Positions 1 to 64,000 of a stretch of DNA of 64,000 nt are shown piece after piece (position 1 is the stretch's first letter; each line of letters begins with the position of its first letter). Below the pieces are notes generated by a model. It had not been told where the DNA came from, made no database searches, and saw only the letters and a list, made by a program, of their open reading frames with translations. Source of the stretch: an uncultured Subdoligranulum sp. (GTDB taxonomy: Bacteria > Bacillota > Clostridia > Oscillospirales > Ruminococcaceae); contig CALZZE010000003.1 in the NCBI GenBank assembly GCA_945830575.1, positions 62,001-126,000 on the forward strand. The letters are read 5' to 3'. Position numbers and translations under genes: made by a program.

Positions 1-1
1 G

Positions 2-1450
2 CTGCACTTTGCACTGGAGCAGGGCTATGACGTGGTGGGCATTTATGTGGACGAAAACTGGTCCGGTGCGGACCGTAACCGTCCGGCCTTCAACCAGATG
101 CTGCGTGCGGCGGAAAAGCGGGAGTTTGAAATTCTGCTGGTGAAAACGCAGGCACGGTTCTCGCGGGACGCAGAGCTGACCGAGCTTTGCCTGCACCGGA
201 AATTCCCGGAATGGGGCATCCGGTTCCTCTCCCTTGTGGACCATGCGGACACAGACAACGCCGCCAACAAAAAAACACGCCAGATCAACGCGCTGGTGGA
301 TGAGTGGTATCTGGAGGACATATCCCGCAATGTGAGGGCCTCTCTGGAAACCATGCGGCAGCAGGGCAAAAATGTGGCCTCGCTGGCGCTGTACGGGTAT
401 CTCAAGGATCCGCAGGACCGGCATCACCTGATTCCTGACCCGGCAGCATCACAGGTGGTACGGGCCATTTTTCACATGGCCAGCAAGGGGATGGGGGCTT
501 CCAACATCGCATTGATTTTGAACACCCAGAACATTCCCTGCCCCAGTCAATACCGGCAGTTCCGGGACGACAAGCTGCATACCATGGAAAAACGGATGTG
601 GAATGACGTTTCGGTGACCAACATCCTGAAAAATCCTACCTATACAGGAGATATGGTGCAGGGGCGCATCCGCAGCAGCGGTTACAAGACGCAAAAGCGG
701 GTCCGTGTCCCGAAAGAAGAATGGGCCGTGGTACCCAACACCCATGAGGCGTTGGTGGAGAAAGAGGTGTTCGAGAAAATCCAGCAGCAGATGGCAGAGC
801 GCCGGGTCCAGTCCCAGCGCCCTCCCAAAATACGGCCGCTTTCCGGGCTGGTCAAATGCGGCGTTTGCGGCGGCAACATGATTTTTTCCGGCAATGACCG
901 GGTCTGCGCGGCGGATGGCTACCCCGGCGGCATCATGCGTTGCAGCCGCAACCGGAGCAACCCGATGGAATGTCAGCCCAACAAAATCCGGCTGTACCTG
1001 CTGGAGGAGGAGGTACAAAAGCGGATCCGCGGCTTTCTCAAGCATTACTATCTTCCAAGCGAAGTACCTCCTTTGCCGAGGGGGAAGGAGAACGAGACCA
1101 TCGGGAAGAAACGGCGTCAGCTGGAAACGGAACTGCAGCGGTGCACAACGCTGGCAAAGCAGTTGTATCTGGAAAAGTGTCAGGGCCGTTTGAGTACCGA
1201 GGCCTTCATGCAGAAGAATGCCGAGCTGAGCCGGCAACAGGCAGCTGCCCAGATGGAGCTGAATCAGCTGCCCCGCGACTGCTCCGTCCGCCTGATGAAC
1301 AACGAGGAAAAACAGCAGAAATTGCTGCGTATGAGGGTGCTGAAGGATTCCCTGATCCTGGACAGGGAACTGTGCCGTTCTGTGATCCGTGAGATTATTG
1401 TCCATCCGGCGCCGCCCACCGGCAAAATCGAGATACATTGGAAATTCTGA
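2..1450 (+). CDS. Large serine recombinase, 5' end cut by window edge
   Basis: The reading frame is open from base 2, so the gene starts outside the window; 482 codons plus stop are visible. The order fits large serine integrases. First comes the rest of the resolvase domain, with VDENWSG and the KTQARFSRD segment that matches the conserved K-x3-R-F-x-R region. Next is a Recombinase domain, then a zinc ribbon opening with CGVCGG and later cysteines near base 945, then a charged coiled coil at about bases 1090-1280. The C-terminus ends in IEIHWKF, as is common in the family. The catalytic serine lies in the missing N-terminus. These enzymes integrate and excise phages or conjugative elements at att sites next to their own gene. 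The stop lies 43 bases from a truncated host-type gene, which marks this as the element's edge. Family call is firm; activity cannot be judged. Confidence 0.93.
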   Translation: MHFALEQGYDVVGIYVDENWSGADRNRPAFNQMLRAAEKREFEILLVKTQARFSRDAELTELCLHRKFPEWGIRFLSLVDHADTDNAANKKTRQINALVDEWYLEDISRNVRASLETMRQQGKNVASLALYGYLKDPQDRHHLIPDPAASQVVRAIFHMASKGMGASNIALILNTQNIPCPSQYRQFRDDKLHTMEKRMWNDVSVTNILKNPTYTGDMVQGRIRSSGYKTQKRVRVPKEEWAVVPNTHEALVEKEVFEKIQQQMAERRVQSQRPPKIRPLSGLVKCGVCGGNMIFSGNDRVCAADGYPGGIMRCSRNRSNPMECQPNKIRLYLLEEEVQKRIRGFLKHYYLPSEVPPLPRGKENETIGKKRRQLETELQRCTTLAKQLYLEKCQGRLSTEAFMQKNAELSRQQAAAQMELNQLPRDCSVRLMNNEEKQQKLLRMRVLKDSLILDRELCRSVIREIIVHPAPPTGKIEIHWKF

Positions 1451-1493
1451 AGGGGAGTGAAAACACCTCAAACAGGTGCCGTCTGTATTCACG
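1451..1493. other. Candidate att junction of the recombinase-bearing element
   Basis: This short stretch lies between the recombinase stop and the point where the next protein becomes recognisable (the WPEQAIRAN residues). It contains a small inverted repeat, CACCT-caaa-CAGGTG, at about 1466-1480. Large serine integrases usually sit directly beside attL or attR, whose half-sites are imperfect inverted repeats. The crossover core is inferred from position, because the other element end is not in the window. Confidence 0.5.
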
Positions 1494-3568
1494 GGTGGCC
1501 GGAACAGGCCATCCGTGCCAACATTCTGGCGCAGATTTCTCTGGCGCTCAACCGGGTGTGGACCGAGTGGTACCCCAGCCGGGGATACAGCTTCAACATC
1601 AGCGGCAGCCCCGGCTATGACCAGATCTACACCAGCGGCCGCACCGTGTTTGCCGTGATGGAGCGCATCACCGCCGAGCTGTTCTCCACCTACGTGCGCC
1701 GCACCGGCGACGCGGAGCCGTATTTCACCGAATACTGCGACGGCAAGACGGTGACCTGCCCCGGCATGAAACAGTGGGGCACCGTGGACCGGGCCAACGA
1801 GGGCATGAACGCCCTGCAAATTCTGCGGTACTACTACGGCAGCCGGGTGCAGCTGGTCACCACCAACAAAATCGCCGCCATCCCGGAAAGCTACCCCGGC
1901 AGCCCGCTGCGGCGGGGCTCCACCGGCACGGCGGTGAACACGCTGCAAAAGCAGTTGGCCCGCATCGCCAAGGATTATCCCAGCTTTGGCAAGCCGGACG
2001 TCACCGGCACCTTTGATGCCGCCACCGAGAGCAGCGTCCGGGCATTCCAGAAGCAGTTCGGCCTGACGGTGGACGGTGTGGTGGGCCGCGCCACGTGGTA
2101 TAAAATTTCTTATATCTATGTGAGTGTGAAGGATCTGGCCGAGCTGACCAGCGAGGGCGAGGCCCTCACCGGCGCGCAGAGCGGCGGGGCATGGCCCGGC
2201 ACAGTGCTGCGGCGAGGCTCCACCGGCGCGGATGTGGAGATGGTGCAGTTCTGGCTGTCCGGGCTGGCACAGTTCAGCTCCGCCATTCCCAGCGTGACGG
2301 TGGACGGCACCTACGGCGCGGCCACCGAGAGCGCTGTCCGGGCATTCCAGCGCCAGCAGGGGCTGACGGTGGACGGCATCGTGGGGCAGGCCACCTGGGA
2401 CGCGCTGTATGCCGCGTGGGTCAGCGCCCAGAGCGATTCCGGCGGCACCGCATGGCCGGGCACGGCGCTGCGGCAGGGCAGCAAGGGCGTCAATGTGCGG
2501 CTGGTGCAGTTCTGGCTGCGCATGGCGGCAGGCAATTACAGCGGCTTGTCTGCTGTGACGGTGGACGGCACCTACGGCACGGCCACCGCCCGGGCGGTGA
2601 CGGCCTTTCAGACCAAATTCGGCCTGACCGCGGACGGCGTGGTGGGGCGCGCCACGTGGAGCAAACTCAACGAGGTCTTTCTGGCGGTGGCCAACAAGCT
2701 GGTGGACTATGATGTGGCTCCCGGCCAGTTCACCGGCACGCTGCGGCAGGGCAGCAGCGGCACGGCGGTGCGGGCGCTGCAATATGATCTGCGGCAGCTG
2801 TCCGCCTACTATTCCGATATCCCCGCCGTGACAGTGGACGGCCAGTTCGGCGCCGCCACCCGGCAGGCCGTGGTGGCATGGCAGCAGCACGCGGGCCTGA
2901 CCGCCGACGGCGTGGTGGGGCCGCTCACCTGGCAGAGCATCTACGACAACGCCCAGAGTGCCTCCTCCAGCGGGCCGGTGGCCCGGGCGGCCGCCATCCT
3001 GCCGCCCTCCAGCACCCTGCAGCTGGGGGACACCGGCGCGGATGTGACCACCCTGAGCGAAACGCTGCTGTTTTTGGCCCAGTGGCTCAACGGCATCCAG
3101 ATTTGGGAGAGCAGCGAACCCACCGACACCTTTGACGAGGGGGTGCAGGTCGCGGTGCGGGGCGCGCAGGAGGAACTGGGCCTGCCGGTGACCGGGGCGG
3201 TCACTCCGGCGGACTGGCGGGTATTCTACAACGCAGCCTTTGCGCTGTTCTCCGCCACGCCGGCCACCGCCTCGCCGGAGCCGGAGGGTGTCTGGCCCGG
3301 GTTCACGCTGGCCGAAGGCAGCGCCGGGCCTGCGGTGCTGCAGGTGCAGCGTTGGCTGAACATTCTGGCCGCCACCGGCTGCCAGTGGAACTTCGTGCCG
3401 GAGACCTCCGAGCTGGACGGCGATACCCTCGCCGCGCTGGAGGCGTGGCAGATCGCCAACGGCATCCAGCCGCTGGGCATCGTGGACGACGCCACCTGGG
3501 AGGCCCTCAAGGCCGCGGCGGCGGCCGCCTGCCCCGCCTGTGCGGCCGCCATGACAGAGGAGGAATGA
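1457..3568 (+). CDS. SpoIID-like protein with six peptidoglycan-binding repeats, 5'-truncated by element insertion
   Basis: The open frame from a GTG codon gives 703 residues. After about 12 arbitrary residues the sequence enters a SpoIID/LytB-like segment (WPEQAIRANILAQ, then YFTEYCDGK and LRYYYG). Six PG_binding_1-type repeats follow, each with an LRxGSxGxxV start and a DGxxGxxTW end: about bases 1906-2100, 2188-2415, 2455-2670, 2740-2940, 3016-3220 (degenerate) and 3295-3510. From memory of clostridial relatives, the protein normally has roughly 150 or more residues before WPEQA. Their absence next to a recombinase indicates that the element inserted inside this gene. The purines before the GTG lie only about 1 base from it, a poor start signal, so the remnant may not be translated. 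The intact protein would bind cell-wall peptidoglycan. The next gene starts 4 bases on and is probably co-transcribed. Confidence 0.8.
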   Translation: MKTPQTGAVCIHGWPEQAIRANILAQISLALNRVWTEWYPSRGYSFNISGSPGYDQIYTSGRTVFAVMERITAELFSTYVRRTGDAEPYFTEYCDGKTVTCPGMKQWGTVDRANEGMNALQILRYYYGSRVQLVTTNKIAAIPESYPGSPLRRGSTGTAVNTLQKQLARIAKDYPSFGKPDVTGTFDAATESSVRAFQKQFGLTVDGVVGRATWYKISYIYVSVKDLAELTSEGEALTGAQSGGAWPGTVLRRGSTGADVEMVQFWLSGLAQFSSAIPSVTVDGTYGAATESAVRAFQRQQGLTVDGIVGQATWDALYAAWVSAQSDSGGTAWPGTALRQGSKGVNVRLVQFWLRMAAGNYSGLSAVTVDGTYGTATARAVTAFQTKFGLTADGVVGRATWSKLNEVFLAVANKLVDYDVAPGQFTGTLRQGSSGTAVRALQYDLRQLSAYYSDIPAVTVDGQFGAATRQAVVAWQQHAGLTADGVVGPLTWQSIYDNAQSASSSGPVARAAAILPPSSTLQLGDTGADVTTLSETLLFLAQWLNGIQIWESSEPTDTFDEGVQVAVRGAQEELGLPVTGAVTPADWRVFYNAAFALFSATPATASPEPEGVWPGFTLAEGSAGPAVLQVQRWLNILAATGCQWNFVPETSELDGDTLAALEAWQIANGIQPLGIVDDATWEALKAAAAAACPACAAAMTEEE

Positions 3569-3572
3569 GTGT

Positions 3573-4262
3573 ATGCCAAAGGTTTATGTGTATGACAGCT
3601 ACGACAATAAGTTCCTGCGGTACAACCTGAAGGAAAGCGACCCCATGCCCTACAGCTACGGCACCACCCTCAGTGTGCGGGAATTCCGCGGCTCCAGCGG
3701 TTCCAGCGTGCTGTGGACCACCACCGCCGCCATGGAGGCGTGGAACCTCACCCGCCGCCGCTACGGCTCGGGCATTCCGGTGGGCTACGCCTTCAAGCGC
3801 ATCTGGGAGGGCGGCCACGGCACCGCCAGCCAGCACTACGCGGGCGTTGCCTTCGATGTGGGGCAGGGCACCAGCAGCGCCACCCGACGGCGCATTTACA
3901 ACGCGGCGGTGGCCACCGGGGCGTGGGGTTACGTGGAGCCGCTGTCCATGACCCCCACCTGGGTGCATTTTGACCGCCGCTACGGCACCCCGGCCTGCAG
4001 CGGCACCACGGCGGGCTACCCCACCTGCCGCAAGGGCGACCGCAACACCTACGTGTTGATTTTGCAGGACGCCCTCAACGCCCTCGGGTACAGCACCCAG
4101 ACGCTGGACGGTGTGTTCGGCACCAACACCTTCAACGCCCTCACCGGGTTCCAGCGCAGCGTGGGGCTGACGGCGGACGGCATCTGCGGGTGCAACACCT
4201 GGAAAAAGCTGACGGCCGCCTCGGTGGGCATTGGCGCCACCAAGACTGTCATCGACAAGTGA
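3573..4262 (+). CDS. VanY/M15-like peptidase with peptidoglycan-binding domain
   Basis: This 229-residue protein has M15-type zinc-ligand motifs: SQHYAGVAFDVG fits S-x-H-x2-G-x-A-x-D, and WVHFD supplies the second histidine. A single PG_binding_1 repeat at the C-terminus runs from about base 4030 to 4205 and ends in CNTWKKL. Such enzymes trim D,D- or L,D-peptide links in peptidoglycan. No signal peptide is visible, so export would need another route or the protein acts after lysis or sporulation. The ATG follows GAGGAGG of the preceding coding end by a good distance. The gene forms a cell-wall pair with the upstream truncated protein and ends at a strong terminator. Confidence 0.75.
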   Translation: MPKVYVYDSYDNKFLRYNLKESDPMPYSYGTTLSVREFRGSSGSSVLWTTTAAMEAWNLTRRRYGSGIPVGYAFKRIWEGGHGTASQHYAGVAFDVGQGTSSATRRRIYNAAVATGAWGYVEPLSMTPTWVHFDRRYGTPACSGTTAGYPTCRKGDRNTYVLILQDALNALGYSTQTLDGVFGTNTFNALTGFQRSVGLTADGICGCNTWKKLTAASVGIGATKTVIDK

Positions 4263-4272
4263 GCAAACCCCG

Positions 4273-4299
4273 CCCGGGACAGCCGTCCCGGGCTTTTCC
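4273..4299 (+). terminator. Intrinsic terminator after the peptidase gene
   Basis: An 8-bp perfect stem CCCGGGAC/GTCCCGGG has an AGCC loop and is followed by CTTTTCC. Confidence 0.8.
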
Positions 4300-4301
4300 T
4301 C

Positions 4302-4330
4302 TTGCTCCCGGCAGGCAAACGCGGTATAAT
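4302..4330 (+). promoter_or_regulatory. Promoter of the nitroreductase operon
   Basis: TTGCTC and TATAAT are separated by 17 bases. The -35 lies directly after the preceding terminator, and the -10 is 24 bases before the ATG. Confidence 0.7.
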
Positions 4331-4354
4331 AAGAAAAAATCAACAGGAGGCATT

Positions 4355-4885
4355 ATGATGCAAACCGAAGTATTGCAGGCCATGCAGGAACGCCGCAGCT
4401 GCCGGGCCTATCTGCCGGAGCAGATCAAGCCGGAGGAACTGGACGCGGTGCTCACCGCGGGCACATGGGCGCCCACCGGCATGGGGGCGCAAAGCCCCGT
4501 CATCGTGGCGGTGCAGGACAAGGCCACCCGGGACACCCTCTCCCGGCTCAACGCCGCCGTCATGGGCAATGACCGGGACCCCTTCTACGGCGCGCCCACC
4601 GTGCTGGTGGTGCTGGCGGACAAAAGCCGTCATACCTGTGTGGAGGACGGCAGTCTTGTGATGGGCAATCTGCTGCTGGCAGCTCACGCGGCAGGACTGG
4701 GCGCCTGCTGGATCCACCGGGCCAGAGAGGTCTTTGCCGGGGACGAGGGCAAGGCGCTGCTGGCAAAATGGGGCCTTGATGCGGAGAAATACATCGGTGT
4801 GGGCCACTGCATTCTGGGCTATGCGGCTCCCGGCGGCTATCGGGAGGCCGCGCCCCGCAAGGCCGATTACGTGGTCAGGGTATGA
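4355..4885 (+). CDS. Nitroreductase-family FMN oxidoreductase
   Basis: This 176-residue protein has the nitroreductase pattern: an N-terminal RRSCRAY phosphate-binding arginine cluster, then TWAPTGMGAQ, a central AAHAAGLGACWI helix and a C-terminal VGHCILGYAA strand. Relatives bind FMN and reduce nitro, quinone or flavin substrates with NAD(P)H. Two in-frame ATGs (4355 and 4358) follow AGGAGG at 4345-4350; the second has the better spacing (7 bases). Its stop overlaps the acpS start as ATGA, so the genes are translationally coupled. The true substrate is unknown. Confidence 0.9.
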   Translation: MMQTEVLQAMQERRSCRAYLPEQIKPEELDAVLTAGTWAPTGMGAQSPVIVAVQDKATRDTLSRLNAAVMGNDRDPFYGAPTVLVVLADKSRHTCVEDGSLVMGNLLLAAHAAGLGACWIHRAREVFAGDEGKALLAKWGLDAEKYIGVGHCILGYAAPGGYREAAPRKADYVVRV

Positions 4886-5268
4886 TCGCGGGCATCGGGA
4901 CCGACCTGTGCGCCGTGGAGCGCATCGACCGCAGTTTGCAGCATCCCGGCTTTGCGGCGCGGGTGTTCAGCGATGCGGAGCGGGCCCTGCTGGACGGCTT
5001 GCAGGGCAAACGCCGTGCCGAGACTGCCGCCGCCAACTTTGCCGCCAAGGAGGCGTTTCTGAAAGCGGCGGGCACCGGGCTGGGCGGCTTTGCGCTGGCG
5101 GACATTGCCGTTTTGCGGCAAAACAGCGGCGCGCCGTACTTTGCCTTTTCCGGGCGGGCGGAACAGTGGGCGCGGCAAAACCATCTGACGGCCCATGTGA
5201 GCCTGACCCACGAAAACGGTCTGGCTGCCGCCTTTGTGGTGCTGGAAAGGAGCGGGGAGTATGACTGA
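4882..5268 (+). CDS. acpS: Holo-[acyl-carrier-protein] synthase
   Basis: At 128 residues this matches AcpS in length and motifs: IGTDLCAVERI near the N-terminus (magnesium-binding Asp) and FAAKEAFLKAAGTG in the middle (Glu and Lys of the W/F-x-x-K-E-A motif). It transfers 4'-phosphopantetheine from CoA to apo-ACP in fatty-acid synthesis, in the cytoplasm. It overlaps nitroreductase by 4 bases and the following acyltransferase by 8, which implies one operon. The C-terminal HVSLTHENGLAAAFVV strand is typical of the family. Confidence 0.95.
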   Translation: MIAGIGTDLCAVERIDRSLQHPGFAARVFSDAERALLDGLQGKRRAETAAANFAAKEAFLKAAGTGLGGFALADIAVLRQNSGAPYFAFSGRAEQWARQNHLTAHVSLTHENGLAAAFVVLERSGEYD

Positions 5269-6352
5269 CAAAGCCCGGCGCAGCAGCAATCTGGAGCTTT
5301 TGCGCATTCTGTGTATGCTGATGATCGTGTCAGACCATCTTGTGGGTCAGAGCGGCATCGGCCTCACCGATACGCTGCCCCACGCGGCCATGTACGCGGT
5401 CATGGGCAGCGGCTCCCGTATTGCCTGCAATGTGTTTATTGTCATCAGCGCGTGGTTTTTGTGCGTGCAGCCCTTCAAGGCACGGCGGCTGGTGTCGCTG
5501 TGGCTGGGACTGTGGCTGTACACGGTGCCCCTCACGGTGCTGTGCCGGTTTTTGCCGGGCTGCGAGGTGGGACTGGGCACCCTGCGGTGGGCCATGTTCC
5601 CCATCAGTACGGCGCAGCTGTGGTTTTTGTCGGCCTATTTTGCGCTGATGCTGTGTGCGCCGCTGCTCAACACGGTGCTGCACCACGCGCCGCCCGCCGC
5701 GCTCACTGCGTTTCTGACAGCCGCCGGCGTGCTGATGGCCGGCTACTCCACCCTGTTCGGGGAGGATGGCGCACTGTCCTCCAGCCTGTTCGCCTTTGTG
5801 TGGCTCTACCTGTTCACCGGGTATCTGCGCCTGCACCCCGGCTGCCGGGCGGATGCGCTGCTCTGCCGCCGCGGCGTGCAGCTGGCGCTGGGGCTGGGCA
5901 TTCCGGCGGCGCTCACCGCGGCCCGCACGCTGGCGCTCTGGCAGGGCGCGCCCGAACGGGTGAGCCGGTATCTGGAATACTGGCGCACCGCGCTGGGGGC
6001 GGCCCCCAATCTGCTGGCGGCGCTGGGGCTGGTCTGGCTGTTCAAAAGCCTGCCGCTGGGCAGCCGCCGCAGCATCAACGCGCTGTCCGGCGCGGCGCTG
6101 GGCGTGTACATCCTGCACCAGACCCCCGCTTTCCGGGACTTTTTGTGGAACGGTGTGTTCCACGCGGCGCAGCATCCCGGCTCCTTTGGGTATGCGGTGT
6201 TTGTGGTGTTGGCTGTGTATCTGGGCGGAGCGGTCATAGACAGCGTCAGAGACTGCCTTGTGATGCGCCCGCTGTTGGCCAGCCGCCCGGTGACGGCACT
6301 GTGCCGTTGTCTGGATGAATACGTCAACGAAAAAATCCCCGCCTGTGATTAA
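5261..6352 (+). CDS. Acyltransferase-3 family integral membrane protein
   Basis: This protein of about 363 residues has the acyltransferase-3 (OafA/WecH-like) opening NLELLRILCMLMIVSDHL, in which the histidine is the conserved catalytic residue. Roughly ten hydrophobic helices follow, and AALGVYILHQTP near the end is another family hallmark. Members O-acylate sugars or polysaccharides at the membrane. The chosen ATG at 5261 overlaps the end of acpS and follows AAGGAGCGGGG; a GTG upstream at 5234 lacks such support. Substrate unknown; the glycosyltransferase cluster lies 50 kb away, so no direct link is claimed. Confidence 0.88.
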   Translation: MTDKARRSSNLELLRILCMLMIVSDHLVGQSGIGLTDTLPHAAMYAVMGSGSRIACNVFIVISAWFLCVQPFKARRLVSLWLGLWLYTVPLTVLCRFLPGCEVGLGTLRWAMFPISTAQLWFLSAYFALMLCAPLLNTVLHHAPPAALTAFLTAAGVLMAGYSTLFGEDGALSSSLFAFVWLYLFTGYLRLHPGCRADALLCRRGVQLALGLGIPAALTAARTLALWQGAPERVSRYLEYWRTALGAAPNLLAALGLVWLFKSLPLGSRRSINALSGAALGVYILHQTPAFRDFLWNGVFHAAQHPGSFGYAVFVVLAVYLGGAVIDSVRDCLVMRPLLASRPVTALCRCLDEYVNEKIPACD

Positions 6353-6407
6353 AAACGCCCCCTTGCGCTTATACTGGTAGTAGAACAAAGCGATAGGGGG
6401 CGACAAG

Positions 6408-6785
6408 ATGGAAGTTCACAGAGGAGAGGTATACTACGCCGATCTCAGCCCGGTGGTTGGCTCGGAGCAGGGCGGGGTGCGGCCGGTACTTATCATTCAA
6501 AATGAGATCGGCAACCGGCACAGTCCCACCGTGATTGCGGCGGCCATCACCAGCCGTCAGGACAAAAACCGCCTGCCCACGCATATTTCTGTGCGGGCGG
6601 ACCGGTGCGGGCTTGCCAAGGACAGCATCATCCTCACCGAGCAGATCCGAACGCTGGACAAACGCCGACTGCGGGAGCAGGCTGGCCGTCTGCCGCCGGA
6701 GGAAATGCGCCGGGTGGATGAGGCGCTGGGCATCTCCATGGGGCTGGAAAGCCAGAACGTCCACGAGGACGGCGGATACTTTTGA
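6408..6785 (+). CDS. mazF: MazF/PemK (NdoA-type) endoribonuclease toxin, no antitoxin beside it
   Basis: The 125-residue protein begins with [19 protein letters not shown] and continues [12 protein letters not shown], the start of the MazF/EndoA family. The conserved arginine (GGVRPVL) and threonine (AAAIT) of the RNase active site are present, as is the [14 protein letters not shown] segment. Family members cleave single-stranded mRNA at short motifs and are normally paired with MazE/EndoAI. No antitoxin-sized frame lies directly upstream (an acyltransferase) or downstream (hairpins), so it looks like an orphan here. A -10-like TATACT lies at 6370-6375, without a convincing -35. ATG 6408 follows ATAGGGGGCGACAAG. 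Confidence 0.93.
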
Positions 6786-6789
6786 TTTT

Positions 6790-6909
6790 TAAGAGGGAGG
6801 TTCGGATTCAGCGGCTGCGCCGCGTCTCCTGCACCTCCCCCTTAGATTCCCCACCATCACAAAAAAGTGCGTTCTCATGCCTTGACGGCGACTCGAACGC
6901 ATTTTTTTG
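6790..6909. repeat. Intergenic palindromic element: two consecutive long hairpins
   Basis: The first hairpin pairs 6790-6801 with 6833-6844 (11 of 12 bp) and encloses a small GCGG/CCGC hairpin. The second pairs 6860-6874 with 6895-6909, 15 bp with one G-T pair, including A6/T7 tracts, so it could terminate transcription on either strand. Together with the araD-side terminator, nearly all of the 251-base gap is hairpin. It may be a miniature mobile or REP-like element; whether it recurs in the genome cannot be seen here. Confidence 0.5.
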
Positions 6910-6919
6910 CTCTATAGGT

Positions 6920-6968
6920 ATCGCCAGCGGTCGGCACATGTCCGCCGCTGGCGATGGTTTTTGTTTTG
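6920..6968 (+). terminator. Intrinsic terminator downstream of mazF
   Basis: An 11-bp perfect stem (6920-6930 with 6945-6955) has a 14-base loop and is followed by GGTTTTTGTTTTG. Confidence 0.75.
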
Positions 6969-6978
6969 CCCGCACCCC

Positions 6979-7007
6979 TTGCCCCGGCGGGCAAAACGCG
7001 GTATACT
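6979..7007 (+). promoter_or_regulatory. Promoter of the araD-marR pair
   Basis: TTGCCC and TATACT lie 17 bases apart, with about 30 bases from the -10 to the GTG start. The GCAAA-ACGCGGTATA core closely resembles the nitroreductase promoter at 4302-4330. Confidence 0.65.
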
Positions 7008-7036
7008 GTAAGAATAAGAAAAAGGGGGGAGCGTTT

Positions 7037-7756
7037 GTGCTGGAACAATTACGCAAGGAGGTTTGCGCGGCCAACTGCCGTCTGCCTGCGCTGGGGCTGG
7101 TCAGCCATACATGGGGCAACGTGTCGGCCATCGACCGGGAAAGCGGGTTGGTGGTCATCAAACCCTCCGGCGTGGAATATGACGAACTGACGCCGGAAAA
7201 GATGGTCATTGTGGACCTGGACGGCCGCGTGGCGGAAGGGACGCTGCGTCCTTCCTCGGACACCCGCACCCATCTGGAACTGTACAAGGCGTTTGCAGGG
7301 GTGGGCGGCATCGTCCACACCCACAGCAGCTACGCCACCGCGTGGGCGCAGGCCGGGCGGGACATCCCCGCCTACGGCACCACCCACGCCGACACGTTTT
7401 ACGGCCCGGTGCCCTGTGCCCGCCATCTGACCGCCGAGGAACTGGCGGCGGATTACGAAAAGGCCACAGGAACGGTCATTGTGGAAATTTTCCGCCGCCG
7501 CGGCCTTGACCCAGCAGCCATGCCGGGGGTGCTGTGCCGCGGCCATGGCCCCTTTGCGTGGGGCAAAAATGCGGAACAGGCGTTGTATCACGCCTCGGTG
7601 CTGGAGGAGGTGGCCCGTCTGGCGCTGCTGACGGTGCAGATCGACCCCCACGCCGCCCCGGTGCCCCAGTGCCTGCTGGACAAGCACTATACCCGCAAGC
7701 ACGGCCCCAACGCCTATTATGGTCAGGAGGAATCCCATGCTGGAACAGGCATTTGA
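7037..7756 (+). CDS. araD: L-ribulose-5-phosphate 4-epimerase / class II aldolase
   Basis: This 239-residue protein carries AraD-specific blocks: TWGNVSAID, VIKPSGVEYDELTPEKMVIVDLDG, the zinc-binding HTH at residues 94-96, GTTHADTFYGPVPCAR, TGTVIVE and CRGHGPFAWG. AraD converts L-ribulose-5-P to D-xylulose-5-P, feeding pentoses into the pentose-phosphate route. Fuculose-phosphate aldolases share the fold, but the HADTFYGPVPCAR and TGTVIVEIF blocks favour AraD. The GTG start follows AAGGGGGGAGCG. The frame is open further upstream, but only through the hairpin element. The 3' end overlaps the regulator gene by 20 bases. No araA or araB is nearby. Confidence 0.88.
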   Translation: MLEQLRKEVCAANCRLPALGLVSHTWGNVSAIDRESGLVVIKPSGVEYDELTPEKMVIVDLDGRVAEGTLRPSSDTRTHLELYKAFAGVGGIVHTHSSYATAWAQAGRDIPAYGTTHADTFYGPVPCARHLTAEELAADYEKATGTVIVEIFRRRGLDPAAMPGVLCRGHGPFAWGKNAEQALYHASVLEEVARLALLTVQIDPHAAPVPQCLLDKHYTRKHGPNAYYGQEESHAGTGI

Positions 7757-8186
7757 CGCAGTGTACACCAAATTCAAGCTGCATTTTTACCAGAAGGTCT
7801 TTCAGCGGTTCGAGACGCGGGAGGCCTCCCTTACCACGGTGGAATCCTTCTGCATGGAGGGCATCATGGCCATGGGGAAACCCACCATCGCGGAATTTGC
7901 CGCCATGATGCAGATCTCCACCCCCAACGCGGCGTACAAGATCAACAATCTGGTGAAAAAGGGCTATGTGGAGCGCATCCAGTCCACCACCGACCGGCGG
8001 GAATTTCATCTGCGCCCCACCCCCAAGTACATCGAGTATTACAACATCAGCTACGCCTACCTGCATACTGTCATCCAGCGTGTGCGGGAGCGTTTCCCCG
8101 AACAGGACGTGAAAAAGCTGGAGGAAATGCTGACGGTCATTTCCGCCGAGCTGATGCCGGAATTACAGCTGCCGGAACGCAAATAG
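7737..8186 (+). CDS. MarR-like winged-helix regulator
   Basis: This 149-residue protein has a central winged-helix: TIAEFAAMMQISTPNAAYKI (helix-turn-helix), then VKKGYVERIQSTTDRREFHL as the wing with the MarR-type D-R-R motif. Flanking helices suit dimerisation. The ATG at 7737 is 6 bases after AGGAGG (7725-7730), which lies inside the end of araD, so the two are translated from one mRNA. It probably senses a ligand and controls this operon or a distant target. The effector cannot be read from sequence. Confidence 0.82.
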   Translation: MLEQAFDAVYTKFKLHFYQKVFQRFETREASLTTVESFCMEGIMAMGKPTIAEFAAMMQISTPNAAYKINNLVKKGYVERIQSTTDRREFHLRPTPKYIEYYNISYAYLHTVIQRVRERFPEQDVKKLEEMLTVISAELMPELQLPERK

Positions 8187-8193
8187 ACGCAGA

Positions 8194-8219
8194 GCGCCCC
8201 CGCCAAACGGCGGGGGCGC
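8194..8219. terminator. Convergent terminator between marR-like gene and GLUG gene
   Basis: An 11-bp perfect GC-rich stem with an AAAC loop sits between converging genes. The T-tracts are short, so efficiency is uncertain. Confidence 0.6.
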
Positions 8220-8224
8220 ATTAC

Positions 8225-11161
8225 TTATGATTTCGTAGTGGTACGGTGTTTTTTGCGGAGGCGCATCAGCAGCAGGACAGCCAGCACGGCCACACCGCCG
8301 CCCACGGCGGCAAGGGGTAGGGGCGCCGGAGCCTGCCGTACGGCGGCCAGCATGTCATCGCCGGGATGCAGCTCCGCCACAAGGTAGCTGCCGTCCGCCT
8401 CAGCGGAAACCTCCCGCCAGCCGTCGGCGCTGTGCAGATAAAGCTGCACCTTGTCAGCGTCCTCCGGCGGCAGGTAATGCAGCCGGGAAGGGGCGTCCTG
8501 CGCCTGTTCCACCGGGGCGGGCAGGCGCAGCTGCCAGCTTTCCAGCCAGACCTCCCCGGGGGCCAGAGCGGGCTGCTCTTCACAGGCGGTCAGCGTCAGC
8601 GTGTCATCGCTGGCAAAGCTGCCTTCCAGCAGCGCCACCGGACGGCCATCCTCCCGCAGCGTTTCGCTGGCCTGCGCGGTGGACAGCGGCGTGTATTCCG
8701 CGGTGAAGGTCTCGTCAAAAATGATGCAGTTCAGGTCGGTTTCTTCCAGACCAGACCAGCGGCCGGTGTAGCCCGCCTTGACGGGGACATCCGGCACGGC
8801 GTCCGCGTCCAGCGCATCGCCGTAGGCCAGATGAAACACCTGCACCTCGGTGGTTTCCGCCACGAAGCGAACCGTCAGGGTGCGGAAAACCTCCTGAATT
8901 CCATCCAGCAAGAGGAAATCACCGTAGGACAGCGCCTGCGCCCTGCCCTCGTAGCTGATGCCGTCAATGGCGGCGGGGGCGGTGTCGTTGGGCACAAAAT
9001 AGTTACCGGTCACCCCCGCGTTGGCGTCATCCGGCTCCTGCGTGTCCTGCCGGAACAGCCCGCCGGAGGGCTGTTCTTTCGTGGTGCCCGCAATGGCGCC
9101 CACCCATTCGGCGGCGGTATCCGCCAGCCGCACCATGGCCCGGTTGTCCTGTAAATTCACGCCGCTGCCCGCGATGCCGCCCACCTTGGAGCCGCCCCGC
9201 ACCACACATTTGGCGGCGCAGCCGCGCACCGTTTTGCTGCTGCTGCCCGCGATGCCGCCCACATACTCGGCGCTTTCCGCGTCCAGCAGGCCGGTGTTCA
9301 CGCACTCCAGCACGCTGCCCAGTTCCATGCTGCCCACGATACCGCCGGCGCACTTCTTTTTGGCGGTCACGGTGCCCCGGTTCTCGCAGCCCCGCACCAC
9401 GGCGCGGGTGCGGTAGGTGACGTTGGCGGATACCTCCCCGCTGACGGTGACGTCATCCTCCGGGTCAAGGTCGTTTTCCATGGCCATGGCCCCCGCGATG
9501 CCGCCGGCGTTAAGGTCCGCCTGCACCGTCCCGGCATTGACACAGTTGTAAATTTTGCCTTCGGTGTCGCTGTCGGTGTCCGCATCGGAGATGTCCTCCA
9601 CCACATCCTCATCGGAGCGGTTGCCCGCGTCGGCCAGCGTCTGGCTGATGCGTCCGATTTGCGCGGTGATGGCCCGCAGGTCATTGCCCAGCGCCGAGGC
9701 GCTGCTGCTGCCCGCACTGTTGAGGGCGCTGACGCTCTGGGAAAGCCCGTCCAGACTGCCGCTCAGGTCGTTGCGGGCGGCAAGGATGTTGTCCTCGTTG
9801 GTGCGCTCCAGCGTGGGGACCGTCACCGAAATTTCCGGCTTGGGTGTGGCGGACGGTGTGGGAGCAGGGGACGGCTCCGCCGAGAGGGTGGGAAGGGCAG
9901 ACGTGCTTTCCTCGCCCGGCTGATGCCGCACGGGCCGGTCATGCGCCTCGCCCGCGGAACGCTCCGGCTCCAGCCCATCCTTGAGGCGCTGTTCCAGATT
10001 GTCCAGAATGGGGGTCAGGTCGGTGGTAACGGTCTGGGTGCCGATGCTCACGCCGTTGGCGGTCTGTTCCAGCAAGGCGCTCACGGCGCTGCGGGCGCTG
10101 CTCACCTGATCTTGCAGGCTGGTCAGCTGGGCGCTCAGCTCGCTGCCCGCGGCCTCCGCATCAGCGGCGGCCTTGTTGGTCAGGCTTTGCAGCACGTTCA
10201 ACTGGCGGCTCAGCGTTTGCAGGGTGTCCATGCCATATTTCAGTGTGCTGTTTGGCTCCAGCTGGCCCACGATGCCGCCGGCCTCCTTGCGGGCAAACAC
10301 GCTGCCAAAATTGACGCAGCCCTCCACATAGCCGGTCTGGCTGCCCACGATGCCGCCGATGTTGTACCCCATGTGCCGGTAGCCCACGGTGGCCCGGTTG
10401 ATGCAGGCCCGCAGCACGCCGCTGTTGGCTCCCGCAATGCCGCCTACATCGGTGGTGTCGGTGACGGTTTCGGTTCCGGTGAGGGTGTCCATGGTGATGT
10501 CCGACACGCTCACCTCGTTCTGCTGCACCGTGGTGTTCACGCCGGCGTTGTTCTCGCAATTTCTCACTACGCCGTGATTTTCTCCCACGATACCGCCGAT
10601 GAAATGACTGCCGTACACAATGCCCCGCATGTCGCAGTCCTCCATGACGCCGGAAACCTCGTTGCGGCCCGCGATGCCGCCCACCACATCGGCGCCGCTG
10701 ACGACGCCGGAAAAGCAGACGTTTTGCAGCAGTCCTGCGTTGATACCGGCCACACCGCCCACGGTGGAGCGGCTGCCCTCCGGCATGACGGTGCCGGTGA
10801 CGGTCAGATTGTACACTTCACCACTTTCCTGCACATACCGGAACAGCCCCTGCACCGAGCCGTCCTGTTTCAGATGGAACCCGGAAATGGTGTGGTGCTG
10901 GCCCTGAAACACCCCGCCGAAAGTGGGAATGCCCGCAAACTCTGTGCCGGATATATCCACATCCGCGTCCAGCACCACAGTTCGTTGTTGGCTCCAGCTG
11001 TCCAGACGGCAGTTTTCCGCCAGTTGGAGCAAATCCTCCGCCGTGGCAATGTGAACAGTTTCCTTGTCAGGCTCCTCGGCCAGAGCGCCCAAGGGCAGGC
11101 AGGACAGCGCCACGCATACCGCCAGCAGGACAGAGCAGATTTTAGACAGTTTCGTTTTCAA
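8225..11161 (-). CDS. Secreted GLUG-repeat surface protein with C-terminal membrane anchor
   Basis: The 978-residue protein opens with a signal peptide (MKTKLSKICS, then a hydrophobic stretch ending at LGALAEE). Many repeats of the GLUG type follow, such as GGVAGINAGLLQNVC and IGGIVGENHGVVRNCEN. A central alanine/serine-rich helical segment is split by a Pro/Ser/Thr-rich stretch (EPSPAPTPSATPKPE), and another GLUG block comes after it. The C-terminus is one transmembrane helix plus RLRKKHR, with no LPXTG. The TTG start at 11161 follows AAAGGAGG by 9 bases and overlaps the upstream transporter end by 20 bases, so the two are coupled. GLUG domains occur in bacterial adhesins and IgA-protease-like proteins; an adhesive or glycan-contact role is inferred. 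Confidence 0.8.
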   Translation of the reverse strand: MKTKLSKICSVLLAVCVALSCLPLGALAEEPDKETVHIATAEDLLQLAENCRLDSWSQQRTVVLDADVDISGTEFAGIPTFGGVFQGQHHTISGFHLKQDGSVQGLFRYVQESGEVYNLTVTGTVMPEGSRSTVGGVAGINAGLLQNVCFSGVVSGADVVGGIAGRNEVSGVMEDCDMRGIVYGSHFIGGIVGENHGVVRNCENNAGVNTTVQQNEVSVSDITMDTLTGTETVTDTTDVGGIAGANSGVLRACINRATVGYRHMGYNIGGIVGSQTGYVEGCVNFGSVFARKEAGGIVGQLEPNSTLKYGMDTLQTLSRQLNVLQSLTNKAAADAEAAGSELSAQLTSLQDQVSSARSAVSALLEQTANGVSIGTQTVTTDLTPILDNLEQRLKDGLEPERSAGEAHDRPVRHQPGEESTSALPTLSAEPSPAPTPSATPKPEISVTVPTLERTNEDNILAARNDLSGSLDGLSQSVSALNSAGSSSASALGNDLRAITAQIGRISQTLADAGNRSDEDVVEDISDADTDSDTEGKIYNCVNAGTVQADLNAGGIAGAMAMENDLDPEDDVTVSGEVSANVTYRTRAVVRGCENRGTVTAKKKCAGGIVGSMELGSVLECVNTGLLDAESAEYVGGIAGSSSKTVRGCAAKCVVRGGSKVGGIAGSGVNLQDNRAMVRLADTAAEWVGAIAGTTKEQPSGGLFRQDTQEPDDANAGVTGNYFVPNDTAPAAIDGISYEGRAQALSYGDFLLLDGIQEVFRTLTVRFVAETTEVQVFHLAYGDALDADAVPDVPVKAGYTGRWSGLEETDLNCIIFDETFTAEYTPLSTAQASETLREDGRPVALLEGSFASDDTLTLTACEEQPALAPGEVWLESWQLRLPAPVEQAQDAPSRLHYLPPEDADKVQLYLHSADGWREVSAEADGSYLVAELHPGDDMLAAVRQAPAPLPLAAVGGGVAVLAVLLLMRLRKKHRTTTKS

Positions 11162-13655
11162 GCTCAGCGCCTCCTTTCTCAGTGGCCTCGCCCTCGATGG
11201 TCTCGGGCAGGCTGACGGCCTCCTCCATCATGTCCACGGTGGTGCCGGTGGAGATGGCCGCGTTGAACTGCCCGCGCAGCACGCCTTTCATGTCCACGTC
11301 CACCATGCCGGAAATGTAGCCCCGCACATGGCCGTTGACGTGCATGGTGCCGGTGGCGGTGTGGGTGATGCCGGTGAGGCCCTTCATCTCAAAGCTGGTG
11401 CGCTCGATGATGGAATCGCCCAGCACCAGAATCTGCGGCAGCACGCCCAGCACCAGACAGATGGAGATGAGGGTGCCCCGGCCCAGACAGGTGCCGATGG
11501 CGCAGATGACCGGGTTGGTGGTGAGCATGCTGATGAGGATACCCGCCGACGCCAGAATGGAGCCGGAGGTGAAGATGGTGGGGAAGGAGCTGTTCAGCGC
11601 CTCCACGATGGCCTGTTTGGGGGGCATCGTGTGCTTTAACTCGGAATAATGGCTGGAAATGACGATGGCGTAGTCAATGTTGGCGCCCATCTGGATGGAG
11701 CTGACGATGAGGTAGCCAAGGAAATACAGCGGCGTGTCCGAGAGGGTGGGGAAGGAGAAGTTCATCCAGATGGCGCCCTGAATCACGATGATGAGCAGCA
11801 CCGGCAGACCCGCCGACTGGAAGGTGAACAGCAGAATGAGGATGACGAACAGCGCCGACAGCACACTGATGAGGTTGTTGTCGTTCACAAAGGAGCTGGA
11901 CAGATCCAGCGCACTGGTGGAGTTGCCCACCACGTAGCACTGCTGTCTGGGATAGTGGCGCTCCAGCACCTCATGGATGGTGCCCAAAAACGCAAAGGTC
12001 TCGTCGCTTTCCTCCGGCAGATTCAGATACACCACCAGACGGCTGTATTCCTCGCTTTGCAGCTGCAATTTGGCCTTTTCCAGCTGGTCGAACAGGTCGT
12101 CCAGCGTGTCCTGCACATCGCCCTCCAGCGTGATGTTGCCGTCCTCCATCTCCTCTTTTAAGAACATGAACATGTCAAACAGCGGCACATCGTAATTTTC
12201 AATGCCGTTGATGAGCTCGCCGTACTGGTCCAGATGCACCGCGTAGGCGCTGTACAGCACCTTGGCCACCTCGTTGTCCAGCCCCACCAGCTCGCTGAAC
12301 TGGCGGGGCGTCAGCGCGTCCGCCAGCATGTACCCGTCCATGGCCTCCACGTTGGCAAGGCCGGTGGTGCTTTTCACTTCGGGCATCTCGTCCAGTTCCC
12401 GCAGCACGGCGGCCTCGGCCTTGTAGTCCCCTTTGGGCACAATGACCGCCACCATGTTGGAGGTGCCGAAGGTGTTCTTGATTTTCTGGTAGGCGATCTG
12501 GCTTTCGCTCTGCTTGGGGGTGGTCAGGTCGGTGTAGGAGTAGCAGTAGGGGCACTGACTGGCAAACCAGAACGCCCCCACCAGCACCACCGCGAAAATG
12601 GGCGGCACAATGTACCGGGTCTTGACCGCCGCCTTGCCCACAGCGGTGATTTTGGGAATGAGGTTTTTGTGTTTGGTTTTGTCAATGAGGGGGCTGAACA
12701 GCATCAGCAAGCCGGGCATGAGGGTGAACACCGACAGCAGGCTGAACAGGATGGCCTTGATGAGCACCACCGACAGGTCCCGCCCGATGCCGAACTGCAT
12801 AAAGCTCAGCGCCGCCAGACCGCTGATGGTGGTCAGCGAGGAGGAGGAAATTTCCGGGATGGCCTTGCTCAAGGCAATGACGCAGGCTTCCCGAGCGGGC
12901 TTGGTCTCGTGCTCGTCGGAATAGCGGTGGCACAGAATGATGGCGTAGTCGATGGCCAGCGCCAGCTGCAGAACCACCGTCACCGAGTTGGAAATAAAGC
13001 TGATTTTGCCCAGCAAAAAGTTGGTGCCCATGTTCAGCAGGGCGGCGGTAAGGAAGGTGAGCAGCAGCACCGGCACCTCGGCGTAGGCGCGGGAGGTGAG
13101 CAACAGCACCACCACAATGATGACTGCCGCCACTGCCACGATGACCACCATTTCGCTTTCCAGCTGGGCGGAATCATCCACGCCCACGCGGGTGTCCACG
13201 TACAGGTCATACCCTGCCAGCGTCTGGCGGATTTCCTCCATGGCCTGCACACTCACCGGGTCGGTCTCGGTGCCGTCAAAGGTTACGTCAAACAGGGCGG
13301 CCGCGCCGGTGTAATGCCCGGCGGAATCGTCAAACACCGCCTCGGTCACGCCGTCAATGTCCTCGATGGCCGCTTGCAGCTCCAGCGCGGTGGCGTAGCT
13401 CACGTTGGACACCATCACCCGAGCGCTGCCGTAGGTGACAAAGTTGTCGTTCATGACGGTCAGACCCTGCCGGGTCTCGGTGGAATCCGGCAGATAGGTG
13501 GTGATGTCGTTTTCCACCTGCACCCAGCTGCGGGCGATGACACTGAAAATCAGCGCAAAGATATATAAAAGGAAAAACAGGTTGCGCTTGTCCACAATGA
13601 ACGCGGCAACCTTTTCCATACCGGAACCGTTGTCTTTTTTGTTATTCTGTGCCAA
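11142..13655 (-). CDS. MMPL/RND-family transporter
   Basis: About 837 residues form two MMPL halves. Each half has one helix, a large extracytoplasmic domain (the first with YLPDSTETRQGL) and a helix bundle. Hallmarks are LALAIDYAIILCHRYSDE in the first half and QMGANIDYAIVISSHYSE in the second, the proton-relay Asp-Tyr regions. These proteins export lipids, glycolipids or hydrophobic compounds using the proton gradient. I chose TTG at 13655 because AAAGGAGG (13665-13672) lies 9 bases upstream; ATG at 13619 lacks a ribosome site. A TATACT -10 sits at 13716-13711 on the minus strand. Coupling to the GLUG gene suggests a shared envelope function. Confidence 0.88.
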   Translation of the reverse strand: MAQNNKKDNGSGMEKVAAFIVDKRNLFFLLYIFALIFSVIARSWVQVENDITTYLPDSTETRQGLTVMNDNFVTYGSARVMVSNVSYATALELQAAIEDIDGVTEAVFDDSAGHYTGAAALFDVTFDGTETDPVSVQAMEEIRQTLAGYDLYVDTRVGVDDSAQLESEMVVIVAVAAVIIVVVLLLTSRAYAEVPVLLLTFLTAALLNMGTNFLLGKISFISNSVTVVLQLALAIDYAIILCHRYSDEHETKPAREACVIALSKAIPEISSSSLTTISGLAALSFMQFGIGRDLSVVLIKAILFSLLSVFTLMPGLLMLFSPLIDKTKHKNLIPKITAVGKAAVKTRYIVPPIFAVVLVGAFWFASQCPYCYSYTDLTTPKQSESQIAYQKIKNTFGTSNMVAVIVPKGDYKAEAAVLRELDEMPEVKSTTGLANVEAMDGYMLADALTPRQFSELVGLDNEVAKVLYSAYAVHLDQYGELINGIENYDVPLFDMFMFLKEEMEDGNITLEGDVQDTLDDLFDQLEKAKLQLQSEEYSRLVVYLNLPEESDETFAFLGTIHEVLERHYPRQQCYVVGNSTSALDLSSSFVNDNNLISVLSALFVILILLFTFQSAGLPVLLIIVIQGAIWMNFSFPTLSDTPLYFLGYLIVSSIQMGANIDYAIVISSHYSELKHTMPPKQAIVEALNSSFPTIFTSGSILASAGILISMLTTNPVICAIGTCLGRGTLISICLVLGVLPQILVLGDSIIERTSFEMKGLTGITHTATGTMHVNGHVRGYISGMVDVDMKGVLRGQFNAAISTGTTVDMMEEAVSLPETIEGEATEKGGAELENETV

Positions 13656-13773
13656 AACGGCGGGCCTCCTTTGGTGGCGCGGCGGTGGGGCCGACGCGAG
13701 AATCAAAACCAGTATACCACTTTTGGATGCGATAGAATATGGACAAACAGGGGGGATTTGTTTGGAAATGGAC

Positions 13774-13802
13774 AAAAAAACAGCCGCCCCGGCTGGGGCG
13801 AC
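13774..13802 (-). terminator. Intrinsic terminator after cstA
   Basis: On the minus strand a CGCCCC/GGGGCG stem is followed by GGCTG and seven T. Confidence 0.75.
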
Positions 13803-13819
13803 TGGCGAGAGGACAGGCG

Positions 13820-15529
13820 TTACGCGGATTTTTGGGCGGGAACGGCGGTCTCGCTGTTTTTCTCGGCGGCGGTGTAGGCGCGCACGCTGCTGACCACGAT
13901 GGTCAGGCCCAGCGCGATGAGCAGCACCGCAATGATGAGCTGCAGGCCCTCCACAAGGAAGGTGGCGCTGCCTGCGGCCACCGCGCCCACCAGCGCGATC
14001 ATCCGCTGTACCAGCGCGGTGAAGGTGACGCACAGCATGATGACCAGCGGCGGGAACAGCATTTTGTTGCTGCGGCCTGTGACCTTCATAAAGACGCACA
14101 GCGTTGCCAGCACCAGCGCGGAGAGCAGCTGGTTGGCGGAGCCGAACAGCGGCCAGATGTTGGAATACCCGATCTTGGCGAGGATAAACCCGCCCGCCAG
14201 CGTGATGACGGTGGCAAAATACACGTTGCAGACCACCTTACGCCAGCCCTCGGCGTGGGCCATGTCATCCACGCTGAACAGCTCCTGAAAGCTCATGCGG
14301 CCGATGCGGGCCACCGCGTCCAGACTGGTCAGCGCCAGCGCGGACACGCACATCGTCATAAAGCACTGCGCCACATAGACCGGCACGCCGAACATTTCCA
14401 GAAACCCGGCCACGCCGTTGGAGAAGATCTGGAACGGGGTGCCTGCGGCGGGGGTGCCGTCCGCAGCGGCGGCCGCGCCGGCCACGCAGAGCGCCAGCAC
14501 CGCCAGCAGGCTTTCCAGCACCATGGCGCCGTAGCCCACCTTGAGCATGTCCCGCTCGTTCTCCACGGTCTTGGAGGAGGTGCCGGAGGACACCAGGCTG
14601 TGGAACCCGGACACCGCTCCGCAGGCCACCGTGACGAACAGGATGGGGAACAGATTGCCCAGCTTTTCGTTGGTGAAGCCGGTGTAAACCGGCAGATTCA
14701 TGGACGGATGCGCCACCAGCAGGCCCAACACAGCACCGGCGATCATGCCGATGAACATGAAGGTGGTCATGTAGTCACGGGGCTGTTTCAGCAGCCACAT
14801 GGGCATGACGGCGGCAAAGAAAATGTAAGCAAAGGTGATGTAAATCCAGGTCTGCTTGCCGGCGATCATGGGGGCATTCATGCCGATGGCAAACGCGCCC
14901 ACCGTGCACAGGATGCCCACCACGGCCTCCTTCCAGCCGGACAGGTTGTACTGTTTCTGGATCATGCCGAACACGATGGCAAAGCCGATGAACAGGATGG
15001 AGATGGTGCCCGCCGCGCCGTTGGTGTTGGCAGCCGCTACCATGACGCCCTCGGCGTCAAAGGCGTTGAAGGTGCCCGCCACCATGTCCGCAAAGGCGGC
15101 GATGACCAGCAGCGTGAACAGCCAGCAGAACAGCAGGAACACCTTGCGGCCGAATTTGCCGATGTACTTTTCAATCAGCAGGCCCATGGATTTGCCCTCA
15201 TTCTTGACGCTGGCGTACAGTGCGCCGAAGTCGGTGACAGCGCCGAAGAAGATGCCGCCGATGAGAATCCACAGCAGCACCGGCAGCCAGCCGAAGGCGG
15301 CGGCCTGAATGGCGCCGGTCACAGGCCCTGCGCCCGCGATGGAGGAGAACTGATGGCTGAACACCGTCCAGCCGTTGGTGGGTACAAAATCCTTGCCGTC
15401 ATTGTTTTCCACGGCAGGGGTTTTGGCGGTGGGGTCAATGCCCCATTTGTTGGCAAGCCAGCGGCCATAGCCCACATAAGCGCACACAAGGGCTATCGCC
15501 GCCGCCAACACGATGACAAGCGTATTCAT
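13820..15529 (-). CDS. cstA: Carbon starvation protein A-type transporter
   Basis: This 569-residue polytopic protein has the CstA signature: a start with YVGYGRWLANKWGID, then NGWTVFSHQFSSIAGAGPVTGAI, GGIFFGAVTDFGAL, the ACGAVSGFHSLVSSGTSSK block and SLDAVARIGR near the end. About 14-16 hydrophobic helices can be counted. Characterised relatives take up pyruvate or peptides at the membrane; which applies here cannot be told. It has its own promoter (15602-15574) and terminator, so it is monocistronic, although it points the same way as the MMPL/GLUG pair. Confidence 0.95.
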   Translation of the reverse strand: MNTLVIVLAAAIALVCAYVGYGRWLANKWGIDPTAKTPAVENNDGKDFVPTNGWTVFSHQFSSIAGAGPVTGAIQAAAFGWLPVLLWILIGGIFFGAVTDFGALYASVKNEGKSMGLLIEKYIGKFGRKVFLLFCWLFTLLVIAAFADMVAGTFNAFDAEGVMVAAANTNGAAGTISILFIGFAIVFGMIQKQYNLSGWKEAVVGILCTVGAFAIGMNAPMIAGKQTWIYITFAYIFFAAVMPMWLLKQPRDYMTTFMFIGMIAGAVLGLLVAHPSMNLPVYTGFTNEKLGNLFPILFVTVACGAVSGFHSLVSSGTSSKTVENERDMLKVGYGAMVLESLLAVLALCVAGAAAAADGTPAAGTPFQIFSNGVAGFLEMFGVPVYVAQCFMTMCVSALALTSLDAVARIGRMSFQELFSVDDMAHAEGWRKVVCNVYFATVITLAGGFILAKIGYSNIWPLFGSANQLLSALVLATLCVFMKVTGRSNKMLFPPLVIMLCVTFTALVQRMIALVGAVAAGSATFLVEGLQLIIAVLLIALGLTIVVSSVRAYTAAEKNSETAVPAQKSA

Positions 15530-15573
15530 GTTTCTTTCCTCTTTCCCTCAAAAATTGCACTGCTCGCTTCACT

Positions 15574-15602
15574 ACTTTAATACGATAAACCGGCGAAGTC
15601 AA
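15574..15602 (-). promoter_or_regulatory. Promoter of cstA
   Basis: On the minus strand TTGACT (15602-15597) and TAAAGT (15579-15574) are 17 bases apart, 45 bases before the ATG. Confidence 0.55.
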
Positions 15603-15706
15603 TAGGAAATACATTATTTTTTCATATTTGGCAAGTATGAGCTTTTTCCACGAAACGGATGGTGCATTTTTGGTGAAAATGTCGAAGGCTGCCCCGTGGC
15701 TGCCGC

Positions 15707-15735
15707 TGGAAACAGGCACTGTTTTGTGATACAAT
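15707..15735 (+). promoter_or_regulatory. Promoter of the Ntn-hydrolase-like gene
   Basis: TGGAAA and TACAAT lie 17 bases apart, with the -10 31 bases before ATG 15767. Confidence 0.5.
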
Positions 15736-15766
15736 AGGGGCAAACATGCAAAAAGGAGTGGAGCGT

Positions 15767-16348
15767 ATGAGCGCTGTTTTGGCGGTTTGCGGCGAGGCCT
15801 TCTGTGCCATGGTGGGCGACGGCCGCATGGTGGAGGAGCCGATTCTGGACGGCAAACCGAAAATTCTGACGGAGGACCTGCCCAAGGTGCGCAAGGTCAA
15901 CAAAAATGTGGTTATCGGCTTTGCGGGGGACTGCCTTGCCGCGGTGCAGATCATCAACGCGCTGGAGGATTACCAGACCCAATACCTGACGCTGGAGAAA
16001 ATCGTGAAGATTCTGGCGGAAAAGGGCAGAACGGTGGAGATTCAGCCGGTGGGTGTGCGCCTGCTGGTGGGCGGCCGGGGCCGCAAGGGGGATTTCCAGC
16101 TGGTGACGCTGGGCAGCGCCGAGGCGTTTCAGCCCCAGACCCAGCCCGCCCGTCCCGGGGCCTACCTCATCGAGGGCGCCTGCTCCCACACCGAAATCGG
16201 CCCGGTGCTGGAGCAGCAGGTCAAGCCGCAGGCGGCGCAGTGGCGCAGTCTGGATGATGTGGCGAAAACGCTGGACGGCTGCATTGCCGCGCTGGCGGAG
16301 CGGGACGAAAGCGTCAACGCCAAATGTTTCCGGGAACTGATTCTGTGA
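15767..16348 (+). CDS. Proteasome/HslV-like Ntn-hydrolase fold protein
   Basis: This 193-residue protein begins SAVLAVCGEAFCAMVGDGRMV, which resembles the HslV/proteasome-beta start (T-x-AV ... AGDGQ). VVIGFAGDCLAAVQIINALE follows, like the HslV helix region. Serine replaces the usual N-terminal threonine after Met removal, so catalysis is uncertain; an Ntn serine nucleophile is possible. No hslU or other unfoldase gene lies next to it. ATG 15767 follows AAAAAGGAG by 8 bases; an earlier ATG at 15746 lies before that site. It probably forms an operon with the transglutaminase-like gene 10 bases on. Function unknown. Confidence 0.6.
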   Translation: MSAVLAVCGEAFCAMVGDGRMVEEPILDGKPKILTEDLPKVRKVNKNVVIGFAGDCLAAVQIINALEDYQTQYLTLEKIVKILAEKGRTVEIQPVGVRLLVGGRGRKGDFQLVTLGSAEAFQPQTQPARPGAYLIEGACSHTEIGPVLEQQVKPQAAQWRSLDDVAKTLDGCIAALAERDESVNAKCFRELIL

Positions 16349-16358
16349 GGTGAGCGAT

Positions 16359-17711
16359 ATGGACAAAAACAGCTGGTTTGCCGATTTGTCGGTGGGGCTG
16401 CCCGCCGAGGTGGAGCGCTATTACCGCGCCGGGGATTTCGCCGCCGCCAACGCCCGCATCGACCTGCTTTTGCAGCAGGAACGTCTGCCCCAGCAGGCCA
16501 AAGGGGCGCTGCTGGCCTGCCGGGAGATCATGCGGCGCATCCCGGAAAACTACACACTTACCCGCGCCGACGCCATCGCGCTGCTGCGGCAGGATGTGCC
16601 GGATTTTTCCGAATCGGAATTTGACGCGCTGGTGGCCGCCGACCGCATCGACTGGCGGTATATCAACGGTACACCGTATTATCTGGATCGTTTCGCGGAG
16701 GCGCTGCGCCTCTACCCGGACATGAATGCCCGGGGCCTTGCCCCCGAGCCGTCCTACGGCGTGCGGGACAAGGTCATTGCCGCCATGCGCAAAAACGGCC
16801 ACCTGAGTGCCGACATCACCATCAGGGCCGCCATTGCCCCGCCGGTCGGCGCGGACCCGGAGGCGGACTTTGAGGCGTGGCTGCCCTTCCCGGCGGACTG
16901 TGCCCAGCAGAGCGACATCCAACTGCTGGACGCCACCCCCGGCTGGCAGCTGGCGGACGCTGACGCTGCCCAGCGGTGCATCTACTGGCACGGCAAGGCG
17001 GGGGAGGGGGAGCGGTCTGTTACCTACCGCTACCACATCCGCGCCGATTACGTGGACATGGACGCCCTGACCCCTGACCCGGAGCAGCCGGACTTTTTCA
17101 CCCATGAGGAGGCCCCGCACCTGCTGTTTACCCCGTGGCTGCGGGCGCTGTGCGGAGAAATCACCAAGGACTGCACCGGCCCGCTGGAAAAGGCCCGCGC
17201 CATCTATGACTATGTGACCCTGAACACCAACTACCGCTATCAGCCGGACTACGCGTGTCTTGAAAACATCTCGGAGAACTGCGCCAAATCCGGCTGGGGC
17301 GACTGCGGCGTCATGGCGCTGCTGTTCATCACGCTGTGCCGCATCGCGGGGGTGCCCGCCCGCTGGCAGAGCGGCCTGTACGTTACCCCGCAGAGCGCGG
17401 GCGCCCATGACTGGGCACAGTTCTACATCGCCCCCTACGGCTGGCTGTGGGCGGACTGCTCCTTTGGCTCCGGCGCGCACCGGGTGGGCAACGAGGCCCG
17501 CCGCCGGCACTATTTCGGCAATCTGGACCCGCTGCGGATGGTGGCAAACCGGGAATTTTACGCTCAGATCACCCCGCCGGACGAACAGCTGCGCAACGAC
17601 CCCTATGACAACCAGACCGGCGAGGCCAACCTGAACGGCCGCCCGCTCCACGGGGAGGAACTGCCCCGCAGCCGCACGGTGGTTGGCTTTACCTACGATG
17701 CTCCGGTCTAA
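16359..17711 (+). CDS. Transglutaminase-like domain protein
   Basis: The 450-residue protein has an N-terminal helical part and a C-terminal transglutaminase-like core. The catalytic triad is visible: Cys316 in GWGDCGVMA, His350 in AHDWAQFY and Asp366 in WADCSFG. No signal peptide or transmembrane helix is evident, so it looks cytoplasmic. Such proteins may be peptidases, amidases or transamidases; the transglutaminase fold does not settle which. ATG 16359 was chosen over GTG 16350 because GAGGTGAGCG then serves as the ribosome site. It follows the Ntn-hydrolase-like gene closely; a link to peptide turnover is only a guess. Confidence 0.82.
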   Translation: MDKNSWFADLSVGLPAEVERYYRAGDFAAANARIDLLLQQERLPQQAKGALLACREIMRRIPENYTLTRADAIALLRQDVPDFSESEFDALVAADRIDWRYINGTPYYLDRFAEALRLYPDMNARGLAPEPSYGVRDKVIAAMRKNGHLSADITIRAAIAPPVGADPEADFEAWLPFPADCAQQSDIQLLDATPGWQLADADAAQRCIYWHGKAGEGERSVTYRYHIRADYVDMDALTPDPEQPDFFTHEEAPHLLFTPWLRALCGEITKDCTGPLEKARAIYDYVTLNTNYRYQPDYACLENISENCAKSGWGDCGVMALLFITLCRIAGVPARWQSGLYVTPQSAGAHDWAQFYIAPYGWLWADCSFGSGAHRVGNEARRRHYFGNLDPLRMVANREFYAQITPPDEQLRNDPYDNQTGEANLNGRPLHGEELPRSRTVVGFTYDAPV

Positions 17712-17717
17712 AAAAAC

Positions 17718-17746
17718 TTTTCACCGGAGGGATTTTGTGGTATAAT
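17718..17746 (+). promoter_or_regulatory. Promoter of the RpiB/LacAB-type gene
   Basis: A perfect TATAAT is preceded at 17 bases by a weak TTTTCA -35. Confidence 0.55.
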
Positions 17747-17779
17747 AAAAGCAGTATGTAAGAAAGGATGGGATTTCCC

Positions 17780-18418
17780 ATGAAAATCGCTCTCATCAAC
17801 GAAAACAGCCAGGCCGCCAAGAACGCCATTGTGGAAAAGGCGCTGCGCAAGGTGGTGGAGCCGATGGGCTTTACCGTGGACAACTACGGCATGTACGCCG
17901 CCGATGACGCCGCCCAGCTGACCTACGTGCAGAACGGCATTCTGGCCGCGGTGCTGCTCAACTCCGGCGCGGCGGACTACGTCATCACCGGCTGCGGCAC
18001 CGGCGAGGGCGCCATGCTGGCGCTGAACAGCTTCCCCGGCGTCATCTGCGGCCACGTGGCCGACCCGCTGGACGCCTACACCTTCGCCCAGATCAACGAT
18101 GGCAACGCCATCTCCCTGCCCTTCGCCAAGGGCTTCGGCTGGGGCGGCGATCTGAATCTGGAGTACATTTTTGAAAAGCTGTTCTGCGAGCCTTCCGGAC
18201 AGGGCTACCCCCGTGAGCGTGCCGTGCCCGAGCAGCGCAACAAGAAGATTCTGGACGGCGTGCGTGCCGTGGCCTTCCGCGATCTGTGCGACATCCTGCG
18301 TGAGCTGGACCGGGATCTGGTCAAGGGCGCGTTTGCCGGCGCGCATTTCAGCGAGCTGTTCTTCGCCAACTGCAAGGACGAAAAAATCGCCGCCTGCGTA
18401 AAGGAACTCATGGCATAA
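17780..18418 (+). CDS. RpiB/LacA/LacB-family sugar-phosphate isomerase
   Basis: This 212-residue protein matches the RpiB/LacAB family: MKIALINENSQAAKN at the start, DDAAQLTYVQNG, and YVITGCGTGEGAMLALN, the substrate-binding loop around the conserved C-G-T-G. GVICGHVADPLDAYTFAQINDGNAISL follows. It is longer than typical RpiB (about 150), like a clostridial variant with an extra C-terminal helix pair. The expected reaction is aldose-ketose isomerisation of a five- or six-carbon sugar phosphate. It has its own TATAAT promoter; the following GGGGCCGCCCCTTTT (18425-18439) may be a weak terminator. Confidence 0.85.
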   Translation: MKIALINENSQAAKNAIVEKALRKVVEPMGFTVDNYGMYAADDAAQLTYVQNGILAAVLLNSGAADYVITGCGTGEGAMLALNSFPGVICGHVADPLDAYTFAQINDGNAISLPFAKGFGWGGDLNLEYIFEKLFCEPSGQGYPRERAVPEQRNKKILDGVRAVAFRDLCDILRELDRDLVKGAFAGAHFSELFFANCKDEKIAACVKELMA

Positions 18419-18478
18419 ACTATGGGGGCCGCCCCTTTTGCTCACAGAAATTTGCCAATTCATCGGAAGAAAAAAGGG

Positions 18479-18508
18479 TTGACGGGCCATCCTTGTGTGT
18501 GGTATTCT
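18479..18508 (+). promoter_or_regulatory. Promoter of the mgtE leader transcript
   Basis: TTGACG and TATTCT are 18 bases apart. Transcription from here gives a leader of about 180 bases before mgtE. Confidence 0.6.
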
Positions 18509-18539
18509 AACTGTATACTTTATAAAGGAAAGTGTGGTG

Positions 18540-18692
18540 GTTTTGCCGTGGATAATCCCAGTAGTCCTGTGAACCGATGTACAAAAGCATACGGCAGCCA
18601 TCATGGTCAGGCAGGCGGAGCATAGCGCTCCCGCCCGCTTTGTGTTGCGTGCGTCAAGACGGCTGCCGACTGAAAAGGAGGCGGCCGTTTTT
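18540..18692 (+). promoter_or_regulatory. Riboswitch-like leader of mgtE with alternative helices and a terminator/ribosome-site hairpin
   Basis: Three helices compete. Helix A pairs GCCGT (18545-18549) with ACGGC (18591-18595) and encloses a 41-base loop. Helix B pairs CGGCAGCC (18592-18599) with GGCTGCCG (18661-18668). Helix C pairs ACGGCTGCC (18659-18667) with GGCGGCCGT (18680-18688), nine pairs with one G-U, followed by five T ending 1 base before the mgtE ATG. Helix C holds AAAAGGAGG in its loop and arm, so it can end transcription or hide the ribosome site. A C-B-A switch is the layout of metabolite or ion riboswitches. I do not find the M-box core GUUAGGUGAGGC, so the class is unassigned; Mg2+ is the likely ligand given the gene. 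Confidence 0.6.
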
Positions 18693-20054
18693 ATGTCTGA
18701 TACCACCATTCAAACCCTCAAAACCATGCTGGCCAATCTGGACGACGCCAAAAAATATCAAAGCCTGCGGGATGTGATGCAGACGCTGCCCGCGCCGGAT
18801 CTTGCGGCGGTGTTTGAGGATCTGCCCGCAGAAAAAATGCCGGTGATCTTCCGGCTGTGTCCCAAGGACCTGGCGGCGGAGGTGTTCGCGGAGCTGACGC
18901 CGGAGACCCAGCAGACGCTGCTGGAGGGCCTCACCGACCGGGAACTGAAATTCGTCATTGATGAGCTGTGCGCCGACGATGCCACCGACCTCATCGAGGA
19001 GATGCCCGCCAGCGTGGTCAAGCGGATTCTGGCGCAGGCCGCGCCGGACACCCGCAAGATGATCAACGAGCTGCTGAAATATCCCGAGGATTCCGCCGGC
19101 GGCGTGATGACCACCGAAATGATGGAACTGGTGCCCTCCATGACGGTGCGGCAGGCGCTGGAATCCATCCGGGAGAACGGCGTGGACAAGGAGACCATCA
19201 ACTTCTGCTACGTCACCCGCCCGGACCGCACCCTCATCGGCGTGGTGTCGCTGCGGGCGCTGATTCTGGAACGGAATCTGGACCGCCGCGTGGATGACCT
19301 GATGGACGACAACGTGATCAGCGTTACCACCGGCACCGACCGGGAGGAGACCTCCCGCATGTTTGAGAAGTACGGCTATCTGGCCATCCCGGTGGTGGAC
19401 AACGAGAAACGTCTGGTGGGCATCGTCACCATCGATGACGCTATCTCCATTCTGCAGGACGAGGCCAGCGAGGACTTCGCCAAGATGAACGCCATCTCGC
19501 CCACCGACAAGCCGTACTTCAAGCGCAGCCTGTGGGAGCTGTACAAGAGCCGTGCGCCGTGGCTGCTGTTCCTGATGGTCAGCTCCACCTTTTCCAGTCT
19601 GGTCATCCGCAGCTACGAGAGCGCGCTGGCTGCCGTCACGGTGCTGACCGCCTATATCCCCATGCTCACCGACACCGGCGGCAACGCGGGCAGTCAGACC
19701 ACCTCCACCATCATCCGCAGCATGGCGGTGGGGGAGATTACCGTCAGGGACCTGCCCAAGGTGCTGTGGCGGGAATGCCGCGCCGCGCTGCTGTGCGGCG
19801 GCACGCTGGCGGTGTGCAATTTCCTCAAGCTCATCACGCTGGACGGCATCGCCCCGCCCATCGCGCTGGTGGTCTGCGTCACGCTGGTGGCCACCGTGCT
19901 GGTGGCGCAGATTCTGGCCAGCGCCCTGCCCATGGGCGCGGCCCGTCTGGGCTTTGACCCGGCGGTCATGGCCTCGCCGCTCATCACCACCATCGTGGAC
20001 ACCACCACGCTGGTCATCTATTTTAAATTCGCCCAGCTGGTTCTGCGGCTGTGA
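18693..20054 (+). CDS. mgtE: Magnesium transporter MgtE
   Basis: This 453-residue protein has the three MgtE parts. The acidic helical N domain comes first (VFEDLPAEKMPVIFRL, LIEEMPASVVKRIL). A CBS pair follows (about residues 135-260, with VTRPDRTLIGVVSLR and YLAIPVVDNEKRLVGIVTIDDAI). Five transmembrane helices carry the hallmark MLTDTGGNAGSQTTS. MgtE is a Mg2+-gated Mg2+ channel; the cytosolic domains close it when Mg2+ is high. ATG 18693 is supported by AAAAGGAGG and by the N-domain start; an earlier in-frame start at 18603 falls in the structured leader. A long terminator follows. Confidence 0.96.
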   Translation: MSDTTIQTLKTMLANLDDAKKYQSLRDVMQTLPAPDLAAVFEDLPAEKMPVIFRLCPKDLAAEVFAELTPETQQTLLEGLTDRELKFVIDELCADDATDLIEEMPASVVKRILAQAAPDTRKMINELLKYPEDSAGGVMTTEMMELVPSMTVRQALESIRENGVDKETINFCYVTRPDRTLIGVVSLRALILERNLDRRVDDLMDDNVISVTTGTDREETSRMFEKYGYLAIPVVDNEKRLVGIVTIDDAISILQDEASEDFAKMNAISPTDKPYFKRSLWELYKSRAPWLLFLMVSSTFSSLVIRSYESALAAVTVLTAYIPMLTDTGGNAGSQTTSTIIRSMAVGEITVRDLPKVLWRECRAALLCGGTLAVCNFLKLITLDGIAPPIALVVCVTLVATVLVAQILASALPMGAARLGFDPAVMASPLITTIVDTTTLVIYFKFAQLVLRL

Positions 20055-20055
20055 C

Positions 20056-20102
20056 AAAAAAGGAGTTTCCCCGGCCTTGCGACCGGGGAAACTCCTTTTT
20101 TG
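20056..20102. terminator. Bidirectional terminator between mgtE and the ArsP_2-like gene
   Basis: A 19-bp perfect stem (20056-20074 with 20083-20101) includes A6/T6 ends and serves both converging genes. Confidence 0.9.
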
Positions 20103-20107
20103 TAAAG

Positions 20108-20974
20108 TTACAAGCCCAACAGCTGTAATACAATGCCCAGCACGCTGCCGGTAAACCAGAGCAGGCCGGTCATAAACAGGTTTTGCTTCCAGCTGGGGTT
20201 GACCCGCCACAGCACGGCCAGTCCGATGCCCGCCCCGGCGCAAAGCCCGGCGAACAGGCTGCCAAAGCTGATGGCGCCCTGCACATACAGCTGGGCCAGC
20301 AGCACGCTGGCGGCACAGTTGGGGATCAGCCCCACCAGCGCCGCGGCCATGGGCTGGAACGGCCCCATGGAGGCGAGAAACGCCGTGATCGGCTCCTCGC
20401 CCACGCCCTCAAACAGCAGGCCCAGCAGCACGCTGAACAGCAGAATGAACGCGAAAATCTCCAGCGTGTGCCGCAGCGCAGAGGCCCAGATGCCGCTGCT
20501 TTCCTCGTGCTCCTCGTGGCAGTCGATCTCCTCCGGGTGGCCTGCGTAGCCGCCGTACAGGGAGCGCGGCAGAAAGCGCCGCAGCGGCACATCCAGCACA
20601 AAGCCGGCGGCCATGCCGAACACTACCTTCAGCACCACCAGCAGCAGCAAACTGCCCCAGAAACCCGGCTCGGCGGCCAGCAGGGGAATGGCCTCATCGC
20701 TGGTGGCAATAAACACCGCCAGCAGCGTGCCGGGGGTGATGACCCGGCTGGCGTACAGGTTGGCGGCCACGGCGGAAAATCCGCACTGGGGCACGCTGCC
20801 CAGCGCCGCGCCGGGCACAAAACCCCAGCGCCCGCCGCCGGCCAGCGCCTGTTCGATGCGCTCGCCGTGGTTGCGTTCCAGCCACTCAATGAGCAGATAG
20901 GCCAGAAACAGGAAGGGCAGCATCTTGCTGCTGTCGATAAGGGCGTCGATGAGGGCGTCCAGAAAAAGTTCCAT
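20108..20974 (-). CDS. ArsP_2-type putative metal/metalloid exporter
   Basis: This 288-residue membrane protein has about ten hydrophobic helices. PGAALGSVPQCGFSAVAANLYA and the related second-half LVGLIPNCAASVLLAQLYV are paired signatures of the ArsP_2 (formerly DUF2899) group, annotated as putative manganese or arsenic efflux permeases. A His/Glu-rich loop (HPEEIDCHEEHEE) in the middle could bind metal. It is the last gene of the minus-strand group starting at rlmB, 13 bases after the DUF772 gene. The transported ion is not known; neighbouring mgtE, read convergently, is a divalent-ion gene. Confidence 0.8.
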   Translation of the reverse strand: MELFLDALIDALIDSSKMLPFLFLAYLLIEWLERNHGERIEQALAGGGRWGFVPGAALGSVPQCGFSAVAANLYASRVITPGTLLAVFIATSDEAIPLLAAEPGFWGSLLLLVVLKVVFGMAAGFVLDVPLRRFLPRSLYGGYAGHPEEIDCHEEHEESSGIWASALRHTLEIFAFILLFSVLLGLLFEGVGEEPITAFLASMGPFQPMAAALVGLIPNCAASVLLAQLYVQGAISFGSLFAGLCAGAGIGLAVLWRVNPSWKQNLFMTGLLWFTGSVLGIVLQLLGL

Positions 20975-20987
20975 AAATACCTCTTAG

Positions 20988-21383
20988 TTACTCAAAGCTG
21001 CGCAGCAGCCGCACCGCGGCGCGCACCGCGTGGGGCGGGACCCGGCGGCGGAACCGGCGCAGGCTGCGCTCCGAAAAGGGTGCCTCGTTGCTGAAGGTCT
21101 TGCACCCCAAAAAATATTGCAGATACGGGCTTTCCCGCACCACCTGCACCGTGTCGTGGTCCGAAATGCCGTAGGCCGCCCGGATGACCAGACTGCCCAG
21201 CGCCACCCGGGCGGAAATGGCGATCTTGCCGCCATTGGAAAAATGGGTGCTGTACGCCTGTTCAAAGGCGTCCCAGTCGATGGCTTCCGCCAGACGCACC
21301 CAGCGGTTGGCGTCCTCCAGCTCGCCGTGGTAGGGCGGCAGGTAATCGTAAATGGACATCTGTTTGGGATCAACACGGTACAT
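20988..21383 (-). CDS. Stand-alone DUF772 (IS5/IS1182-type transposase N-terminal) protein
   Basis: The 131-residue frame matches the N-terminal DUF772 domain of IS1182-like transposases: MSIYDYLPPYHGELEDANRWVRLAE, then ARVALGSLVIRAAYGISDHDTVQ, then ESPYLQYFLG and PFSERSLRRFRRR. It stops right after this domain; no DDE catalytic region, inverted repeats or target duplication are seen on either side. The ATG at 21383 follows GAGAGGTG and the frame is intact, 10 bases after the pseudo-ATPase gene and 13 before the permease gene. It may be a decaying IS remnant or a domesticated DNA-binding protein kept in the operon. The clean frame favours retention, but this is unproven. Confidence 0.7.
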   Translation of the reverse strand: MYRVDPKQMSIYDYLPPYHGELEDANRWVRLAEAIDWDAFEQAYSTHFSNGGKIAISARVALGSLVIRAAYGISDHDTVQVVRESPYLQYFLGCKTFSNEAPFSERSLRRFRRRVPPHAVRAAVRLLRSFE

Positions 21384-21393
21384 AAGGCACCTC

Positions 21394-24300
21394 TCAATAC
21401 CGCTGGAGCAGGGGGAACAGCAGCGACAAAACCGCCCACGCCACCTGATACAGCACGATATACGGCAGAGCCAGCTTGGCCAGCCCGGCACTGAACACCA
21501 TGATGAGGGACAGCAGACAGCTGAGCAGCACCGAGGCGCACATCACCATAGCGGCCTTGCGCTCGCCCTCGGCGGCCCCGGCGGCGGCCTCCAGACCGCC
21601 CACAAAGCTGGTAAAGCTGCCCAGATGCAGCATATTGCCTTCGCTTTCCGGCAGCCATGCGGTGGCGGGGGCCATGACCTCCCACTCCGCGCCGGTGAGC
21701 ACCTTGACGGCCCCGGCGGGCAGGCTGTAAGCGGCCTCCAGCAGCGCCTCGTCCACGTTGAAGTCATCGCAGTCCACGATGAGGGACAGCCCGGAACGGC
21801 GCAGTGAATCCAGCACCGCGGCGGTGTCAGGGTCGCGCTGGTAGGACATCTGGAACATGGAGAACAGCTTGCCGCTCACCGCCAGATACACCACCCGCCG
21901 CTGGTTGACGGTGTGGCGCTGCTCGTAGTCCAGACTGGGCAGCTTGATGCCGTAATCCGACATCAGGGCGCGGTTGCCGATGAGCACCCGCTGGCCGTTG
22001 ATCCAGCCCACATAGCCTTTGCCGTACACCGTCTGGCGGTCGGCGACCTTCACCAGCAGCTTGTTGTTGTCCAGCATCCGCAGGAACACCTCCCGCAGCA
22101 GGGAACCGCTTTCCGCCAGCATGGAGGCCGCGTAGACGATGGACTGGTCGATGGTGTTCACCGGGTTGACGCCGGACAGGCTGACACAGCCGGTGGGGAA
22201 CAGGTCTTTGGCGGTGATCTGTACCACATTGATGCGGCCCAGCTGGCGGATGTCCTTCCAGCCGGGAATGACCGCTCCCACCTGTGCCGCGCTGCGCTGC
22301 ATCAGGCGGGCAGGCAGCGCCGATAGCAGCGTGCCGGCCAGCGGCGTGCCCACCACGAACACGGCGGCCATGGCGCTGACGGCCTGACCGGCGCTCTGCT
22401 GGCGGATGAGGGTGACGACCAGACTGAGCACCGCGCAGACGCTCAGCAGCCAGGCAAACTGCTGCTGGTTTTTATCGCTGGTGCGGCGGGCGGCCCCGGC
22501 GTTCAGAAAGCCCTTGAACAGCTGGGTGGGGCGGCTGACCAGCACGCTGGGGCGCGGTTCGGCCAGGCCGCGGGTCACCGCATGGAGGGTGCTCGCGTCC
22601 TTGAGGCGGTAGGCGACGGAATGGTCAACCTTGGAGCTGACCAGCAGGAACCCGTCCCGCTGGGTGAGGGCGTCGGTGGCCTTGCCCAGCTGGTTGAAGC
22701 AGAGCAGCAGTCCGGCAGGCCCTGCTACCAGGTGCAGCGCGGCGGGGTTGTACTCTTCGGGAGAGATCAGAAAGACCACCAGCTGGATCACAGCCGCCAG
22801 AAAGGCCAGCGTGGGCATACTGTCGGCGGTGGGCTGGCCCGCCAGCCCGCGCAGACCGTTCAGCAGCGTGCGCCAGCTCAGCGCGCCGCAGACGGCCAGC
22901 ATGCCCAGCATCACGCCCAGTAGCGGCGTTGTGCCGGTGAGCGGGTCCAGAGGGCCGGGAATGGGCAGTGTGCCGCTGGTGGCGGCAATGCCCAGATACA
23001 GCATCACAAGGGACAGCAGCCCAGTCAGCGCCGTCAGGGCAAACTGCGTCATCACCTGCGCATCCAGTGCCCGGCGCACGGCGGGGGCGTCCTCGGCGGA
23101 GTCGTAGCGGGGGGTGCCCCGCAGGCGGGGCAGCTCCTCGGTGAAGGCGCCGTCCGGGGAGGGCGCTTTTTCATCCTCCGGCGTGCCGGACAGGCGCACC
23201 TTCTCGGCCACCTTTTTCAGGCGGACGGCGGTCTTTTCCCGCTCGGAAAGCTCCTGCCCGGGCGTGGGCTGCACGCCCGTCAGACGGGCCGCTGCCGCGT
23301 CGTACTGGCTCAGATCGGGAATCTGAGCGGTGGGCTGGGCGTTGATGCTGTCCGCAATATTGCTGACAAAATCCGAGGCCGCCGGTTTGGGCTTTGCCGG
23401 GGCGGCGGGGGGATTCACATCCAGCCGGATCTGCCCGGTGAGGGTGTCCAGCAGACGGTTGCGCTCCTCGGGGGATTCCGGCAGCGTGTCCGGCAGATCG
23501 GCCGGCGGGGCCGTCTGCGGCGCGGGCTGGGGGCGGGGACGCACCTGGTCAAAAGCCGCCAGAAAATCCTGTGTGGAATCCAGCGGGTTGGCGCCGATGC
23601 CGTCCATCTGCACCGTGAACCCGGTGCTGGTGTAGGTGTTGACGGGGGTGGGAGCGGGCTGCGCCGCACGGTCAAGGGACACTGCGCCGGTGCGCTGCGC
23701 CGGGGCCGCGCCGCCCAGGGAGACTACGCCGGTGGGGTCGCTGACAACAGACCGGGGGGCAGTCGGATTCTTTTTGCGGGGGATGAATTCCACCGTGTCC
23801 CGCTTTTTGCGGTAGACGGTGCCGGAGGGACGGTCGGCGGCGGGGCGGCTGTTGTTCACCGTGGCCCGCAGCATCGCCAGCGTGTCACCGCTCAGCGTCT
23901 CCCCGCTGACAGGGGCAGGGGAGGGCGTCTGCACAGGCTGTACAGGCTGTGCAGGCTCCGGCGCGGGCTGACGTACCGTTTCTGCGGGGGCTTCCTTGCT
24001 GCGGCGGGAGGCGGTGTACTTGCTGCGGTACACCGGCTTGCCGTCCTCCTCCACCGGCTGGGGGGCGGGCTTCGGGGCGGGCGGCTCCGGCGGAGTCATC
24101 TCCTCCGGTTCCTCAGCGTCCCGCCGTCCGAACAGGCCAAACAGGCCGCCCCGCTTTTTGGGAGCGCGGGCGGGCTTGTCCTCGCTGCCGGTGCTGTCGC
24201 CGGCGCGTCCGCCGCCCAGAGAAATGTTGATGGGCACAAATTCGCCGGTGTTGCCGGTGGGCTTGGCCTCCCGCAGGCGGCCTTTTTCATCGGGAACCAC

Positions 24301-24783
24301 CGCCACCGATTTGCCGAAAAAGTCCTTGAACTGGTTCTTGCCCTGATCCAGTGCATCGGTGTCCGCGTTGGCGGACTCGGGGGCCATTTTCAGCAGAAAA
24401 TTCTTGATGATGCCGGTGCTGGTGGTGTCGCCCACCGTGCCGGTGTCCACCGGGGGACGCTCATCGGCCTCCTCCTCGGGCTGCACCACCGGCTGCCGCG
24501 GCGCGGGTGCAGGGGTGGTCGGTGCGGCGGGCGGGGGAGGCTCCTGCACGGGGGCTGTCTGCCGGGGCGCGGCGCCGGGGATCAGGTCTGCCAGCAGCGC
24601 GTCCACATCCTGACTCTGGGGCGTCTGCACCGTGCCGGGGCTGTCCACCGGGATGCCCACACTGCGCAGGATGTCGTCCACCTGCTGGTCGTTCAGACTG
24701 GTACGCAGCCCCTGATCCAGCTGCTGGCGGTTCAGTTCCTCTAAGATTTTATCCACCGAATCATTGGTACGTTTTCCGGGCAT
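21394..24783 (-). CDS. Large membrane protein resembling an inactive P1B-type ATPase with a long disordered N-terminus
   Basis: The protein has 1129 residues. About the first 575 are Pro/Ala/Gln-rich, low-complexity and probably cytoplasmic. Hydrophobic helices then alternate with segments that echo heavy-metal P-type ATPases. Near residue 811 GTPLAGTLLSALP stands where a CPC-ALGLATP helix is expected. Near 858 ITAKDLFPTG stands where DKTGTLT should be. YGKGYVGWINGQRVLIGNRALM and YLAVSGKLFSMFQ resemble the nucleotide-domain strands. No phosphorylated aspartate, TGD or GDGxND motif is found, so ATPase activity is unlikely. ATG 24783 follows AAGGAG. The gene lies 29 bases after rlmB. The resemblance is my reading and needs a structure or profile test. 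Confidence 0.6.
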   Translation of the reverse strand: MPGKRTNDSVDKILEELNRQQLDQGLRTSLNDQQVDDILRSVGIPVDSPGTVQTPQSQDVDALLADLIPGAAPRQTAPVQEPPPPAAPTTPAPAPRQPVVQPEEEADERPPVDTGTVGDTTSTGIIKNFLLKMAPESANADTDALDQGKNQFKDFFGKSVAVVPDEKGRLREAKPTGNTGEFVPINISLGGGRAGDSTGSEDKPARAPKKRGGLFGLFGRRDAEEPEEMTPPEPPAPKPAPQPVEEDGKPVYRSKYTASRRSKEAPAETVRQPAPEPAQPVQPVQTPSPAPVSGETLSGDTLAMLRATVNNSRPAADRPSGTVYRKKRDTVEFIPRKKNPTAPRSVVSDPTGVVSLGGAAPAQRTGAVSLDRAAQPAPTPVNTYTSTGFTVQMDGIGANPLDSTQDFLAAFDQVRPRPQPAPQTAPPADLPDTLPESPEERNRLLDTLTGQIRLDVNPPAAPAKPKPAASDFVSNIADSINAQPTAQIPDLSQYDAAAARLTGVQPTPGQELSEREKTAVRLKKVAEKVRLSGTPEDEKAPSPDGAFTEELPRLRGTPRYDSAEDAPAVRRALDAQVMTQFALTALTGLLSLVMLYLGIAATSGTLPIPGPLDPLTGTTPLLGVMLGMLAVCGALSWRTLLNGLRGLAGQPTADSMPTLAFLAAVIQLVVFLISPEEYNPAALHLVAGPAGLLLCFNQLGKATDALTQRDGFLLVSSKVDHSVAYRLKDASTLHAVTRGLAEPRPSVLVSRPTQLFKGFLNAGAARRTSDKNQQQFAWLLSVCAVLSLVVTLIRQQSAGQAVSAMAAVFVVGTPLAGTLLSALPARLMQRSAAQVGAVIPGWKDIRQLGRINVVQITAKDLFPTGCVSLSGVNPVNTIDQSIVYAASMLAESGSLLREVFLRMLDNNKLLVKVADRQTVYGKGYVGWINGQRVLIGNRALMSDYGIKLPSLDYEQRHTVNQRRVVYLAVSGKLFSMFQMSYQRDPDTAAVLDSLRRSGLSLIVDCDDFNVDEALLEAAYSLPAGAVKVLTGAEWEVMAPATAWLPESEGNMLHLGSFTSFVGGLEAAAGAAEGERKAAMVMCASVLLSCLLSLIMVFSAGLAKLALPYIVLYQVAWAVLSLLFPLLQRY

Positions 24784-24812
24784 TTTCAATACTCCTTCAA
24801 ACACTCGTGGGG

Positions 24813-25592
24813 TCAGCGGCGGCGCCGCATAATGTCATACAGCAGGATACCGGCGGCCACGCTCACGTTGTAGCTGTCCACGCCGGAACCGCCGGGGGCC
24901 ATCTCCAGTGTCACGGCGGCATCGCACAGCTTGCGGGTCAGGGCGCTGGGGCCGCTGCCCTCGCTGCCGAGCACCAGCGCCACTGGGCCGCTCAGATCGG
25001 TCTTTTCCAGCGGTGCACCGCCCAAATCTGCGCAGTACACAAAGATGTTCTGCTCTTTGATGGTGCGGATGGCCTGCGCCAGATTGCTCACCCGGGCCAC
25101 CGGCAGGCGGGCGGCCGCCCCGGCGCTGGATTTCATCACGGTGCCGGTCACGCCCACGCCGCCCCGGCGGGGGATGATGACCCCGTGTGCGCCGCACAGG
25201 TAGGCGGAGCGGATGATGGCGCCCAGATTGTGGGGGTCCTCCACGCCGTCGCACAGAACAAGGAAGGGCGGCTCATTTTTCTGGCGGGCGATGTCCAGCA
25301 GCGCCTCCAGATCGGTGTATTCCACCTGCGCGGCCCAGGCGGCCACGCCCTGATGCTCGGTGGTGCCGCACAGCTTTTGCAGCTTGCCGGAGGGCGCACG
25401 CTTGACCACCGCCCCGGCCTGCTTGGCCAGCGCGGTATAGTAGCCCGCCACAGCGGGAGGCATGGAATCCGCCAGCAGCACAGTATCCACCGCGCCGCCG
25501 CTTTTCAGCAGCTCGGTGACCGGGTTTTTGCCCCACACAAGGGCCTTTTCTTCTTCGCGGGGGGCTTGGCTTTCCTTACGGATCTTTTCCAT
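24813..25592 (-). CDS. rlmB: TrmH/SpoU-family RNA 2'-O-methyltransferase (RlmB-like)
   Basis: At 259 residues this matches RlmB/TrmH: a substrate-binding N-terminal domain beginning at VWGKNPVTELL, then the SPOUT knot with motif 1 EDPHNLGAIIRSA, motif 2 VALVLGSEGSG and motif 3 SYNVSVAAGILLY. The enzyme uses SAM to methylate the 2'-OH of a guanosine in 23S rRNA (G2251 in E. coli RlmB). ATG 25592 is 8 bases after GGAGAA; an upstream extension in the frame lacks family similarity. It leads the minus-strand group that continues with the pseudo-ATPase gene. Confidence 0.9.
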   Translation of the reverse strand: MEKIRKESQAPREEEKALVWGKNPVTELLKSGGAVDTVLLADSMPPAVAGYYTALAKQAGAVVKRAPSGKLQKLCGTTEHQGVAAWAAQVEYTDLEALLDIARQKNEPPFLVLCDGVEDPHNLGAIIRSAYLCGAHGVIIPRRGGVGVTGTVMKSSAGAAARLPVARVSNLAQAIRTIKEQNIFVYCADLGGAPLEKTDLSGPVALVLGSEGSGPSALTRKLCDAAVTLEMAPGGSGVDSYNVSVAAGILLYDIMRRRR

Positions 25593-25635
25593 GCTGACAG
25601 TTCTCCATTCAAAAAACGATAATGATACAGATGAC

Positions 25636-25664
25636 ATTATACCACAAAATCGCCGGTTTGTCAC
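25636..25664 (-). promoter_or_regulatory. Promoter of rlmB
   Basis: On the minus strand GTGACA (25664-25659) and a perfect TATAAT (25641-25636) are 17 bases apart. The -35 is covered by the palindrome at 25657-25682. Confidence 0.7.
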
Positions 25665-25682
25665 CTGTGGACAGGCGACAAA
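25657..25682. promoter_or_regulatory. 26-base imperfect palindrome over the rlmB -35, candidate operator
   Basis: The arms TTTGTC-a-CCTGT and ACAGG-c-GACAAA are separated by GG. The very short centre makes it more likely a protein-binding DNA site than an RNA hairpin. Confidence 0.45.
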
Positions 25683-26032
25683 AATGCAGATTTTTTATTT
25701 TTCGACAATTTGGCTCTTCCGCGAAGCATCGTTGTTTATACGTTCCGTAATGCACCGGGCGCTTTCCACGCTGTTGAAAACTCTGTGGAAAGCGTGGAAA
25801 ACCCGCGTGGCAATCCGCTTTTTCCACCATTTGGCAGGCGGTTTTTAACAGATTGTGGAAAACTTTTCAACATAACAGGCCGGATAACCGGCGCTGTCAA
25901 TCTGGCAAAGCGCAGAATTTGGGTGTCGAACGCCCGGGACAAACGCGCATTTCGCCAAATTTTACCGCCCGGACTTGACAAAAAAATGACATGGATTTTT
26001 GCGTTTTTCTTGACTTTGACAAGAAAAAAACA
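25683..26032. other. Gene-free region between rlmB and fba
   Basis: No gene is supported in this 350-base stretch. It is richer in A+T than its surroundings and contains several GTGGAAA/TTTCCAC words. One pair forms a perfect 9-base inverted repeat (25761-25769 with 25785-25793). A GCCGG-ataa-CCGGC hairpin lies near 25880-25895, and several TTGACA words lie at 25975-26020 without matching -10 boxes. Confidence 0.5.
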
Positions 26033-26061
26033 TTGCCTTTTTGCAGCGAACAGGCTATAAT
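26033..26061 (+). promoter_or_regulatory. Promoter of fba
   Basis: TTGCCT and TATAAT lie 17 bases apart, with the -10 about 43 bases before the ATG. Confidence 0.75.
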
Positions 26062-26103
26062 AGAAACAGGACTTCCCCAATTACATTTTAGGAGGAAATG
26101 ACA

Positions 26104-26967
26104 ATGCTGGTAAATGCAACCGAAATGCTGCTGAAGGCCCGTGACGGCCATTACGCCGTGGGTCAGTTCAACATCAACAATCTGGAGTGGACCAAGAGCG
26201 TCCTGCTCACTGCGCAGGAGATGAACAGCCCGGTGATTCTGGGCGTGTCCGAGGGCGCGGGCAAATACATGACCGGTTTCAAGACGGTGGCCGCCATGGT
26301 GAAGGCCATGGACGAGAGCCTGGGCATCACCGTTCCCGTGGCGCTGCATCTGGACCACGGCACCTACGAGGGCGCCAAGGCCTGCATCGAGGCGGGCTTC
26401 ACCTCCATTATGTTTGACGGCAGCCACTATCCCATCGACGAGAACGTGGCCAAGACCACCGAGCTGGTCGCGCTGGCCCATGAGAACGGCCTGTCCATCG
26501 AGGCGGAGGTCGGCTCCATCGGCGGCGAGGAGGACGGCGTCATCGGCGCCGGCGAAGTGGCCGATCCCGCCGAGTGCGCCAAGATCACCGCGCTGGGCAT
26601 TGATTTCCTGGCTGCCGGCATCGGCAATATCCATGGCAAGTACCCCGCCAACTGGAAGGGTCTGGACTTCGAGGCGCTGGACAAGATCCACGCCGCCACC
26701 GACAACATTCCTCTGGTGCTGCACGGCGGCACCGGCATCCCCGCCGACATGATCAAGAAGGCCATCAGCCTGGGCGTGTCCAAGATCAACGTGAACACCG
26801 AGTGCCAGCTGAGCTTTGCCGCCGCCACCCGCGAGTACATCGAGGCCGGCAAGGACCAGCAGGGCAAGGGCTTTGACCCCCGCAAGCTGCTGGCTCCCGG
26901 CGCCGAGGCCATCAAGGCCACCGTCCGCGAGAAGATCGAGCTGTTCGGCTCCGCCAACAAGGCGTAA
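26104..26967 (+). CDS. fba: Class II fructose-1,6-bisphosphate aldolase
   Basis: This 287-residue protein is a clear zinc-dependent FBP aldolase: NATEMLLKARDGHYAVGQFNINN at the start, then HLDHGTYEGAK with catalytic Asp84 and zinc ligand His85, and the FDGSHYPIDEN and SIEAEVGSIGGEEDG loops. LVLHGGTGIPADMIKKAI carries a further zinc histidine, and KINVNTECQ closes the phosphate site. It splits fructose-1,6-bisphosphate to glyceraldehyde-3-P and DHAP in glycolysis. ATG 26104 has proper spacing to AGGAGG; the ATG at 26098 is only 2-3 bases from it. It is a single gene with a strong promoter and terminator, consistent with high expression. Confidence 0.97.
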   Translation: MLVNATEMLLKARDGHYAVGQFNINNLEWTKSVLLTAQEMNSPVILGVSEGAGKYMTGFKTVAAMVKAMDESLGITVPVALHLDHGTYEGAKACIEAGFTSIMFDGSHYPIDENVAKTTELVALAHENGLSIEAEVGSIGGEEDGVIGAGEVADPAECAKITALGIDFLAAGIGNIHGKYPANWKGLDFEALDKIHAATDNIPLVLHGGTGIPADMIKKAISLGVSKINVNTECQLSFAAATREYIEAGKDQQGKGFDPRKLLAPGAEAIKATVREKIELFGSANKA

Positions 26968-26988
26968 TTTCTCCGCATCATGCAAACT

Positions 26989-27016
26989 GCCCCCGGCCGC
27001 AAGGCCGGGGGCTTTG
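26989..27016 (+). terminator. Terminator after fba
   Basis: A 10-bp perfect GC stem GCCCCCGGCC/GGCCGGGGGC has a GCAA loop and is followed by TTTGT. It may also serve the converging ABC operon. Confidence 0.8.
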
Positions 27017-27025
27017 TGCTGTGAT

Positions 27026-27766
27026 TCAGTTTGCCCGGAAGCGGGAGAGGAACTCCTGCGTGCGGGCCTGCTGGGGATGATTGAACAGCTCCTGCGGAGC
27101 GCCCTGCTCGCAGATGACGCCGTCCGCCATGAACACCACATGGTTGCTCACATCCCGGGCGAAAGCCATCTCGTGGGTCACCACCAGCATGGTCATGCCG
27201 TTTTTCGCAAGGTCCTGCATGACGGACAGCACCTCGCCCACCATCTCGGGGTCGAGAGCGGAGGTCGGCTCGTCAAACAGCAGCACCTCCGGCTCCATGG
27301 CCAGTGCGCGGGCAATGGCCACGCGCTGCTTCTGGCCGCCGGAGAGCTGCCGGGGCCGGGCGTTGATGTAGGGGGCCATGCCCACCTGCTCCAGATACCG
27401 CATAGCGTTGGCGCGGGCGTCCTCCTTGTGCTTTTTCAGCACCTTGATCTGGCCCACCATGCAGTTTTCCAGCACCGTCATGTTGTTGAATAGGTTGAAG
27501 GACTGGAACACCATGCCCACCTTGGCCCGGTAGGCGGTGGCGTCGTAGCCGCGGGCGGTGATGTCGGTGCCGTGGAACAGCACCTCGCCGGAGGTGGGCG
27601 TTTCCAGCAGGTTAATACAGCGCAGAAGCGTGGATTTTCCCGAACCGGACGCGCCGATAATGCTGGTCACATCGCCGGGACGCACCGTGAAATCAATGTC
27701 CCGCAGCACCACGTTGGCGCCGAAGGCCTTGGAGAGGTGACGCACCTCCAAAATCGAATCAGACAT
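27026..27766 (-). CDS. Lysine ABC transporter, ATP-binding protein
   Basis: At 246 residues this is a polar amino-acid ABC ATPase: Walker [10 protein letters not shown]-loop MVFQSFNLF, signature [15 protein letters not shown], Walker [15 protein letters not shown] and the H-loop VVTHEM. It powers import through the permease encoded just upstream, whose stop overlaps its start by 8 bases. It is the third gene of a substrate-binding/permease/ATPase operon led by a lysine riboswitch, so lysine (or a close cationic amino acid) is the expected substrate. Confidence 0.93.
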
Positions 27767-28613
27767 GGGTCATACCTCCGTCCTTGGTCTCCAGATTCCG
27801 CTCCAGCAGGTCCTCCGGCTGCTTGGGATGGTTGTAGGTGCCTGCGGTGGTGGCCAGCGGGTCGGTGCGCACCAGCTCATAGCTGTCGCTGCCGTCCATC
27901 AACTTTTCCAGCCGCCGCAGCAGGAAGGAGGCAACCAGTGTCATGCACAGATAGCCGATCATCTCGATGGTGGCGGAGGGAAAATACATCAGATTGACAC
28001 CCACGATGTTGCGGTGGGTCGCGAAAAATTCTATAAACCCGATGACGAACATCACCGAGGTATCCTTGATGTTGATGATGAAGTTGTTGCCGATCTGCGG
28101 AATGATGTTGCGGATGGCCTGCGGCAGAATGACGCTGGTCATGGTCTGCACGTGGTTCATGCCGATGGCCTTGGCACCCTCGGTCTGGCCAGGGTCAATG
28201 GAAATGATGCCGCCGCGCACCGACTCCGCCATGTAGGCGCCGGTGTTGATGGACACTACAATGAGCGCACACAGCCAGATGCCGGAGTTGCCCTTGAAGG
28301 GGTTGACCCCGGTGAAATAGGGAATTCCGTAGAAGATGAACACCGCCTGCAGCACCATGGGCGTGCCGCGGAACACCTCCACGTAGATGCGCACCACGAT
28401 CCGCACCAGCTTGAGAACCAGCCGCTTGGCCAGCGGGTCCCGGGGGGTGTAGGGAATGGTGTTGAGAATGCCGCACAGCAGGCCGATCAGACAGCCGATA
28501 AAGGTGGCGGCCACCGCCAGAATCAGCGTGTTGCTCACGCCTTTGAGGTAGGACGGCGCATAGGCGGCCCACAGCCGCGCAATATCGCTGCCCAGAGAGA
28601 TCAGCCGTTCCAT
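27759..28613 (-). CDS. Lysine ABC transporter, permease
   Basis: This 284-residue permease belongs to the His/Glu/Gln/Arg/opine (HEQRO) family. It has about five helices, an N-terminal [20 protein letters not shown], the [11 protein letters not shown] motif typical of amino-acid permeases, and the cytoplasmic [25 protein letters not shown] loop that contacts the ATPase. ATG 28613 follows AAAGGAG. The C-terminal 50 residues are hydrophilic. Specificity for lysine is inferred from the upstream riboswitch. Confidence 0.92.
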
Positions 28614-28632
28614 ACGGGGCTCCTTTCAAACA

Positions 28633-29532
28633 TCAGATAGAGGGCTGCACAGAGATGGCCTCGTCCATGACGGCGTTGAAGTCGTCAGCGGTCATGCCGG
28701 ACAGAACGCCGTCCATGGCATCCTTCAAAGCGGTGTTGCCCTTGGCAACAGAGATGCCGATGTTGATCTCGCCCTCGTCCACCTGAAAGTCATCCTCGCT
28801 GCCGGAGAAGTCCAGAATGGTCAGGTCGGGGTAGGTGGCGCAGGCGCCCATGGCGGTGGGCATATCGGTGCAGATGAAGTCCACGGTGCCGCTCTCCACG
28901 GCCATGATCATGGCGGGAGCGGTCTCGGCCTGAGTCTGGATGTCCGCGCCGGGGATCTGAGGCAGGCAGGAATCATACCAGATGGTGCCGGTCTGGGCGG
29001 TGCAGGTGCCGGTCAGGTTGGAGATGCCGGTGGCGGCGGCCTGCGCGCTGTCCGCCTTGGTGACGCAGACGATGGAGGCATAGAAGTAGGGGCCGGCCAT
29101 GTCCACCTCGGCCAGACGCGCCTCAGTCATGGACTGACCGGCGATGACCGCGTCAATGGTGCCGGCGTTCAGGGCGGGGGTCAGGCCGTCCCACTCGATG
29201 GCCATGATTTCCAGCTCCCAGCCGTAGGTCTCGCAGATCTTCTTGGCGACCATCACGTCGTAGCCGTTGGCGTAGGAGCCGGGGTTGTTGACGATGGGCA
29301 CCGCGCCGTTGGAATCGTCGGCCTGCGTCCAGTTGTAGGGGGCGTAGGCGCACTCCATGCCAACGGTCAGCACGCCGTCCTCCACGCCGGGGATGGCGTC
29401 GGCGGCGGCTTCGCCGGAGGTTGCCTCGGTGGAGGCCGCCTCAGAGGGGGCGGTGGAGGCGGTGGCGCCGCAGCCGGCCAGAGAGAGCATCATGGCCGCG
29501 GACAGCAGCAGGGCAGGGATGGATTTTTTCAT
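28633..29532 (-). CDS. Lysine ABC transporter, substrate-binding lipoprotein
   Basis: This 299-residue protein begins with a lipoprotein signal (MKKSIPALLLSAAMMLSLAGC, lipobox LAGC) and a Ser/Thr/Ala/Glu-rich linker. A family-3 solute-binding domain follows: LTVGMECAYAPYNW near the start, YDVMVAKKICETYGWELEIM, then GLTPALNAGTIDAVIAGQSMTEAR. It would be tethered outside the membrane and deliver the amino acid to the permease. The ATG follows AAAGGTG. It is the first gene after the lysine riboswitch and terminator. Confidence 0.93.
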   Translation of the reverse strand: MKKSIPALLLSAAMMLSLAGCGATASTAPSEAASTEATSGEAAADAIPGVEDGVLTVGMECAYAPYNWTQADDSNGAVPIVNNPGSYANGYDVMVAKKICETYGWELEIMAIEWDGLTPALNAGTIDAVIAGQSMTEARLAEVDMAGPYFYASIVCVTKADSAQAAATGISNLTGTCTAQTGTIWYDSCLPQIPGADIQTQAETAPAMIMAVESGTVDFICTDMPTAMGACATYPDLTILDFSGSEDDFQVDEGEINIGISVAKGNTALKDAMDGVLSGMTADDFNAVMDEAISVQPSI

Positions 29533-29561
29533 TGTACTTCACCTTTCTTTTTACGTTTCCC

Positions 29562-29605
29562 AAAATAAAAGCCATGAACCACCCGGCACAGGGTACGTTC
29601 ATGGC
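29562..29605 (-). terminator. Terminator arm of the lysine riboswitch
   Basis: On the minus strand GCCATGAAC (29605-29597) pairs perfectly with GTTCATGGC (29579-29571), followed by TTTTATTTT. It lies between the aptamer and the lysine-binding-protein gene, so it is the expression platform that stops transcription when lysine is bound. Confidence 0.88.
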
Positions 29606-29632
29606 AAAAGGACAATAGAAACCGCCTTGTGT

Positions 29633-29798
29633 CATGATAGCGCTCCACACCAAGGTGACAGTCCAACGGATGTTTTCCGCTGGCCCAGGCAGACCCGCCC
29701 GTGCGGACAGAGTCCCCTTCGGCAAAAGTCCCTTTCCCGCAGGTCGGTCGCACGCCTTTGTGCCCCGCGGTACTGATGACTTCCGCACCTCTATCATG
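29633..29798 (-). promoter_or_regulatory. Lysine riboswitch (L-box)
   Basis: The minus-strand leader has the L-box core in order: GATAGAGGTGCGG, AGTA, AAAGGGAC, GCCGAAGGGG, GGGTCTGC, CCGTTGGACTGTCAC and GTGGAGCGCTATC. The closing helix P1 pairs CATGATAG (29798-29791) with CTATCATG (29640-29633) without a mismatch. Lysine binding stabilises this fold and favours the downstream terminator. It sits between the TTGACG/TACTAT promoter and the ABC transporter operon, which assigns that operon to lysine. Confidence 0.95.
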
Positions 29799-29813
29799 CT
29801 TGTATACTCGTTG

Positions 29814-29842
29814 ATAGTAGCACGATTTTGCGGTTCCGTCAA
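29814..29842 (-). promoter_or_regulatory. Promoter of the lysine ABC operon
   Basis: On the minus strand TTGACG (29842-29837) and TACTAT (29819-29814) are 17 bases apart, 16 bases before the riboswitch. Confidence 0.75.
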
Positions 29843-29880
29843 GGGGGAACCACGAATTAGCAAGAAATTTGTAAACTTTT

Positions 29881-30354
29881 TCACAGCATGCAGCGCATGG
29901 TGCGGGTGGCCTCCACGAAATCGTGGCTTTCGTACAGGGCGATGGCGGCGTCGTTCTGGGACAGCACATTCAGTTCCAGATATTCCAGCCGCCGGTCTCT
30001 GGCCCAGCGCTTGGCGGCGGCCACCAACTGACTGCCGATGCCCTGCCCCCGCCATTCGGGAGCCACCACAAGGTCGCACAATTCGGCGTACCGGTGAGGC
30101 AGCAGGGCACTGAAGGAGGGCGTCCACCCGGCGTAGGCCACCAGCACAAAGCCCACGGTGCGCCCCTCCGCCTGCGCCAGCACAAAGCTGGCGTCGGTGC
30201 GTGCCAGCGTTTTGAGCAGCTCGGCCTCGCTGCGCGGTGCGGCGCAGAAAAATTCCGGCTGCAGCTCCACCATCGCTTCGTCCAGCGTGCGGTACAGCGC
30301 CAGAATGTCCGGCAGGTCGCTTTCCACGGCGTTGCGGAACCGAATCTCCGGCAT
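29881..30354 (-). CDS. GNAT-family N-acetyltransferase
   Basis: This 157-residue protein has the GNAT fold pattern: EIRFRNAVESDLPDILALY at the start, ELCDLVVAPEWRGQGIGSQL as motif A (the R/Q-G-x-G-x-G/A acetyl-CoA loop), and LELNVLSQNDAAIALYESHDF as motif B with the usual Asn and Tyr. It transfers an acetyl group to an unknown amine. ATG 30354 follows AAAGGGGGC; the longer frame upstream is not family-like. It is the last minus-strand gene before the lysine operon promoter, and no clear terminator is seen after it. Confidence 0.88.
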   Translation of the reverse strand: MPEIRFRNAVESDLPDILALYRTLDEAMVELQPEFFCAAPRSEAELLKTLARTDASFVLAQAEGRTVGFVLVAYAGWTPSFSALLPHRYAELCDLVVAPEWRGQGIGSQLVAAAKRWARDRRLEYLELNVLSQNDAAIALYESHDFVEATRTMRCML

Positions 30355-30373
30355 ACAAAAGCCCCCTTTATCC

Positions 30374-30403
30374 AAAACAGGCGGACGCACTGCGCCCGCC
30401 TGT
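30374..30403 (-). terminator. Weak terminator between the 77-residue gene and the acetyltransferase gene
   Basis: On the minus strand an ACAGGCGG/CCGCCTGT stem with an 11-base loop ends in TTTT. Confidence 0.5.
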
Positions 30404-30407
30404 CTGC

Positions 30408-30641
30408 TTACTTGATCTCCTGAACGGTGTACTTGAACCCATACTCCTCCTGCAAAGCCTTGACAGCCGGCTCGCAGTCCTCGATGAAGGTGGGGGAGTA
30501 GACGCTCTGGCCGTTGTGGGCCTTCTTGTAATCCTCCACGATCTGGTTCAGCTTGTCCCAGCCCTCATCGGCCCGGGCCTGGTCCATGTCCTGGGGGAAA
30601 TCAATGATAAATTCACGATGCTTGGGAATTCTTGCTTTCAT
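30408..30641 (-). CDS. Small hypothetical protein, 77 residues
   Basis: I do not recognise this protein. It is charged, soluble and mostly helical: KARIPKHREFIIDFPQDMDQ, then a helix with GWDKLNQIVEDYKKA, then EPAVKALQEEYGFKYTVQEI. The ATG follows AGGAGA at proper spacing and the gene sits 18 bases after tatD on the same strand, so it is probably translated as part of the metG-EamA-tatD group. No signal peptide, membrane segment or cysteine pair of note. Confidence 0.7.
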   Translation of the reverse strand: MKARIPKHREFIIDFPQDMDQARADEGWDKLNQIVEDYKKAHNGQSVYSPTFIEDCEPAVKALQEEYGFKYTVQEIK

Positions 30642-30659
30642 AAAAACTTCTCCTCTATA

Positions 30660-31475
30660 TCATTTTTTCGATGCGTTCACATCGGAAAAGCAGTAGATGC
30701 GCCGCGCGTTGGCGGCGGTGATGTCCAGCACGGTCTGGGCGTCGGTGTCCCACAGCGCGGCGATGGTCTCGGCCACAAAGGCAATGTTGCGGCTGTCGTT
30801 GCGCTGGCCCCGCACCGGGGTGGGGGACATATAGGGGCAGTCGGTCTCCAGCACGGCGGCCTCCCGGGGGATGGCCTGCAGCACCTTGGCGGCCCGCTTG
30901 GCACCCTTGTAGGTCACCGCGCCGCCAAAGCCCAGCGCCAGCCCCTGCCCGGTGAGCCGCACCGCATCCTCGGCGCTGCCGCTGTAACAGTGCAGCACCC
31001 CTTTCGGTTTGTAGTGCCGCAGCAGTTCATACATTTCCCCGTGGGCCTCCCGGTCATGGATGGAACAGGGCAGTCCCAATTCCGCCGCCAGCTGCAGCTG
31101 AGCTTCAAACAGATCCAGCTGGGCCTGCAGGGGCACCGGCCAGTGCTTGTCCAGCCCGATCTCGCCCACCGCCGCCACGGCGGGGTCATCAAACAGGGGG
31201 CGCAGCGCGTCCAGCTCGGCCCGCCAGTCGCCGTGATACACCGCCACTGTGGCGGCGTCCTCCTCGATGAGGCTTTCCGGATGGATGCCCACCGCCGCCC
31301 GCACAAAGGGGTAGCGGTGCGCCAGCGCCACCGCGGCGGGCGCGTCCCCGGAATGGGTGGCGCACTCCAACACACCGGCCACGCCGCCCGCAGGCAGTGC
31401 CGTCAGCAGTTCGTCCCGGTCAGCGTCAAACTGATGGGAGCCGTAATGGGCATGGGTGTCGTAAATGTTGTTCAT
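30660..31475 (-). CDS. tatD: TatD-family metal-dependent hydrolase
   Basis: This 271-residue protein has TatD metal ligands: the DTHAHYG start (His8 and His10), VGEIGLDKHW in the middle with the conserved Glu, SIHDREAH, LHCYSGSAEDA and the C-terminal LETDCPYMSP. The family are 3'-5' DNases or metal-dependent hydrolases acting in the cytoplasm. The ATG overlaps the EamA stop by 4 bases (ATGA), giving translational coupling in the metG group. TatD genes often follow metG in Firmicutes, which supports the assignment. Confidence 0.93.
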   Translation of the reverse strand: MNNIYDTHAHYGSHQFDADRDELLTALPAGGVAGVLECATHSGDAPAAVALAHRYPFVRAAVGIHPESLIEEDAATVAVYHGDWRAELDALRPLFDDPAVAAVGEIGLDKHWPVPLQAQLDLFEAQLQLAAELGLPCSIHDREAHGEMYELLRHYKPKGVLHCYSGSAEDAVRLTGQGLALGFGGAVTYKGAKRAAKVLQAIPREAAVLETDCPYMSPTPVRGQRNDSRNIAFVAETIAALWDTDAQTVLDITAANARRIYCFSDVNASKK

Positions 31476-32410
31476 GCTTTTTTCGGTTTGTTCACAAGGA
31501 AGATGCCGAGGCAGACCAGTGCCAGCGCGGCAATGTACTGTACCTCAAACAGCGGTTCGCCGTTGAGCACCGCCGACAGCAGCACATTGATGATGGGGAT
31601 GAGCAGCCCGAACACCGCAATGCGGGAGACCGGGTTGTTTTTCATCAGCAGCGCCCACAGCACGTAGCCCGCGCCGGAAATAAACGCCAGAAACAGCAGC
31701 ACCGGCACGGCGCCCGCGCTTTCGGGACGCAGCCGTCCGCCCTGCGCAAGGCCCATGACCAGCAGCACCAGACCGCCCACGCCCAGATTCAGCGTACACA
31801 CGGCAAAGCTGTCGGCCTTTTTGTTGACGGCCTTGTTGATGGGGCCTGCCCCCGCAAAAATGGCAGAGGCAATGAGCATGCAGGCCATGCCCCACGGACT
31901 GCCGCCGCCCTCGGTGCCCAGAAAGGCCACCAGCACGCCGGCAAAGCCCAGCACACAGCCCAGCGCCTTGCGGGTGGTCATGCGGTCAGACGCGCCGTAC
32001 AAAAAGTGCGCCAGAATGACCCCCATAAAGCTTTGGGTGGAGTTCAGGATGCCGCCCATGGCCCCTGTCAGGTAGGCCACGGCGGTGTAGTAGAAAAAGT
32101 ATTGGGCGGTGGTCTGCCACAGGCCCAGCCCGCAGCATTCCGCCAGAACCCGGCCGGTGGGCAGCGGCATCAGGCGGCGCTGCAGGGCGCAGCCGCACAG
32201 GTACACCAGCAGTGCGCCCATCATAAACCGCACACCGGCAAAGCACATGATGGAGGCGGTGTCGGCGGAGTCGATCTGGAACAGCCGGTAGCCCATCTTG
32301 ATGAAGGGGAACGCGGAGCCCCACAGAACATTGCACAGCACGGCCAGCACAACGGCCGCGGCAGGGTTGGAAAACAGGGAATCAAGCTTGGATTTTTCCT
32401 GGGTTTGCAA
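31472..32410 (-). CDS. EamA/DMT-family transporter
   Basis: This 312-residue membrane protein has ten hydrophobic helices in two EamA halves: NVLWGSAFPFIKMGY early and FAGAGPINKAVNKKADSFAV at the start of the second half. GYVLWALLMKNNPVSRIAVFGLLIPIINVLLS and a LysLys-rich C-terminus follow. Members export amino acids or other metabolites. The TTG start at 32410 follows AGAAGG by 7 bases and lies 14 bases after the metG stop; the frame runs further upstream only through metG. It sits between metG and tatD in one group. Confidence 0.87.
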   Translation of the reverse strand: MQTQEKSKLDSLFSNPAAAVVLAVLCNVLWGSAFPFIKMGYRLFQIDSADTASIMCFAGVRFMMGALLVYLCGCALQRRLMPLPTGRVLAECCGLGLWQTTAQYFFYYTAVAYLTGAMGGILNSTQSFMGVILAHFLYGASDRMTTRKALGCVLGFAGVLVAFLGTEGGGSPWGMACMLIASAIFAGAGPINKAVNKKADSFAVCTLNLGVGGLVLLVMGLAQGGRLRPESAGAVPVLLFLAFISGAGYVLWALLMKNNPVSRIAVFGLLIPIINVLLSAVLNGEPLFEVQYIAALALVCLGIFLVNKPKKA

Positions 32411-32424
32411 AACGATACCTTCTT

Positions 32425-34407
32425 TTAGTGAATTCTCATGCCCGCCGCAACGGTGTCCGGGTAGAACGCGATGGCGCAGCCGCCGTCCGGCGTATCCGCC
32501 GCCACGATCATGCCCTCGCTCACGTACTTGCCCTTCATCATGGGACGGGGGGCCAGGTTGGCCACGATGCCCACCTTTTTGCCCAGCAGATCCTCCGGCT
32601 TGTACCACTTGGCAATGCCGGACAGGATGCAGCGCTCCCGCTCGCCGTCAAACACGGTCAGATGCAGCAGCTTTTTGCTCTCTTTCATGGTCTCGCAGGC
32701 GCGAACCTCGGCCACGCGCAGCTCCACCTTGCAGAAATCGTCAAAGGAAATTTCCGGCTCATGGTCCTCGATGACTACGGCAGGCTCCTCCTTCTTCTCC
32801 TCGGGAGCGGCGGCAGCCTGTGCGGCTGCCTTCTGTTTGGCGTCCTCCGCCTCCAGATACTCCAGCTCCTTTTTCACGTCAATGCGCGGGAAAATGGCAT
32901 CTCCCTTGTGGACGGTGTAGCTTTCGCGGCCGGCGTCGGCGCGGCCCTCCTGCACCAGAACGTCCAGTTCCTCCGCCGCAAGGCCCAGCTGCTCCGCCAT
33001 TTTGGGGGCGGTGCTGGGCAGGTAGGGCTGCAAATACGCCGCCACCGCATGCAGCGCGGTGCACAGATTGTACAGCACGGTGTTCAGGCGGGGCTTGCCC
33101 TCCGCGCTCTTGGCCAGCACCCAGGGGGCGGTCTCGTCGATATACTTGTTAGCCCGCTGCACCACCTCAAAGATGGCAATGAGCGCGGTGGGAACGTCCA
33201 GCGCCTCCATGGCGGCGTCCACTTTGGCGGGCAGGCCGCGCACAAGGCTCAGCAGCTCTTCGTCCAGCGCATCGGCGGCGGGGGCGTTGGTGACGGTGCC
33301 GCCGAAATATTTCTCGCACATGGCTACCGTGCGGGACAGCAGGTTGCCTAAATCGTTGGCCAGATCGGTGTTGATGCGGGCGATGAGCGCCTCGTTGGTG
33401 AACGCGCCGTCATTGCCGAATGGAACCTCCCGCAGCAGGAAGTAGCGCACCGCGTCCACGCCGTAGCGGTCGCACAGCTTGACCGGGTCCACCACGTTGC
33501 CCTTGGACTTGCTCATCTTGCCGCCGCCCAGCAGCAGCCAGCCGTGGCCGAACACCTTTTTGGGCAGGGGCAGATCCATCGCCATCAGCATGGCGGGCCA
33601 GATGATGGTGTGGAAACGCAGAATCTCCTTGCCCACCATGTGCACATCGGCGGGCCAGAATTTGTCATAATCGTGGTAGGTGTCGTTGCCGTAGCCCAGC
33701 GCGGTGATGTAGTTGGACAGGGCATCGATCCACACATAGATGGTGTGCTTGGGGTCAAAGGGAACCGGGATGCCCCAGGAAACGCTGGTGCGGGAAACGC
33801 AGGTGTCCTGCAGACCCTGCTTGATGAAGGAGATCATCTCATTTTTGCGGGTGGCGGGCTGGATGAAATCCGGGTGATCCTCGTAGTATTGCAGCAGCCG
33901 GTCGGCGTACTTGGAGGTGCGGAAGAAATATGCCTCCTCCTCAGCCTCATAGACCTCGCCGCCGCAGTCGGGGCACTTGCCGTCCTTCAGCTGGGCCTCG
34001 GTCCAGAAGCTTTCGCAGGGCTTGCAGTACATGCCCTTGTAGGTGGATTTGTAGATGTCGCCCTTGTTGTACAGGTCGGTGAAGATTTTCTGCACGCTCT
34101 CAACATGGTAGTCGTCGGTGGTGCGGATGAACCGGTCGTAGCTCACGTCCATGGTCTGCCACAGTTCCTTGACGGTGGCCACGATCTCGTCCACATAGGC
34201 CTTGGGGGTCACGCCCTTGGCGGCGGCCTTGTCCTGAATTTTCTGACCATGCTCGTCGGTACCGGTCAGGAACATGACGTCACAGCCTTGCTTGCGCTTG
34301 TAGCGGGCGAGGGCGTCGCAGGCCACGGTGGTGTAGCTGTGGCCGATGTGCAGCTTGTCGCTGGGGTAATAAATAGGCGTGGTGATGTAGAATTTTTTAT
34401 TTTCCAT
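32425..34407 (-). CDS. metG: Methionyl-tRNA synthetase
   Basis: This 660-residue class I synthetase has the HIGH-type motif as LHIGHSY near residue 18 and KMSKS near residue 297. The Cys4 zinc knuckle is CKPCES ... CPDCGG. An anticodon-binding helical domain follows, then a Lys/Ala/Glu-rich linker, then a C-terminal tRNA-binding domain starting at ISFDDFCKVELRV and ending YPDTVAAGMRIH. It charges tRNA-Met. It lies 30 bases after the racemase gene and leads EamA, tatD and a small gene. No T-box-like leader is visible in the short gap upstream. Confidence 0.97.
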   Translation of the reverse strand: MENKKFYITTPIYYPSDKLHIGHSYTTVACDALARYKRKQGCDVMFLTGTDEHGQKIQDKAAAKGVTPKAYVDEIVATVKELWQTMDVSYDRFIRTTDDYHVESVQKIFTDLYNKGDIYKSTYKGMYCKPCESFWTEAQLKDGKCPDCGGEVYEAEEEAYFFRTSKYADRLLQYYEDHPDFIQPATRKNEMISFIKQGLQDTCVSRTSVSWGIPVPFDPKHTIYVWIDALSNYITALGYGNDTYHDYDKFWPADVHMVGKEILRFHTIIWPAMLMAMDLPLPKKVFGHGWLLLGGGKMSKSKGNVVDPVKLCDRYGVDAVRYFLLREVPFGNDGAFTNEALIARINTDLANDLGNLLSRTVAMCEKYFGGTVTNAPAADALDEELLSLVRGLPAKVDAAMEALDVPTALIAIFEVVQRANKYIDETAPWVLAKSAEGKPRLNTVLYNLCTALHAVAAYLQPYLPSTAPKMAEQLGLAAEELDVLVQEGRADAGRESYTVHKGDAIFPRIDVKKELEYLEAEDAKQKAAAQAAAAPEEKKEEPAVVIEDHEPEISFDDFCKVELRVAEVRACETMKESKKLLHLTVFDGERERCILSGIAKWYKPEDLLGKKVGIVANLAPRPMMKGKYVSEGMIVAADTPDGGCAIAFYPDTVAAGMRIH

Positions 34408-34437
34408 TGGTTTCTTCCTTTCCCAAAACGATACATT

Positions 34438-35145
34438 TCAAAAGCCGATGGGGGTGACGCCGCAGGCCTCCAGCGCGTGGCGGCACAGCACCTCGGTGCT
34501 GTCGATGAAGAAGGGGCCCAGCCCCTCGTCACGCTTGACCAGACTCAGCTCGGTGCAGCCCAGCACCGCCCGGTCGCAGCCCTGTGCGCGCAGGTTTTCC
34601 GCTGCGGCGTTGAACATGCGCATGTCCGCCCGGTGCCCCTGCTTGATCTGGTCATAGATGACGCTCATTACATCCCGCTGGTAGTCCGGCCGGGGCACCG
34701 CCCAGTCGATGCCCGCCTCGCGGCACATCAGCTGGTAGGTCTCGGCCAGCAGGGTGCCGTCGGTGGCAAGGATGCCCAGCTTGGTGCAGCCTGCCGCCTT
34801 GGCCTCCGCCACCGTCAGCCGGGGCATGTTCAGCACCGGCACCGGCAGCGCCGCCGCCAGACGGTCATAGAAATAGTGGGCCGTGTTGCAGGGAATGGCC
34901 AGCACCGTGGCCCCGTAATGCACAAGACTTTCGCCGTCCTGCTGCATCACTGCAAAGGGATCCTCCTCACTCTGGCCCAGCACAAAGGCGGTGCGGTCCG
35001 GCGTGGAGGCGCGGGAGGAGATCACAATGTCGATGTGATCCTGATCCCGCACGGCGGGGGTGTGGTCAATGAGCATCTGGTACAGATAGCAGCTGGCTGC
35101 CGGGCCAAGGCCGCCCAGAATACCCAGCACAGGTTTTTCCGTCAT
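34438..35145 (-). CDS. Aspartate/glutamate racemase family protein
   Basis: At 235 residues this matches the Asp/Glu racemase fold. The start is GILGGLGPAASCYLYQ, the first catalytic cysteine is in LAIPCNTAHYFY and the second in AVLGCTELSL. These two cysteines act as the acid/base pair in cofactor-free racemisation of aspartate or a broader set of amino acids. ATG 35145 follows AAGGAGG by 7 bases; the longer frame begins before the promoter. It is the first gene of the group with metG, EamA, tatD and the small gene, and has its own promoter. Confidence 0.9.
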   Translation of the reverse strand: MTEKPVLGILGGLGPAASCYLYQMLIDHTPAVRDQDHIDIVISSRASTPDRTAFVLGQSEEDPFAVMQQDGESLVHYGATVLAIPCNTAHYFYDRLAAALPVPVLNMPRLTVAEAKAAGCTKLGILATDGTLLAETYQLMCREAGIDWAVPRPDYQRDVMSVIYDQIKQGHRADMRMFNAAAENLRAQGCDRAVLGCTELSLVKRDEGLGPFFIDSTEVLCRHALEACGVTPIGF

Positions 35146-35170
35146 GGCACACACCTCCTTATATCCTTCT

Positions 35171-35199
35171 ATTATAAAGCCCTTGCAGGAAATATGCAA
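35171..35199 (-). promoter_or_regulatory. Promoter of the racemase-metG operon
   Basis: On the minus strand TTGCAT (35199-35194) and TATAAT (35176-35171) are 17 bases apart. It overlaps the divergent promoter of the kinase-like gene. Confidence 0.65.
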
Positions 35200-35212
35200 G
35201 CGGTGTTACAAT
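35183..35212 (+). promoter_or_regulatory. Promoter of the kinase-like gene
   Basis: TTGCAG and TACAAT are 18 bases apart. It shares bases with the opposing racemase promoter, so the two may compete. Confidence 0.55.
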
Positions 35213-35241
35213 AAGAAAAAAGTTTTTATGGGGGAATGGCG

Positions 35242-35739
35242 ATGGAAACCATGGATTTCAACGGTGTGCCCTATACGGTGGAGCGGCTTTTGGGCCACGG
35301 CAAGGGCGGGTACAGCTATCTGGTGCGGGACGCGGCGGGGGAGTACGTGCTCAAGCAGATCCACCACGAACCCTGCGACTATTACCAGTTCGGGAACAAG
35401 CTGGCCAGCGAGCGGCAGGACTATGCCCGCCTTGTGGCGGCGGGGGTGCCGGTGCCAGAGCTGCTGGCGGTGGACGAACAGCAGGAACGCCTGCTGAAGG
35501 AATATGTGGACGGCCCCACCGTGGCACAGCTGGTGGAGCAGAACGCCCTGCCCGATGCCTGTCTCGCACAGGTGCGGGCACTGAGCGAGCAGCTGCGGGC
35601 GCAGGGAATGAACATTGACTGGTATCCCACCAACTTTATATTACAAAATGAACAATTATACTATGTGGATTATGAGTGCAACGACTACATGGACCAGTGG
35701 AGCTTTGAACGCTGGGGCGTACAATATTGGGTGAAATAA
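35242..35739 (+). CDS. Small protein-kinase-like fold protein (Bud32/RIO-like)
   Basis: This 165-residue protein has the outline of a small kinase: a glycine loop LLGHGKGGYSYLV, an invariant-type lysine in EYVLKQIHHE, LLKEYVDGPTVAQLV as the hinge, MNIDWYPTNFIL standing for the catalytic D-x4-N loop, and YYVDYECNDY in place of DFG. It is compact, like Bud32 or lipopolysaccharide-kinase relatives. No partner gene is nearby. ATG 35242 is 6 bases after GGGGGA. Activity is plausible because the lysine and both acidic sites are present; substrate unknown. Confidence 0.65.
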   Translation: METMDFNGVPYTVERLLGHGKGGYSYLVRDAAGEYVLKQIHHEPCDYYQFGNKLASERQDYARLVAAGVPVPELLAVDEQQERLLKEYVDGPTVAQLVEQNALPDACLAQVRALSEQLRAQGMNIDWYPTNFILQNEQLYYVDYECNDYMDQWSFERWGVQYWVK

Positions 35740-35741
35740 AG

Positions 35742-35770
35742 GCGGCCCCTCCGCAGGGAGGGGCCGCTTT
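35742..35770. terminator. Bidirectional terminator between the kinase-like gene and the SDR gene
   Basis: An 11-bp perfect stem GCGGCCCCTCC/GGAGGGGCCGC has a GCAG loop and short T/A tracts on both sides. Confidence 0.75.
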
Positions 35771-35782
35771 GCTGCCAGAAGC

Positions 35783-36541
35783 TTACAGGGACGCGCCGAA
35801 ATCGCTGACCAGAATCTGGCCGGTCAGCGCCTTGGCCTCATCGGAGGCGAGGAACTCGATGACATTGGCCACATCCTCGGCCATGCAGGGCTTGATCTTC
35901 AGATCGGCATGCTTGCTCATGGCGCCCATCATGCGCATGTCCAGCTGCTCCGGTTTCATGTTCATGGTCATGGGGGTGACGATGGTGCCGGGGCAGACCG
36001 CGTTGCAGCGGATGTACTTGTCAGCGCAGAGCAGGGCGGTGTGCTTGGTGATGCCGATGATGGCGCTCTTGGTGGACACGTAGGCCGCACCGCCGCCGCC
36101 GTTCACGCCGGCCACGGACGCCACGTTGACGATGGCTGCGCCCGCCTGCAGATGGGGGAGAATGGCACGGATGCACTGCATGGTGCCCACCTGATTGATG
36201 GCGATGACCTTGGCGGTCTCGACATCATCGAACTTGTCCACGGGGGCAAGGCCGGTGTCCAGCACGCCGGCGTTGTTCACCAGCACATCGATGCGGCCGA
36301 ATTTCTCCAGCGCCACCTCTGCCAGATGCTTGCAGTCCTCGTCCTTGGAAATGTCCGCGGAGACAGTGACAACGCTGCCGCCGGCCTCGGTGATCTTGGC
36401 GGCCACATCGTCCAGCGCGGCTTGACGGCGGGCACTGATGATGACGTTGGCGCCATCCTTCGCAAAGGCCATGGCGGTGGCAGCGCCAACGCCGGAGTTG
36501 CCGCCGGTGATGATCACAGTCTTATCGGTAAATTTTCCCAC
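35783..36541 (-). CDS. Short-chain dehydrogenase/reductase
   Basis: This 252-residue classical SDR has the cofactor loop TGGNSGVGAATA, the arginine of IISARR suggesting NADP(H), the structural NNAG, the catalytic Ser in NVASVAG, and Tyr/Lys in AAYVSTKSA. CNAVCPGTIVTPMT is the P-G motif. The start is GTG at 36541, 9 bases after AGGAGG (read on the minus strand), with a consensus promoter further up. The substrate cannot be inferred; no pathway partner adjoins it. Confidence 0.93.
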   Translation of the reverse strand: MGKFTDKTVIITGGNSGVGAATAMAFAKDGANVIISARRQAALDDVAAKITEAGGSVVTVSADISKDEDCKHLAEVALEKFGRIDVLVNNAGVLDTGLAPVDKFDDVETAKVIAINQVGTMQCIRAILPHLQAGAAIVNVASVAGVNGGGGAAYVSTKSAIIGITKHTALLCADKYIRCNAVCPGTIVTPMTMNMKPEQLDMRMMGAMSKHADLKIKPCMAEDVANVIEFLASDEAKALTGQILVSDFGASL

Positions 36542-36571
36542 GGGTATCAACCTCCTAACATTATTGTTAAA

Positions 36572-36600
36572 ATTATAACATATCGACGCCGTGCTGGCAA
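36572..36600 (-). promoter_or_regulatory. Promoter of the SDR gene
   Basis: On the minus strand TTGCCA (36600-36595) and TATAAT (36577-36572) are 17 bases apart. Confidence 0.75.
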
Positions 36601-36868
36601 TTCGTGATACTGACAAATACAGGGCCGCATTTTTGTGCAAAGGGGAGAAAATGCAAAGGCGCAGCCATCAAACGGTATATAATATAATAATGTAGGAACT
36701 TTGTATTGGCTCTGATTCTTCGCCTGTCGCGGGCCTGCCTGTTCGCAAAATGCGGACGATTGTCCCTGTATAGGAGAAAAAACGCGCGAAAAAAGGCACC
36801 TGTTTTTGGCATTTCTCACGAATTGTTCCCAAAATCCGACGCTGGGGGACTTTTCCTTGCCGCGGGAA
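36601..36868. other. Gene-free stretch upstream of the oligopeptide operon
   Basis: I see no supportable gene here. An A+T-rich TATATAATATAATAATG run at about 36676-36692 could hold a further -10 box, but no matching -35 is convincing. A GGAC-gatt-GTCC hairpin lies near 36755-36767. Confidence 0.4.
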
Positions 36869-36897
36869 TTGACAAATCATGCAAAATGAAGTATATT
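36869..36897 (+). promoter_or_regulatory. Promoter of the oligopeptide ABC operon
   Basis: A consensus TTGACA and TATATT are 17 bases apart, about 212 bases before the first gene, so a long leader is made. Confidence 0.8.
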
Positions 36898-36978
36898 TAT
36901 ACGAGGAATCTGTTGGCCCAGAGTCGTGCCATGGCGCGGGGCGGCGGTTTCCGTGTACCGAAGGCTGATAACCCATTG

Positions 36979-37017
36979 CGGACGATGGCGGAGGACAAAA
37001 GTCATCGTCCGTTTTTA
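36979..37017 (+). terminator. Terminator/attenuator in the leader of the oligopeptide operon
   Basis: A 9-bp perfect stem CGGACGATG (36979-36987) with CATCGTCCG (37003-37011) has a 15-base loop and is followed by TTTTTATT. No gene lies between the promoter and this hairpin, so transcription into the operon must pass it. A regulated attenuator is possible; no known aptamer was recognised in the 75-base leader before it. Confidence 0.75.
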
Positions 37018-37108
37018 TTATTGGCGCTGTCCGCCCAAGGAGCACAACCGTATCCCCCACACGGCACGGCCAAAAACAATGACCAACTGGTAAGGAGAGT
37101 GACCCAAC

Positions 37109-38020
37109 TTGACACGATATGTCATCAAGCGCGTGTTTCTGGCGTTCGTTACGGTGTTCGCACTGAGCCTCATCACCTTTTTCGCCATGAACGCCATTCC
37201 CGGCGGTCCTTTTAATAAGGAAAAAGCCTCCAGTAAAGAGGTTCAGGCCATGCTGGAGAAACGCTACAATCTGGACAAGCCTCTCGGGGAGCAGTATGTC
37301 CTGTACATGAAGGGCATCTTCCACGGTGACTGGGGCATTTCCACCAAGACCGGCCGTGACATCTGGACCACCCTTTCCAGCAGCTTCAAGGTCTCCGCCA
37401 AGCTGGGCCTCATTGCGGCCGGCGTAGCCATCGTGTGCGGGCTGGTGCTGGGCAGTATCGCGGCGCTCAACCGCAACAAGCTGCCGGACAGACTGATTAT
37501 TTTCTTCACCACACTGGCGACCTCCATGCCCTCCTTCGTGCTGGCGTCGCTGCTGCTGCTGGTATTCTGTGTCAAGCTGAAATGGGTTCCCGCATGGAGC
37601 GCCGAGAATGACAACATCATTCTGCCCATCATCGCGCTGGCGGCCTATCCCATGGCCTACATCACCCGCCTGACCAAGACCAGCATGCTGGATTCTCTCA
37701 GCCAGGACTATGTGCGCACCGCCCGCGCCAAGGGCGTGCCCAAGGTCAAGATCATCTTCAAGCACGCGCTGCGCAATGCGCTCATCCCGGTCATCACCTA
37801 TGTGGGCCCCATGATCGCCTACATCATCACAGGCTCCATGGTGGTGGAGAACATCTTCACCATCGGCGGTCTGGGCAGCAAGTTCGTCACCGGCATCACC
37901 AACCGTGACTACCCCATGATCATGGCGACCACCCTGTTCCTGGGAGCTCTGATGGTGACGGCCAACCTGATCACCGACCTTGTCTATAAAGCGGTCGACC
38001 CGCGCATTGAATTGGAATAA
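37109..38020 (+). CDS. oppB: Oligopeptide ABC transporter permease (OppB/DppB type)
   Basis: This 303-residue permease has six helices, the N-terminal RYVIKRVFLAFVTVFALSLITFF, the MNAIPGGPF motif usual for OppB/DppB, and the EAA-type loop DYVRTARAKGVPKVKIIFKHALRNALIP. It forms the membrane channel with the next gene's product. The start is TTG at 37109, 11 bases after AAGGAG. It is the first gene of oppB-C-D-F-A, behind the leader with an intrinsic terminator. Confidence 0.95.
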   Translation: MTRYVIKRVFLAFVTVFALSLITFFAMNAIPGGPFNKEKASSKEVQAMLEKRYNLDKPLGEQYVLYMKGIFHGDWGISTKTGRDIWTTLSSSFKVSAKLGLIAAGVAIVCGLVLGSIAALNRNKLPDRLIIFFTTLATSMPSFVLASLLLLVFCVKLKWVPAWSAENDNIILPIIALAAYPMAYITRLTKTSMLDSLSQDYVRTARAKGVPKVKIIFKHALRNALIPVITYVGPMIAYIITGSMVVENIFTIGGLGSKFVTGITNRDYPMIMATTLFLGALMVTANLITDLVYKAVDPRIELE

Positions 38021-38036
38021 GAAGGAGGGGACAACG

Positions 38037-39134
38037 ATGCAATATACCGAAAACGGCATGCCGAAAAAGAACCCGCTGTCCGCTCAGATCGATCTGTCCA
38101 AGTTCAGCACCGACGATTTTGCTCCGGCCACCGACGAGGAAAAAGCACAGCAGGAGGTCATGGGCGAAAGCGTGACCTTCTTCAAGGACGGCTGCCGCCG
38201 CCTTTCCAAAAACAAGCTGGCCATGGCCAGCCTCATTGTGCTGGTGCTGCTGCTCATCTCCATTCTGGTGCTGCCGGCCTTCATCCCGTACAGCTACTCC
38301 GGCATCAACACGGTGGGCGGCAAGCGCGACAAGACCGCTACCAACATGGCTCCCTTCACCTACTCCAAGATGGAGCAGCAGTATATGGAACAGACCGGCG
38401 AAAAGCTGTTCCCCCATGTCATGGGCACCGACAGTCTGGGTCGTGACTACTTTGTCCGCGTGATTTACGGCACCCGTGTGTCGCTGGCCGTCGGTTTGGT
38501 GGCCTCCATCATGGTGCTTATCATTGGCTTGCTGTACGGTTCCATCTCGGCGTGGTGCGGCGGCATCGTGGACATCATCATGATGCGTATTGTGGACATC
38601 ATCTATTCGCTGCCGGATATGCTGATGATCATTCTGTTGTCCGTGGTACTCAACGAGCGCCTTGGTGCAATCATTGACGGGGTTCCCGCCCTCAAGCTCA
38701 TCGGCTCCAACATGATTGCGCTGTTCCTTGTGTTCGGCCTGTTGTACTGGGTGGGCATGGCCCGTCTGGTGCGCGGCCAGATTCTGGGTATCAAGCAGAA
38801 CGAGTATGTGCTGGCGGCGCGCACCATCGGCACCCCCGGCGGGCGCATCCTGCGCAAACACATTCTGCCAAACTGCCTGTCCGTCATCATCATCACCACT
38901 GCATTGCAGATTCCCTCCGCTATCTTCACCGAGAGCTACCTCTCCTTCCTGGGTCTGGGCGTCAAGGCGCCCATGCCGTCCCTTGGCTCTCTGGCCAACG
39001 AGGCCCGTGAGGGCCTGACCAGCTATCCCTACAAGCTGGTGTTCCCCGCACTGGTCATCTGCATCATCGTGCTGGCCTTCAACCTGCTGGGCGATGGTCT
39101 GCGGGATGCCTTTGACCCGAAACTGAAACGCTGA
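38037..39134 (+). CDS. oppC: Oligopeptide ABC transporter permease (OppC/DppC type)
   Basis: This 365-residue permease has a hydrophilic N-terminal tail of about 65 residues, then helix LAMASLIVLVLLLISILVLPAF and a periplasm-like loop ending HVMGTDSLGRDYFVRVIYGTRVSLAVG, the classic OppC motif. The EAA loop EYVLAARTIGTPGGRILRKHILPN follows, then SYLSFLGLGVKAPMPSLGSL. ATG 38037 follows AAGGAGG. The upstream frame extends into oppB and is not used. Confidence 0.95.
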   Translation: MQYTENGMPKKNPLSAQIDLSKFSTDDFAPATDEEKAQQEVMGESVTFFKDGCRRLSKNKLAMASLIVLVLLLISILVLPAFIPYSYSGINTVGGKRDKTATNMAPFTYSKMEQQYMEQTGEKLFPHVMGTDSLGRDYFVRVIYGTRVSLAVGLVASIMVLIIGLLYGSISAWCGGIVDIIMMRIVDIIYSLPDMLMIILLSVVLNERLGAIIDGVPALKLIGSNMIALFLVFGLLYWVGMARLVRGQILGIKQNEYVLAARTIGTPGGRILRKHILPNCLSVIIITTALQIPSAIFTESYLSFLGLGVKAPMPSLGSLANEAREGLTSYPYKLVFPALVICIIVLAFNLLGDGLRDAFDPKLKR

Positions 39135-39147
39135 GGAGGGGACGACC

Positions 39148-40152
39148 ATGAGCGAAACGAAAGACTGGAAGTATATTCTGGATGTGCAGGATCTGCACAC
39201 CACCTTCTCCACCGACAAGGGCGGCGAGGTTCACGCGGTCAACGGCGTGTCCTTCCGTCTGGAACCGGGCAAAATTCTCGGCATCGTGGGGGAATCCGGC
39301 TCCGGCAAATCCGTCACCGCCTATTCCATCATGCAGATTCTGGCGGACAACGGCGGCATCACCGGAGGACAGGTTCTTTACAAAGGGGAAGATATTACAA
39401 AATGGAGTGAAAAGCAGCTGGAAAACTTCCGCGGCAAATGCTGTTCCATCATTTTTCAGGACCCCATGACCAGCCTGAACCCGGTGTTCACCATCGGCAG
39501 CCAGCTGATGGAGGCCATCACGCTGCACACCGACCGCAACAAGGAGCAGGCCAAAGCCCGCGCCGTGGAGATGCTCACGCTGGTGGGCATCAACGAGCCG
39601 GAAAAGCGTCTCAAGCAGTATCCCCACGAGCTGTCCGGCGGTATGCGTCAGCGCGTCATGATCGCCATGGCGCTGGCCTGCGAGCCTGACATCCTCATTG
39701 CCGACGAACCCACCACCGCGCTGGACGTGACCATTCAGGCGCAGATCCTCGAGCTGATGCAGGATCTGCAGAAAAAGCTGGGCATGGCTATCATCATGGT
39801 CACCCACGACTTGGGCGTCATTGCCTCCATGTGCGATGAGATCATGGTCATGTACGGCGGCCGCGTCTGTGAGCGGGGCACTGCGGACGATATTTTCTAC
39901 CGTCCCGCCCACGAGTACACCAAGGGCCTGCTGCGCTCCATCCCCTCCGCCGCCAACATGAACGAGCGGCTCATCCCCATCGGCGGCACCCCCATCAACA
40001 TGCTGGATCTGCCCAAGGGCTGCGCGTTCTGCCCCCGGTGCGATGCCGCCATGAAGATTTGCCTGCGGGAGCAGCCGGAGGAACTGCAGGTCTCCGACAC
40101 CCACCACGCCGCCTGCTGGATGAACGTGAAAAAGATGAAGGAGGCGCAGTAA
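39148..40152 (+). CDS. oppD: Oligopeptide ABC transporter ATPase (OppD/DppD type)
   Basis: This 334-residue ATPase has Walker [10 protein letters not shown]-loop [12 protein letters not shown], signature [15 protein letters not shown], Walker [15 protein letters not shown] and the H-loop VTHDLG. The C-terminal oligopeptide-transport extension holds three cysteines around GCAFCPRCD and a later CW, which in relatives ligate an iron-sulfur cluster. It lies 13 bases after oppC and 1 base before oppF. Confidence 0.95.
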
Positions 40153-40153
40153 C

Positions 40154-41197
40154 ATGGCAAATTCCGAGTACCTGTTAAAAGTCGAGCACCTCAAACAGTA
40201 TTTCCCCATCAAGACCGGCCTGTTCGGCACCACGCCGCTGAAGGCCGTGGATGATGTTTCCTTTGCCATCCGTCCCGGCGAAACGCTGGGTCTGGTGGGC
40301 GAGTCCGGCTGCGGCAAGACCACCGTGGGTCGCACGCTGCTCCAGCTGTACAATCCCACTGCCGGCAGAATCACTTTTGACGGCGAGGTGCTGTTTGACA
40401 GCGGCGAACAGTATGACGAGAACGGCCGCCTGAAGGTGGACGCCAACGGCAAGCCGGTGCTGGGCCCCAAGGTGAAGAAAAACATGCTGCCCTACCGCAA
40501 GCAGATGCAGATGGTGTTTCAGGACCCCTACTCCTCGCTGAACCCCCGCATGACGGTGGAGGACATCATCGGCGAGCCTCTGGACATCCACAAGCTGTGC
40601 GCCAACAAAAAGGAGCGCCGCGAGCGGGTCATGGAGCTGATGGAGACCGTCGGCCTCAACGCCGAGCACGCCATGCGCTATCCCCATGAGTTTTCCGGCG
40701 GCCAGCGTCAGCGCATCGGCATTGCCCGTGCACTGGCGGTGAACCCCAAGTTTATCGTCTGTGACGAGCCGGTCTCCGCGCTGGACGTGTCCATTCAGGC
40801 GCAGGTGGTCAACATGTTCGAGGACCTGCAGGAAAAGCTGGGCGTGGCCTATTTGTTCATCGCCCATGACCTGCTGGTGGTGCATCATATTTCCGACCGC
40901 ATCGCGGTCATGTATCTGGGCCATTTGATGGAGATGGCCACCGCCGATGAGCTGAACGCGGTGCCCATCCATCCCTACACCCAGAGCCTGCTCTCCGCCG
41001 TGCCGGTCCCCGACCCGGAGACCGCCCGCAAGAGCCAGCGTATCGTGCTGGAGGGGGATGTGCCCAGTCCCATGAACATGCCCAGCGGCTGCCCCTTCCG
41101 CACCCGCTGCCGCTACGCCACCGAGCAGTGCGCCAAGGAGATGCCGCCCCTCACCGACCGCGGCGGCGAGCATTATGTGGCCTGCTGGAACAAATAA
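40154..41197 (+). CDS. oppF: Oligopeptide ABC transporter ATPase (OppF/DppF type)
   Basis: This 347-residue ATPase has Walker [11 protein letters not shown]-loop [16 protein letters not shown], signature [15 protein letters not shown], Walker [15 protein letters not shown] and the H-loop IAHDLLVV. The C-terminal extension has [15 protein letters not shown] and a final CW. It pairs with OppD. A roughly 40-residue insert between the Walker A region and Q-loop ([18 protein letters not shown]) is longer than in E. coli OppF. The product gene order continues to the binding protein after a 219-base gap with its own promoter. Confidence 0.95.
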
Positions 41198-41242
41198 ACG
41201 GCTTTTCGGTTTTTCACAAAATGCCAATTTGCCATGGTAAAT

Positions 41243-41264
41243 TTTTTGTCGCAAGCGACAAAAA
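41243..41264. promoter_or_regulatory. 22-base perfect palindrome between oppF and oppA
   Basis: TTTTTGTCGC-AA-GCGACAAAAA. No T-run follows on the plus strand, so it is a weak terminator at best; it may be an operator or an mRNA 3' stabiliser. The TTTGTC/GACAAA arms also occur in the rlmB palindrome at 25657-25682. Confidence 0.5.
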
Positions 41265-41298
41265 TAGTAACTGAAAAGCTACAACCTGTCCTTCACCA

Positions 41299-41328
41299 TT
41301 GCAAAAGGGGAGGAGAGCAACGTATAAT
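41299..41328 (+). promoter_or_regulatory. Internal promoter of oppA
   Basis: TTGCAA and TATAAT are 18 bases apart. A separate promoter fits the higher level at which binding proteins are usually made. Confidence 0.65.
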
Positions 41329-41416
41329 AGGGCTATCCTGTTTTTGCGCACCGGTACAAAAATTGCGTCGGTGCGTGAAAATGATAGGCATAAAAATCTC
41401 TATGGAGGGAAAACAC

Positions 41417-43288
41417 ATGAAAAAGCTCATGGCATCGGTTCTGGCCGCTGCGATGGTGCTGTCTCTGGCTGCCTGCGGTTCCACCGCCAGCACCAGCAGC
41501 ACTGCCGCCTCTGAGGCCACTTCCGAGAGCGCTTCCGGCGAGGCCACCGGCACTTCCGCTGCAACGCTCAACACTGACACCACCACCCTGTACATCAATC
41601 TGGCTTCCGAGCCTGACTACCTGGACCCCGCCCTCAACTCCACCGTTGACGGCGCCTGCCTGGCGGTCAACTCCTTCGCCGGCCTGCTGCGCTACAACGC
41701 CGAGGGCCAGCTGGAGCCTGATGTGGCCGCCGAGATGCCTGAAGTGTCCGAGGACGGCCTGACCTACACCTTCAAGCTGAAGGAGACCAAGTGGAGCAAC
41801 GGCGAGGCTCTGACCGCCAACGATTTCGTTTACAGCTGGAACCGTGCCGCCAACCCCCTGACCGCCTCTGACTACGGCTATCTCTACAACGGCCTGATCG
41901 GCTTCAACGAGGCTCTGGCCTCCGATGACGAGGGCAACTATGTGGACGAGGCTGCCGCCACCGCCGCCATGGAAGCCAACGACATTCTGGTCGGCGTGGA
42001 GGCTGTGGACGACTACACCCTGAAGGTGCAGCTGGTCGCTCCCTGCCCCTACTTCCTGGGTCTGGCTGCCTTCCCCACCTTCTTCCCGGTGTATCAGGCT
42101 GAGGTCGAGGCCGCCAATCCCGATGGCACCAACCCCGGTGCCTGGTGCGCCGATGCCGGCTTTGTTTCCAACGGTGCCTTCACCTGCACCGAGTGGAAGC
42201 ATGACGAGAGCATGACCTACACCAAGAACGAGAACTACTGGGATGCCGCCAACGTGTCCATCGAGAAGCTGCAGTTCATGCTCAGCGCCGAGGACAACGC
42301 CATCTTCGCCGCCTACAACGCCGGCGACCTGGACTTCATCGACACCATCCCCACTGACGAGATCTCCAACCTGAACGGCATCGATCCCGAGTTCTACGTC
42401 ATCCCCAACCTGGGCACCTACTACGTTGGCTTCAACGTGAACTCCAAGATGTTCGAGGGCAAGACCCCCGAGCAGGCTGCCGCCGTCCGTAAGGCCGTCA
42501 TCCTGCTGATCGACCGCGAGTACATCGTGGAGAACATCGGCCAGGCTGGTCAGGAGCCCGCCAACACCTTCATCCCCACCGGTGTTTCCGACAGCAACGG
42601 CGGCGAGTTCCGTCAGAACACCGCCACCTACACCTACCCCGATGAGGCCAACGTTGGCTACTACTCCACCAGCATGGATGACTACGATGCCAATGTCGCC
42701 GAGGCCACCGAGCTGCTGAAGAGCGCTGGCTATGAGTTCGACGAGGACGGCACCCTGAGCGATGCTACCCCGCTGACCATCAACTATATGTTCAACACCG
42801 GCACCGGCCACCAGAAGGTCGGCGAGGCCTTCCAGCAGGATATGGCCGCTCTGGGCATTGATGTGCAGCTGTCCAGCGAGGAATGGAACGTGTTCCTGGA
42901 TGACCGTAAGGCCGGCAACTTTGACGTTGCCCGCGAAGGCTGGCTGATGGACTTCGATGATCCCATCAATATGCTGGAGATCTTCTACTCCACCTCCGGC
43001 AACAATGACATGCAGCTGGGCGTGAAGGTGGACGGCGCTATCCCCTCCTACGCTCCCCAGAACTGGGACGAGTACGATGCCATGATCGATGCCATCAAGG
43101 CTGAGACTGATCTGGCCAAGCGTGCCGACATGATGCATCAGGCTGAGGACATGCTGATGGAGACCGGTGCTGTTGTGCCCCTTTACAACTACACCGACAT
43201 CTATATGCAGAAGTCCAATGTGGAAGGTATGTACTGGAATACCTTCGGCTACAAGTACTTCATGTACTGCACCAAGACTGCCGCTTGA
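41417..43288 (+). CDS. oppA: Oligopeptide-binding lipoprotein
   Basis: This 623-residue protein has a lipoprotein signal (MKKLMASVLAAAMVLSLAAC) and a Ser/Thr-rich linker. The family-5 solute-binding domain follows: YLDPALNSTVDGACLAVNSFAGLLRY, TYTFKLKETKWSNGEALTANDFVYSWNRA, and NEYWDAAN-like KNENYWDAANVSIEKLQF. It captures peptides outside the cell for OppBCDF. ATG 41417 follows TGGAGGG. Its codon use is strongly biased toward one set (GCC, CTG, AAC, GGC), suggesting high expression. Confidence 0.95.
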   Translation: MKKLMASVLAAAMVLSLAACGSTASTSSTAASEATSESASGEATGTSAATLNTDTTTLYINLASEPDYLDPALNSTVDGACLAVNSFAGLLRYNAEGQLEPDVAAEMPEVSEDGLTYTFKLKETKWSNGEALTANDFVYSWNRAANPLTASDYGYLYNGLIGFNEALASDDEGNYVDEAAATAAMEANDILVGVEAVDDYTLKVQLVAPCPYFLGLAAFPTFFPVYQAEVEAANPDGTNPGAWCADAGFVSNGAFTCTEWKHDESMTYTKNENYWDAANVSIEKLQFMLSAEDNAIFAAYNAGDLDFIDTIPTDEISNLNGIDPEFYVIPNLGTYYVGFNVNSKMFEGKTPEQAAAVRKAVILLIDREYIVENIGQAGQEPANTFIPTGVSDSNGGEFRQNTATYTYPDEANVGYYSTSMDDYDANVAEATELLKSAGYEFDEDGTLSDATPLTINYMFNTGTGHQKVGEAFQQDMAALGIDVQLSSEEWNVFLDDRKAGNFDVAREGWLMDFDDPINMLEIFYSTSGNNDMQLGVKVDGAIPSYAPQNWDEYDAMIDAIKAETDLAKRADMMHQAEDMLMETGAVVPLYNYTDIYMQKSNVEGMYWNTFGYKYFMYCTKTAA

Positions 43289-43319
43289 TTTGCCGCGTAG
43301 TCTTGCCATAGGCTGAACC

Positions 43320-43354
43320 ACACCCCTTTCCGCTTCGGCGGGAAGGGGTGTTTT
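43320..43354 (+). terminator. Terminator after oppA
   Basis: A 13-bp stem (43321-43333 with 43338-43350, one G-T pair) has a TTCG loop and is followed by TTTT. Confidence 0.9.
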
Positions 43355-43365
43355 GCTTCTTTAGC

Positions 43366-43394
43366 TTGACAATGCTTTGTCAAACGTGTATTCT
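43366..43394 (+). promoter_or_regulatory. Promoter of the GH13 gene with a palindromic operator on the -35
   Basis: TTGACA and TATTCT are 17 bases apart. The -35 is the left arm of the perfect inverted repeat TTGACAA-tgct-TTGTCAA (43366-43383), a likely repressor site controlling the glucosidase. Confidence 0.7.
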
Positions 43395-43438
43395 GATGAC
43401 AGGACATTTGCTCACCATAGGACAAAGGAGTGTACTTC

Positions 43439-45010
43439 ATGAAAGAGTGGCTGAAAGACGCAGTTTTCTACGAAATTTATCCTCAATCCTTTTACGATAC
43501 CAACGGCGATGGCATCGGTGACATCCCCGGCATCATTGAAAAGCTGGACTATATCAAGGAGCTGGGCTGCAACGCACTGTGGATCAACCCCTGCTTTGAT
43601 TCCCCCTTCAAGGATGCGGGCTACGATGTGCGGGACTACAAAAAGGTGGCGCCCCGCTACGGCACCAACGAGGATCTGGTCCGCCTGTTTGACACGGCGC
43701 ATGAAAAGGGCATCCGGGTGCTGCTGGATCTGGTGCCCGGCCACACCAGCGAGGAGCATGAGTGGTTCAAGGCCAGCTGCCAGCCGGAGCACAACGAGTA
43801 TTCCGATCGGTTTATCTGGACCAACTCCTGCTTTACTTGGGGGGGCGGGATGCCCTTCATTGGCGGTGAGACCGAGCGCAACGGCACCTACATTCTGAAC
43901 TTTTTCAAATGCCAGCCCGCGCTGAACTACGGCTACGGCACCTGCCGGGAACCCTGGCAGCAGCCCACTGATGCCCCCGGCCCCCGCGCCACCGTGGAGG
44001 CCATCAAGGATGTGATGCGGTTCTGGCTGGACAAAGGCTGCGATGGTTTCCGGGTGGATATGGCGGCCAGCCTTGTGAAAAACGATACCAAGGACAAAAA
44101 ATACACCTGCGCCATCTGGCGGGAAATCGCCGCCATGCTGGCCGAGGAATACCCCGAAGCCGCCATGGTCTCGGAGTGGAACGAGCCGAAGCTGAGCCTG
44201 AAAAACGGCTTTGACATGGACTTTATGCTGGAGCATCCCAATTCCGGCTACAGCTGGCTGATGCGCAACTATGACGGCGCCACCGATTCCGACCCCCACA
44301 ACATCGGCAACTGCTATTTCTGCGCCGATTCCGATGTGGGCATTGCCAAATTTCTGGACCACTGGCTGCCGCTCTACAAGGCCACCCGCAAGGACGGCCT
44401 GTACTGCCCCATCACCTGCAACCATGACACCATCCGGCCTTCCGCGGGCCTGACGGTGGACGAACTGAAGCTGGCCTACGCCATGCTGTTCACGCTGCCC
44501 GGCGCGCCGTTCCTGTATTACGGTGACGAGATCGGCATGCGCTACCTGCCGCTGCCCACCAAGGAGGGCGGCTACTTCCGCACCGGCTCCCGCACGCCCA
44601 TGCAGTGGAAGAAGGGAAAAAATCTGGGCTTTTCCAAAGCAAAGGCGGACAAGCTGTACCTGCCGGTGGACCCCGCGCCGGACGCCCCCACCGTGGCCGC
44701 GCAGGAGAAGGACCCGGACAGCCTTTTGAACACCGTCAAATCGCTGCTGGCGCTGCGCCATGCCCGCGCCGACCTGCACGCCGACGCGCCTTTTAAGGTA
44801 CTGTATGCCGCCGACCCGGAAACCGACGGCCAGCGTCCCTTTGCCTACAAGCGGGGCAAGCTGGTCTGCGCGGTGAACCCGGCGCTGGACGAGGCCGCTC
44901 TGCCGCTGAACCTGCGCAAGGGACTGAAGCCCCTGTTTGCGCTGGGGGGCGGCGGCATCAAGGACGGCACGCTGTATCTGGGCGCCCAAAGCTTTGTCAT
45001 TCTCGGCTGA
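43439..45010 (+). CDS. GH13 alpha-glucosidase/amylase-family enzyme
   Basis: This 523-residue GH13 protein has catalytic residues in place: nucleophile Asp207 in GFRVDMAAS, acid/base Glu246 in VSEWNEP and Asp330 in CNHDTIRP. The start WLKDAVFYEIYPQSFYDTNGDGIGDI and GCNALWINPCFDSPFKDAGYDV place it with the oligo-1,6-glucosidase / trehalose-synthase-like group. No signal peptide is present, so it acts on imported oligosaccharides. A short C-terminal beta domain follows. ATG 43439 is 8 bases after AAAGGAG. It is monocistronic, with a palindromic operator at its promoter. Exact linkage specificity is not predictable. Confidence 0.9.
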   Translation: MKEWLKDAVFYEIYPQSFYDTNGDGIGDIPGIIEKLDYIKELGCNALWINPCFDSPFKDAGYDVRDYKKVAPRYGTNEDLVRLFDTAHEKGIRVLLDLVPGHTSEEHEWFKASCQPEHNEYSDRFIWTNSCFTWGGGMPFIGGETERNGTYILNFFKCQPALNYGYGTCREPWQQPTDAPGPRATVEAIKDVMRFWLDKGCDGFRVDMAASLVKNDTKDKKYTCAIWREIAAMLAEEYPEAAMVSEWNEPKLSLKNGFDMDFMLEHPNSGYSWLMRNYDGATDSDPHNIGNCYFCADSDVGIAKFLDHWLPLYKATRKDGLYCPITCNHDTIRPSAGLTVDELKLAYAMLFTLPGAPFLYYGDEIGMRYLPLPTKEGGYFRTGSRTPMQWKKGKNLGFSKAKADKLYLPVDPAPDAPTVAAQEKDPDSLLNTVKSLLALRHARADLHADAPFKVLYAADPETDGQRPFAYKRGKLVCAVNPALDEAALPLNLRKGLKPLFALGGGGIKDGTLYLGAQSFVILG

Positions 45011-45022
45011 TGTGTGCAAGCT

Positions 45023-45056
45023 GCCCGCCCCGGAGCCTTCCGGGGCGGGCATTTTG
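45023..45056 (+). terminator. Terminator after the GH13 gene
   Basis: An 11-bp perfect stem GCCCGCCCCGG/CCGGGGCGGGC has a 6-base loop and is followed by ATTTTG. Confidence 0.8.
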
Positions 45057-45259
45057 TGTGCAAATGGCTATTGACAGCAAAAAGATACTCCATGGCGCGA
45101 AAACTACGCAAAACCGACAAAAAGTTGTTTGATATAACAGTTTATTTTTTGCATAACGGCGAAAAGAGTCTTGCCTTTTTGCATATAATGTTGTAAAATC
45201 ATCATAAGAGAAAAGATTTGTTCCCTCTGTGACAGAACTTGAATGCGGTAGGTGTTCTG

Positions 45260-47767
45260 ATGATGCAAACGCAAAATCCGTATTACCTTGTGGATGACGA
45301 ATATCATATTCTGCAATTTAGTGAGGCGCTGCTGAAATACAGCCCGGAGATGCGGCTGGGGGATGTGTGCTATCAGGCGCTGCACGGGCAAAACGAGCCT
45401 TGTGTGACCTGTCCCATGTTCAACACCCGGGGCAGCTCGGTGTTCCGCTCCCGCCGGAACGGCTGGGTGCAGGTGGATGCCGTGCGCATTGAATGGCCCC
45501 AGATCGGCCCCTGCAACATGCTGCTGCCCAAGGCGGCGGAGGAGGACCGGGCGGTGCTGGAGGCAATGGATCCCAAGACCCGGGAAATCATCAACCATGT
45601 CACGGGCCTGTACACCGAGACCATGTTTCTGCGCACCGTGGCCGGCAGGATCAAGACCATTCAGGGAAACTGGGTCGTTATGGTCAGCGACATAGAGCAT
45701 TTCAAGCTGTTCAACCAGTGGTTCGGCGCAGAGGAAGGGGATCGGTTCCTGCGCACCTACGCCGATACGCTCATGGAGCTGGTTCACGAATATGACGCGG
45801 TGGCGGGCTATTTTGGCAACGATGACTTTGCGCTGCTGCTGCCCGGCAGCCCGGAAACGGTGGAGGATGCCCAGAGACGGCTCACCGCCTGTGTGCGCCG
45901 GTTCAGCGAGGACGTGGGCTTTGCGCCCACCTTCGGCATTTTCCCCATCACAGACCGCACCGTCCCCATCCGCACCATGTATGACTGCGCGCTGGAGGCG
46001 ATGCGCACCGTCAAAAACAACTACATGAACCGTGTGGGCTGGTATGACTCCGCCAAGGTGCATCAGGCGGAGGCAGACCACGTGCTGCTCTCCGAGGTGC
46101 AGCATGGTCTGGAAAACAACGAGTTCTGTGTCTATGTGCAGCCGCAGGTCAACATGCTCACCGGCAAGCTGGTGGGCTGTGAGGCGCTTGTCCGCTGGCG
46201 GCATCCCACCCGGGGCATCGTCTCGCCGGGAGAGTTCATCCCGCTGCTGGAACGCAACGGCTTTATCACCAAGCTGGACGCCTACATCTGGAACCATGTG
46301 GCCAAAGGGCTGCGTCTGGCGCTGGACATGGGCCGGCAGCCCCTTCCCATCTCGGTGAACGTGTCCCGCATGGATATGTATTCCATCGATGTGGTGGGAT
46401 TTTTTGAAAATCTTCTCAAAACCTACGACCTGCCGCCCCGCCTGCTGGAGGTGGAGATCACCGAGACCGCCTACATGTGCGATGCGGACCGCATGGCCGA
46501 GACCATCGATGGCCTGCACCGGCTGGGCCTGACCATCCTGATGGATGATTTCGGCAGCGGCTATTCCAGCCTGAACATGCTGCGGGAAATCCCCGTGGAC
46601 ATCATCAAGCTGGACATGAAGTTCTTGCAGATGAGCCAGGGAACCCGCCGCCGCGGCGTGGGGATTCTGGAATCCATTGTCAACATGGCCCACATGCTGG
46701 GCATCAGTCTCATCGCCGAGGGTGTGGAGACCGCCGAACAGAAACGGCTGCTGCTGGAGATGAACTGCCAGTACGCACAGGGCTACTATTTTTACCGTCC
46801 CATGCCGGTAACCGAGATGCAGAAAATCATTGCCCAGCCGGAGCTGCTGGACCTGCGGGGCATTCAGGGCTACGCTATCCAGCGTCTGGACATCCATGCG
46901 CTGCTCAAGGAGCGGGACAGCGGCGGCACCATGCTCAACAACGTGGTGGGTGCGCTGGTTCTGTATCGTCTGCACGGCGACACCGTCACCATCGAGCAGG
47001 TGAACGACAACTATTTCTGTGTCACTGCCACCGATATGGGCGAGGTGGAACGGCTCCGCAAGGACGCCACCATCAACATTCCCGAGGAGGAGCGGGGCGC
47101 CTTTCTGGCCGCCATGCGGCAGGCCTGTCAGGAGCCGACCCGGGGCGCTGAGCTGGATTTCCGCCGGATGGGGGCGGACGGACAGTGGCGGTATCTGCAT
47201 CTGCGGGTGTTTTTCCTGCGCAACCAGGACGGGGACGATATCCTGTACGGTGTCATCGACCGCAACCGCACCATGCCCATCCCGCAGCCGCCGCAGCAGC
47301 TGCCGCCGGTGCAGCCGCCGCCCATCGAGGAGGAGGAGACCCGGCCGGCCTCGGCGCAGGGAGATGCGCCGGACTGGTTCACCGAGCTGCGGGACTGCCT
47401 GCCCATGGACCTTATCATGTTCACCTTTGACGCGCCTGACGCCACGCCGCGGGTGCAGGTGCTGGCCACCGGTCTGCATGGCAACAGCCAGAGCGAGGAC
47501 AACCAGAAAATGCGCAGCATGCTGCAAAGCGGCCAGTACAAAAACCATATCGGCCAACAGCAGCGGGACGCTCTGGTGGAGCAGATGCTTGGCGCTGTGA
47601 AGGAAATGAAGGACTTCACCACCTGCCTGCACGTGGAAAATGACCCGGGCGGCCCGCAGGACATTCACCTGAGCCTGCGGGTGCGGGAACACGCCAACGG
47701 CCAGCGGGTGGCCCTGTGCAGCTGTACACGCTGCCCCGGCGGCTGTCTGGAAACGCATCAGGGATAA
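45260..47767 (+). CDS. PAS-GGDEF(degenerate)-EAL protein, likely cyclic-di-GMP phosphodiesterase
   Basis: About 835 residues. An N-terminal PAS-like domain carries a cysteine cluster (CYQALHGQNEPCVTCP). A GGDEF domain follows with GNDDF at residues 186-190 in place of GGDEF, so it is probably not a cyclase. The EAL domain starts at Glu308 and keeps EAL, EITET, DDFGSGYSS, the KLDMKFL lysine, and EGVET; it should be active against c-di-GMP. A further PAS-like part and a Pro-rich linker lead to an unassigned C-terminus. No transmembrane helix is visible. The start is uncertain: ATG 45260, ATG 45263 or TTG 45239, none with a strong ribosome site. A TATAAT lies at 45184-45189. Confidence 0.88.
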   Translation: MMQTQNPYYLVDDEYHILQFSEALLKYSPEMRLGDVCYQALHGQNEPCVTCPMFNTRGSSVFRSRRNGWVQVDAVRIEWPQIGPCNMLLPKAAEEDRAVLEAMDPKTREIINHVTGLYTETMFLRTVAGRIKTIQGNWVVMVSDIEHFKLFNQWFGAEEGDRFLRTYADTLMELVHEYDAVAGYFGNDDFALLLPGSPETVEDAQRRLTACVRRFSEDVGFAPTFGIFPITDRTVPIRTMYDCALEAMRTVKNNYMNRVGWYDSAKVHQAEADHVLLSEVQHGLENNEFCVYVQPQVNMLTGKLVGCEALVRWRHPTRGIVSPGEFIPLLERNGFITKLDAYIWNHVAKGLRLALDMGRQPLPISVNVSRMDMYSIDVVGFFENLLKTYDLPPRLLEVEITETAYMCDADRMAETIDGLHRLGLTILMDDFGSGYSSLNMLREIPVDIIKLDMKFLQMSQGTRRRGVGILESIVNMAHMLGISLIAEGVETAEQKRLLLEMNCQYAQGYYFYRPMPVTEMQKIIAQPELLDLRGIQGYAIQRLDIHALLKERDSGGTMLNNVVGALVLYRLHGDTVTIEQVNDNYFCVTATDMGEVERLRKDATINIPEEERGAFLAAMRQACQEPTRGAELDFRRMGADGQWRYLHLRVFFLRNQDGDDILYGVIDRNRTMPIPQPPQQLPPVQPPPIEEEETRPASAQGDAPDWFTELRDCLPMDLIMFTFDAPDATPRVQVLATGLHGNSQSEDNQKMRSMLQSGQYKNHIGQQQRDALVEQMLGAVKEMKDFTTCLHVENDPGGPQDIHLSLRVREHANGQRVALCSCTRCPGGCLETHQG

Positions 47768-47774
47768 CCATTGG

Positions 47775-47804
47775 TACACCGGCCCCATGGCCGGTGTGCT
47801 TTTT
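47775..47804 (+). terminator. Terminator after the EAL gene
   Basis: A 9-bp perfect stem ACACCGGCC/GGCCGGTGT has a CCAT loop and is followed by GCTTTTTT. Confidence 0.9.
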
Positions 47805-47843
47805 TGAGGCAAACAGCTCCACGCCCTTGCATCCGGCGCAAAA

Positions 47844-47899
47844 ATATGGTATCATAATTGGTATTATAGCCGAGCGCGAGCCGGCATAAAATACCATAT
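47844..47899 (+). other. Stem-loop upstream of the CNNM gene
   Basis: ATATGGTAT (47844-47852) and ATACCATAT (47891-47899) form a perfect 9-bp inverted repeat enclosing a smaller GCCG/CGGC hairpin, ending 11 bases before the TTG start. It may shape the mRNA leader or be an operator; the -10 (TATCAT or TATTAT) would lie within it. Confidence 0.4.
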
Positions 47900-47910
47900 A
47901 GAAAGCTGAG

Positions 47911-49203
47911 TTGATTCACTCCTTCATGGACGACGGCAGTAGTACCTTTATGATCGTGATGCTGGTGATTTTGGTGGCTTTGTCCGCCTTTTTCTCCGCA
48001 TCAGAAACCGCCTATTCCTCTCTCAACCAGATCCGCCTGAAAAGCCGGGCGGATTCCGGCGACGAGGAGGCCAAACAGGTGTTGGCGCTCTCCAAGCGCT
48101 ACGACAACCTGTTGTCCACCATCCTTATCGGCAACAACATTGTCAACATTTCCATGTCCTCTCTCAGCACGGTGCTGTTTATCCGGCTGTGCGGCGGGCA
48201 GTATGGCCCCACGGTGTCCACTGTGGTCATCACGGTGCTGGTGCTGATTTTTGGCGAGATCACCCCCAAGAGCCTCGCCAAGGAAATGCCGGAAAAATTC
48301 GCGGTTATCAGCGCGCCCATCCTCAATGTACTCATCACCCTGTTCACTCCGCTGAACTTCCTGTTCAGCTGCTGGAAAAAGCTGCTCAGCCGCTTCTTCC
48401 ACAGCAGCGAGAACGATGTGGTCACCGACGCCGAGCTGCTCACCATGGTGGGCGAGGCGGAAAATGACGGCGAACTCACCGACCGGGAAAGCGAGCTGAT
48501 CCGCTCCGCCATCGAATTTGATGATGTGGAAGTGGAGGAAGTGCTGACCCCCCGTGTGGATGTGGTGGCGGTGGCCGACGACATTTCGCTGGACGAACTG
48601 GCCAACGCCTTTGCCGAGAGCGGCTACTCCCGCCTGCCGGTGTATCACGAGACAATCGACAACATCATCGGCGTGGTGCATGAGAAGGACTTGTACGCCG
48701 CCATGCGCAAGGGGGACGCCCGAATGGAGGACCTCATCGGCTCCACCATGTACACCACAGGCTCTACACAAATTTCCGCGCTGCTGCGCACCTTGCGGGA
48801 ACAGCAGCATCATCTGGCGGTGGTGGTGGACGAATACGGCGGCACCGAGGGCATCGTGACGCTGGAGGACATCATCGAGGAACTGGTGGGCGAGATCTGG
48901 GACGAACACGACGAGGCGGTGGAGGAATTCCGGCCGCAGTCCAATGGCAGCTGGCTCATTTCCGGCTCCGCCAACATGAATGATCTGTATGAAAAATTGT
49001 CGCTGCCGGAGGACGGGGAGATCGACTCCATCACCGTCAGCGGTATGGTGCAGGAGCGTATCTGCCGCCTGCCCAAGGTGGGCGACCATTTCACGCTGGG
49101 ACGCTACGAGGGCGTTGTCACCAAGACCGCCCACCGCCGCGTTCTGGAGGTGAGCATGCGGGAGGCTCCCGCGGAACTTCCCGCCAAGACCCGAAATCAC
49201 TAA
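47911..49203 (+). CDS. CNNM/CorC (HlyC)-family membrane protein with CBS pair
   Basis: This 430-residue protein has a DUF21/CNNM membrane domain of about four helices (MIVMLVILVALSAFFSASETAYSSLN, with SASETA typical). A CBS pair follows (EVLTPRVDVVAVADDISLDELANAF ... YSRLPVYHETIDNIIGVVHEKDL and VVDEYGGTEGIVTLEDIIEELVGEI), then a C-terminal CorC_HlyC domain. Relatives act in Mg2+ or Na+/Mg2+ transport; older annotation as hemolysin is not supported. The start is either TTG 47911 or ATG 47926; neither has a clear ribosome site. Confidence 0.92.
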   Translation: MIHSFMDDGSSTFMIVMLVILVALSAFFSASETAYSSLNQIRLKSRADSGDEEAKQVLALSKRYDNLLSTILIGNNIVNISMSSLSTVLFIRLCGGQYGPTVSTVVITVLVLIFGEITPKSLAKEMPEKFAVISAPILNVLITLFTPLNFLFSCWKKLLSRFFHSSENDVVTDAELLTMVGEAENDGELTDRESELIRSAIEFDDVEVEEVLTPRVDVVAVADDISLDELANAFAESGYSRLPVYHETIDNIIGVVHEKDLYAAMRKGDARMEDLIGSTMYTTGSTQISALLRTLREQQHHLAVVVDEYGGTEGIVTLEDIIEELVGEIWDEHDEAVEEFRPQSNGSWLISGSANMNDLYEKLSLPEDGEIDSITVSGMVQERICRLPKVGDHFTLGRYEGVVTKTAHRRVLEVSMREAPAELPAKTRNH

Positions 49204-49210
49204 CAACCAA

Positions 49211-49237
49211 AACGGCGCTCCGTCAGGGAGCGCCGTT
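49211..49237. terminator. Convergent terminator after the CNNM gene and the methyltransferase gene
   Basis: An 11-bp stem AACGGCGCTCC/GGAGCGCCGTT has a GTCAG loop. A TTTT run follows on the minus strand. Confidence 0.7.
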
Positions 49238-49912
49238 GCTTGTTGTATCAGGGCCATATTGTGCCAGACCGGAATCCGGCAGAATGTCCGGCTCCCACCG
49301 CAGGCCGGGACGGCGGGCCTTCTGCGCCTCCACCAGAAACAGCCAAGGGGCAGCGTCCGGGCGGTTTTTCACCATGGCGGCCCGCTTGGGTTCCAGCCGG
49401 TGCGCCCGCAGCGTGCAGAACACTTCCGCCATCTGGTCGGGGCGGTGGCACAGCACCAGCTTGCCCCCGTCCCGCAGTGCGCGGGCGGCACAGGCGGCCA
49501 CATCCTCCAGCGTGCAGCTGCCGGTATGGCGGGCGGCGGCGCGGCGCGGGTCGGGGCTGGCCAGACCGCCGGTAAAATAGGGCGGATTGCAGGCGGCAAA
49601 ATCATACTGCGCCCGCTCCGGCCCCGACAGGCAGAACTGCCGCACATCGCCGCATACCGCCTGAATGTGCGTGATCTCTGTTTTGGCGCACAGCGCACTG
49701 GCGGCGGGGTCAATTTCCAGCGCTGTGCAGGGGCCGCGGTGACCCTCGTCATGCCAGACCAGCGCCACAATGCCGCAGCCGCTGCACAGGTCAAGCGCCC
49801 GGTCCATGGGCTTGGGCCGGGCAAACCGGGCCAGCAGCAGCGCGTCGCTGCCAAAGGACGCGCCGAGTGCGGTGTACACGGCGGTACCGCCGCCCAGAAT
49901 CTCCACGCCCAT
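49223..49912 (-). CDS. tRNA1(Val) N6-adenine methyltransferase-like protein
   Basis: This 229-residue Rossmann methyltransferase has a SAM motif I ALDLCSGCGIVALVW, an acidic strand ALEIDP, and the N6-amino catalytic motif FAACNPPYF (N-P-P-Y), as in TrmN6/YfiC. GASFGSDALLLARF precedes motif I, as in that family. ATG 49912 shares one base with the stop of the glycosyltransferase gene (TGATG), so the two are coupled. It most likely modifies A37 of a tRNA; other N6-adenine targets remain possible. Confidence 0.8.
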   Translation of the reverse strand: MGVEILGGGTAVYTALGASFGSDALLLARFARPKPMDRALDLCSGCGIVALVWHDEGHRGPCTALEIDPAASALCAKTEITHIQAVCGDVRQFCLSGPERAQYDFAACNPPYFTGGLASPDPRRAAARHTGSCTLEDVAACAARALRDGGKLVLCHRPDQMAEVFCTLRAHRLEPKRAAMVKNRPDAAPWLFLVEAQKARRPGLRWEPDILPDSGLAQYGPDTTSNGAP

Positions 49913-50856
49913 CAGCGCAGCCCCAGCCGGGCCAGCAGTCCCTTGGGCTTGCTGGCCTGCGACAGATAGTATTTCAAATCGTTCTCGTAGTTGGTGCCCC
50001 AGCAGCTTCGGTTGCGGCGCAGCGCAGGATTTTGGAAAATGCTTTCCAGAAAGTCCGCGCACAGACTGTCATCCACATACTGCTCCGCCCGGCAGCCGGG
50101 GCGCAGGATGGGGGCGCGGCAGATGGCAAGATACCGATCCCGGTCAGCGTCCAGCGCGTCCAGCGCGGCGATGAGGGCCGCGTCATCCGGGTAGGCGTCC
50201 GCCCACACGAAGGCGTCCGGGTTGAACTCCCCAAGAATCGCCGGGTCGCCCCAGTACACCGGCACACACCCGGCGGCAAAGGCGTCCACGATTTTTTCGG
50301 TGCAGTAGCCGGGGGTAGAACTGTTTTCAAAGGCGATGTTGAACCGGCTTTGGGCCAGAAACGCCTGCTTGTCCGCCACCGGGCCGCCCACATTGTTGCG
50401 GTACTGCCCGCCGCTGGCCACCGGACGGTGACGGTTCAGCGCCTCAAAAAAGGCGTTGCGCCGCTGGGAAAAATCGTTGCTCACCACAAAGCTGCAAAAC
50501 TGCGGCCGTTCGGTAAAGGCGGATTCCGGCAGCGTGTGCTTTTGCAGCGCCGGAGCCCAGGTGTCCCGCATGGCGTACAGCGGCAGGCGCAGATAGCGCC
50601 CGTCGTAGTCCAGCAGCGGGAACCCCATGGCGTAATCGTACAGGTTCAGGTCGGGCCAGCTGTCCTCGCCGGAAAACTGGATGCGCACACAGTCATACTG
50701 CAAAAACGTATGGCCGAAGGTGCCGCACACAACAAAATCCGGGGCGGAGGACTGGTCGATCTGCCAGCCCCGCCGTTCCAGCGCCCGGGTAAAGTAGTTG
50801 TCGCGGGCGTCCCAGTCGGGGGCAAGGTCGCAAAAGCGCAGCTTGACGGTGGGCAT
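49912..50856 (-). CDS. GT10-family (alpha-1,3/4-fucosyltransferase-like) glycosyltransferase
   Basis: This 314-residue protein matches GT10 fucosyltransferases at the nucleotide-sugar block FNIAFENSSTPGYCTEKIVDAF and the following GCVPVYWGDP. An N-terminal VRIQFSGED segment is also shared. Bacterial members use GDP-fucose to decorate surface glycans, and some build Lewis-type antigens. No fucose-synthesis gene or polysaccharide gene adjoins it. It sits between the methyltransferase and NUDIX genes, 4 bases after the NUDIX stop. The nucleotide sugar and linkage are inferred from family only. Confidence 0.85.
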   Translation of the reverse strand: MPTVKLRFCDLAPDWDARDNYFTRALERRGWQIDQSSAPDFVVCGTFGHTFLQYDCVRIQFSGEDSWPDLNLYDYAMGFPLLDYDGRYLRLPLYAMRDTWAPALQKHTLPESAFTERPQFCSFVVSNDFSQRRNAFFEALNRHRPVASGGQYRNNVGGPVADKQAFLAQSRFNIAFENSSTPGYCTEKIVDAFAAGCVPVYWGDPAILGEFNPDAFVWADAYPDDAALIAALDALDADRDRYLAICRAPILRPGCRAEQYVDDSLCADFLESIFQNPALRRNRSCWGTNYENDLKYYLSQASKPKGLLARLGLR

Positions 50857-50860
50857 GGCG

Positions 50861-51397
50861 TTACGCCTCCCGCAGACGGGCGTACTTCAGCAGCGCCGCC
50901 GCCGTTTTGCTGTCCCGGATCTCGTCCTTCATTACCATGTCCAGCGCCTTGGCAAAGGGCAGCTTCACCACATCGAGAAACTCCCCCTGGTCCAGATGCT
51001 GGGGCACCGCGTGCAGGCCGCGGGCGGCATACATGTAAATTTTTTCGCTGTCGTAGCCCACTGTGGGATACAGCACGCCCAGATCGATGAACTCATCGGC
51101 GGTGACGCCGCATTCCTCGCTAAGCTCCCGCTTGGCGGCCTCGAAGGGGTCCTCCCCGGCCTCCAGCTTGCCGGCAGGCAGCTCCCAGATCTCCTCCTCC
51201 AGCGCGTAGCGGTACTGGCGCACCAGATACACCTCGTCGCTGTCGGTGACGGCCAGCACGCAGGCGCCGCCGTGGTGATGCACGATCTCCCGATAGCCGG
51301 CGGAGCCGTCCTCCAGCTCCACGGTGTCCACCGTGACGCGGATGACCTTGCCCTCAAAAATCGTGGTGGAATCCAGTGTAGTCTCAATATGTGCCAT
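50861..51397 (-). CDS. NUDIX hydrolase, ADP-ribose pyrophosphatase type
   Basis: This 178-residue protein has a full NUDIX box at residues 76-98 (G-x5-E-x7-REL-x-EE-x-GV). The preceding VYLVRQYRYALEEEIWELPAGKLE segment is typical of ADP-ribose pyrophosphatases, as is the acidic loop after YPTVGYDSEKIYMY. It would split ADP-ribose or related nucleoside diphosphates using Mg2+. ATG 51397 is preceded by AAGGGGGC; the frame extends upstream over the SCIFF promoter and is not used. It is divergent from the SCIFF locus, with promoters sharing a palindrome, and is first of a three-gene group. Confidence 0.92.
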   Translation of the reverse strand: MAHIETTLDSTTIFEGKVIRVTVDTVELEDGSAGYREIVHHHGGACVLAVTDSDEVYLVRQYRYALEEEIWELPAGKLEAGEDPFEAAKRELSEECGVTADEFIDLGVLYPTVGYDSEKIYMYAARGLHAVPQHLDQGEFLDVVKLPFAKALDMVMKDEIRDSKTAAALLKYARLREA

Positions 51398-51427
51398 AAT
51401 AACAGCCCCCTTGTAAACTCTTCTTCT

Positions 51428-51457
51428 ATTGTACGGCGGGCAGGGGCAGAATGTCAA
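51428..51457 (-). promoter_or_regulatory. Promoter of the NUDIX-GT10-methyltransferase group
   Basis: On the minus strand TTGACA (51457-51452) and TACAAT (51433-51428) are 18 bases apart. Confidence 0.75.
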
Positions 51458-51472
51458 GGCACTCCCTTGACA
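51452..51472. promoter_or_regulatory. Palindrome joining the two divergent -35 boxes
   Basis: TGTCAAG-gcactcc-CTTGACA: each 7-base arm contains the -35 TTGACA of one divergent promoter. One bound regulator could control both the SCIFF and the NUDIX transcripts; it may also be only a coincidence of back-to-back consensus boxes. Confidence 0.5.
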
Positions 51473-51495
51473 TTTCCACCGGTTCCGTGTACAAT
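51467..51495 (+). promoter_or_regulatory. Promoter of the SCIFF locus
   Basis: A consensus TTGACA and TACAAT are 17 bases apart, 32 bases before the SCIFF ATG. Confidence 0.85.
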
Positions 51496-51527
51496 AGAAC
51501 CATACTATTAAAAGGGGTGACTGTTTT

Positions 51528-51674
51528 ATGAAGCACATCCAGACTCTCGAGACCCGCGATATGGCGAAGAGCCTGCAGAACGGCGGTTGCGGCGAGTGCC
51601 AGACCTCCTGCCAGAGTGCCTGCAAGACCAGCTGCGGCATTGCCAACCAGCCTTGCGAGAAGAACGAGAAATAA
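51528..51674 (+). CDS. scfA: SCIFF ranthipeptide precursor
   Basis: This is a 48-residue peptide with six cysteines (positions 21, 24, 28, 32, 36, 43). Leader MKHIQTLETRDMAK and core ECQTSCQSACKTSC match the clostridial SCIFF family (six cysteines in forty-five residues). Radical SAM chemistry by the product of the next gene joins Cys sulfur to threonine side-chain carbons in family members; Thr26 and Thr34 lie in the core here. The gene follows a strong promoter and AAAGGGGTG, and a terminator-like hairpin separates it from the maturase gene, which would give more peptide than enzyme mRNA. The mature product's role is unknown in any organism I can recall. Confidence 0.96.
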   Translation: MKHIQTLETRDMAKSLQNGGCGECQTSCQSACKTSCGIANQPCEKNEK

Positions 51675-51693
51675 TTGTTCGCCACTGGCCTGC

Positions 51694-51725
51694 GCCGGAC
51701 GCTGCAAAGCGCTCCGGCCTTTTTT
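51694..51725 (+). terminator. Partial terminator between scfA and scfB
   Basis: An interrupted stem GCCGG-a-CGCT / AGCG-ct-CCGGC with a GCAA loop is followed by six T. Read-through would supply the maturase. Confidence 0.75.
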
Positions 51726-51742
51726 GTGAATAGAGGGATACT

Positions 51743-53176
51743 ATGATCCATGCTTACCAATTAAACGGCTACAACATTGTGCTGGACGTGTACAGCGGCA
51801 GCGTCCACGCGGTGGACGAGCTGGCCTATGACGCCATCCGCCTGCTGGACGCAGGCATCCCACGTCAGGAAATTTCCGCGCAGCTGTGCGAGAAATACGC
51901 CGTCTCCCCGCAGGATGCGGCGGACGTGTTTGAGGATATCGACGAGCTGACGGCGCAGGGGAAACTCTTTGCCCCGGACACCTACGCCGGCCACGCCTTT
52001 GACTTCAAGAACCGCTCCAACGTGGTCAAGGCGCTGTGCCTGCACGTGGCGCACACCTGCAATCTGAACTGCTCCTACTGCTTTGCGGCGCAGGGCAAAT
52101 TCCACGGTGAGACCGGCCTGATGAGCTTTGAGACCGGCAAGCGGGCGCTGGATTTTCTGGTGGAACACTCCGGCACCCGGCACAATCTGGAGGTGGACTT
52201 CTTCGGCGGCGAGCCGCTGATGAATTTTGAGGTCTGCAAGCAGCTGGTGGCCTACGCCCGCAGCATCGAACAGCAGTACGACAAAAATTTCCGGTTCACC
52301 CTCACCACCAACGGCATTGGCATCACCGATGAGGTCATCGAGTGGGCCAATCAGGAGTGCCATAACGTGGTGCTGTCGCTGGATGGCCGCAAGGAGGTCA
52401 ACGACCGGTTCCGGGTGGACTTGGCGGGCAACGGCAGCTATGACCGCATCGTGCCCAAATTCCAGAAATTCGTGGCCGCCCGCGGCGGGCAGGGCTACTA
52501 CATGCGCGGCACTTTTACGCATCATAACGTGGATTTTACAAACGATCTGTTCCACATGGCGGACGATCTGGGCTTTACCGAGCTGTCCATGGAGCCGGTG
52601 GTGGCCCCGCCGGATTCCCCCGAGGCCCTCACCGCCGAGGATCTGCCCAAGCTGTTTGAGCAGTACGAGATTCTGGCAAAGGATATGCTGCGCCGCCAGC
52701 GGGAGGGCAGACCCATCACCTTCTACCACTACATTCTGGACCTGAAGCATGGGCCGTGCATTTACAAGCGCATTTCCGGCTGCGGTTCCGGCACCGAGTA
52801 CATGGCGGTGACCCCGTGGGGCGACCTGTACCCCTGCCACCAGTTTGTGGGCGACCCGGCCTACAAGCTGGGCGATGTGTGGAACGGCGTGACCAACACG
52901 GCGCTGCGGGACGAGTTCAAGCTGTGCAACGTCTACGCCCGTCCCGGCTGCAAGGACTGCTGGGCGCGGCTGTACTGTGCCGGCGGCTGCGCCGCCAACG
53001 CGCTGCACGCCACCGGGGACATCCACGGCGTGTATGAGCAGGGCTGCGAAATTTTCCGCAAGCGCATCGAGTGCGCCGTGATGATGAAGGTGGCCGAGCA
53101 GTTGGACCCGGCGCTGGCCGCCAACGCGGTGCATTTTGAGAGCGACTGCGACGGCTGCGGCGAGGGCGAAGAATAA
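51743..53176 (+). CDS. scfB: SCIFF radical SAM maturase (SPASM domain)
   Basis: At 477 residues this matches SCIFF maturases. An N-terminal peptide-recognition domain comes first (MIHAYQLNGYNIVLDVYSGSVHAVDELAYDA), then the radical SAM cluster C-x3-C-x2-C at Cys106, Cys110 and Cys113 (CNLNCSYC), then DFFGGEPLMN as the SAM-binding region. The C-terminal SPASM cysteines lie in YPCHQFVGD, CKDCWARLYCAGGCAAN and YEQGCEIFRK. The enzyme makes thioether bonds in the SCIFF peptide encoded just upstream. A further Cys pair (CDGC) lies at the extreme C-terminus. The ATG follows GAGGGATACT. Confidence 0.96.
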   Translation: MIHAYQLNGYNIVLDVYSGSVHAVDELAYDAIRLLDAGIPRQEISAQLCEKYAVSPQDAADVFEDIDELTAQGKLFAPDTYAGHAFDFKNRSNVVKALCLHVAHTCNLNCSYCFAAQGKFHGETGLMSFETGKRALDFLVEHSGTRHNLEVDFFGGEPLMNFEVCKQLVAYARSIEQQYDKNFRFTLTTNGIGITDEVIEWANQECHNVVLSLDGRKEVNDRFRVDLAGNGSYDRIVPKFQKFVAARGGQGYYMRGTFTHHNVDFTNDLFHMADDLGFTELSMEPVVAPPDSPEALTAEDLPKLFEQYEILAKDMLRRQREGRPITFYHYILDLKHGPCIYKRISGCGSGTEYMAVTPWGDLYPCHQFVGDPAYKLGDVWNGVTNTALRDEFKLCNVYARPGCKDCWARLYCAGGCAANALHATGDIHGVYEQGCEIFRKRIECAVMMKVAEQLDPALAANAVHFESDCDGCGEGEE

Positions 53177-53183
53177 AAGCAAC

Positions 53184-53216
53184 AAGCGGGCGGCTCCCTT
53201 AGGGGGCCGCCCGCTT
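53184..53216. terminator. Convergent terminator after scfB and the ZIP gene
   Basis: A 15-bp stem pairs 53184-53198 with 53202-53216, with one G-T pair and a TTA loop. Confidence 0.8.
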
Positions 53217-53230
53217 AGTGTATCCGGTCG

Positions 53231-54013
53231 TTATCCCAGCGCTACGTCCAGCGCCATCATGATGGTGAAGCCTGCCGCAAAGGCCAGCGTGCCAATGTTG
53301 GAGTGCTCCCCGGCGGACATTTCCGGGATCAGCTCCTCCACCACCACGTACATCATGGCGCCCGCCGCAAAGGCCAGCAGCACCGGCAGGGCGGGCAGCA
53401 CCCAGGAGGCCGCCAGAATGGTGAGCAGCGCGCCGACAGGCTCCACGATGCCGGAGAGCGCCCCGTAACCGAAGGCTTTGCGGCGGCTCATGCCCTCTGC
53501 TTTCAGGGGCATCGAGATGATGGCCCCCTCGGGGAAGTTCTGGATGGCAATGCCCAGCGCCAGCGCCATGGCGGCGGCCGCCGTCATCTGGCTGCTGCCG
53601 GACAGCCATCCCGCAAACACCACGCCCACGGCCATACCCTCGGGAATGTTGTGCAGCGTCACGGCCAGCACCAGCATGGTGCTGCGCCGCAGCCTGCTGT
53701 GGGGGCCTTCCGGCTCATTGCTGCTCACGTGCAGGTGGGGGATGAGGGTATCCAGCGCCAGCAGGAACAGGATGCCCAGCCAGAAGCCCGCCGCCGCAGG
53801 GGCAAAGGCCCAGCGGCCCAGCCCCTCGCACTGGTCCATCGCGGGGATGAGCAGGCTCCACACCGAGGCCGCCACCATCACGCCCGCCGCAAAGCCGGAG
53901 AGAAGGCGCTGTACCCAGTCCTTCAAATCATTCTTCAAAAACAACACGCAACCCGCGCCTGCGGCCGTGCCCACAAAGGGGATGCAGACGCCGAGAACAG
54001 CTTGAAAATTCAT
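53231..54013 (-). CDS. ZIP-family divalent metal transporter
   Basis: This 260-residue protein has eight helices and the ZIP signature VTLHNIPEGMAVGVVFAG in helix IV, with a second metal site IAIQNFPEGAIISMPL in helix V. An acidic/His loop after helix III (DTLIPHLHVSSNEPEG) and VVEELIPEM in helix VII also fit. It would import zinc, iron or manganese. It overlaps the Cys-rich gene by 4 bases (ATGA), so the two are translated together behind the GGDEF gene. Confidence 0.93.
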   Translation of the reverse strand: MNFQAVLGVCIPFVGTAAGAGCVLFLKNDLKDWVQRLLSGFAAGVMVAASVWSLLIPAMDQCEGLGRWAFAPAAAGFWLGILFLLALDTLIPHLHVSSNEPEGPHSRLRRSTMLVLAVTLHNIPEGMAVGVVFAGWLSGSSQMTAAAAMALALGIAIQNFPEGAIISMPLKAEGMSRRKAFGYGALSGIVEPVGALLTILAASWVLPALPVLLAFAAGAMMYVVVEELIPEMSAGEHSNIGTLAFAAGFTIMMALDVALG

Positions 54014-54294
54014 GAGACATCCTTTCGTTTTGCCAAGTCCGCCAGCTCCGGGAACCGGGCCAGCACAGCGGCGTAATGATCCGGGTCATGGGGGAACAGG
54101 CAGCCGCTGCAATCCTTGATCTCTTTCTCAGTGTAACGGAAATCCCCGCCGCAGCCCTCGCCCAGCGCATACAGCGGGCAGTAGCAGAACAGGCAGTTGA
54201 AGGCCGCCGGGTCCGCCCCGGCATGGCAGGGGAAATAGGGGCAGTCCCGGTTGGCGAAGTACCCCGCGCCGTTGGTCAGCCGCTCAGTTTTCAC
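54010..54294 (-). CDS. Cysteine-rich small domain protein
   Basis: This 94-residue protein matches the Cys_rich_small family: ANRDCPYFPCHAG, then FNCLFCYCPLYALG, then CGG and IKDCSGCLFPH, about nine cysteines arranged to bind metal. The family has no settled role; it is sometimes found beside cobalamin genes. The start is GTG at 54294, which overlaps the end of the cyclase gene by 11 bases. Placement between a c-di-GMP cyclase and a ZIP metal transporter may reflect a metal-related pathway, but this is inference. Confidence 0.75.
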   Translation of the reverse strand: MKTERLTNGAGYFANRDCPYFPCHAGADPAAFNCLFCYCPLYALGEGCGGDFRYTEKEIKDCSGCLFPHDPDHYAAVLARFPELADLAKRKDVS

Positions 54295-56143
54295 AGATGC
54301 GGAACCCGCCTTTCTTGCTCTGCTTGACCTGATACAGGGCCGCGTCGGCCTTTTTGTACAGCACATCCAGCGCGGTGCCCGCATCGGGGGCCACCGCCAC
54401 GCCGGCGGAACCGGTGATGCACACCGTCTTATCGCTGCCCTCGTATTGCAGATGCAGTTTATCCATCAGCTGCTGCAGCCGGTTTTCCAGCCGCTCCCGG
54501 GAATCCGGGGCGCGGAACAGCACCATGAATTCGTCGCCGCCCAGACGGGCCACCACATCCTCCTCCCGGAAGTGATGCCGCAAAATCTGTGCCACCTCCC
54601 GCAGAGCCCGGTCGCCAGACTGATGACCCAGCGTATCGTTGAGGTTTTTGAAATTGTCCAGATCCAGCACCATGAAGGCGAGCTGCTGGCCCGGTTCCAG
54701 CTTCTGCAGCCGGGCAATGATTTTTTCCCGGCCATAGCTGCGGTTGTCCAGCCCGGTGAGGAAGTCCTTCTCCGCCCGGTCCCGCAGCTCCAGCTCGCTG
54801 CGCTTGGTCTCGGTGATGTTGCGGAAGGTCAGATACGCCATCTGCCGGCCGTTTTCATCCTCATCCATGTGCAGGCTGCACTGGCGCCAGTCCAGCTTGC
54901 CGTCCCGGCCCTTCACCTGATACTCCAGCACGAATTCCCGCTGCCCGTCCCGGAAATGCTGCATCAGGTGTTTGCTGTTGAAGCAATCCAGAAGCTGCTG
55001 CCGGTATTGGGGTGTGACGACCTTGTGGACGATGTCTGCCATCACCCGGTCAAAAGACATGTCGAAGGTGCAGGGGGCGATGATGCTCTCGGTGCCGCGC
55101 ACCATCCGGTTGGCTTGCAGATCCACCACCAGAAATCCCAGAGTGTCCGCCATCAGCCGGCTGCGCAGCTCCTTCTCGGAGCGCACCAGACTGGTCTGGG
55201 CGCTGAGGATCCAGCCGATGAGACCCAGAAACAGCACCACCACGGCCGCGCCGCATTTCAGCATGAGCAGCTTCAGGTCGGAGCCGAGCAGCGTCTGCAC
55301 CGAGGTCTGCACCTCGGACTGGCAGACCGCCGTGACCACCATCCAGCCGTTCACATCGGTGCGTTCCATGTAAATTTCGTGTTCGCCGGCGTGGAACTGC
55401 ACCCCGCCGTCCAGAGCCAGTTCCGCCGAAATGTCCTCCAGCGTGCGGGACAGGTTCATAGCAGCCAGATCAGTCATCAGATTGTCCCCGGCGAGGAACC
55501 CGTCCTCGCTGACGCCGCGGGTGCCGATCAGGTAGTTGCCGTCCTGGTCCACCACCCGCACGTGGCTGGAATTTTCCAGCCGGGTACCGGCGTAGGGGTC
55601 AAACCAGTTGTCCAGCGACAGTGCACCCTGCAGCATGCCGCGCACATGGCCGCTGTCGTCCCACACGGGCACAGCCACCACGAAAACCCGGTTGGCGGAA
55701 ATGCGGGAATGTTCCACGCCGGAGATGGTTCCCTGTCCCTGCATGGCCTGCTGGAAATAGGGGCGGTCCGCCACATCGGCGTTGATGCTGGCGGTGGTGT
55801 ACATCCGGCCGTCCGGCCCGGACAGCGCCAGCCGGTCAAAGTCCATGGGGCCGACCACGTTGCGCAGATGCTTCAGATTTTCCTCGGTGACCAGCTCTCC
55901 CTCGGGCAGCATTTCCGCCAGCGCGTTCAGCGTGTCCAGATATCCCTGCAAACGCTGTTCCACCATCAGGCGGCCCTGCTTGGCAAGCTCGGCCACATTT
56001 TCCTTCTGGCTGTTGTACTGCCGATAATAGATGCGGGTGTTGAAATCGTACAAGGCAAAGGCAACGATGGCAACCACCGCCAGCACCAGAGCCGCGGCGG
56101 CAGCGAGCCGCTTTTTCAGCCCGGCTTTTTCTTTTGACACCAT
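54284..56143 (-). CDS. Membrane diguanylate cyclase, dCache-PAS-GGDEF
   Basis: The 619-residue protein starts with a positive tail and helix (about residues 12-33), then an extracellular sensor of about 240 residues with the dCache look (DRPYFQQAMQGQGTISGVEHS, VFVVAVPVWDDSGHVRGMLQG). A second helix LLMLKCGAAVVVLFLGLIGWIL, a PAS-like linker, and a GGDEF domain with an intact GGDEF near residue 533 and LDLDNFKNLNDTLGH follow. It should make c-di-GMP in response to an outside ligand. ATG 56143 follows AAGGAAG; an upstream frame extension is not family-like. It leads the group with the Cys-rich and ZIP genes. Antagonist candidate: the EAL protein at 45260. Confidence 0.92.
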   Translation of the reverse strand: MVSKEKAGLKKRLAAAAALVLAVVAIVAFALYDFNTRIYYRQYNSQKENVAELAKQGRLMVEQRLQGYLDTLNALAEMLPEGELVTEENLKHLRNVVGPMDFDRLALSGPDGRMYTTASINADVADRPYFQQAMQGQGTISGVEHSRISANRVFVVAVPVWDDSGHVRGMLQGALSLDNWFDPYAGTRLENSSHVRVVDQDGNYLIGTRGVSEDGFLAGDNLMTDLAAMNLSRTLEDISAELALDGGVQFHAGEHEIYMERTDVNGWMVVTAVCQSEVQTSVQTLLGSDLKLLMLKCGAAVVVLFLGLIGWILSAQTSLVRSEKELRSRLMADTLGFLVVDLQANRMVRGTESIIAPCTFDMSFDRVMADIVHKVVTPQYRQQLLDCFNSKHLMQHFRDGQREFVLEYQVKGRDGKLDWRQCSLHMDEDENGRQMAYLTFRNITETKRSELELRDRAEKDFLTGLDNRSYGREKIIARLQKLEPGQQLAFMVLDLDNFKNLNDTLGHQSGDRALREVAQILRHHFREEDVVARLGGDEFMVLFRAPDSRERLENRLQQLMDKLHLQYEGSDKTVCITGSAGVAVAPDAGTALDVLYKKADAALYQVKQSKKGGFRICEN

Positions 56144-56398
56144 CACCACTTCCTTCTGCTTTCCATGATACAGGATGTACAGAGAAACCGAACAGTTCTT
56201 TTCCTTGCTTTGTGTCGTTCTCTGTTTGTTTGACAAGATATGTGTGATTTTTTCGGGGACAAATGGTTCGTCCTCCCAGTCCTGCGCGGCGATGCCGCCC
56301 CGGGACTGCACACGCATTGACCTTCCCCCTCTCCATACATGGTCGTTCTTTCCAATATATGCAGCGGGGAAAGGTTTTAGAACGGATTTTCCAAAAAA

Positions 56399-57445
56399 TT
56401 ATTCGCGGCATCGGCGGCCCAGATACAGATAATAGGTCAGCCAGTCCAGCTTGGCGCGGGCGGCGTCATTGCCGGCAGCCATCCGCAGCAGCGGCAGGCT
56501 GCGCCACAGACAGGGCAGGTAATAGGGGCTGACGCTGCGCTCGGTTTTCATTTGAGTCAGCAGCCCCCGCAGCCAGGGATGCGCCAGCGCCGCAGCGGCC
56601 TTACGGCGGCGCTGGGGTTTGGGAAGCGGGTCCCGGTTCAGAATGTCCGCCGCGCCCTCGGCGTACACCCGCAGCTGGGCGCGGTGCAGGGGGATGATGT
56701 CGGCGGCGGGGCAGGCTGCGGTGGTGCAGGCGATGTTCAGCTTTGTGAAATGCTGGGGCCAGATGTCACAGTAGTCCCCGTGATACCGGGTGGACAGTGT
56801 GCCGGTGCGGCTGCAATCGTAGAAGGTCAGCGCGCTGTCCAGCACGGTGTAATGAAAACCGGGGACGGTCTGCCCCAGCAGCGCCAGATAATCCAGCACG
56901 TATTGCAGGTCTTCTCCCAGCGTGAACCGGGTGTCGAACCGCAGCGATTTGGCAAGCTCCGCCCGGTACAGTTTGTTCCAGGGCATGGCGATGAGGCAGT
57001 CCAGATACAGCCGCGCCAGTGCGCTTTGGGGGCGGGGACTGGCGGCGGCAGTCACGGGAGCAGGGTCGGCCTCATCGTCGGTATAATGCCACAAAACAAA
57101 GGCGTCCGGGTCGGCCTGCTGGACCTCCAGCGCTGCCTGCAAGGCGCCGGGACGCAGTGCGTCGTCGGAATCCAGAAACACAATATAGTCCGCGTCGGCG
57201 GCGGCAAGCCCCGCGTTGCGGGCGCTGGAAACGCCGCCGTCCTCCTTGTGAATGACCTGTACCCGGGGGTCACGGGCGGCCCAGGCGTCGCACAGCGCGC
57301 CGCTGGCATCGGGGCTGCCGTCATCCACCAGCACGCAGCAGACGCCGCCTGTCACCCGCTGGCGCAGGATGCTGGCTACGCAGCGGTCCAGCGTGGCCTC
57401 GGCCCGGTACACCGGCACCACCACGCAGACAGCCGGGCGGCTCAT
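56399..57445 (-). CDS. GT2-family glycosyltransferase
   Basis: This 348-residue protein opens VCVVVPVYRAEATLDRCVASIL, then VDDGSPDASGALCD, VSSARNAGL and VFLDSDDA, the GT-A blocks of GT2 with a DxD-type Asp pair. The C-terminal half has W-N-K-L-Y-R (MPWNKLYRAEL), which is common in surface polysaccharide transferases. It is the last gene of the cluster and overlaps the preceding GT4 gene by 4 bases. Sugar donor and acceptor are unknown. Confidence 0.9.
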   Translation of the reverse strand: MSRPAVCVVVPVYRAEATLDRCVASILRQRVTGGVCCVLVDDGSPDASGALCDAWAARDPRVQVIHKEDGGVSSARNAGLAAADADYIVFLDSDDALRPGALQAALEVQQADPDAFVLWHYTDDEADPAPVTAAASPRPQSALARLYLDCLIAMPWNKLYRAELAKSLRFDTRFTLGEDLQYVLDYLALLGQTVPGFHYTVLDSALTFYDCSRTGTLSTRYHGDYCDIWPQHFTKLNIACTTAACPAADIIPLHRAQLRVYAEGAADILNRDPLPKPQRRRKAAAALAHPWLRGLLTQMKTERSVSPYYLPCLWRSLPLLRMAAGNDAARAKLDWLTYYLYLGRRCRE

Positions 57446-58644
57446 GACCGGCCTCCGAATTCATCCACAATGCGCACAAAATGCTCGTAAAAGGCGGTGA
57501 CGGAGAAGTCCCTGGCCCGCTGCGCGCCGGCAGCGCCCATCTCCCGGCACAGGTTGGGATGCTCGTAGAGCATTTGCAGCGCCCAGGCCAGCTGGCCCAC
57601 AATGTCGGGGCCGCGATCCACCAGAACCGCCTGACTGCCCGCCAGATACTCCGGCATGCCGCCGCTGCGGGTGGCCAGCACGGGACGGCCGCAGGCCATC
57701 GCCTCCACCGCCACCAGACCGGCGGCCTCCTCCACCAGCGTGGGCACGCAGACCACATCCGCCAGATGATAGTAGGCGGGCAGCGCCTCGTTGGGAATGT
57801 AGCCGGTGAACTGTACCCGGCCTTCCAGTCCGCGGGCCTGCTGTTCCAGTTTGCGCAAAAAGCTGCTCTGCTGGGTGCGGCCAAAGAAAGGACTGCCCAC
57901 AATGAGCAGCTTGATGCGGGGATTTTCCACCGCGCCCAGCGCCTCCAGCAGCTTGTGGATGCCCTTGTCAGGCTCCAGACGGCCGCAGAACAGCACCACA
58001 AAATCCTCGGGGGCAAAGCCCAAGTCTGCCCGCAGGGCGTGGGAAGGCTCGCCGGGGTGGAACATGTCGGTGTCCACACAGTTGTGCAGGATGTACGCGT
58101 AGCGCCGGTCCAGCGCGCTGGTTTTCAGGTAATCCTCCCGGATGAACTCGCTCAGCGCCAGCACGCCGCCGTAGATGTCATCCATCACGGGGGTGCAGGT
58201 GGTCTGCCCGTGCAGATGGGCCAGACACCGTTTGCGCCCGAACATCCGGCTGATGGCGCTGCACTGGGTCAGGTTGCCGCCCTCCGCCACAATGAGGTCG
58301 GGGGGAGGCAGCTCCAGCGCCAGCGCCAGCTGCACCTTCTGGTACCAGGGGTCATAGGGGGCCGCCACGCCGAAACACCGCTCAATGAACACCATGGGCC
58401 AGTAGCGGCGATGCCCCTTGGGCCGCGCCACATACAGCATTTTGGTGTGCCGGAACTGCTCGGCCTGTTTTGCGGCGTCCGGGCTGGGGATGCTGGCGCA
58501 CAAAAGCTCCAGCCGGCCCTGCCGCTCATTTTCGCGGATGAGGTGGGTCAGCAGCGTTTCCACCGCGCCGCCCTGCACGGCGGGCACCGGCAGCTCCGGC
58601 GGCGGGATCAGCAGCACTTTGGGGCGTGAGGATGTGTGGAACAA
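57442..58644 (-). CDS. GT4-family glycosyltransferase
   Basis: This 400-residue protein has a GT-B fold: N-terminal VPAVQGGAVETLLTHLIRE with the glycine-rich loop, LAHLHGQTTCTP, FCGRLEPDKGIHKLLEAL, and the C-terminal nucleotide-sugar block YYHLADVVCVPTLVEEAAGLVAVEAMACGRPVL with the E-x7-E motif. The start is TTG, 5-6 bases after AAGGAGA. Closest general type is CapM/WbaZ-like transferase for capsule or exopolysaccharide. It is coupled to the next gene by ATGA. Confidence 0.9.
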   Translation of the reverse strand: MFHTSSRPKVLLIPPPELPVPAVQGGAVETLLTHLIRENERQGRLELLCASIPSPDAAKQAEQFRHTKMLYVARPKGHRRYWPMVFIERCFGVAAPYDPWYQKVQLALALELPPPDLIVAEGGNLTQCSAISRMFGRKRCLAHLHGQTTCTPVMDDIYGGVLALSEFIREDYLKTSALDRRYAYILHNCVDTDMFHPGEPSHALRADLGFAPEDFVVLFCGRLEPDKGIHKLLEALGAVENPRIKLLIVGSPFFGRTQQSSFLRKLEQQARGLEGRVQFTGYIPNEALPAYYHLADVVCVPTLVEEAAGLVAVEAMACGRPVLATRSGGMPEYLAGSQAVLVDRGPDIVGQLAWALQMLYEHPNLCREMGAAGAQRARDFSVTAFYEHFVRIVDEFGGRS

Positions 58645-58654
58645 CGGTATCTCC

Positions 58655-59632
58655 TTATTTCATCGGGCAAAGGCTTTCCGCGCTCATCATGGCCCAGCGG
58701 GCGGCGGAGAGCTTTTCGGTCATTTTGAGGGTGCGGCAGTTGGGCAGATAGCCAATGAGACTCTGCATCAGGAACTGTTCCTTGCTGATGGCCTTCACCA
58801 GCTTGGGGCTGGGGTTCTGGCGCACCTTGGCGCACAGGAACAGATACCGCCGCCAGCAGGCCGCGTAGGCCGCGTCAACGGTTTCCCGGGGGGCGCTGTT
58901 CTCCACCAGAAAACGGTATCGGTCGGCAAGGCCGTCCACCGCGTCAAAGGCCTCGGGCTTCATCTCGGTGCGGCAGATGCTGCCCTTGCGCAGACGGTAG
59001 TTGTACAGCGGCGCGTCCAGACACACCACCTTGTCACAGCGCCAGAACAGCCGGTGGGCCACAAAATCGTCCTCGTGCAGACGGCCCTCCGGGTAATGCA
59101 GCAGCTTCCACACCTCGGCCCGGTACAGCTTGTTCCACGCCACCGTGTAATAGGTGCCGTTGGGGGCATAGAATCGGTTCAGCAAATCCTTGCCCACAAA
59201 TACGCCGGTCTCGGCGGGCGGCGTGTACTCCGGCGGGTCCTGGCTGGTGCCGTCCTCGTTCACGTCCTCCACCGCGCAGATGGCCATGTAGGCGTCGTGG
59301 GTCTCGCAGGCATCGTACAGCGCCTGTAAGTAGCCGGGACGTACCACGTCATCGGCGTCCACAAAGGCGTAGTAGCGGCCCCGGGCGGCATCGATGCCGG
59401 TGTTGCGCGCACCGGAAAGCCCCTGATTTTCCTGATGGAACACCCGGATGCGCCTGTCCTGCGCTGCCAGCTCGTCACACAGTACATCGCAGCCGTCGGT
59501 GGCGCCGTCATCCACCAAAAGTACCTCAAACGGCTCGCTGAACTGCTGGTTCAGAATGCTGTGTACACATTCCTCCAAAAACGGTCTGGTGTTGTAAATC
59601 GGTACGATGACGCTCACCGCGATACGTTCCAT
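58655..59632 (-). CDS. GT2-family glycosyltransferase
   Basis: This 325-residue protein starts VSVIVPIYNTRPFLEECVHSIL, then VDDGATDGCDVLCDEL, LSGARNTGID and AFVDADDVVRPG. The acceptor half has YYTVAWNKLYRAEVW and HEDDFVAHRLFWR. It resembles the adjacent gene closely in these blocks, suggesting tandem duplication within the cluster. The ATG follows GAAAGGGG. It is soluble apart from a peripheral C-terminal helix. Confidence 0.9.
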   Translation of the reverse strand: MERIAVSVIVPIYNTRPFLEECVHSILNQQFSEPFEVLLVDDGATDGCDVLCDELAAQDRRIRVFHQENQGLSGARNTGIDAARGRYYAFVDADDVVRPGYLQALYDACETHDAYMAICAVEDVNEDGTSQDPPEYTPPAETGVFVGKDLLNRFYAPNGTYYTVAWNKLYRAEVWKLLHYPEGRLHEDDFVAHRLFWRCDKVVCLDAPLYNYRLRKGSICRTEMKPEAFDAVDGLADRYRFLVENSAPRETVDAAYAACWRRYLFLCAKVRQNPSPKLVKAISKEQFLMQSLIGYLPNCRTLKMTEKLSAARWAMMSAESLCPMK

Positions 59633-59638
59633 ATTCCA

Positions 59639-60652
59639 TTACCCCTTTCTATGTTCACACAGTCTGCCCCAGCACCGTGCCGCGCCGTAGGTCAGCGTGG
59701 GACTGATGCAGAACAGAACCGCCCGCAGCTTTTCGCCTGCGGAAAGCTGCCCAGACCGCAACAGATCCGGCAGCAGGGAATCCAAATGCTTTTTATGGGC
59801 GAAAAAGCCCTCTTTCAGTTCCTTCTGGTTGCCCGCCTCCCCGGCCAGCACCCAGAACTGGTAAAAGGTGCGCCAGTACCACACCTGCGCCCAGCGGTAA
59901 TAGTCCTGCCGCTGAGGCTGTGCGGCAAAGTATTGCAGCCAGTCCCAGTACATGCGCAGATCGTCCAGCTTGCGGGGCGGGAACGCCGCCGCCGTGATGG
60001 ACCCCCGCCGCGTGCGGTAATGGTACAGGGTATCCGGCAGGCAGATGGCCTGCTGGCCCTCAAACACCAGATGCAGCACGCTGGCATCGTCCCCGAACAG
60101 CAAGGTTTCGTCGTAGTGGATCTTCCGCTCCCGGAACAGCCGGATGTCGAACAGCTTGTTCCAGGACAGCGGCCCGTAAAAGCTGCCGGTCTGGAAGGTT
60201 TCCAGAATCAGCGCCATGGCGTCAATTTTTCCGTACTGCCGCAGGGCCACGGTCTGGCCGGGGATGAGGGCGTCCTGCTCGTCGATGGCGTCCCCGGCGC
60301 AGGCGGCAATGGCCGCGCCGCTGTCCCGGATGGCGTTCAGCAGCGTTTCGTACATGGTGGGTTCGATGAGGTCGTCGGAGTCCACAAAGCCCACGTAGTC
60401 GCCCCGGGCGTTGTCCAGACCCATGTTGGAGGCGGACGCAGGGCCGCCGTTGGGTTTGTGGAATACCCGGATGCGGGGGTCAGTTTTGGCAAGTTCATCG
60501 CACAGCTCGCCGCAGCCGTTGGGGCTGCCGTCCTCCACCAGCAGCAACTCAAAATCCGTGAAGGTCTGCGCAAGGATGCTGGCCACCGTGCGGGGCAGGT
60601 AGTCTTTGGCGTTGTACACGCTGGTGATGATGCTGATGGTGGGGTTGGGCAT
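59639..60652 (-). CDS. GT2-family glycosyltransferase
   Basis: This 337-residue protein begins ISIITSVYNAKDYLPRTVASIL, continues VEDGSPNGCGELCDEL, GGPASASNMGLDNARGDYVGFVDSDDLIEP, and has GPLSWNKLFDIRLF plus FGDDASVLHLVFE in the acceptor half. It is separated from the previous gene by 6 bases and from the next by 9. The ATG is 6-7 bases after ATAGGAG. It is one of four GT2 genes in the locus. Confidence 0.9.
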   Translation of the reverse strand: MPNPTISIITSVYNAKDYLPRTVASILAQTFTDFELLLVEDGSPNGCGELCDELAKTDPRIRVFHKPNGGPASASNMGLDNARGDYVGFVDSDDLIEPTMYETLLNAIRDSGAAIAACAGDAIDEQDALIPGQTVALRQYGKIDAMALILETFQTGSFYGPLSWNKLFDIRLFRERKIHYDETLLFGDDASVLHLVFEGQQAICLPDTLYHYRTRRGSITAAAFPPRKLDDLRMYWDWLQYFAAQPQRQDYYRWAQVWYWRTFYQFWVLAGEAGNQKELKEGFFAHKKHLDSLLPDLLRSGQLSAGEKLRAVLFCISPTLTYGAARCWGRLCEHRKG

Positions 60653-60661
60653 AGAAAACTC

Positions 60662-61651
60662 CTATAAAAAGCGGTTTTTGACAAGGGTATACAGGGCCAG
60701 CCAGCCGGGCAGACGCAGCGCCACACCGAAACGGTAGGGCAGCGCCAGCAGGCGGTTAGGGTCCGCCCGCAGACGGGCGGTGAGGGCGGCGCGGGCCTCA
60801 CGGTCCGCAAGAATGCGGGCAAACAGCGCCCGGCGCGTGGCAAAGGGCATCTGTCCTTTGCAGCCGGTGAGCAGCCCATACTGGTTCAGCGCGGCGCGCA
60901 CCCGGCTTTTTTGCAAAAGCGCTTCGGCGGGCAGGTCGTTCTGGGCCAGCAGTGCCGCCAGTGCGGGGCGGGTGATCTGCTCCGCGTCCAGCAGGTCTCC
61001 CCGAAGCCGGCGGGAAAGGCTGCCAGTACGCCCATCATATTGTTTATAGTATACACCACTCAGACAAAAAATGGCAGGGTTTTTTTGCAAAAAATGCAAA
61101 TTAAATAAAATATCTTCATTGATTTTCAGGCTTTCGTCAAAGCGCAGCCCGGTTTTGCGGTACAGCTTGGGGTAGGGGGCGGCCAGATACCCGCTCTCAA
61201 ACAGCAGCGGATCCAGCGCATCGCCCAGCGCAGGCAGGGTGGGGTACAGACCCGGCGCCAGCGGACAGGGGGCGGGGCCGCTCTGCCGGGTCATTCCGAA
61301 CAAAATCATGCCCGCATCCTTGTGCAAAGCGCCGGATTCCTCCAACGCCTGCCACAGCCCCGGCAGTAGCGTGTCGTCCGCGTCCACGAACAGCACCCAG
61401 TCCCCGTCGGCGGCGTCCAGCCCGGTGTTGCGGGCGGCGGAGGCCCCGCCATTATGCCGGTGCAGCGCGGTGATGCGGGCGTCCCCGGCGGCCAGCGTGT
61501 CGCACAGTGCCCCGGTTTCATCGGGGCTGCCGTCCTCCACCAGAATCAGCTGCAAATAGGCGGGCGCACCGTCCAGCACGCTGTCCACGGCGCGGCGCAG
61601 CGTGTCGGCGGCGTTGTAGCAGGGAATGATGACCGAAATGGCGTTGTTCAT
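60662..61651 (-). CDS. GT2-family glycosyltransferase with an A+T-rich inner patch
   Basis: This 329-residue protein begins ISVIIPCYNAADTLRRAVDSVL, then VEDGSPDETGALCDTL, GGASAARNTGLDAADGDWVLFVDADDTLLPG, with PYPKLYRKTGLRFDESLKINEDILFNLHFL in the acceptor half. Bases about 61025-61140 are conspicuously A+T-rich compared with the rest of the gene, although the frame and family motifs continue through them. This may mark a recombined segment. The start overlaps the end of the next upstream gene by 4 bases (ATGA). Confidence 0.9.
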   Translation of the reverse strand: MNNAISVIIPCYNAADTLRRAVDSVLDGAPAYLQLILVEDGSPDETGALCDTLAAGDARITALHRHNGGASAARNTGLDAADGDWVLFVDADDTLLPGLWQALEESGALHKDAGMILFGMTRQSGPAPCPLAPGLYPTLPALGDALDPLLFESGYLAAPYPKLYRKTGLRFDESLKINEDILFNLHFLQKNPAIFCLSGVYYKQYDGRTGSLSRRLRGDLLDAEQITRPALAALLAQNDLPAEALLQKSRVRAALNQYGLLTGCKGQMPFATRRALFARILADREARAALTARLRADPNRLLALPYRFGVALRLPGWLALYTLVKNRFL

Positions 61652-62901
61652 TGGCCGCCTCCCAGCGTTTCATAAATGCCTGAAAGCGTCTCGGCGTTGC
61701 GGGCGGGGTCGTGGGTGACCAGCGCCCGGCGGCGTCCCTCCGCGCCCAGCGCCGCGCCGCCGTCCGGGGACGCCAGCACCCGGGCCAGCGCCGCCGCAAG
61801 ACCCTCCGCGTCCAGCGCGTCGCCATAGGGGGCGTCTGGCAGAAATTCCGGGATGCCCCCCGCGTTGGAGCCGACACAGGGCACCCCCAGCAGCATGGCC
61901 TCGCCCAGACTGTTGGGGCTGTTTTCGCAGCTGCTGGGCAGCAGGAACACATCGCAGTCCAGATACGCCTGCCGCATGGCGGCGGCGGGGAGCGGGCCGG
62001 TGTACTGCACGTGACCCTCCAAATGCAGCGATGTGATGAGCTTTTTGCAGTACCGCTGGTAGGGGAACATCCAGTCGATGACAGGGCGCAGCAGCGGGCC
62101 TTTGTCCAGCGGCGGCCAGCCCGCCACCCGCAGCACCAGACCCGGCCAGCGCCGCAGCAGGGCGGGAAGGGCCTGCAATACGGTGTGCAGATTTTTGAGG
62201 GGGTAGTTGCCCTGACTGAGCAGCAGAACCGGCGCGGCGCCGAACTCCCGCGGGTGCCATAGCGGGCCGGTGTAAAAGACGGGACGCAGTGTTTCGTTGC
62301 AGGGATAGTAGGCGGCGCGGGGGGCGGCGGCGGCCACAAAGGCCCGGTCAAAGGCGGTGCGGCCGGTCACATGGCGGGCGTGGGCCAGCACCTTGGCCTC
62401 GCTGGCGGCCAGCGCGTCAAACTGCGCCTGACTTTTGTCCAGCAGCGCCCCCGGCACAACCCGGTCAATGGCCCGCTGCACCGCGCAGGAACCAAGATAC
62501 TCCGGCGGCACGCCGTCACACAGGTGGCGGGCACACTCCGCCATGACCCCCTGAATGCCGATGAGCACCGGCAGCCCGGCTTGTTCCGCCGCCCGCTGCA
62601 TGTCCGCGGCGGCGGCGTACTCGGTGCCCCAGATGTGAACTAAGTCGGGGCGCTGCTGGGCCAGAAGCGCGTCAAACCCGGAGGCGTCCGGCAGCAGCAG
62701 ATAGGTCACACCCTGCGCCTCGCCCCGGGTCATCTGGCTGACACGCCGGTCCAGACTGCACACCGTCAGCGCCGCCCTGCTTTGCAGGGCGGTCAGCTGG
62801 CCGGTCAGCCAGCCGCCGCTCACATCGCCGGCACCGTCCAGCCCGCAGGCCGCGGCGGCCTGCGGCAGCGTCATGCTCACCAGCCAAAGCACTTTGCGCA
62901 T
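61648..62901 (-). CDS. GT4-family glycosyltransferase
   Basis: This 417-residue protein of GT-B type has ALQSRAALTVCSLDRRVSQMT in the N-terminal domain, VHIWGTEYAAAAD, then LLLSQGNYPLKNLHTVLQALPALL and the block YLDCDVFLLPSSCENSPNSLGEAMLLGVPCVGSNAGGIPEF. The ENSPNSLGEAM segment is the E-x7-E-type donor site. The ATG follows AAAGGAG. Upstream, the next glycosyltransferase ends 12 bases away. It belongs to the same surface glycan locus; linkage unknown. Confidence 0.9.
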   Translation of the reverse strand: MRKVLWLVSMTLPQAAAACGLDGAGDVSGGWLTGQLTALQSRAALTVCSLDRRVSQMTRGEAQGVTYLLLPDASGFDALLAQQRPDLVHIWGTEYAAAADMQRAAEQAGLPVLIGIQGVMAECARHLCDGVPPEYLGSCAVQRAIDRVVPGALLDKSQAQFDALAASEAKVLAHARHVTGRTAFDRAFVAAAAPRAAYYPCNETLRPVFYTGPLWHPREFGAAPVLLLSQGNYPLKNLHTVLQALPALLRRWPGLVLRVAGWPPLDKGPLLRPVIDWMFPYQRYCKKLITSLHLEGHVQYTGPLPAAAMRQAYLDCDVFLLPSSCENSPNSLGEAMLLGVPCVGSNAGGIPEFLPDAPYGDALDAEGLAAALARVLASPDGGAALGAEGRRRALVTHDPARNAETLSGIYETLGGGQ

Positions 62902-62913
62902 GGGGGTCTCCTT

Positions 62914-63999
62914 TCACGAAATACCGTTCAAAAAATCCTCCGCCACACGGCGGGGCGCGGCCTCGGGGTACAGCGCCGCAGCCTTCTCATAGGGCAGGCG
63001 GCGGCCCTGCACCTCCCTAAGCCACTTGGCCACCGGGGCCGGGTCAGCGTCAAAACGCACCAGCGCCAGCGGATAACGTTCCAGCAGCGGCAGAACCGGA
63101 TCCTCCCGGTTTGCGGCCAGATGCAGGATGGGCTTGCCGCTGCCCAGATACTCATACACCTTGCTGGGCAGCTGATTGGCCATCTGGTTGCCCAGATTGA
63201 CAAGAACATCCGCCTCATTTTGCAGGCGGCGGCCCTCAGTCGTGGGAACTGCGCCGGGGGTCACCAGACGACTGCCCAGCACTCGGCGGGCGTTGTCGGC
63301 GGGGAATTTGTCCAGTCCGGGGCCTGCCAGCGTCAGCGTCACAGCGGGGTCATCCAGCGCGGCAAACAACGCCAGCGCGGTCTCGGGACTGCGGATGCCG
63401 GGGGCCATGGTGCCCACAAAGGTGCAGCGCAGTCCCTCGTGGGGCGGCACCTCCGGCGCGGGCAGCAGGCAGGGCAGGCCCAGCACCCGCATTTTGTCCC
63501 GATGGGCCGCCAGCGGTGCGCCGGGGGCAAAGTCCGCCTCTGCCTGCGGCATGATGAACACCCGGTCCATTTGTTCTAACAGTTCACTCTCCCGCTGCCA
63601 GCTGCCCGGCGCCTGATAAGTGCGGTTGGCGGTGTAGGGGTCCATCTGCCACAGCAGCTTTTTGGCGGGGGTGGTCAGATGCTTCAGCGCAAAGGCGCTT
63701 CGGTAGGGGGCGGCCACGGCGCAGATGGCGTCAAAATGGAACTGCCCGTCCAGCCGGGACAGCTCTTTCGCGGTGTCCACGGTGCGGCGGGGACGTTTCA
63801 GCACCAGCTGCCGGAATGCCGCCGCCGCTGCAGTGGGGTGCGCCGCCAGCCGCGCCAGACGCAGCGGCAGCGGGCTGCCCTGCCGGGCACCGTTTTCCAG
63901 TGCCTGATTCATCAGCCGCTCATCGGGGAAGGCCAGTGCGTGCTGGGGTACGCCCGCGGCGGCGGGGGGCGGCGTCTGGCCGTCCCACAGCTCCAGAAG
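62914..63999 (-). CDS. Glycosyltransferase (GT4-like), 5' end beyond the window
   Basis: The frame is open to the window edge: before the apparent ATG at 63912 it continues upstream with LLELWDGQTPPP and LAFPDERL, which reads as real coding sequence, so the true start is off the right edge. The visible part has LLWQMDPYTANRTYQ, VFIMPQAEADF, RCTFVGTMAPGIRSPE, and the donor block LGNQMANQLPSKVYEYLGSGKPILHLA, which fits a GT-B glycosyltransferase. It is first among the visible genes of the minus-strand cluster and ends 12 bases before the GT4 gene. Confidence 0.82.
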   Translation of the reverse strand, partial: LLELWDGQTPPPAAAGVPQHALAFPDERLMNQALENGARQGSPLPLRLARLAAHPTAAAAAFRQLVLKRPRRTVDTAKELSRLDGQFHFDAICAVAAPYRSAFALKHLTTPAKKLLWQMDPYTANRTYQAPGSWQRESELLEQMDRVFIMPQAEADFAPGAPLAAHRDKMRVLGLPCLLPAPEVPPHEGLRCTFVGTMAPGIRSPETALALFAALDDPAVTLTLAGPGLDKFPADNARRVLGSRLVTPGAVPTTEGRRLQNEADVLVNLGNQMANQLPSKVYEYLGSGKPILHLAANREDPVLPLLERYPLALVRFDADPAPVAKWLREVQGRRLPYEKAAALYPEAAPRRVAEDFLNGIS

Positions 64000-64000
64000 A

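Follow-up and report, generated by a model that had tools for sequence, protein, structure and literature searches.

Cargo islands split a sleC-like gene in several genera of gut bacteria and may be excised during spore formation

The skin elements of Bacillus subtilis and C. difficile use a serine recombinase. In staphylococci, SCC cassettes use a serine recombinase pair (ccrAB) and one chromosomal site for variable cargo, and their insertion site leaves its gene usable. For C. difficile skin, the 72-aa protein CD1234 has been described as the directionality factor (PMC5025042). The gin element, located in gerE of Bacillus cereus ATCC 10987, is described as a non-phage island with several serine recombinases (two of them in an operon), a directionality factor of 42 aa called GirX, and a core repeat of 9 bp (PMC5595907). 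The yin element, located in the SigK-controlled gene yabG of C. botulinum V73, is reported to be prophage-like, to occur in one strain, and to carry a putative small directionality factor that has a predicted late promoter (PMC10747680). Judged by title and the start of the abstract, none of the literature matches listed gives an account of an island inserted in a sleC-like gene. Islands of F. prausnitzii are reported to adjoin integrases and recombinases (PMC6295017), and that text contains neither "serine recombinase" nor "integration site". (Note that in the main text of PMC10083194 the terms "SpoIID", "Faecalibacterium" and "Gemmiger" do not occur, and that "sporulation" occurs once, in the title of a reference.)

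The island described here shares with the skin, gin and yin class that it splits a gene (with a sporulation role by SleC homology), that both gene halves are kept, and that a serine recombinase is encoded. As with skin in sigK, the interrupted gene would be a mother-cell gene by virtue of its SleC homology; unlike skin, the target is a predicted germination effector rather than a sigma factor, the cargo varies by genome, and no phage genes were found in the island ORFs scanned. The likeness to gin consists in a non-phage island with recombinases, a small factor (here a candidate) and a short core repeat. Unlike gin in gerE, the island targets a sleC-like gene, occurs in several genera with apparent clade-wise inheritance, and is known from sequence alone; moreover, its candidate factor lies directly before the recombinase, and the core in the genome studied (G000) is only TGG as against 9 bp. 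Like yin, it is an intervening element in a putatively SigK-controlled gene and has a small candidate factor, but whereas yin is prophage-like and known from one strain, islands in the sleC-like gene were found in 27 genomes. The recombinase pair, single site and changing cargo recall SCC; unlike the SCC target, however, the sleC-like gene is cut in two, and assignment to the SCC recombinases (CcrA, CcrB, CcrC) was rejected because the recombinase falls far below the Ccr cut-offs (81.9 bits versus an NCBIfam cut-off of 900 for CcrB).

The window, by which we mean the whole stretch of 64,000 nucleotides that was analysed (on contig C3 of G000), opens within the second of two tandem recombinase genes, the 3′ part of which occupies positions 1 to 1450 on the forward strand and matches the Pfam families Resolvase, Recombinase and Zn_ribbon_recom. 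The complete gene encodes 512 aa (full ORF L006 3912-5450), with its start at C3:61912, which is 89 bp outside the left edge of the window; the first recombinase, of 521 aa, lies in tandem ahead of it. The right end of the element (1 to 1495, no strand assigned) is followed by the 3′ half of a gene (1496 to 3568, forward strand), an open frame of 690 codons. A sequence-only reading of this DNA had placed the end of the recombinase gene just before the WPEQA segment of a peptidoglycan-binding protein with six repeats. The adjacency holds and six PG_binding_1 stretches were counted, but the spacing is 45 bases rather than 43, since the last base of the recombinase stop codon is at 1450 and homology begins with the TGG codon at 1496 to 1498. 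The same reading took an N-terminal part to be missing and pointed to the left of the window as the place to look for it. Consistent with this, intact relatives have about 190 residues ahead of the break codon instead of starting at WPEQA (the frame continues through the junction in 53 of 80 loci), and the counterpart in G000 is complete, on the same contig and strand, at C3:3187-3759, where it is 63% identical to an intact relative over the relative's full 195 residues. Neither of the two outcomes that the reading had named as refuting it was therefore found. Comparison of the junctions puts the crossover core at the TGG of attR (1496 to 1498, forward strand), not at 1451 to 1493 as had been suggested, with the attL copy at C3:3763-3765. 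The distance between the two cores is 59,733 bp (an island of ~59.7 kb), and the remainder of the island lies left of the window, at C3:3766-62000. The 3′ part in the window and the 5′ part upstream thus make up a single gene, divided at a TGG codon by integration within the gene as had been surmised; chance is ruled out because 26 of 80 related loci break at the same codon. Immediately 3′ of the gene (3573 to 4262, forward strand) lies a gene for a 229-aa protein with one peptidoglycan-binding repeat, which also adjoins the intact gene in two single-contig Gemmiger genomes.

The gene had been labelled SpoIID-like, a label that gives way here to another family: by homology it is a SleC-family gene (spore cortex-lytic enzyme). 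The 5′ half aligns to residues 98-255 of PDB 9h68 and the 3′ half to residues 258-476 (E 2.7e-49), such that the two halves meet within two residues, and a profile of 28 intact genes matches the same structure with E 8.8e-85 over profile positions 2-338 (pro-region and catalytic domain). In comparison, one intact relative scored 20.0 bits with the SpoIID family (PF08486), below the Pfam gathering cut-off of 23. The break sits five residues past the invariant E184. Of the 27 interrupted genomes, 19 were searched, and none yielded a second SleC-family gene at E<=1e-10; the split gene looks like the sole SleC-family gene of its hosts. In C. difficile, sleC is reported to be a sigma-K, mother-cell gene (PMC3789822, PMC3738446), which strengthens the likeness to skin drawn by the sequence-only reading.

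We surveyed the best 80 of 134 related loci. At the codon in question 26 are cut, 53 read through and one ends, and the cut loci belong to Gemmiger, Faecalibacterium, Fournierella, Anaerofilum and Ruthenibacterium. Gemmiger formicilis ATCC 27749 (L071) is one of the interrupted strains. Complete, stop-free 5′ halves are present in 25 of the 27 interrupted cases (one across a contig break). A junction with a recombinase is likewise present in 25 of the 27, the exceptions being L133, at a contig end, and L135, which has no 5′ half. These recombinases are either single or a tandem pair as in G000, and both arrangements occur at the same codon. Apparently truncated 3′ halves were seen in two interrupted loci, L110 (at codon 228) and L135 (at codon 342), and truncation was also seen in 2 of 53 intact loci. 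(Note that L084/G032, at a contig edge, stands outside the interrupted count; that the 5′ half of L081/G024 was left unassigned because an intact gene is present on another contig; that L135/G073 lacks a 5′ half and that the 5′ half of L149/G076 crosses a contig break and falls outside the set of 24 5′ halves that were extracted; and that the Gemmiger genomes G007, G018 and G029 were judged from the length of the open frame or from what the named scan had recorded for them.)

By function, the scanned cargo ORFs fall under metabolism, transport, regulation or the cell surface, and the cargo at the same site differs among genomes; examples are a bile-salt hydrolase, a fatty-acid hydratase and fucose-use genes. 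No phage or conjugation families (structural and packaging proteins, relaxase, type IV secretion) were found in the 20 of 59 listed G000 ORFs scanned with Pfam, and no relative of the recombinase was found in IMG/VR, so that a prophage or conjugative element finds no support in these comparisons. Nor does the 60 kb appear to be normal chromosome: the SpoIIE-type gene of the island is present in only 4 of 35 Gemmiger genomes (E<=1e-20), G000 included, and its matches in the other three have 43-54% identity with partial cover. When element ORFs of 140 aa or longer were compared with the 200 kb around the intact gene in two single-contig genomes, 5 of 36 were matched (E<=1e-15), both recombinases included, and all five matches, at 29-39% identity, are read as paralogues.

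Directly before the recombinase lies a conserved small ORF that may encode a directionality factor. Cross-group HMMs recover 11 of 11, 17 of 17 and 18 of 20 members of the set, from which L108 was omitted as nearly identical to L106. No convincing known family was found for the small ORF in Pfam or PHROGs, one member having a marginal match (E 0.077) to a PHROG annotated as excisionase, and in one clade the ORF is weakly constrained (pN/pS 0.79), which we count against the excision model. A mother-cell-like motif of the CATAnnnTG type is present upstream of the sleC-like gene in 55 of 60 regions, after removal of six rows that repeated others or contained N, and AC stands exactly 17 nt ahead of CATA in 22 of 32. 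Because this motif was picked from the gene's own upstream regions, the shuffle control at the gene is not independent. Upstream of the recombinase operon, [CA]ATAnnnT[GA] occurs in 14 of 24 regions, as against a mean of 1.3 and a maximum of 5 in shuffles; in the control set, regions upstream of spoIVA that resemble the inside of operons, it occurs in 2 of 32. A sigma-K regulon found no support from the exact promoter pattern, with 4 sites in G000 versus 7 for the reversed control and no recognisable spore gene behind the other three. Sigma-K itself (TIGR02846) exceeded the cut-off in 0 of 10 genomes, a search in which the B. subtilis control also fell below the cut-off, while Spo0A exceeded its cut-off in 35 of 37 genomes and SpoIVA in 33 of 37.

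The interrupted state is clustered on the gene tree (p 0.002), with five purely interrupted clades. In the 16 pairs with both halves, the dS of the recombinase tracks that of the halves, whose omega is 0.08-0.34, and recombinase and SpoIVA trees are correlated across 19 genomes (Mantel r 0.63, p 1e-4). Omega was read from close pairs only, where it is as low in interrupted halves as in intact genes; for 5′ halves of distant pairs it reaches 1.55 (intact) and 1.02 (interrupted), values taken as saturated. In distant pairs the dS of the recombinase reaches about 1.8 times the value for the halves (and is saturated in one pair), and thus some recombinase exchange between relatives may have occurred. 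Divergence roughly in step within clades, together with purifying selection on both halves, makes the split state look inherited within clades and functional. Moreover, that selection keeps the split gene intact argues that a rebuilt gene is used.

These findings suggest that removal of the island during spore formation makes the gene whole. We put at about two in three the probability that the cargo islands are excised in the mother cell, as skin, gin and yin are, to rebuild a sleC-like gene, which would be a new target in several genera. During sporulation, a mother-cell sigma factor would switch on both the operon of small ORF and recombinase and the sleC-like gene itself; the recombinase would join the two TGG cores, the island would depart as a circle, and the rebuilt gene would yield a zymogen packed into the spore. 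The island would stay in the forespore chromosome, and therefore the next generation would inherit it. Going further, the sole germination-enzyme gene might be kept split to serve as a landing site for cargo islands that are inherited only via the spore line, a proposal to which we give even odds; cargo would be cost-free inside an important gene, since excision would be confined to the mother cell, which does not survive.

The strongest competitor, though an unlikely one, is an ordinary integration hot spot, at which elements dock in conserved codons, the gene is off in carriers, and excision by chance occasionally restores it, outside any developmental programme. Varied cargo at one site and the two truncated 3′ halves would fit this account, as would the close relatives L137 (interrupted) and L143 (intact), which differ by a dS of only 0.14 in the 5′ half and 0.21 in the 3′ half, and the integrative elements in which F. 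prausnitzii genomes are reportedly rich (PMC6295017). However, in several clades the split appears to be of long standing, because the recombinase and both halves have diverged roughly in step across species, and despite this the omega of the halves in close pairs remains as low as in intact genes; the five purely interrupted clades, and the motif common to the gene and the recombinase operon, likewise argue against a hot spot. Less probable still is a reversible population switch, in which excision and re-integration toggle germination capacity in some cells at any growth stage. In UBA1360 the attachment site is the exact end point of both gene contigs, a pattern expected of a mixed population, and the excised form of yin is reported from every time point (PMC10747680). 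Contig ends are weak evidence, however; a single recombinase query in UBA1360 found no recombinase near these contig ends and matched two places only, on other contigs, and the motif upstream of the recombinase operon is mother-cell-like. That the halves are translated separately and cooperate without DNA rejoining is very improbable. Both halves are conserved, and the 3′ half in the window has a GTG 13 codons before TGG, after AAGGGGA, a weak SD-like run outside the pattern list, but the cut falls just beyond E184; moreover, of the 27 3′ halves, 7 lack any start codon in the stretch from the last stop to TGG, and an in-frame start accompanied by a listed SD-like site is seen in just one. An assembly or binning artefact, which mostly draft genomes and many breaks near contig ends might suggest, can be dismissed almost entirely, given that the halves and island lie on one contig in G000, G010, G071, L106, L108, L110, L114, L126 and L127 and that several one-contig cases carry isolate record titles.

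If excision in the mother cell is borne out, a germination-enzyme gene would join the targets of developmental DNA rearrangement, and the phenomenon, so far a matter of isolated examples, would be seen to span several genera of common gut bacteria. The islands would also offer a large natural collection of recombinases paired with candidate factors. The finding bears on whether Gemmiger and Faecalibacterium relatives sporulate, and the rejoined gene and the circle would allow hidden sporulation to be detected simply, by PCR or read mapping.

The gene interrupted in the genome under study (G000, 2.88 Mb, assigned to Gemmiger through its relatives; the window is C3:62001-126000) is, judging from structure-database matches, a member of the SleC family. 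The entry PDB 9h68, titled 'Spore cortex-lytic enzyme pre-pro-form', is hit by a profile built from 28 intact relatives (E 8.8e-85) and by both G000 halves: the 5' half by itself over 98-255 (E 1.1e-11) and the 3' half over 258-476, from the TGG tryptophan onward (E 2.7e-49). The label SpoIID-like, given by the sequence-only reading, falls short, an intact relative scoring 20.0 bits against PF08486 (SpoIID; cut-off 23). The cut lies within a strongly conserved run, five residues past an invariant glutamate, E184, which is presumably catalytic by analogy with SpoIID. Passages of two papers place C. difficile sleC in the sigma-K regulon and call it essential for germination (PMC3789822, PMC3738446).

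In the window, the end part of a large serine recombinase gene (1-1450, + strand; 512 aa in full when read from upstream, where it follows a tandem recombinase of 521 aa) is followed by the TGG of WPEQAIRAN at 1496-1498. The gap is short, as had been noted, and measures 45 rather than 43 bases; the attachment site expected near the recombinase end has its core at this TGG and not at 1451-1493. The suspicion that an N-terminal part is missing at WPEQA was also borne out: ~190 residues precede the TGG codon in intact relatives, and tblastn located the 5' half left of the window, at C3:3187-3759 (+ strand) of G000, with 63% identity to an intact relative across all 195 residues. On the left side the gene can be followed to ...GAGATTTACCCCAGC-TGG, beyond which homology is lost; on the right side homology starts at TGG-CCGGAACAG. 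The core common to both junctions is TGG, core to core is 59,733 bp, and the frame is kept when the halves are joined at the core. We regard it as firmly established that an element splits the gene.

Intact homologues do not begin at WPEQA: in the best 80 of 134 relatives found by scanning GTDB species genomes, 53 read through the site, 26 are broken at this TGG codon, and one (locus L084) is a contig edge. Adding G000 brings the interrupted genes to 27, and the titles of their records name Gemmiger, Faecalibacterium, Fournierella, Anaerofilum, Ruthenibacterium and uncultured Clostridia. The 5' halves are complete for 25 of the 27 (one spanning a contig break), and each of the 24 retrieved by script stops at the tryptophan codon; 3' halves reach at least 600 codons in 22 of 27. 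Among the shorter ones, one is stopped by a contig end and those of loci L106 and L108 equal the intact relative L102 in length. Two others look truncated, L110 at codon 228 and L135 at codon 342, early stops that may reflect sequencing error or decay, which look alike here. No second copy was detected with the SleC profile at E<=1e-10 in the 19 of 27 interrupted genomes searched, and four of four intact control genomes gave exactly one copy. Across 35 Gemmiger genomes, 33 have the gene and 10 have it clearly interrupted, with two unclear cases (G024 and G032) kept outside the 10. (Note that draft G024 holds an interrupted 3' half on C96 (L081) and a separate intact gene on C120 (L046); since the interrupted gene is very near L079 (dS 0.05), this draft likely represents two populations. 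In UBA1360 (G032), both gene contigs stop exactly at the attachment site (L045 at the end of C104, L084 at its start), as would be expected of an assembler if excised and integrated forms were mixed.)

The idea that the two halves are translated separately was rejected, given that only 1 of 27 3' halves has, ahead of the tryptophan, a start codon in frame together with an SD-like site from the list, and that 7 of the 27 lack any start codon in that stretch. (In G000, a GTG is preceded by AAGGGGA, a run outside the SD-like list used.) Trees of recombinase and SpoIVA, compared for 19 genomes with left-end and single right-end recombinase kinds, were correlated (Mantel r 0.63, reached by 0 of 9,999 permutations), both for Gemmiger alone (0.98, 7 genomes, p 0.01) and for non-Gemmiger genomes (0.68, n=12, p 2e-4). 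Over 18 within-clade pairs, 16 with both halves, recombinase dS was in many near that of the halves (for recombinase/5'/3', 0.14/0.14/0.17, 0.10/0.07/0.14, 0.44/0.45/0.43 and 0.54/0.48/0.42); in other pairs it rose to ~1.8 times that of the halves, and it was saturated in one Faecalibacterium pair. The omega of the halves was 0.08-0.34, similar to intact close pairs, and in distant pairs was higher, and saturated, for intact and interrupted classes alike. Moreover, the interrupted state is clustered on the gene tree (17 changes, where shuffling gives 22.8 on average; p 0.002), where five clades are purely interrupted. A split that looks old and inherited, in a gene still constrained, is hard to explain without rejoining.

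Islands contained whole in a single contig span 2.96 kb (L106, L108), 7.87-9.92 kb (L110, L114, L126, L127), about 19 kb (genome G010), about 19.8 kb (genome G071) and 59.7 kb (G000). In 25 of 27 cases, the other 2 not being visible, a serine recombinase adjoins a junction: 17 at the left end and antisense, 4 as right-end tandem pairs (including G000) and 4 singly at the right end. In L110 the core is surrounded by an inverted repeat at both island ends. (Recombinases of the G. formicilis group (L053, L061, L064; ATCC 27749, MCC627, DFI.6.10) have ~400 aa from the YCRLS motif and are ~110 aa shorter than most others.) Pfam scans of 20 of the 59 listed G000 ORFs identified a mechanosensitive channel, a sigma-70-type factor, a two-component pair, a SpoIIE-type phosphatase, peptidases, ABC and MacB/HlyD export parts, PAP2, PS decarboxylase and a LanC-like protein. 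Ten chosen ORFs from five other islands included an FMN dehydrogenase (L106), a surface-repeat protein (G010), a solute-binding protein and hybrid kinase (G071), and a choloylglycine hydrolase with an MCRA-family protein (L110); in genome G070, fucose-use genes lie on the element side of the junction and the 3' half on a different contig. Similar signal-peptide-like starts near both G000 island ends (C3:4421; C3:59663, L006 1663) are perhaps a partial gene duplication. The L110 hydrolase, of bile-salt type, and its MCRA-family neighbour (L110:2252-5289) sit inside a germination gene's island, and by eye both have similar ORFs in L114 and L127, the MCRA-like one also in L126. C. difficile uses bile acids as germinants (PMC11878537), so this association may be more than coincidence.

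In 24 of 24 islands examined, the recombinase is preceded by a small ORF (33-70 residues, pattern YxVxExF...R; C3:60136-60261 in G000), which in tandem-pair islands sits ahead of the first recombinase. Since these ORFs had first been chosen by eye, they were tested with cross-group HMMs (317 frames in all, with competing frames listed for loci outside the training set). An HMM built on 13 non-Gemmiger members recovered 11 of 11 others, and in those loci no competing frame reached E<1. The HMM from 7 Gemmiger members recovered 17 of 17, and that from the 4 tandem-pair members 18 of 20, the latter also hitting three competing frames (E 0.23-0.56). We infer that the ORF is a candidate directionality factor; the corresponding factor of gin, GirX, has 42 aa (PMC5595907).

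Upstream of the sleC-like gene, a -10-like motif, [CA]ATAnnnT[GA], occurs in 55 of 60 regions, against an average of 1.6 and a maximum of 5 in dinucleotide shuffles and 5 in antisense; the shuffle control is not independent there, where the motif was first spotted. Ahead of the small ORF and recombinase the same motif was present in 14 of 24 regions (average 1.3 and maximum 5 in shuffles, 1 in antisense), and in 9 of 14 with one island per clade (average 0.7 and maximum 4 in shuffles). In 22 of 32 CATA-anchored regions AC ends exactly 17 nt upstream (other spacings, 0-3), and this pattern resembles a sigma-K promoter. Against this, within G000 the exact pattern was not enriched (4 sites versus 7 for the control) and marked no other recognisable spore gene; a sigma-K gene gave no match over the cut-off in 10 genomes, the B. 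subtilis control also falling below it.

Spo0A is over the cut-off in 35 of 37 genomes (exceptions G062, G065) and SpoIVA in 33 (exceptions G001, G024, G062, G067), and one review mentions in passing that F. prausnitzii forms spores (PMC8953710). Taken together, excision during development is the best-supported mechanism, to which we give a probability of about two in three; perhaps under mother-cell control and in spore-forming hosts, the islands would then work like skin, gin and yin, the known elements inside the sporulation genes sigK, gerE and yabG.
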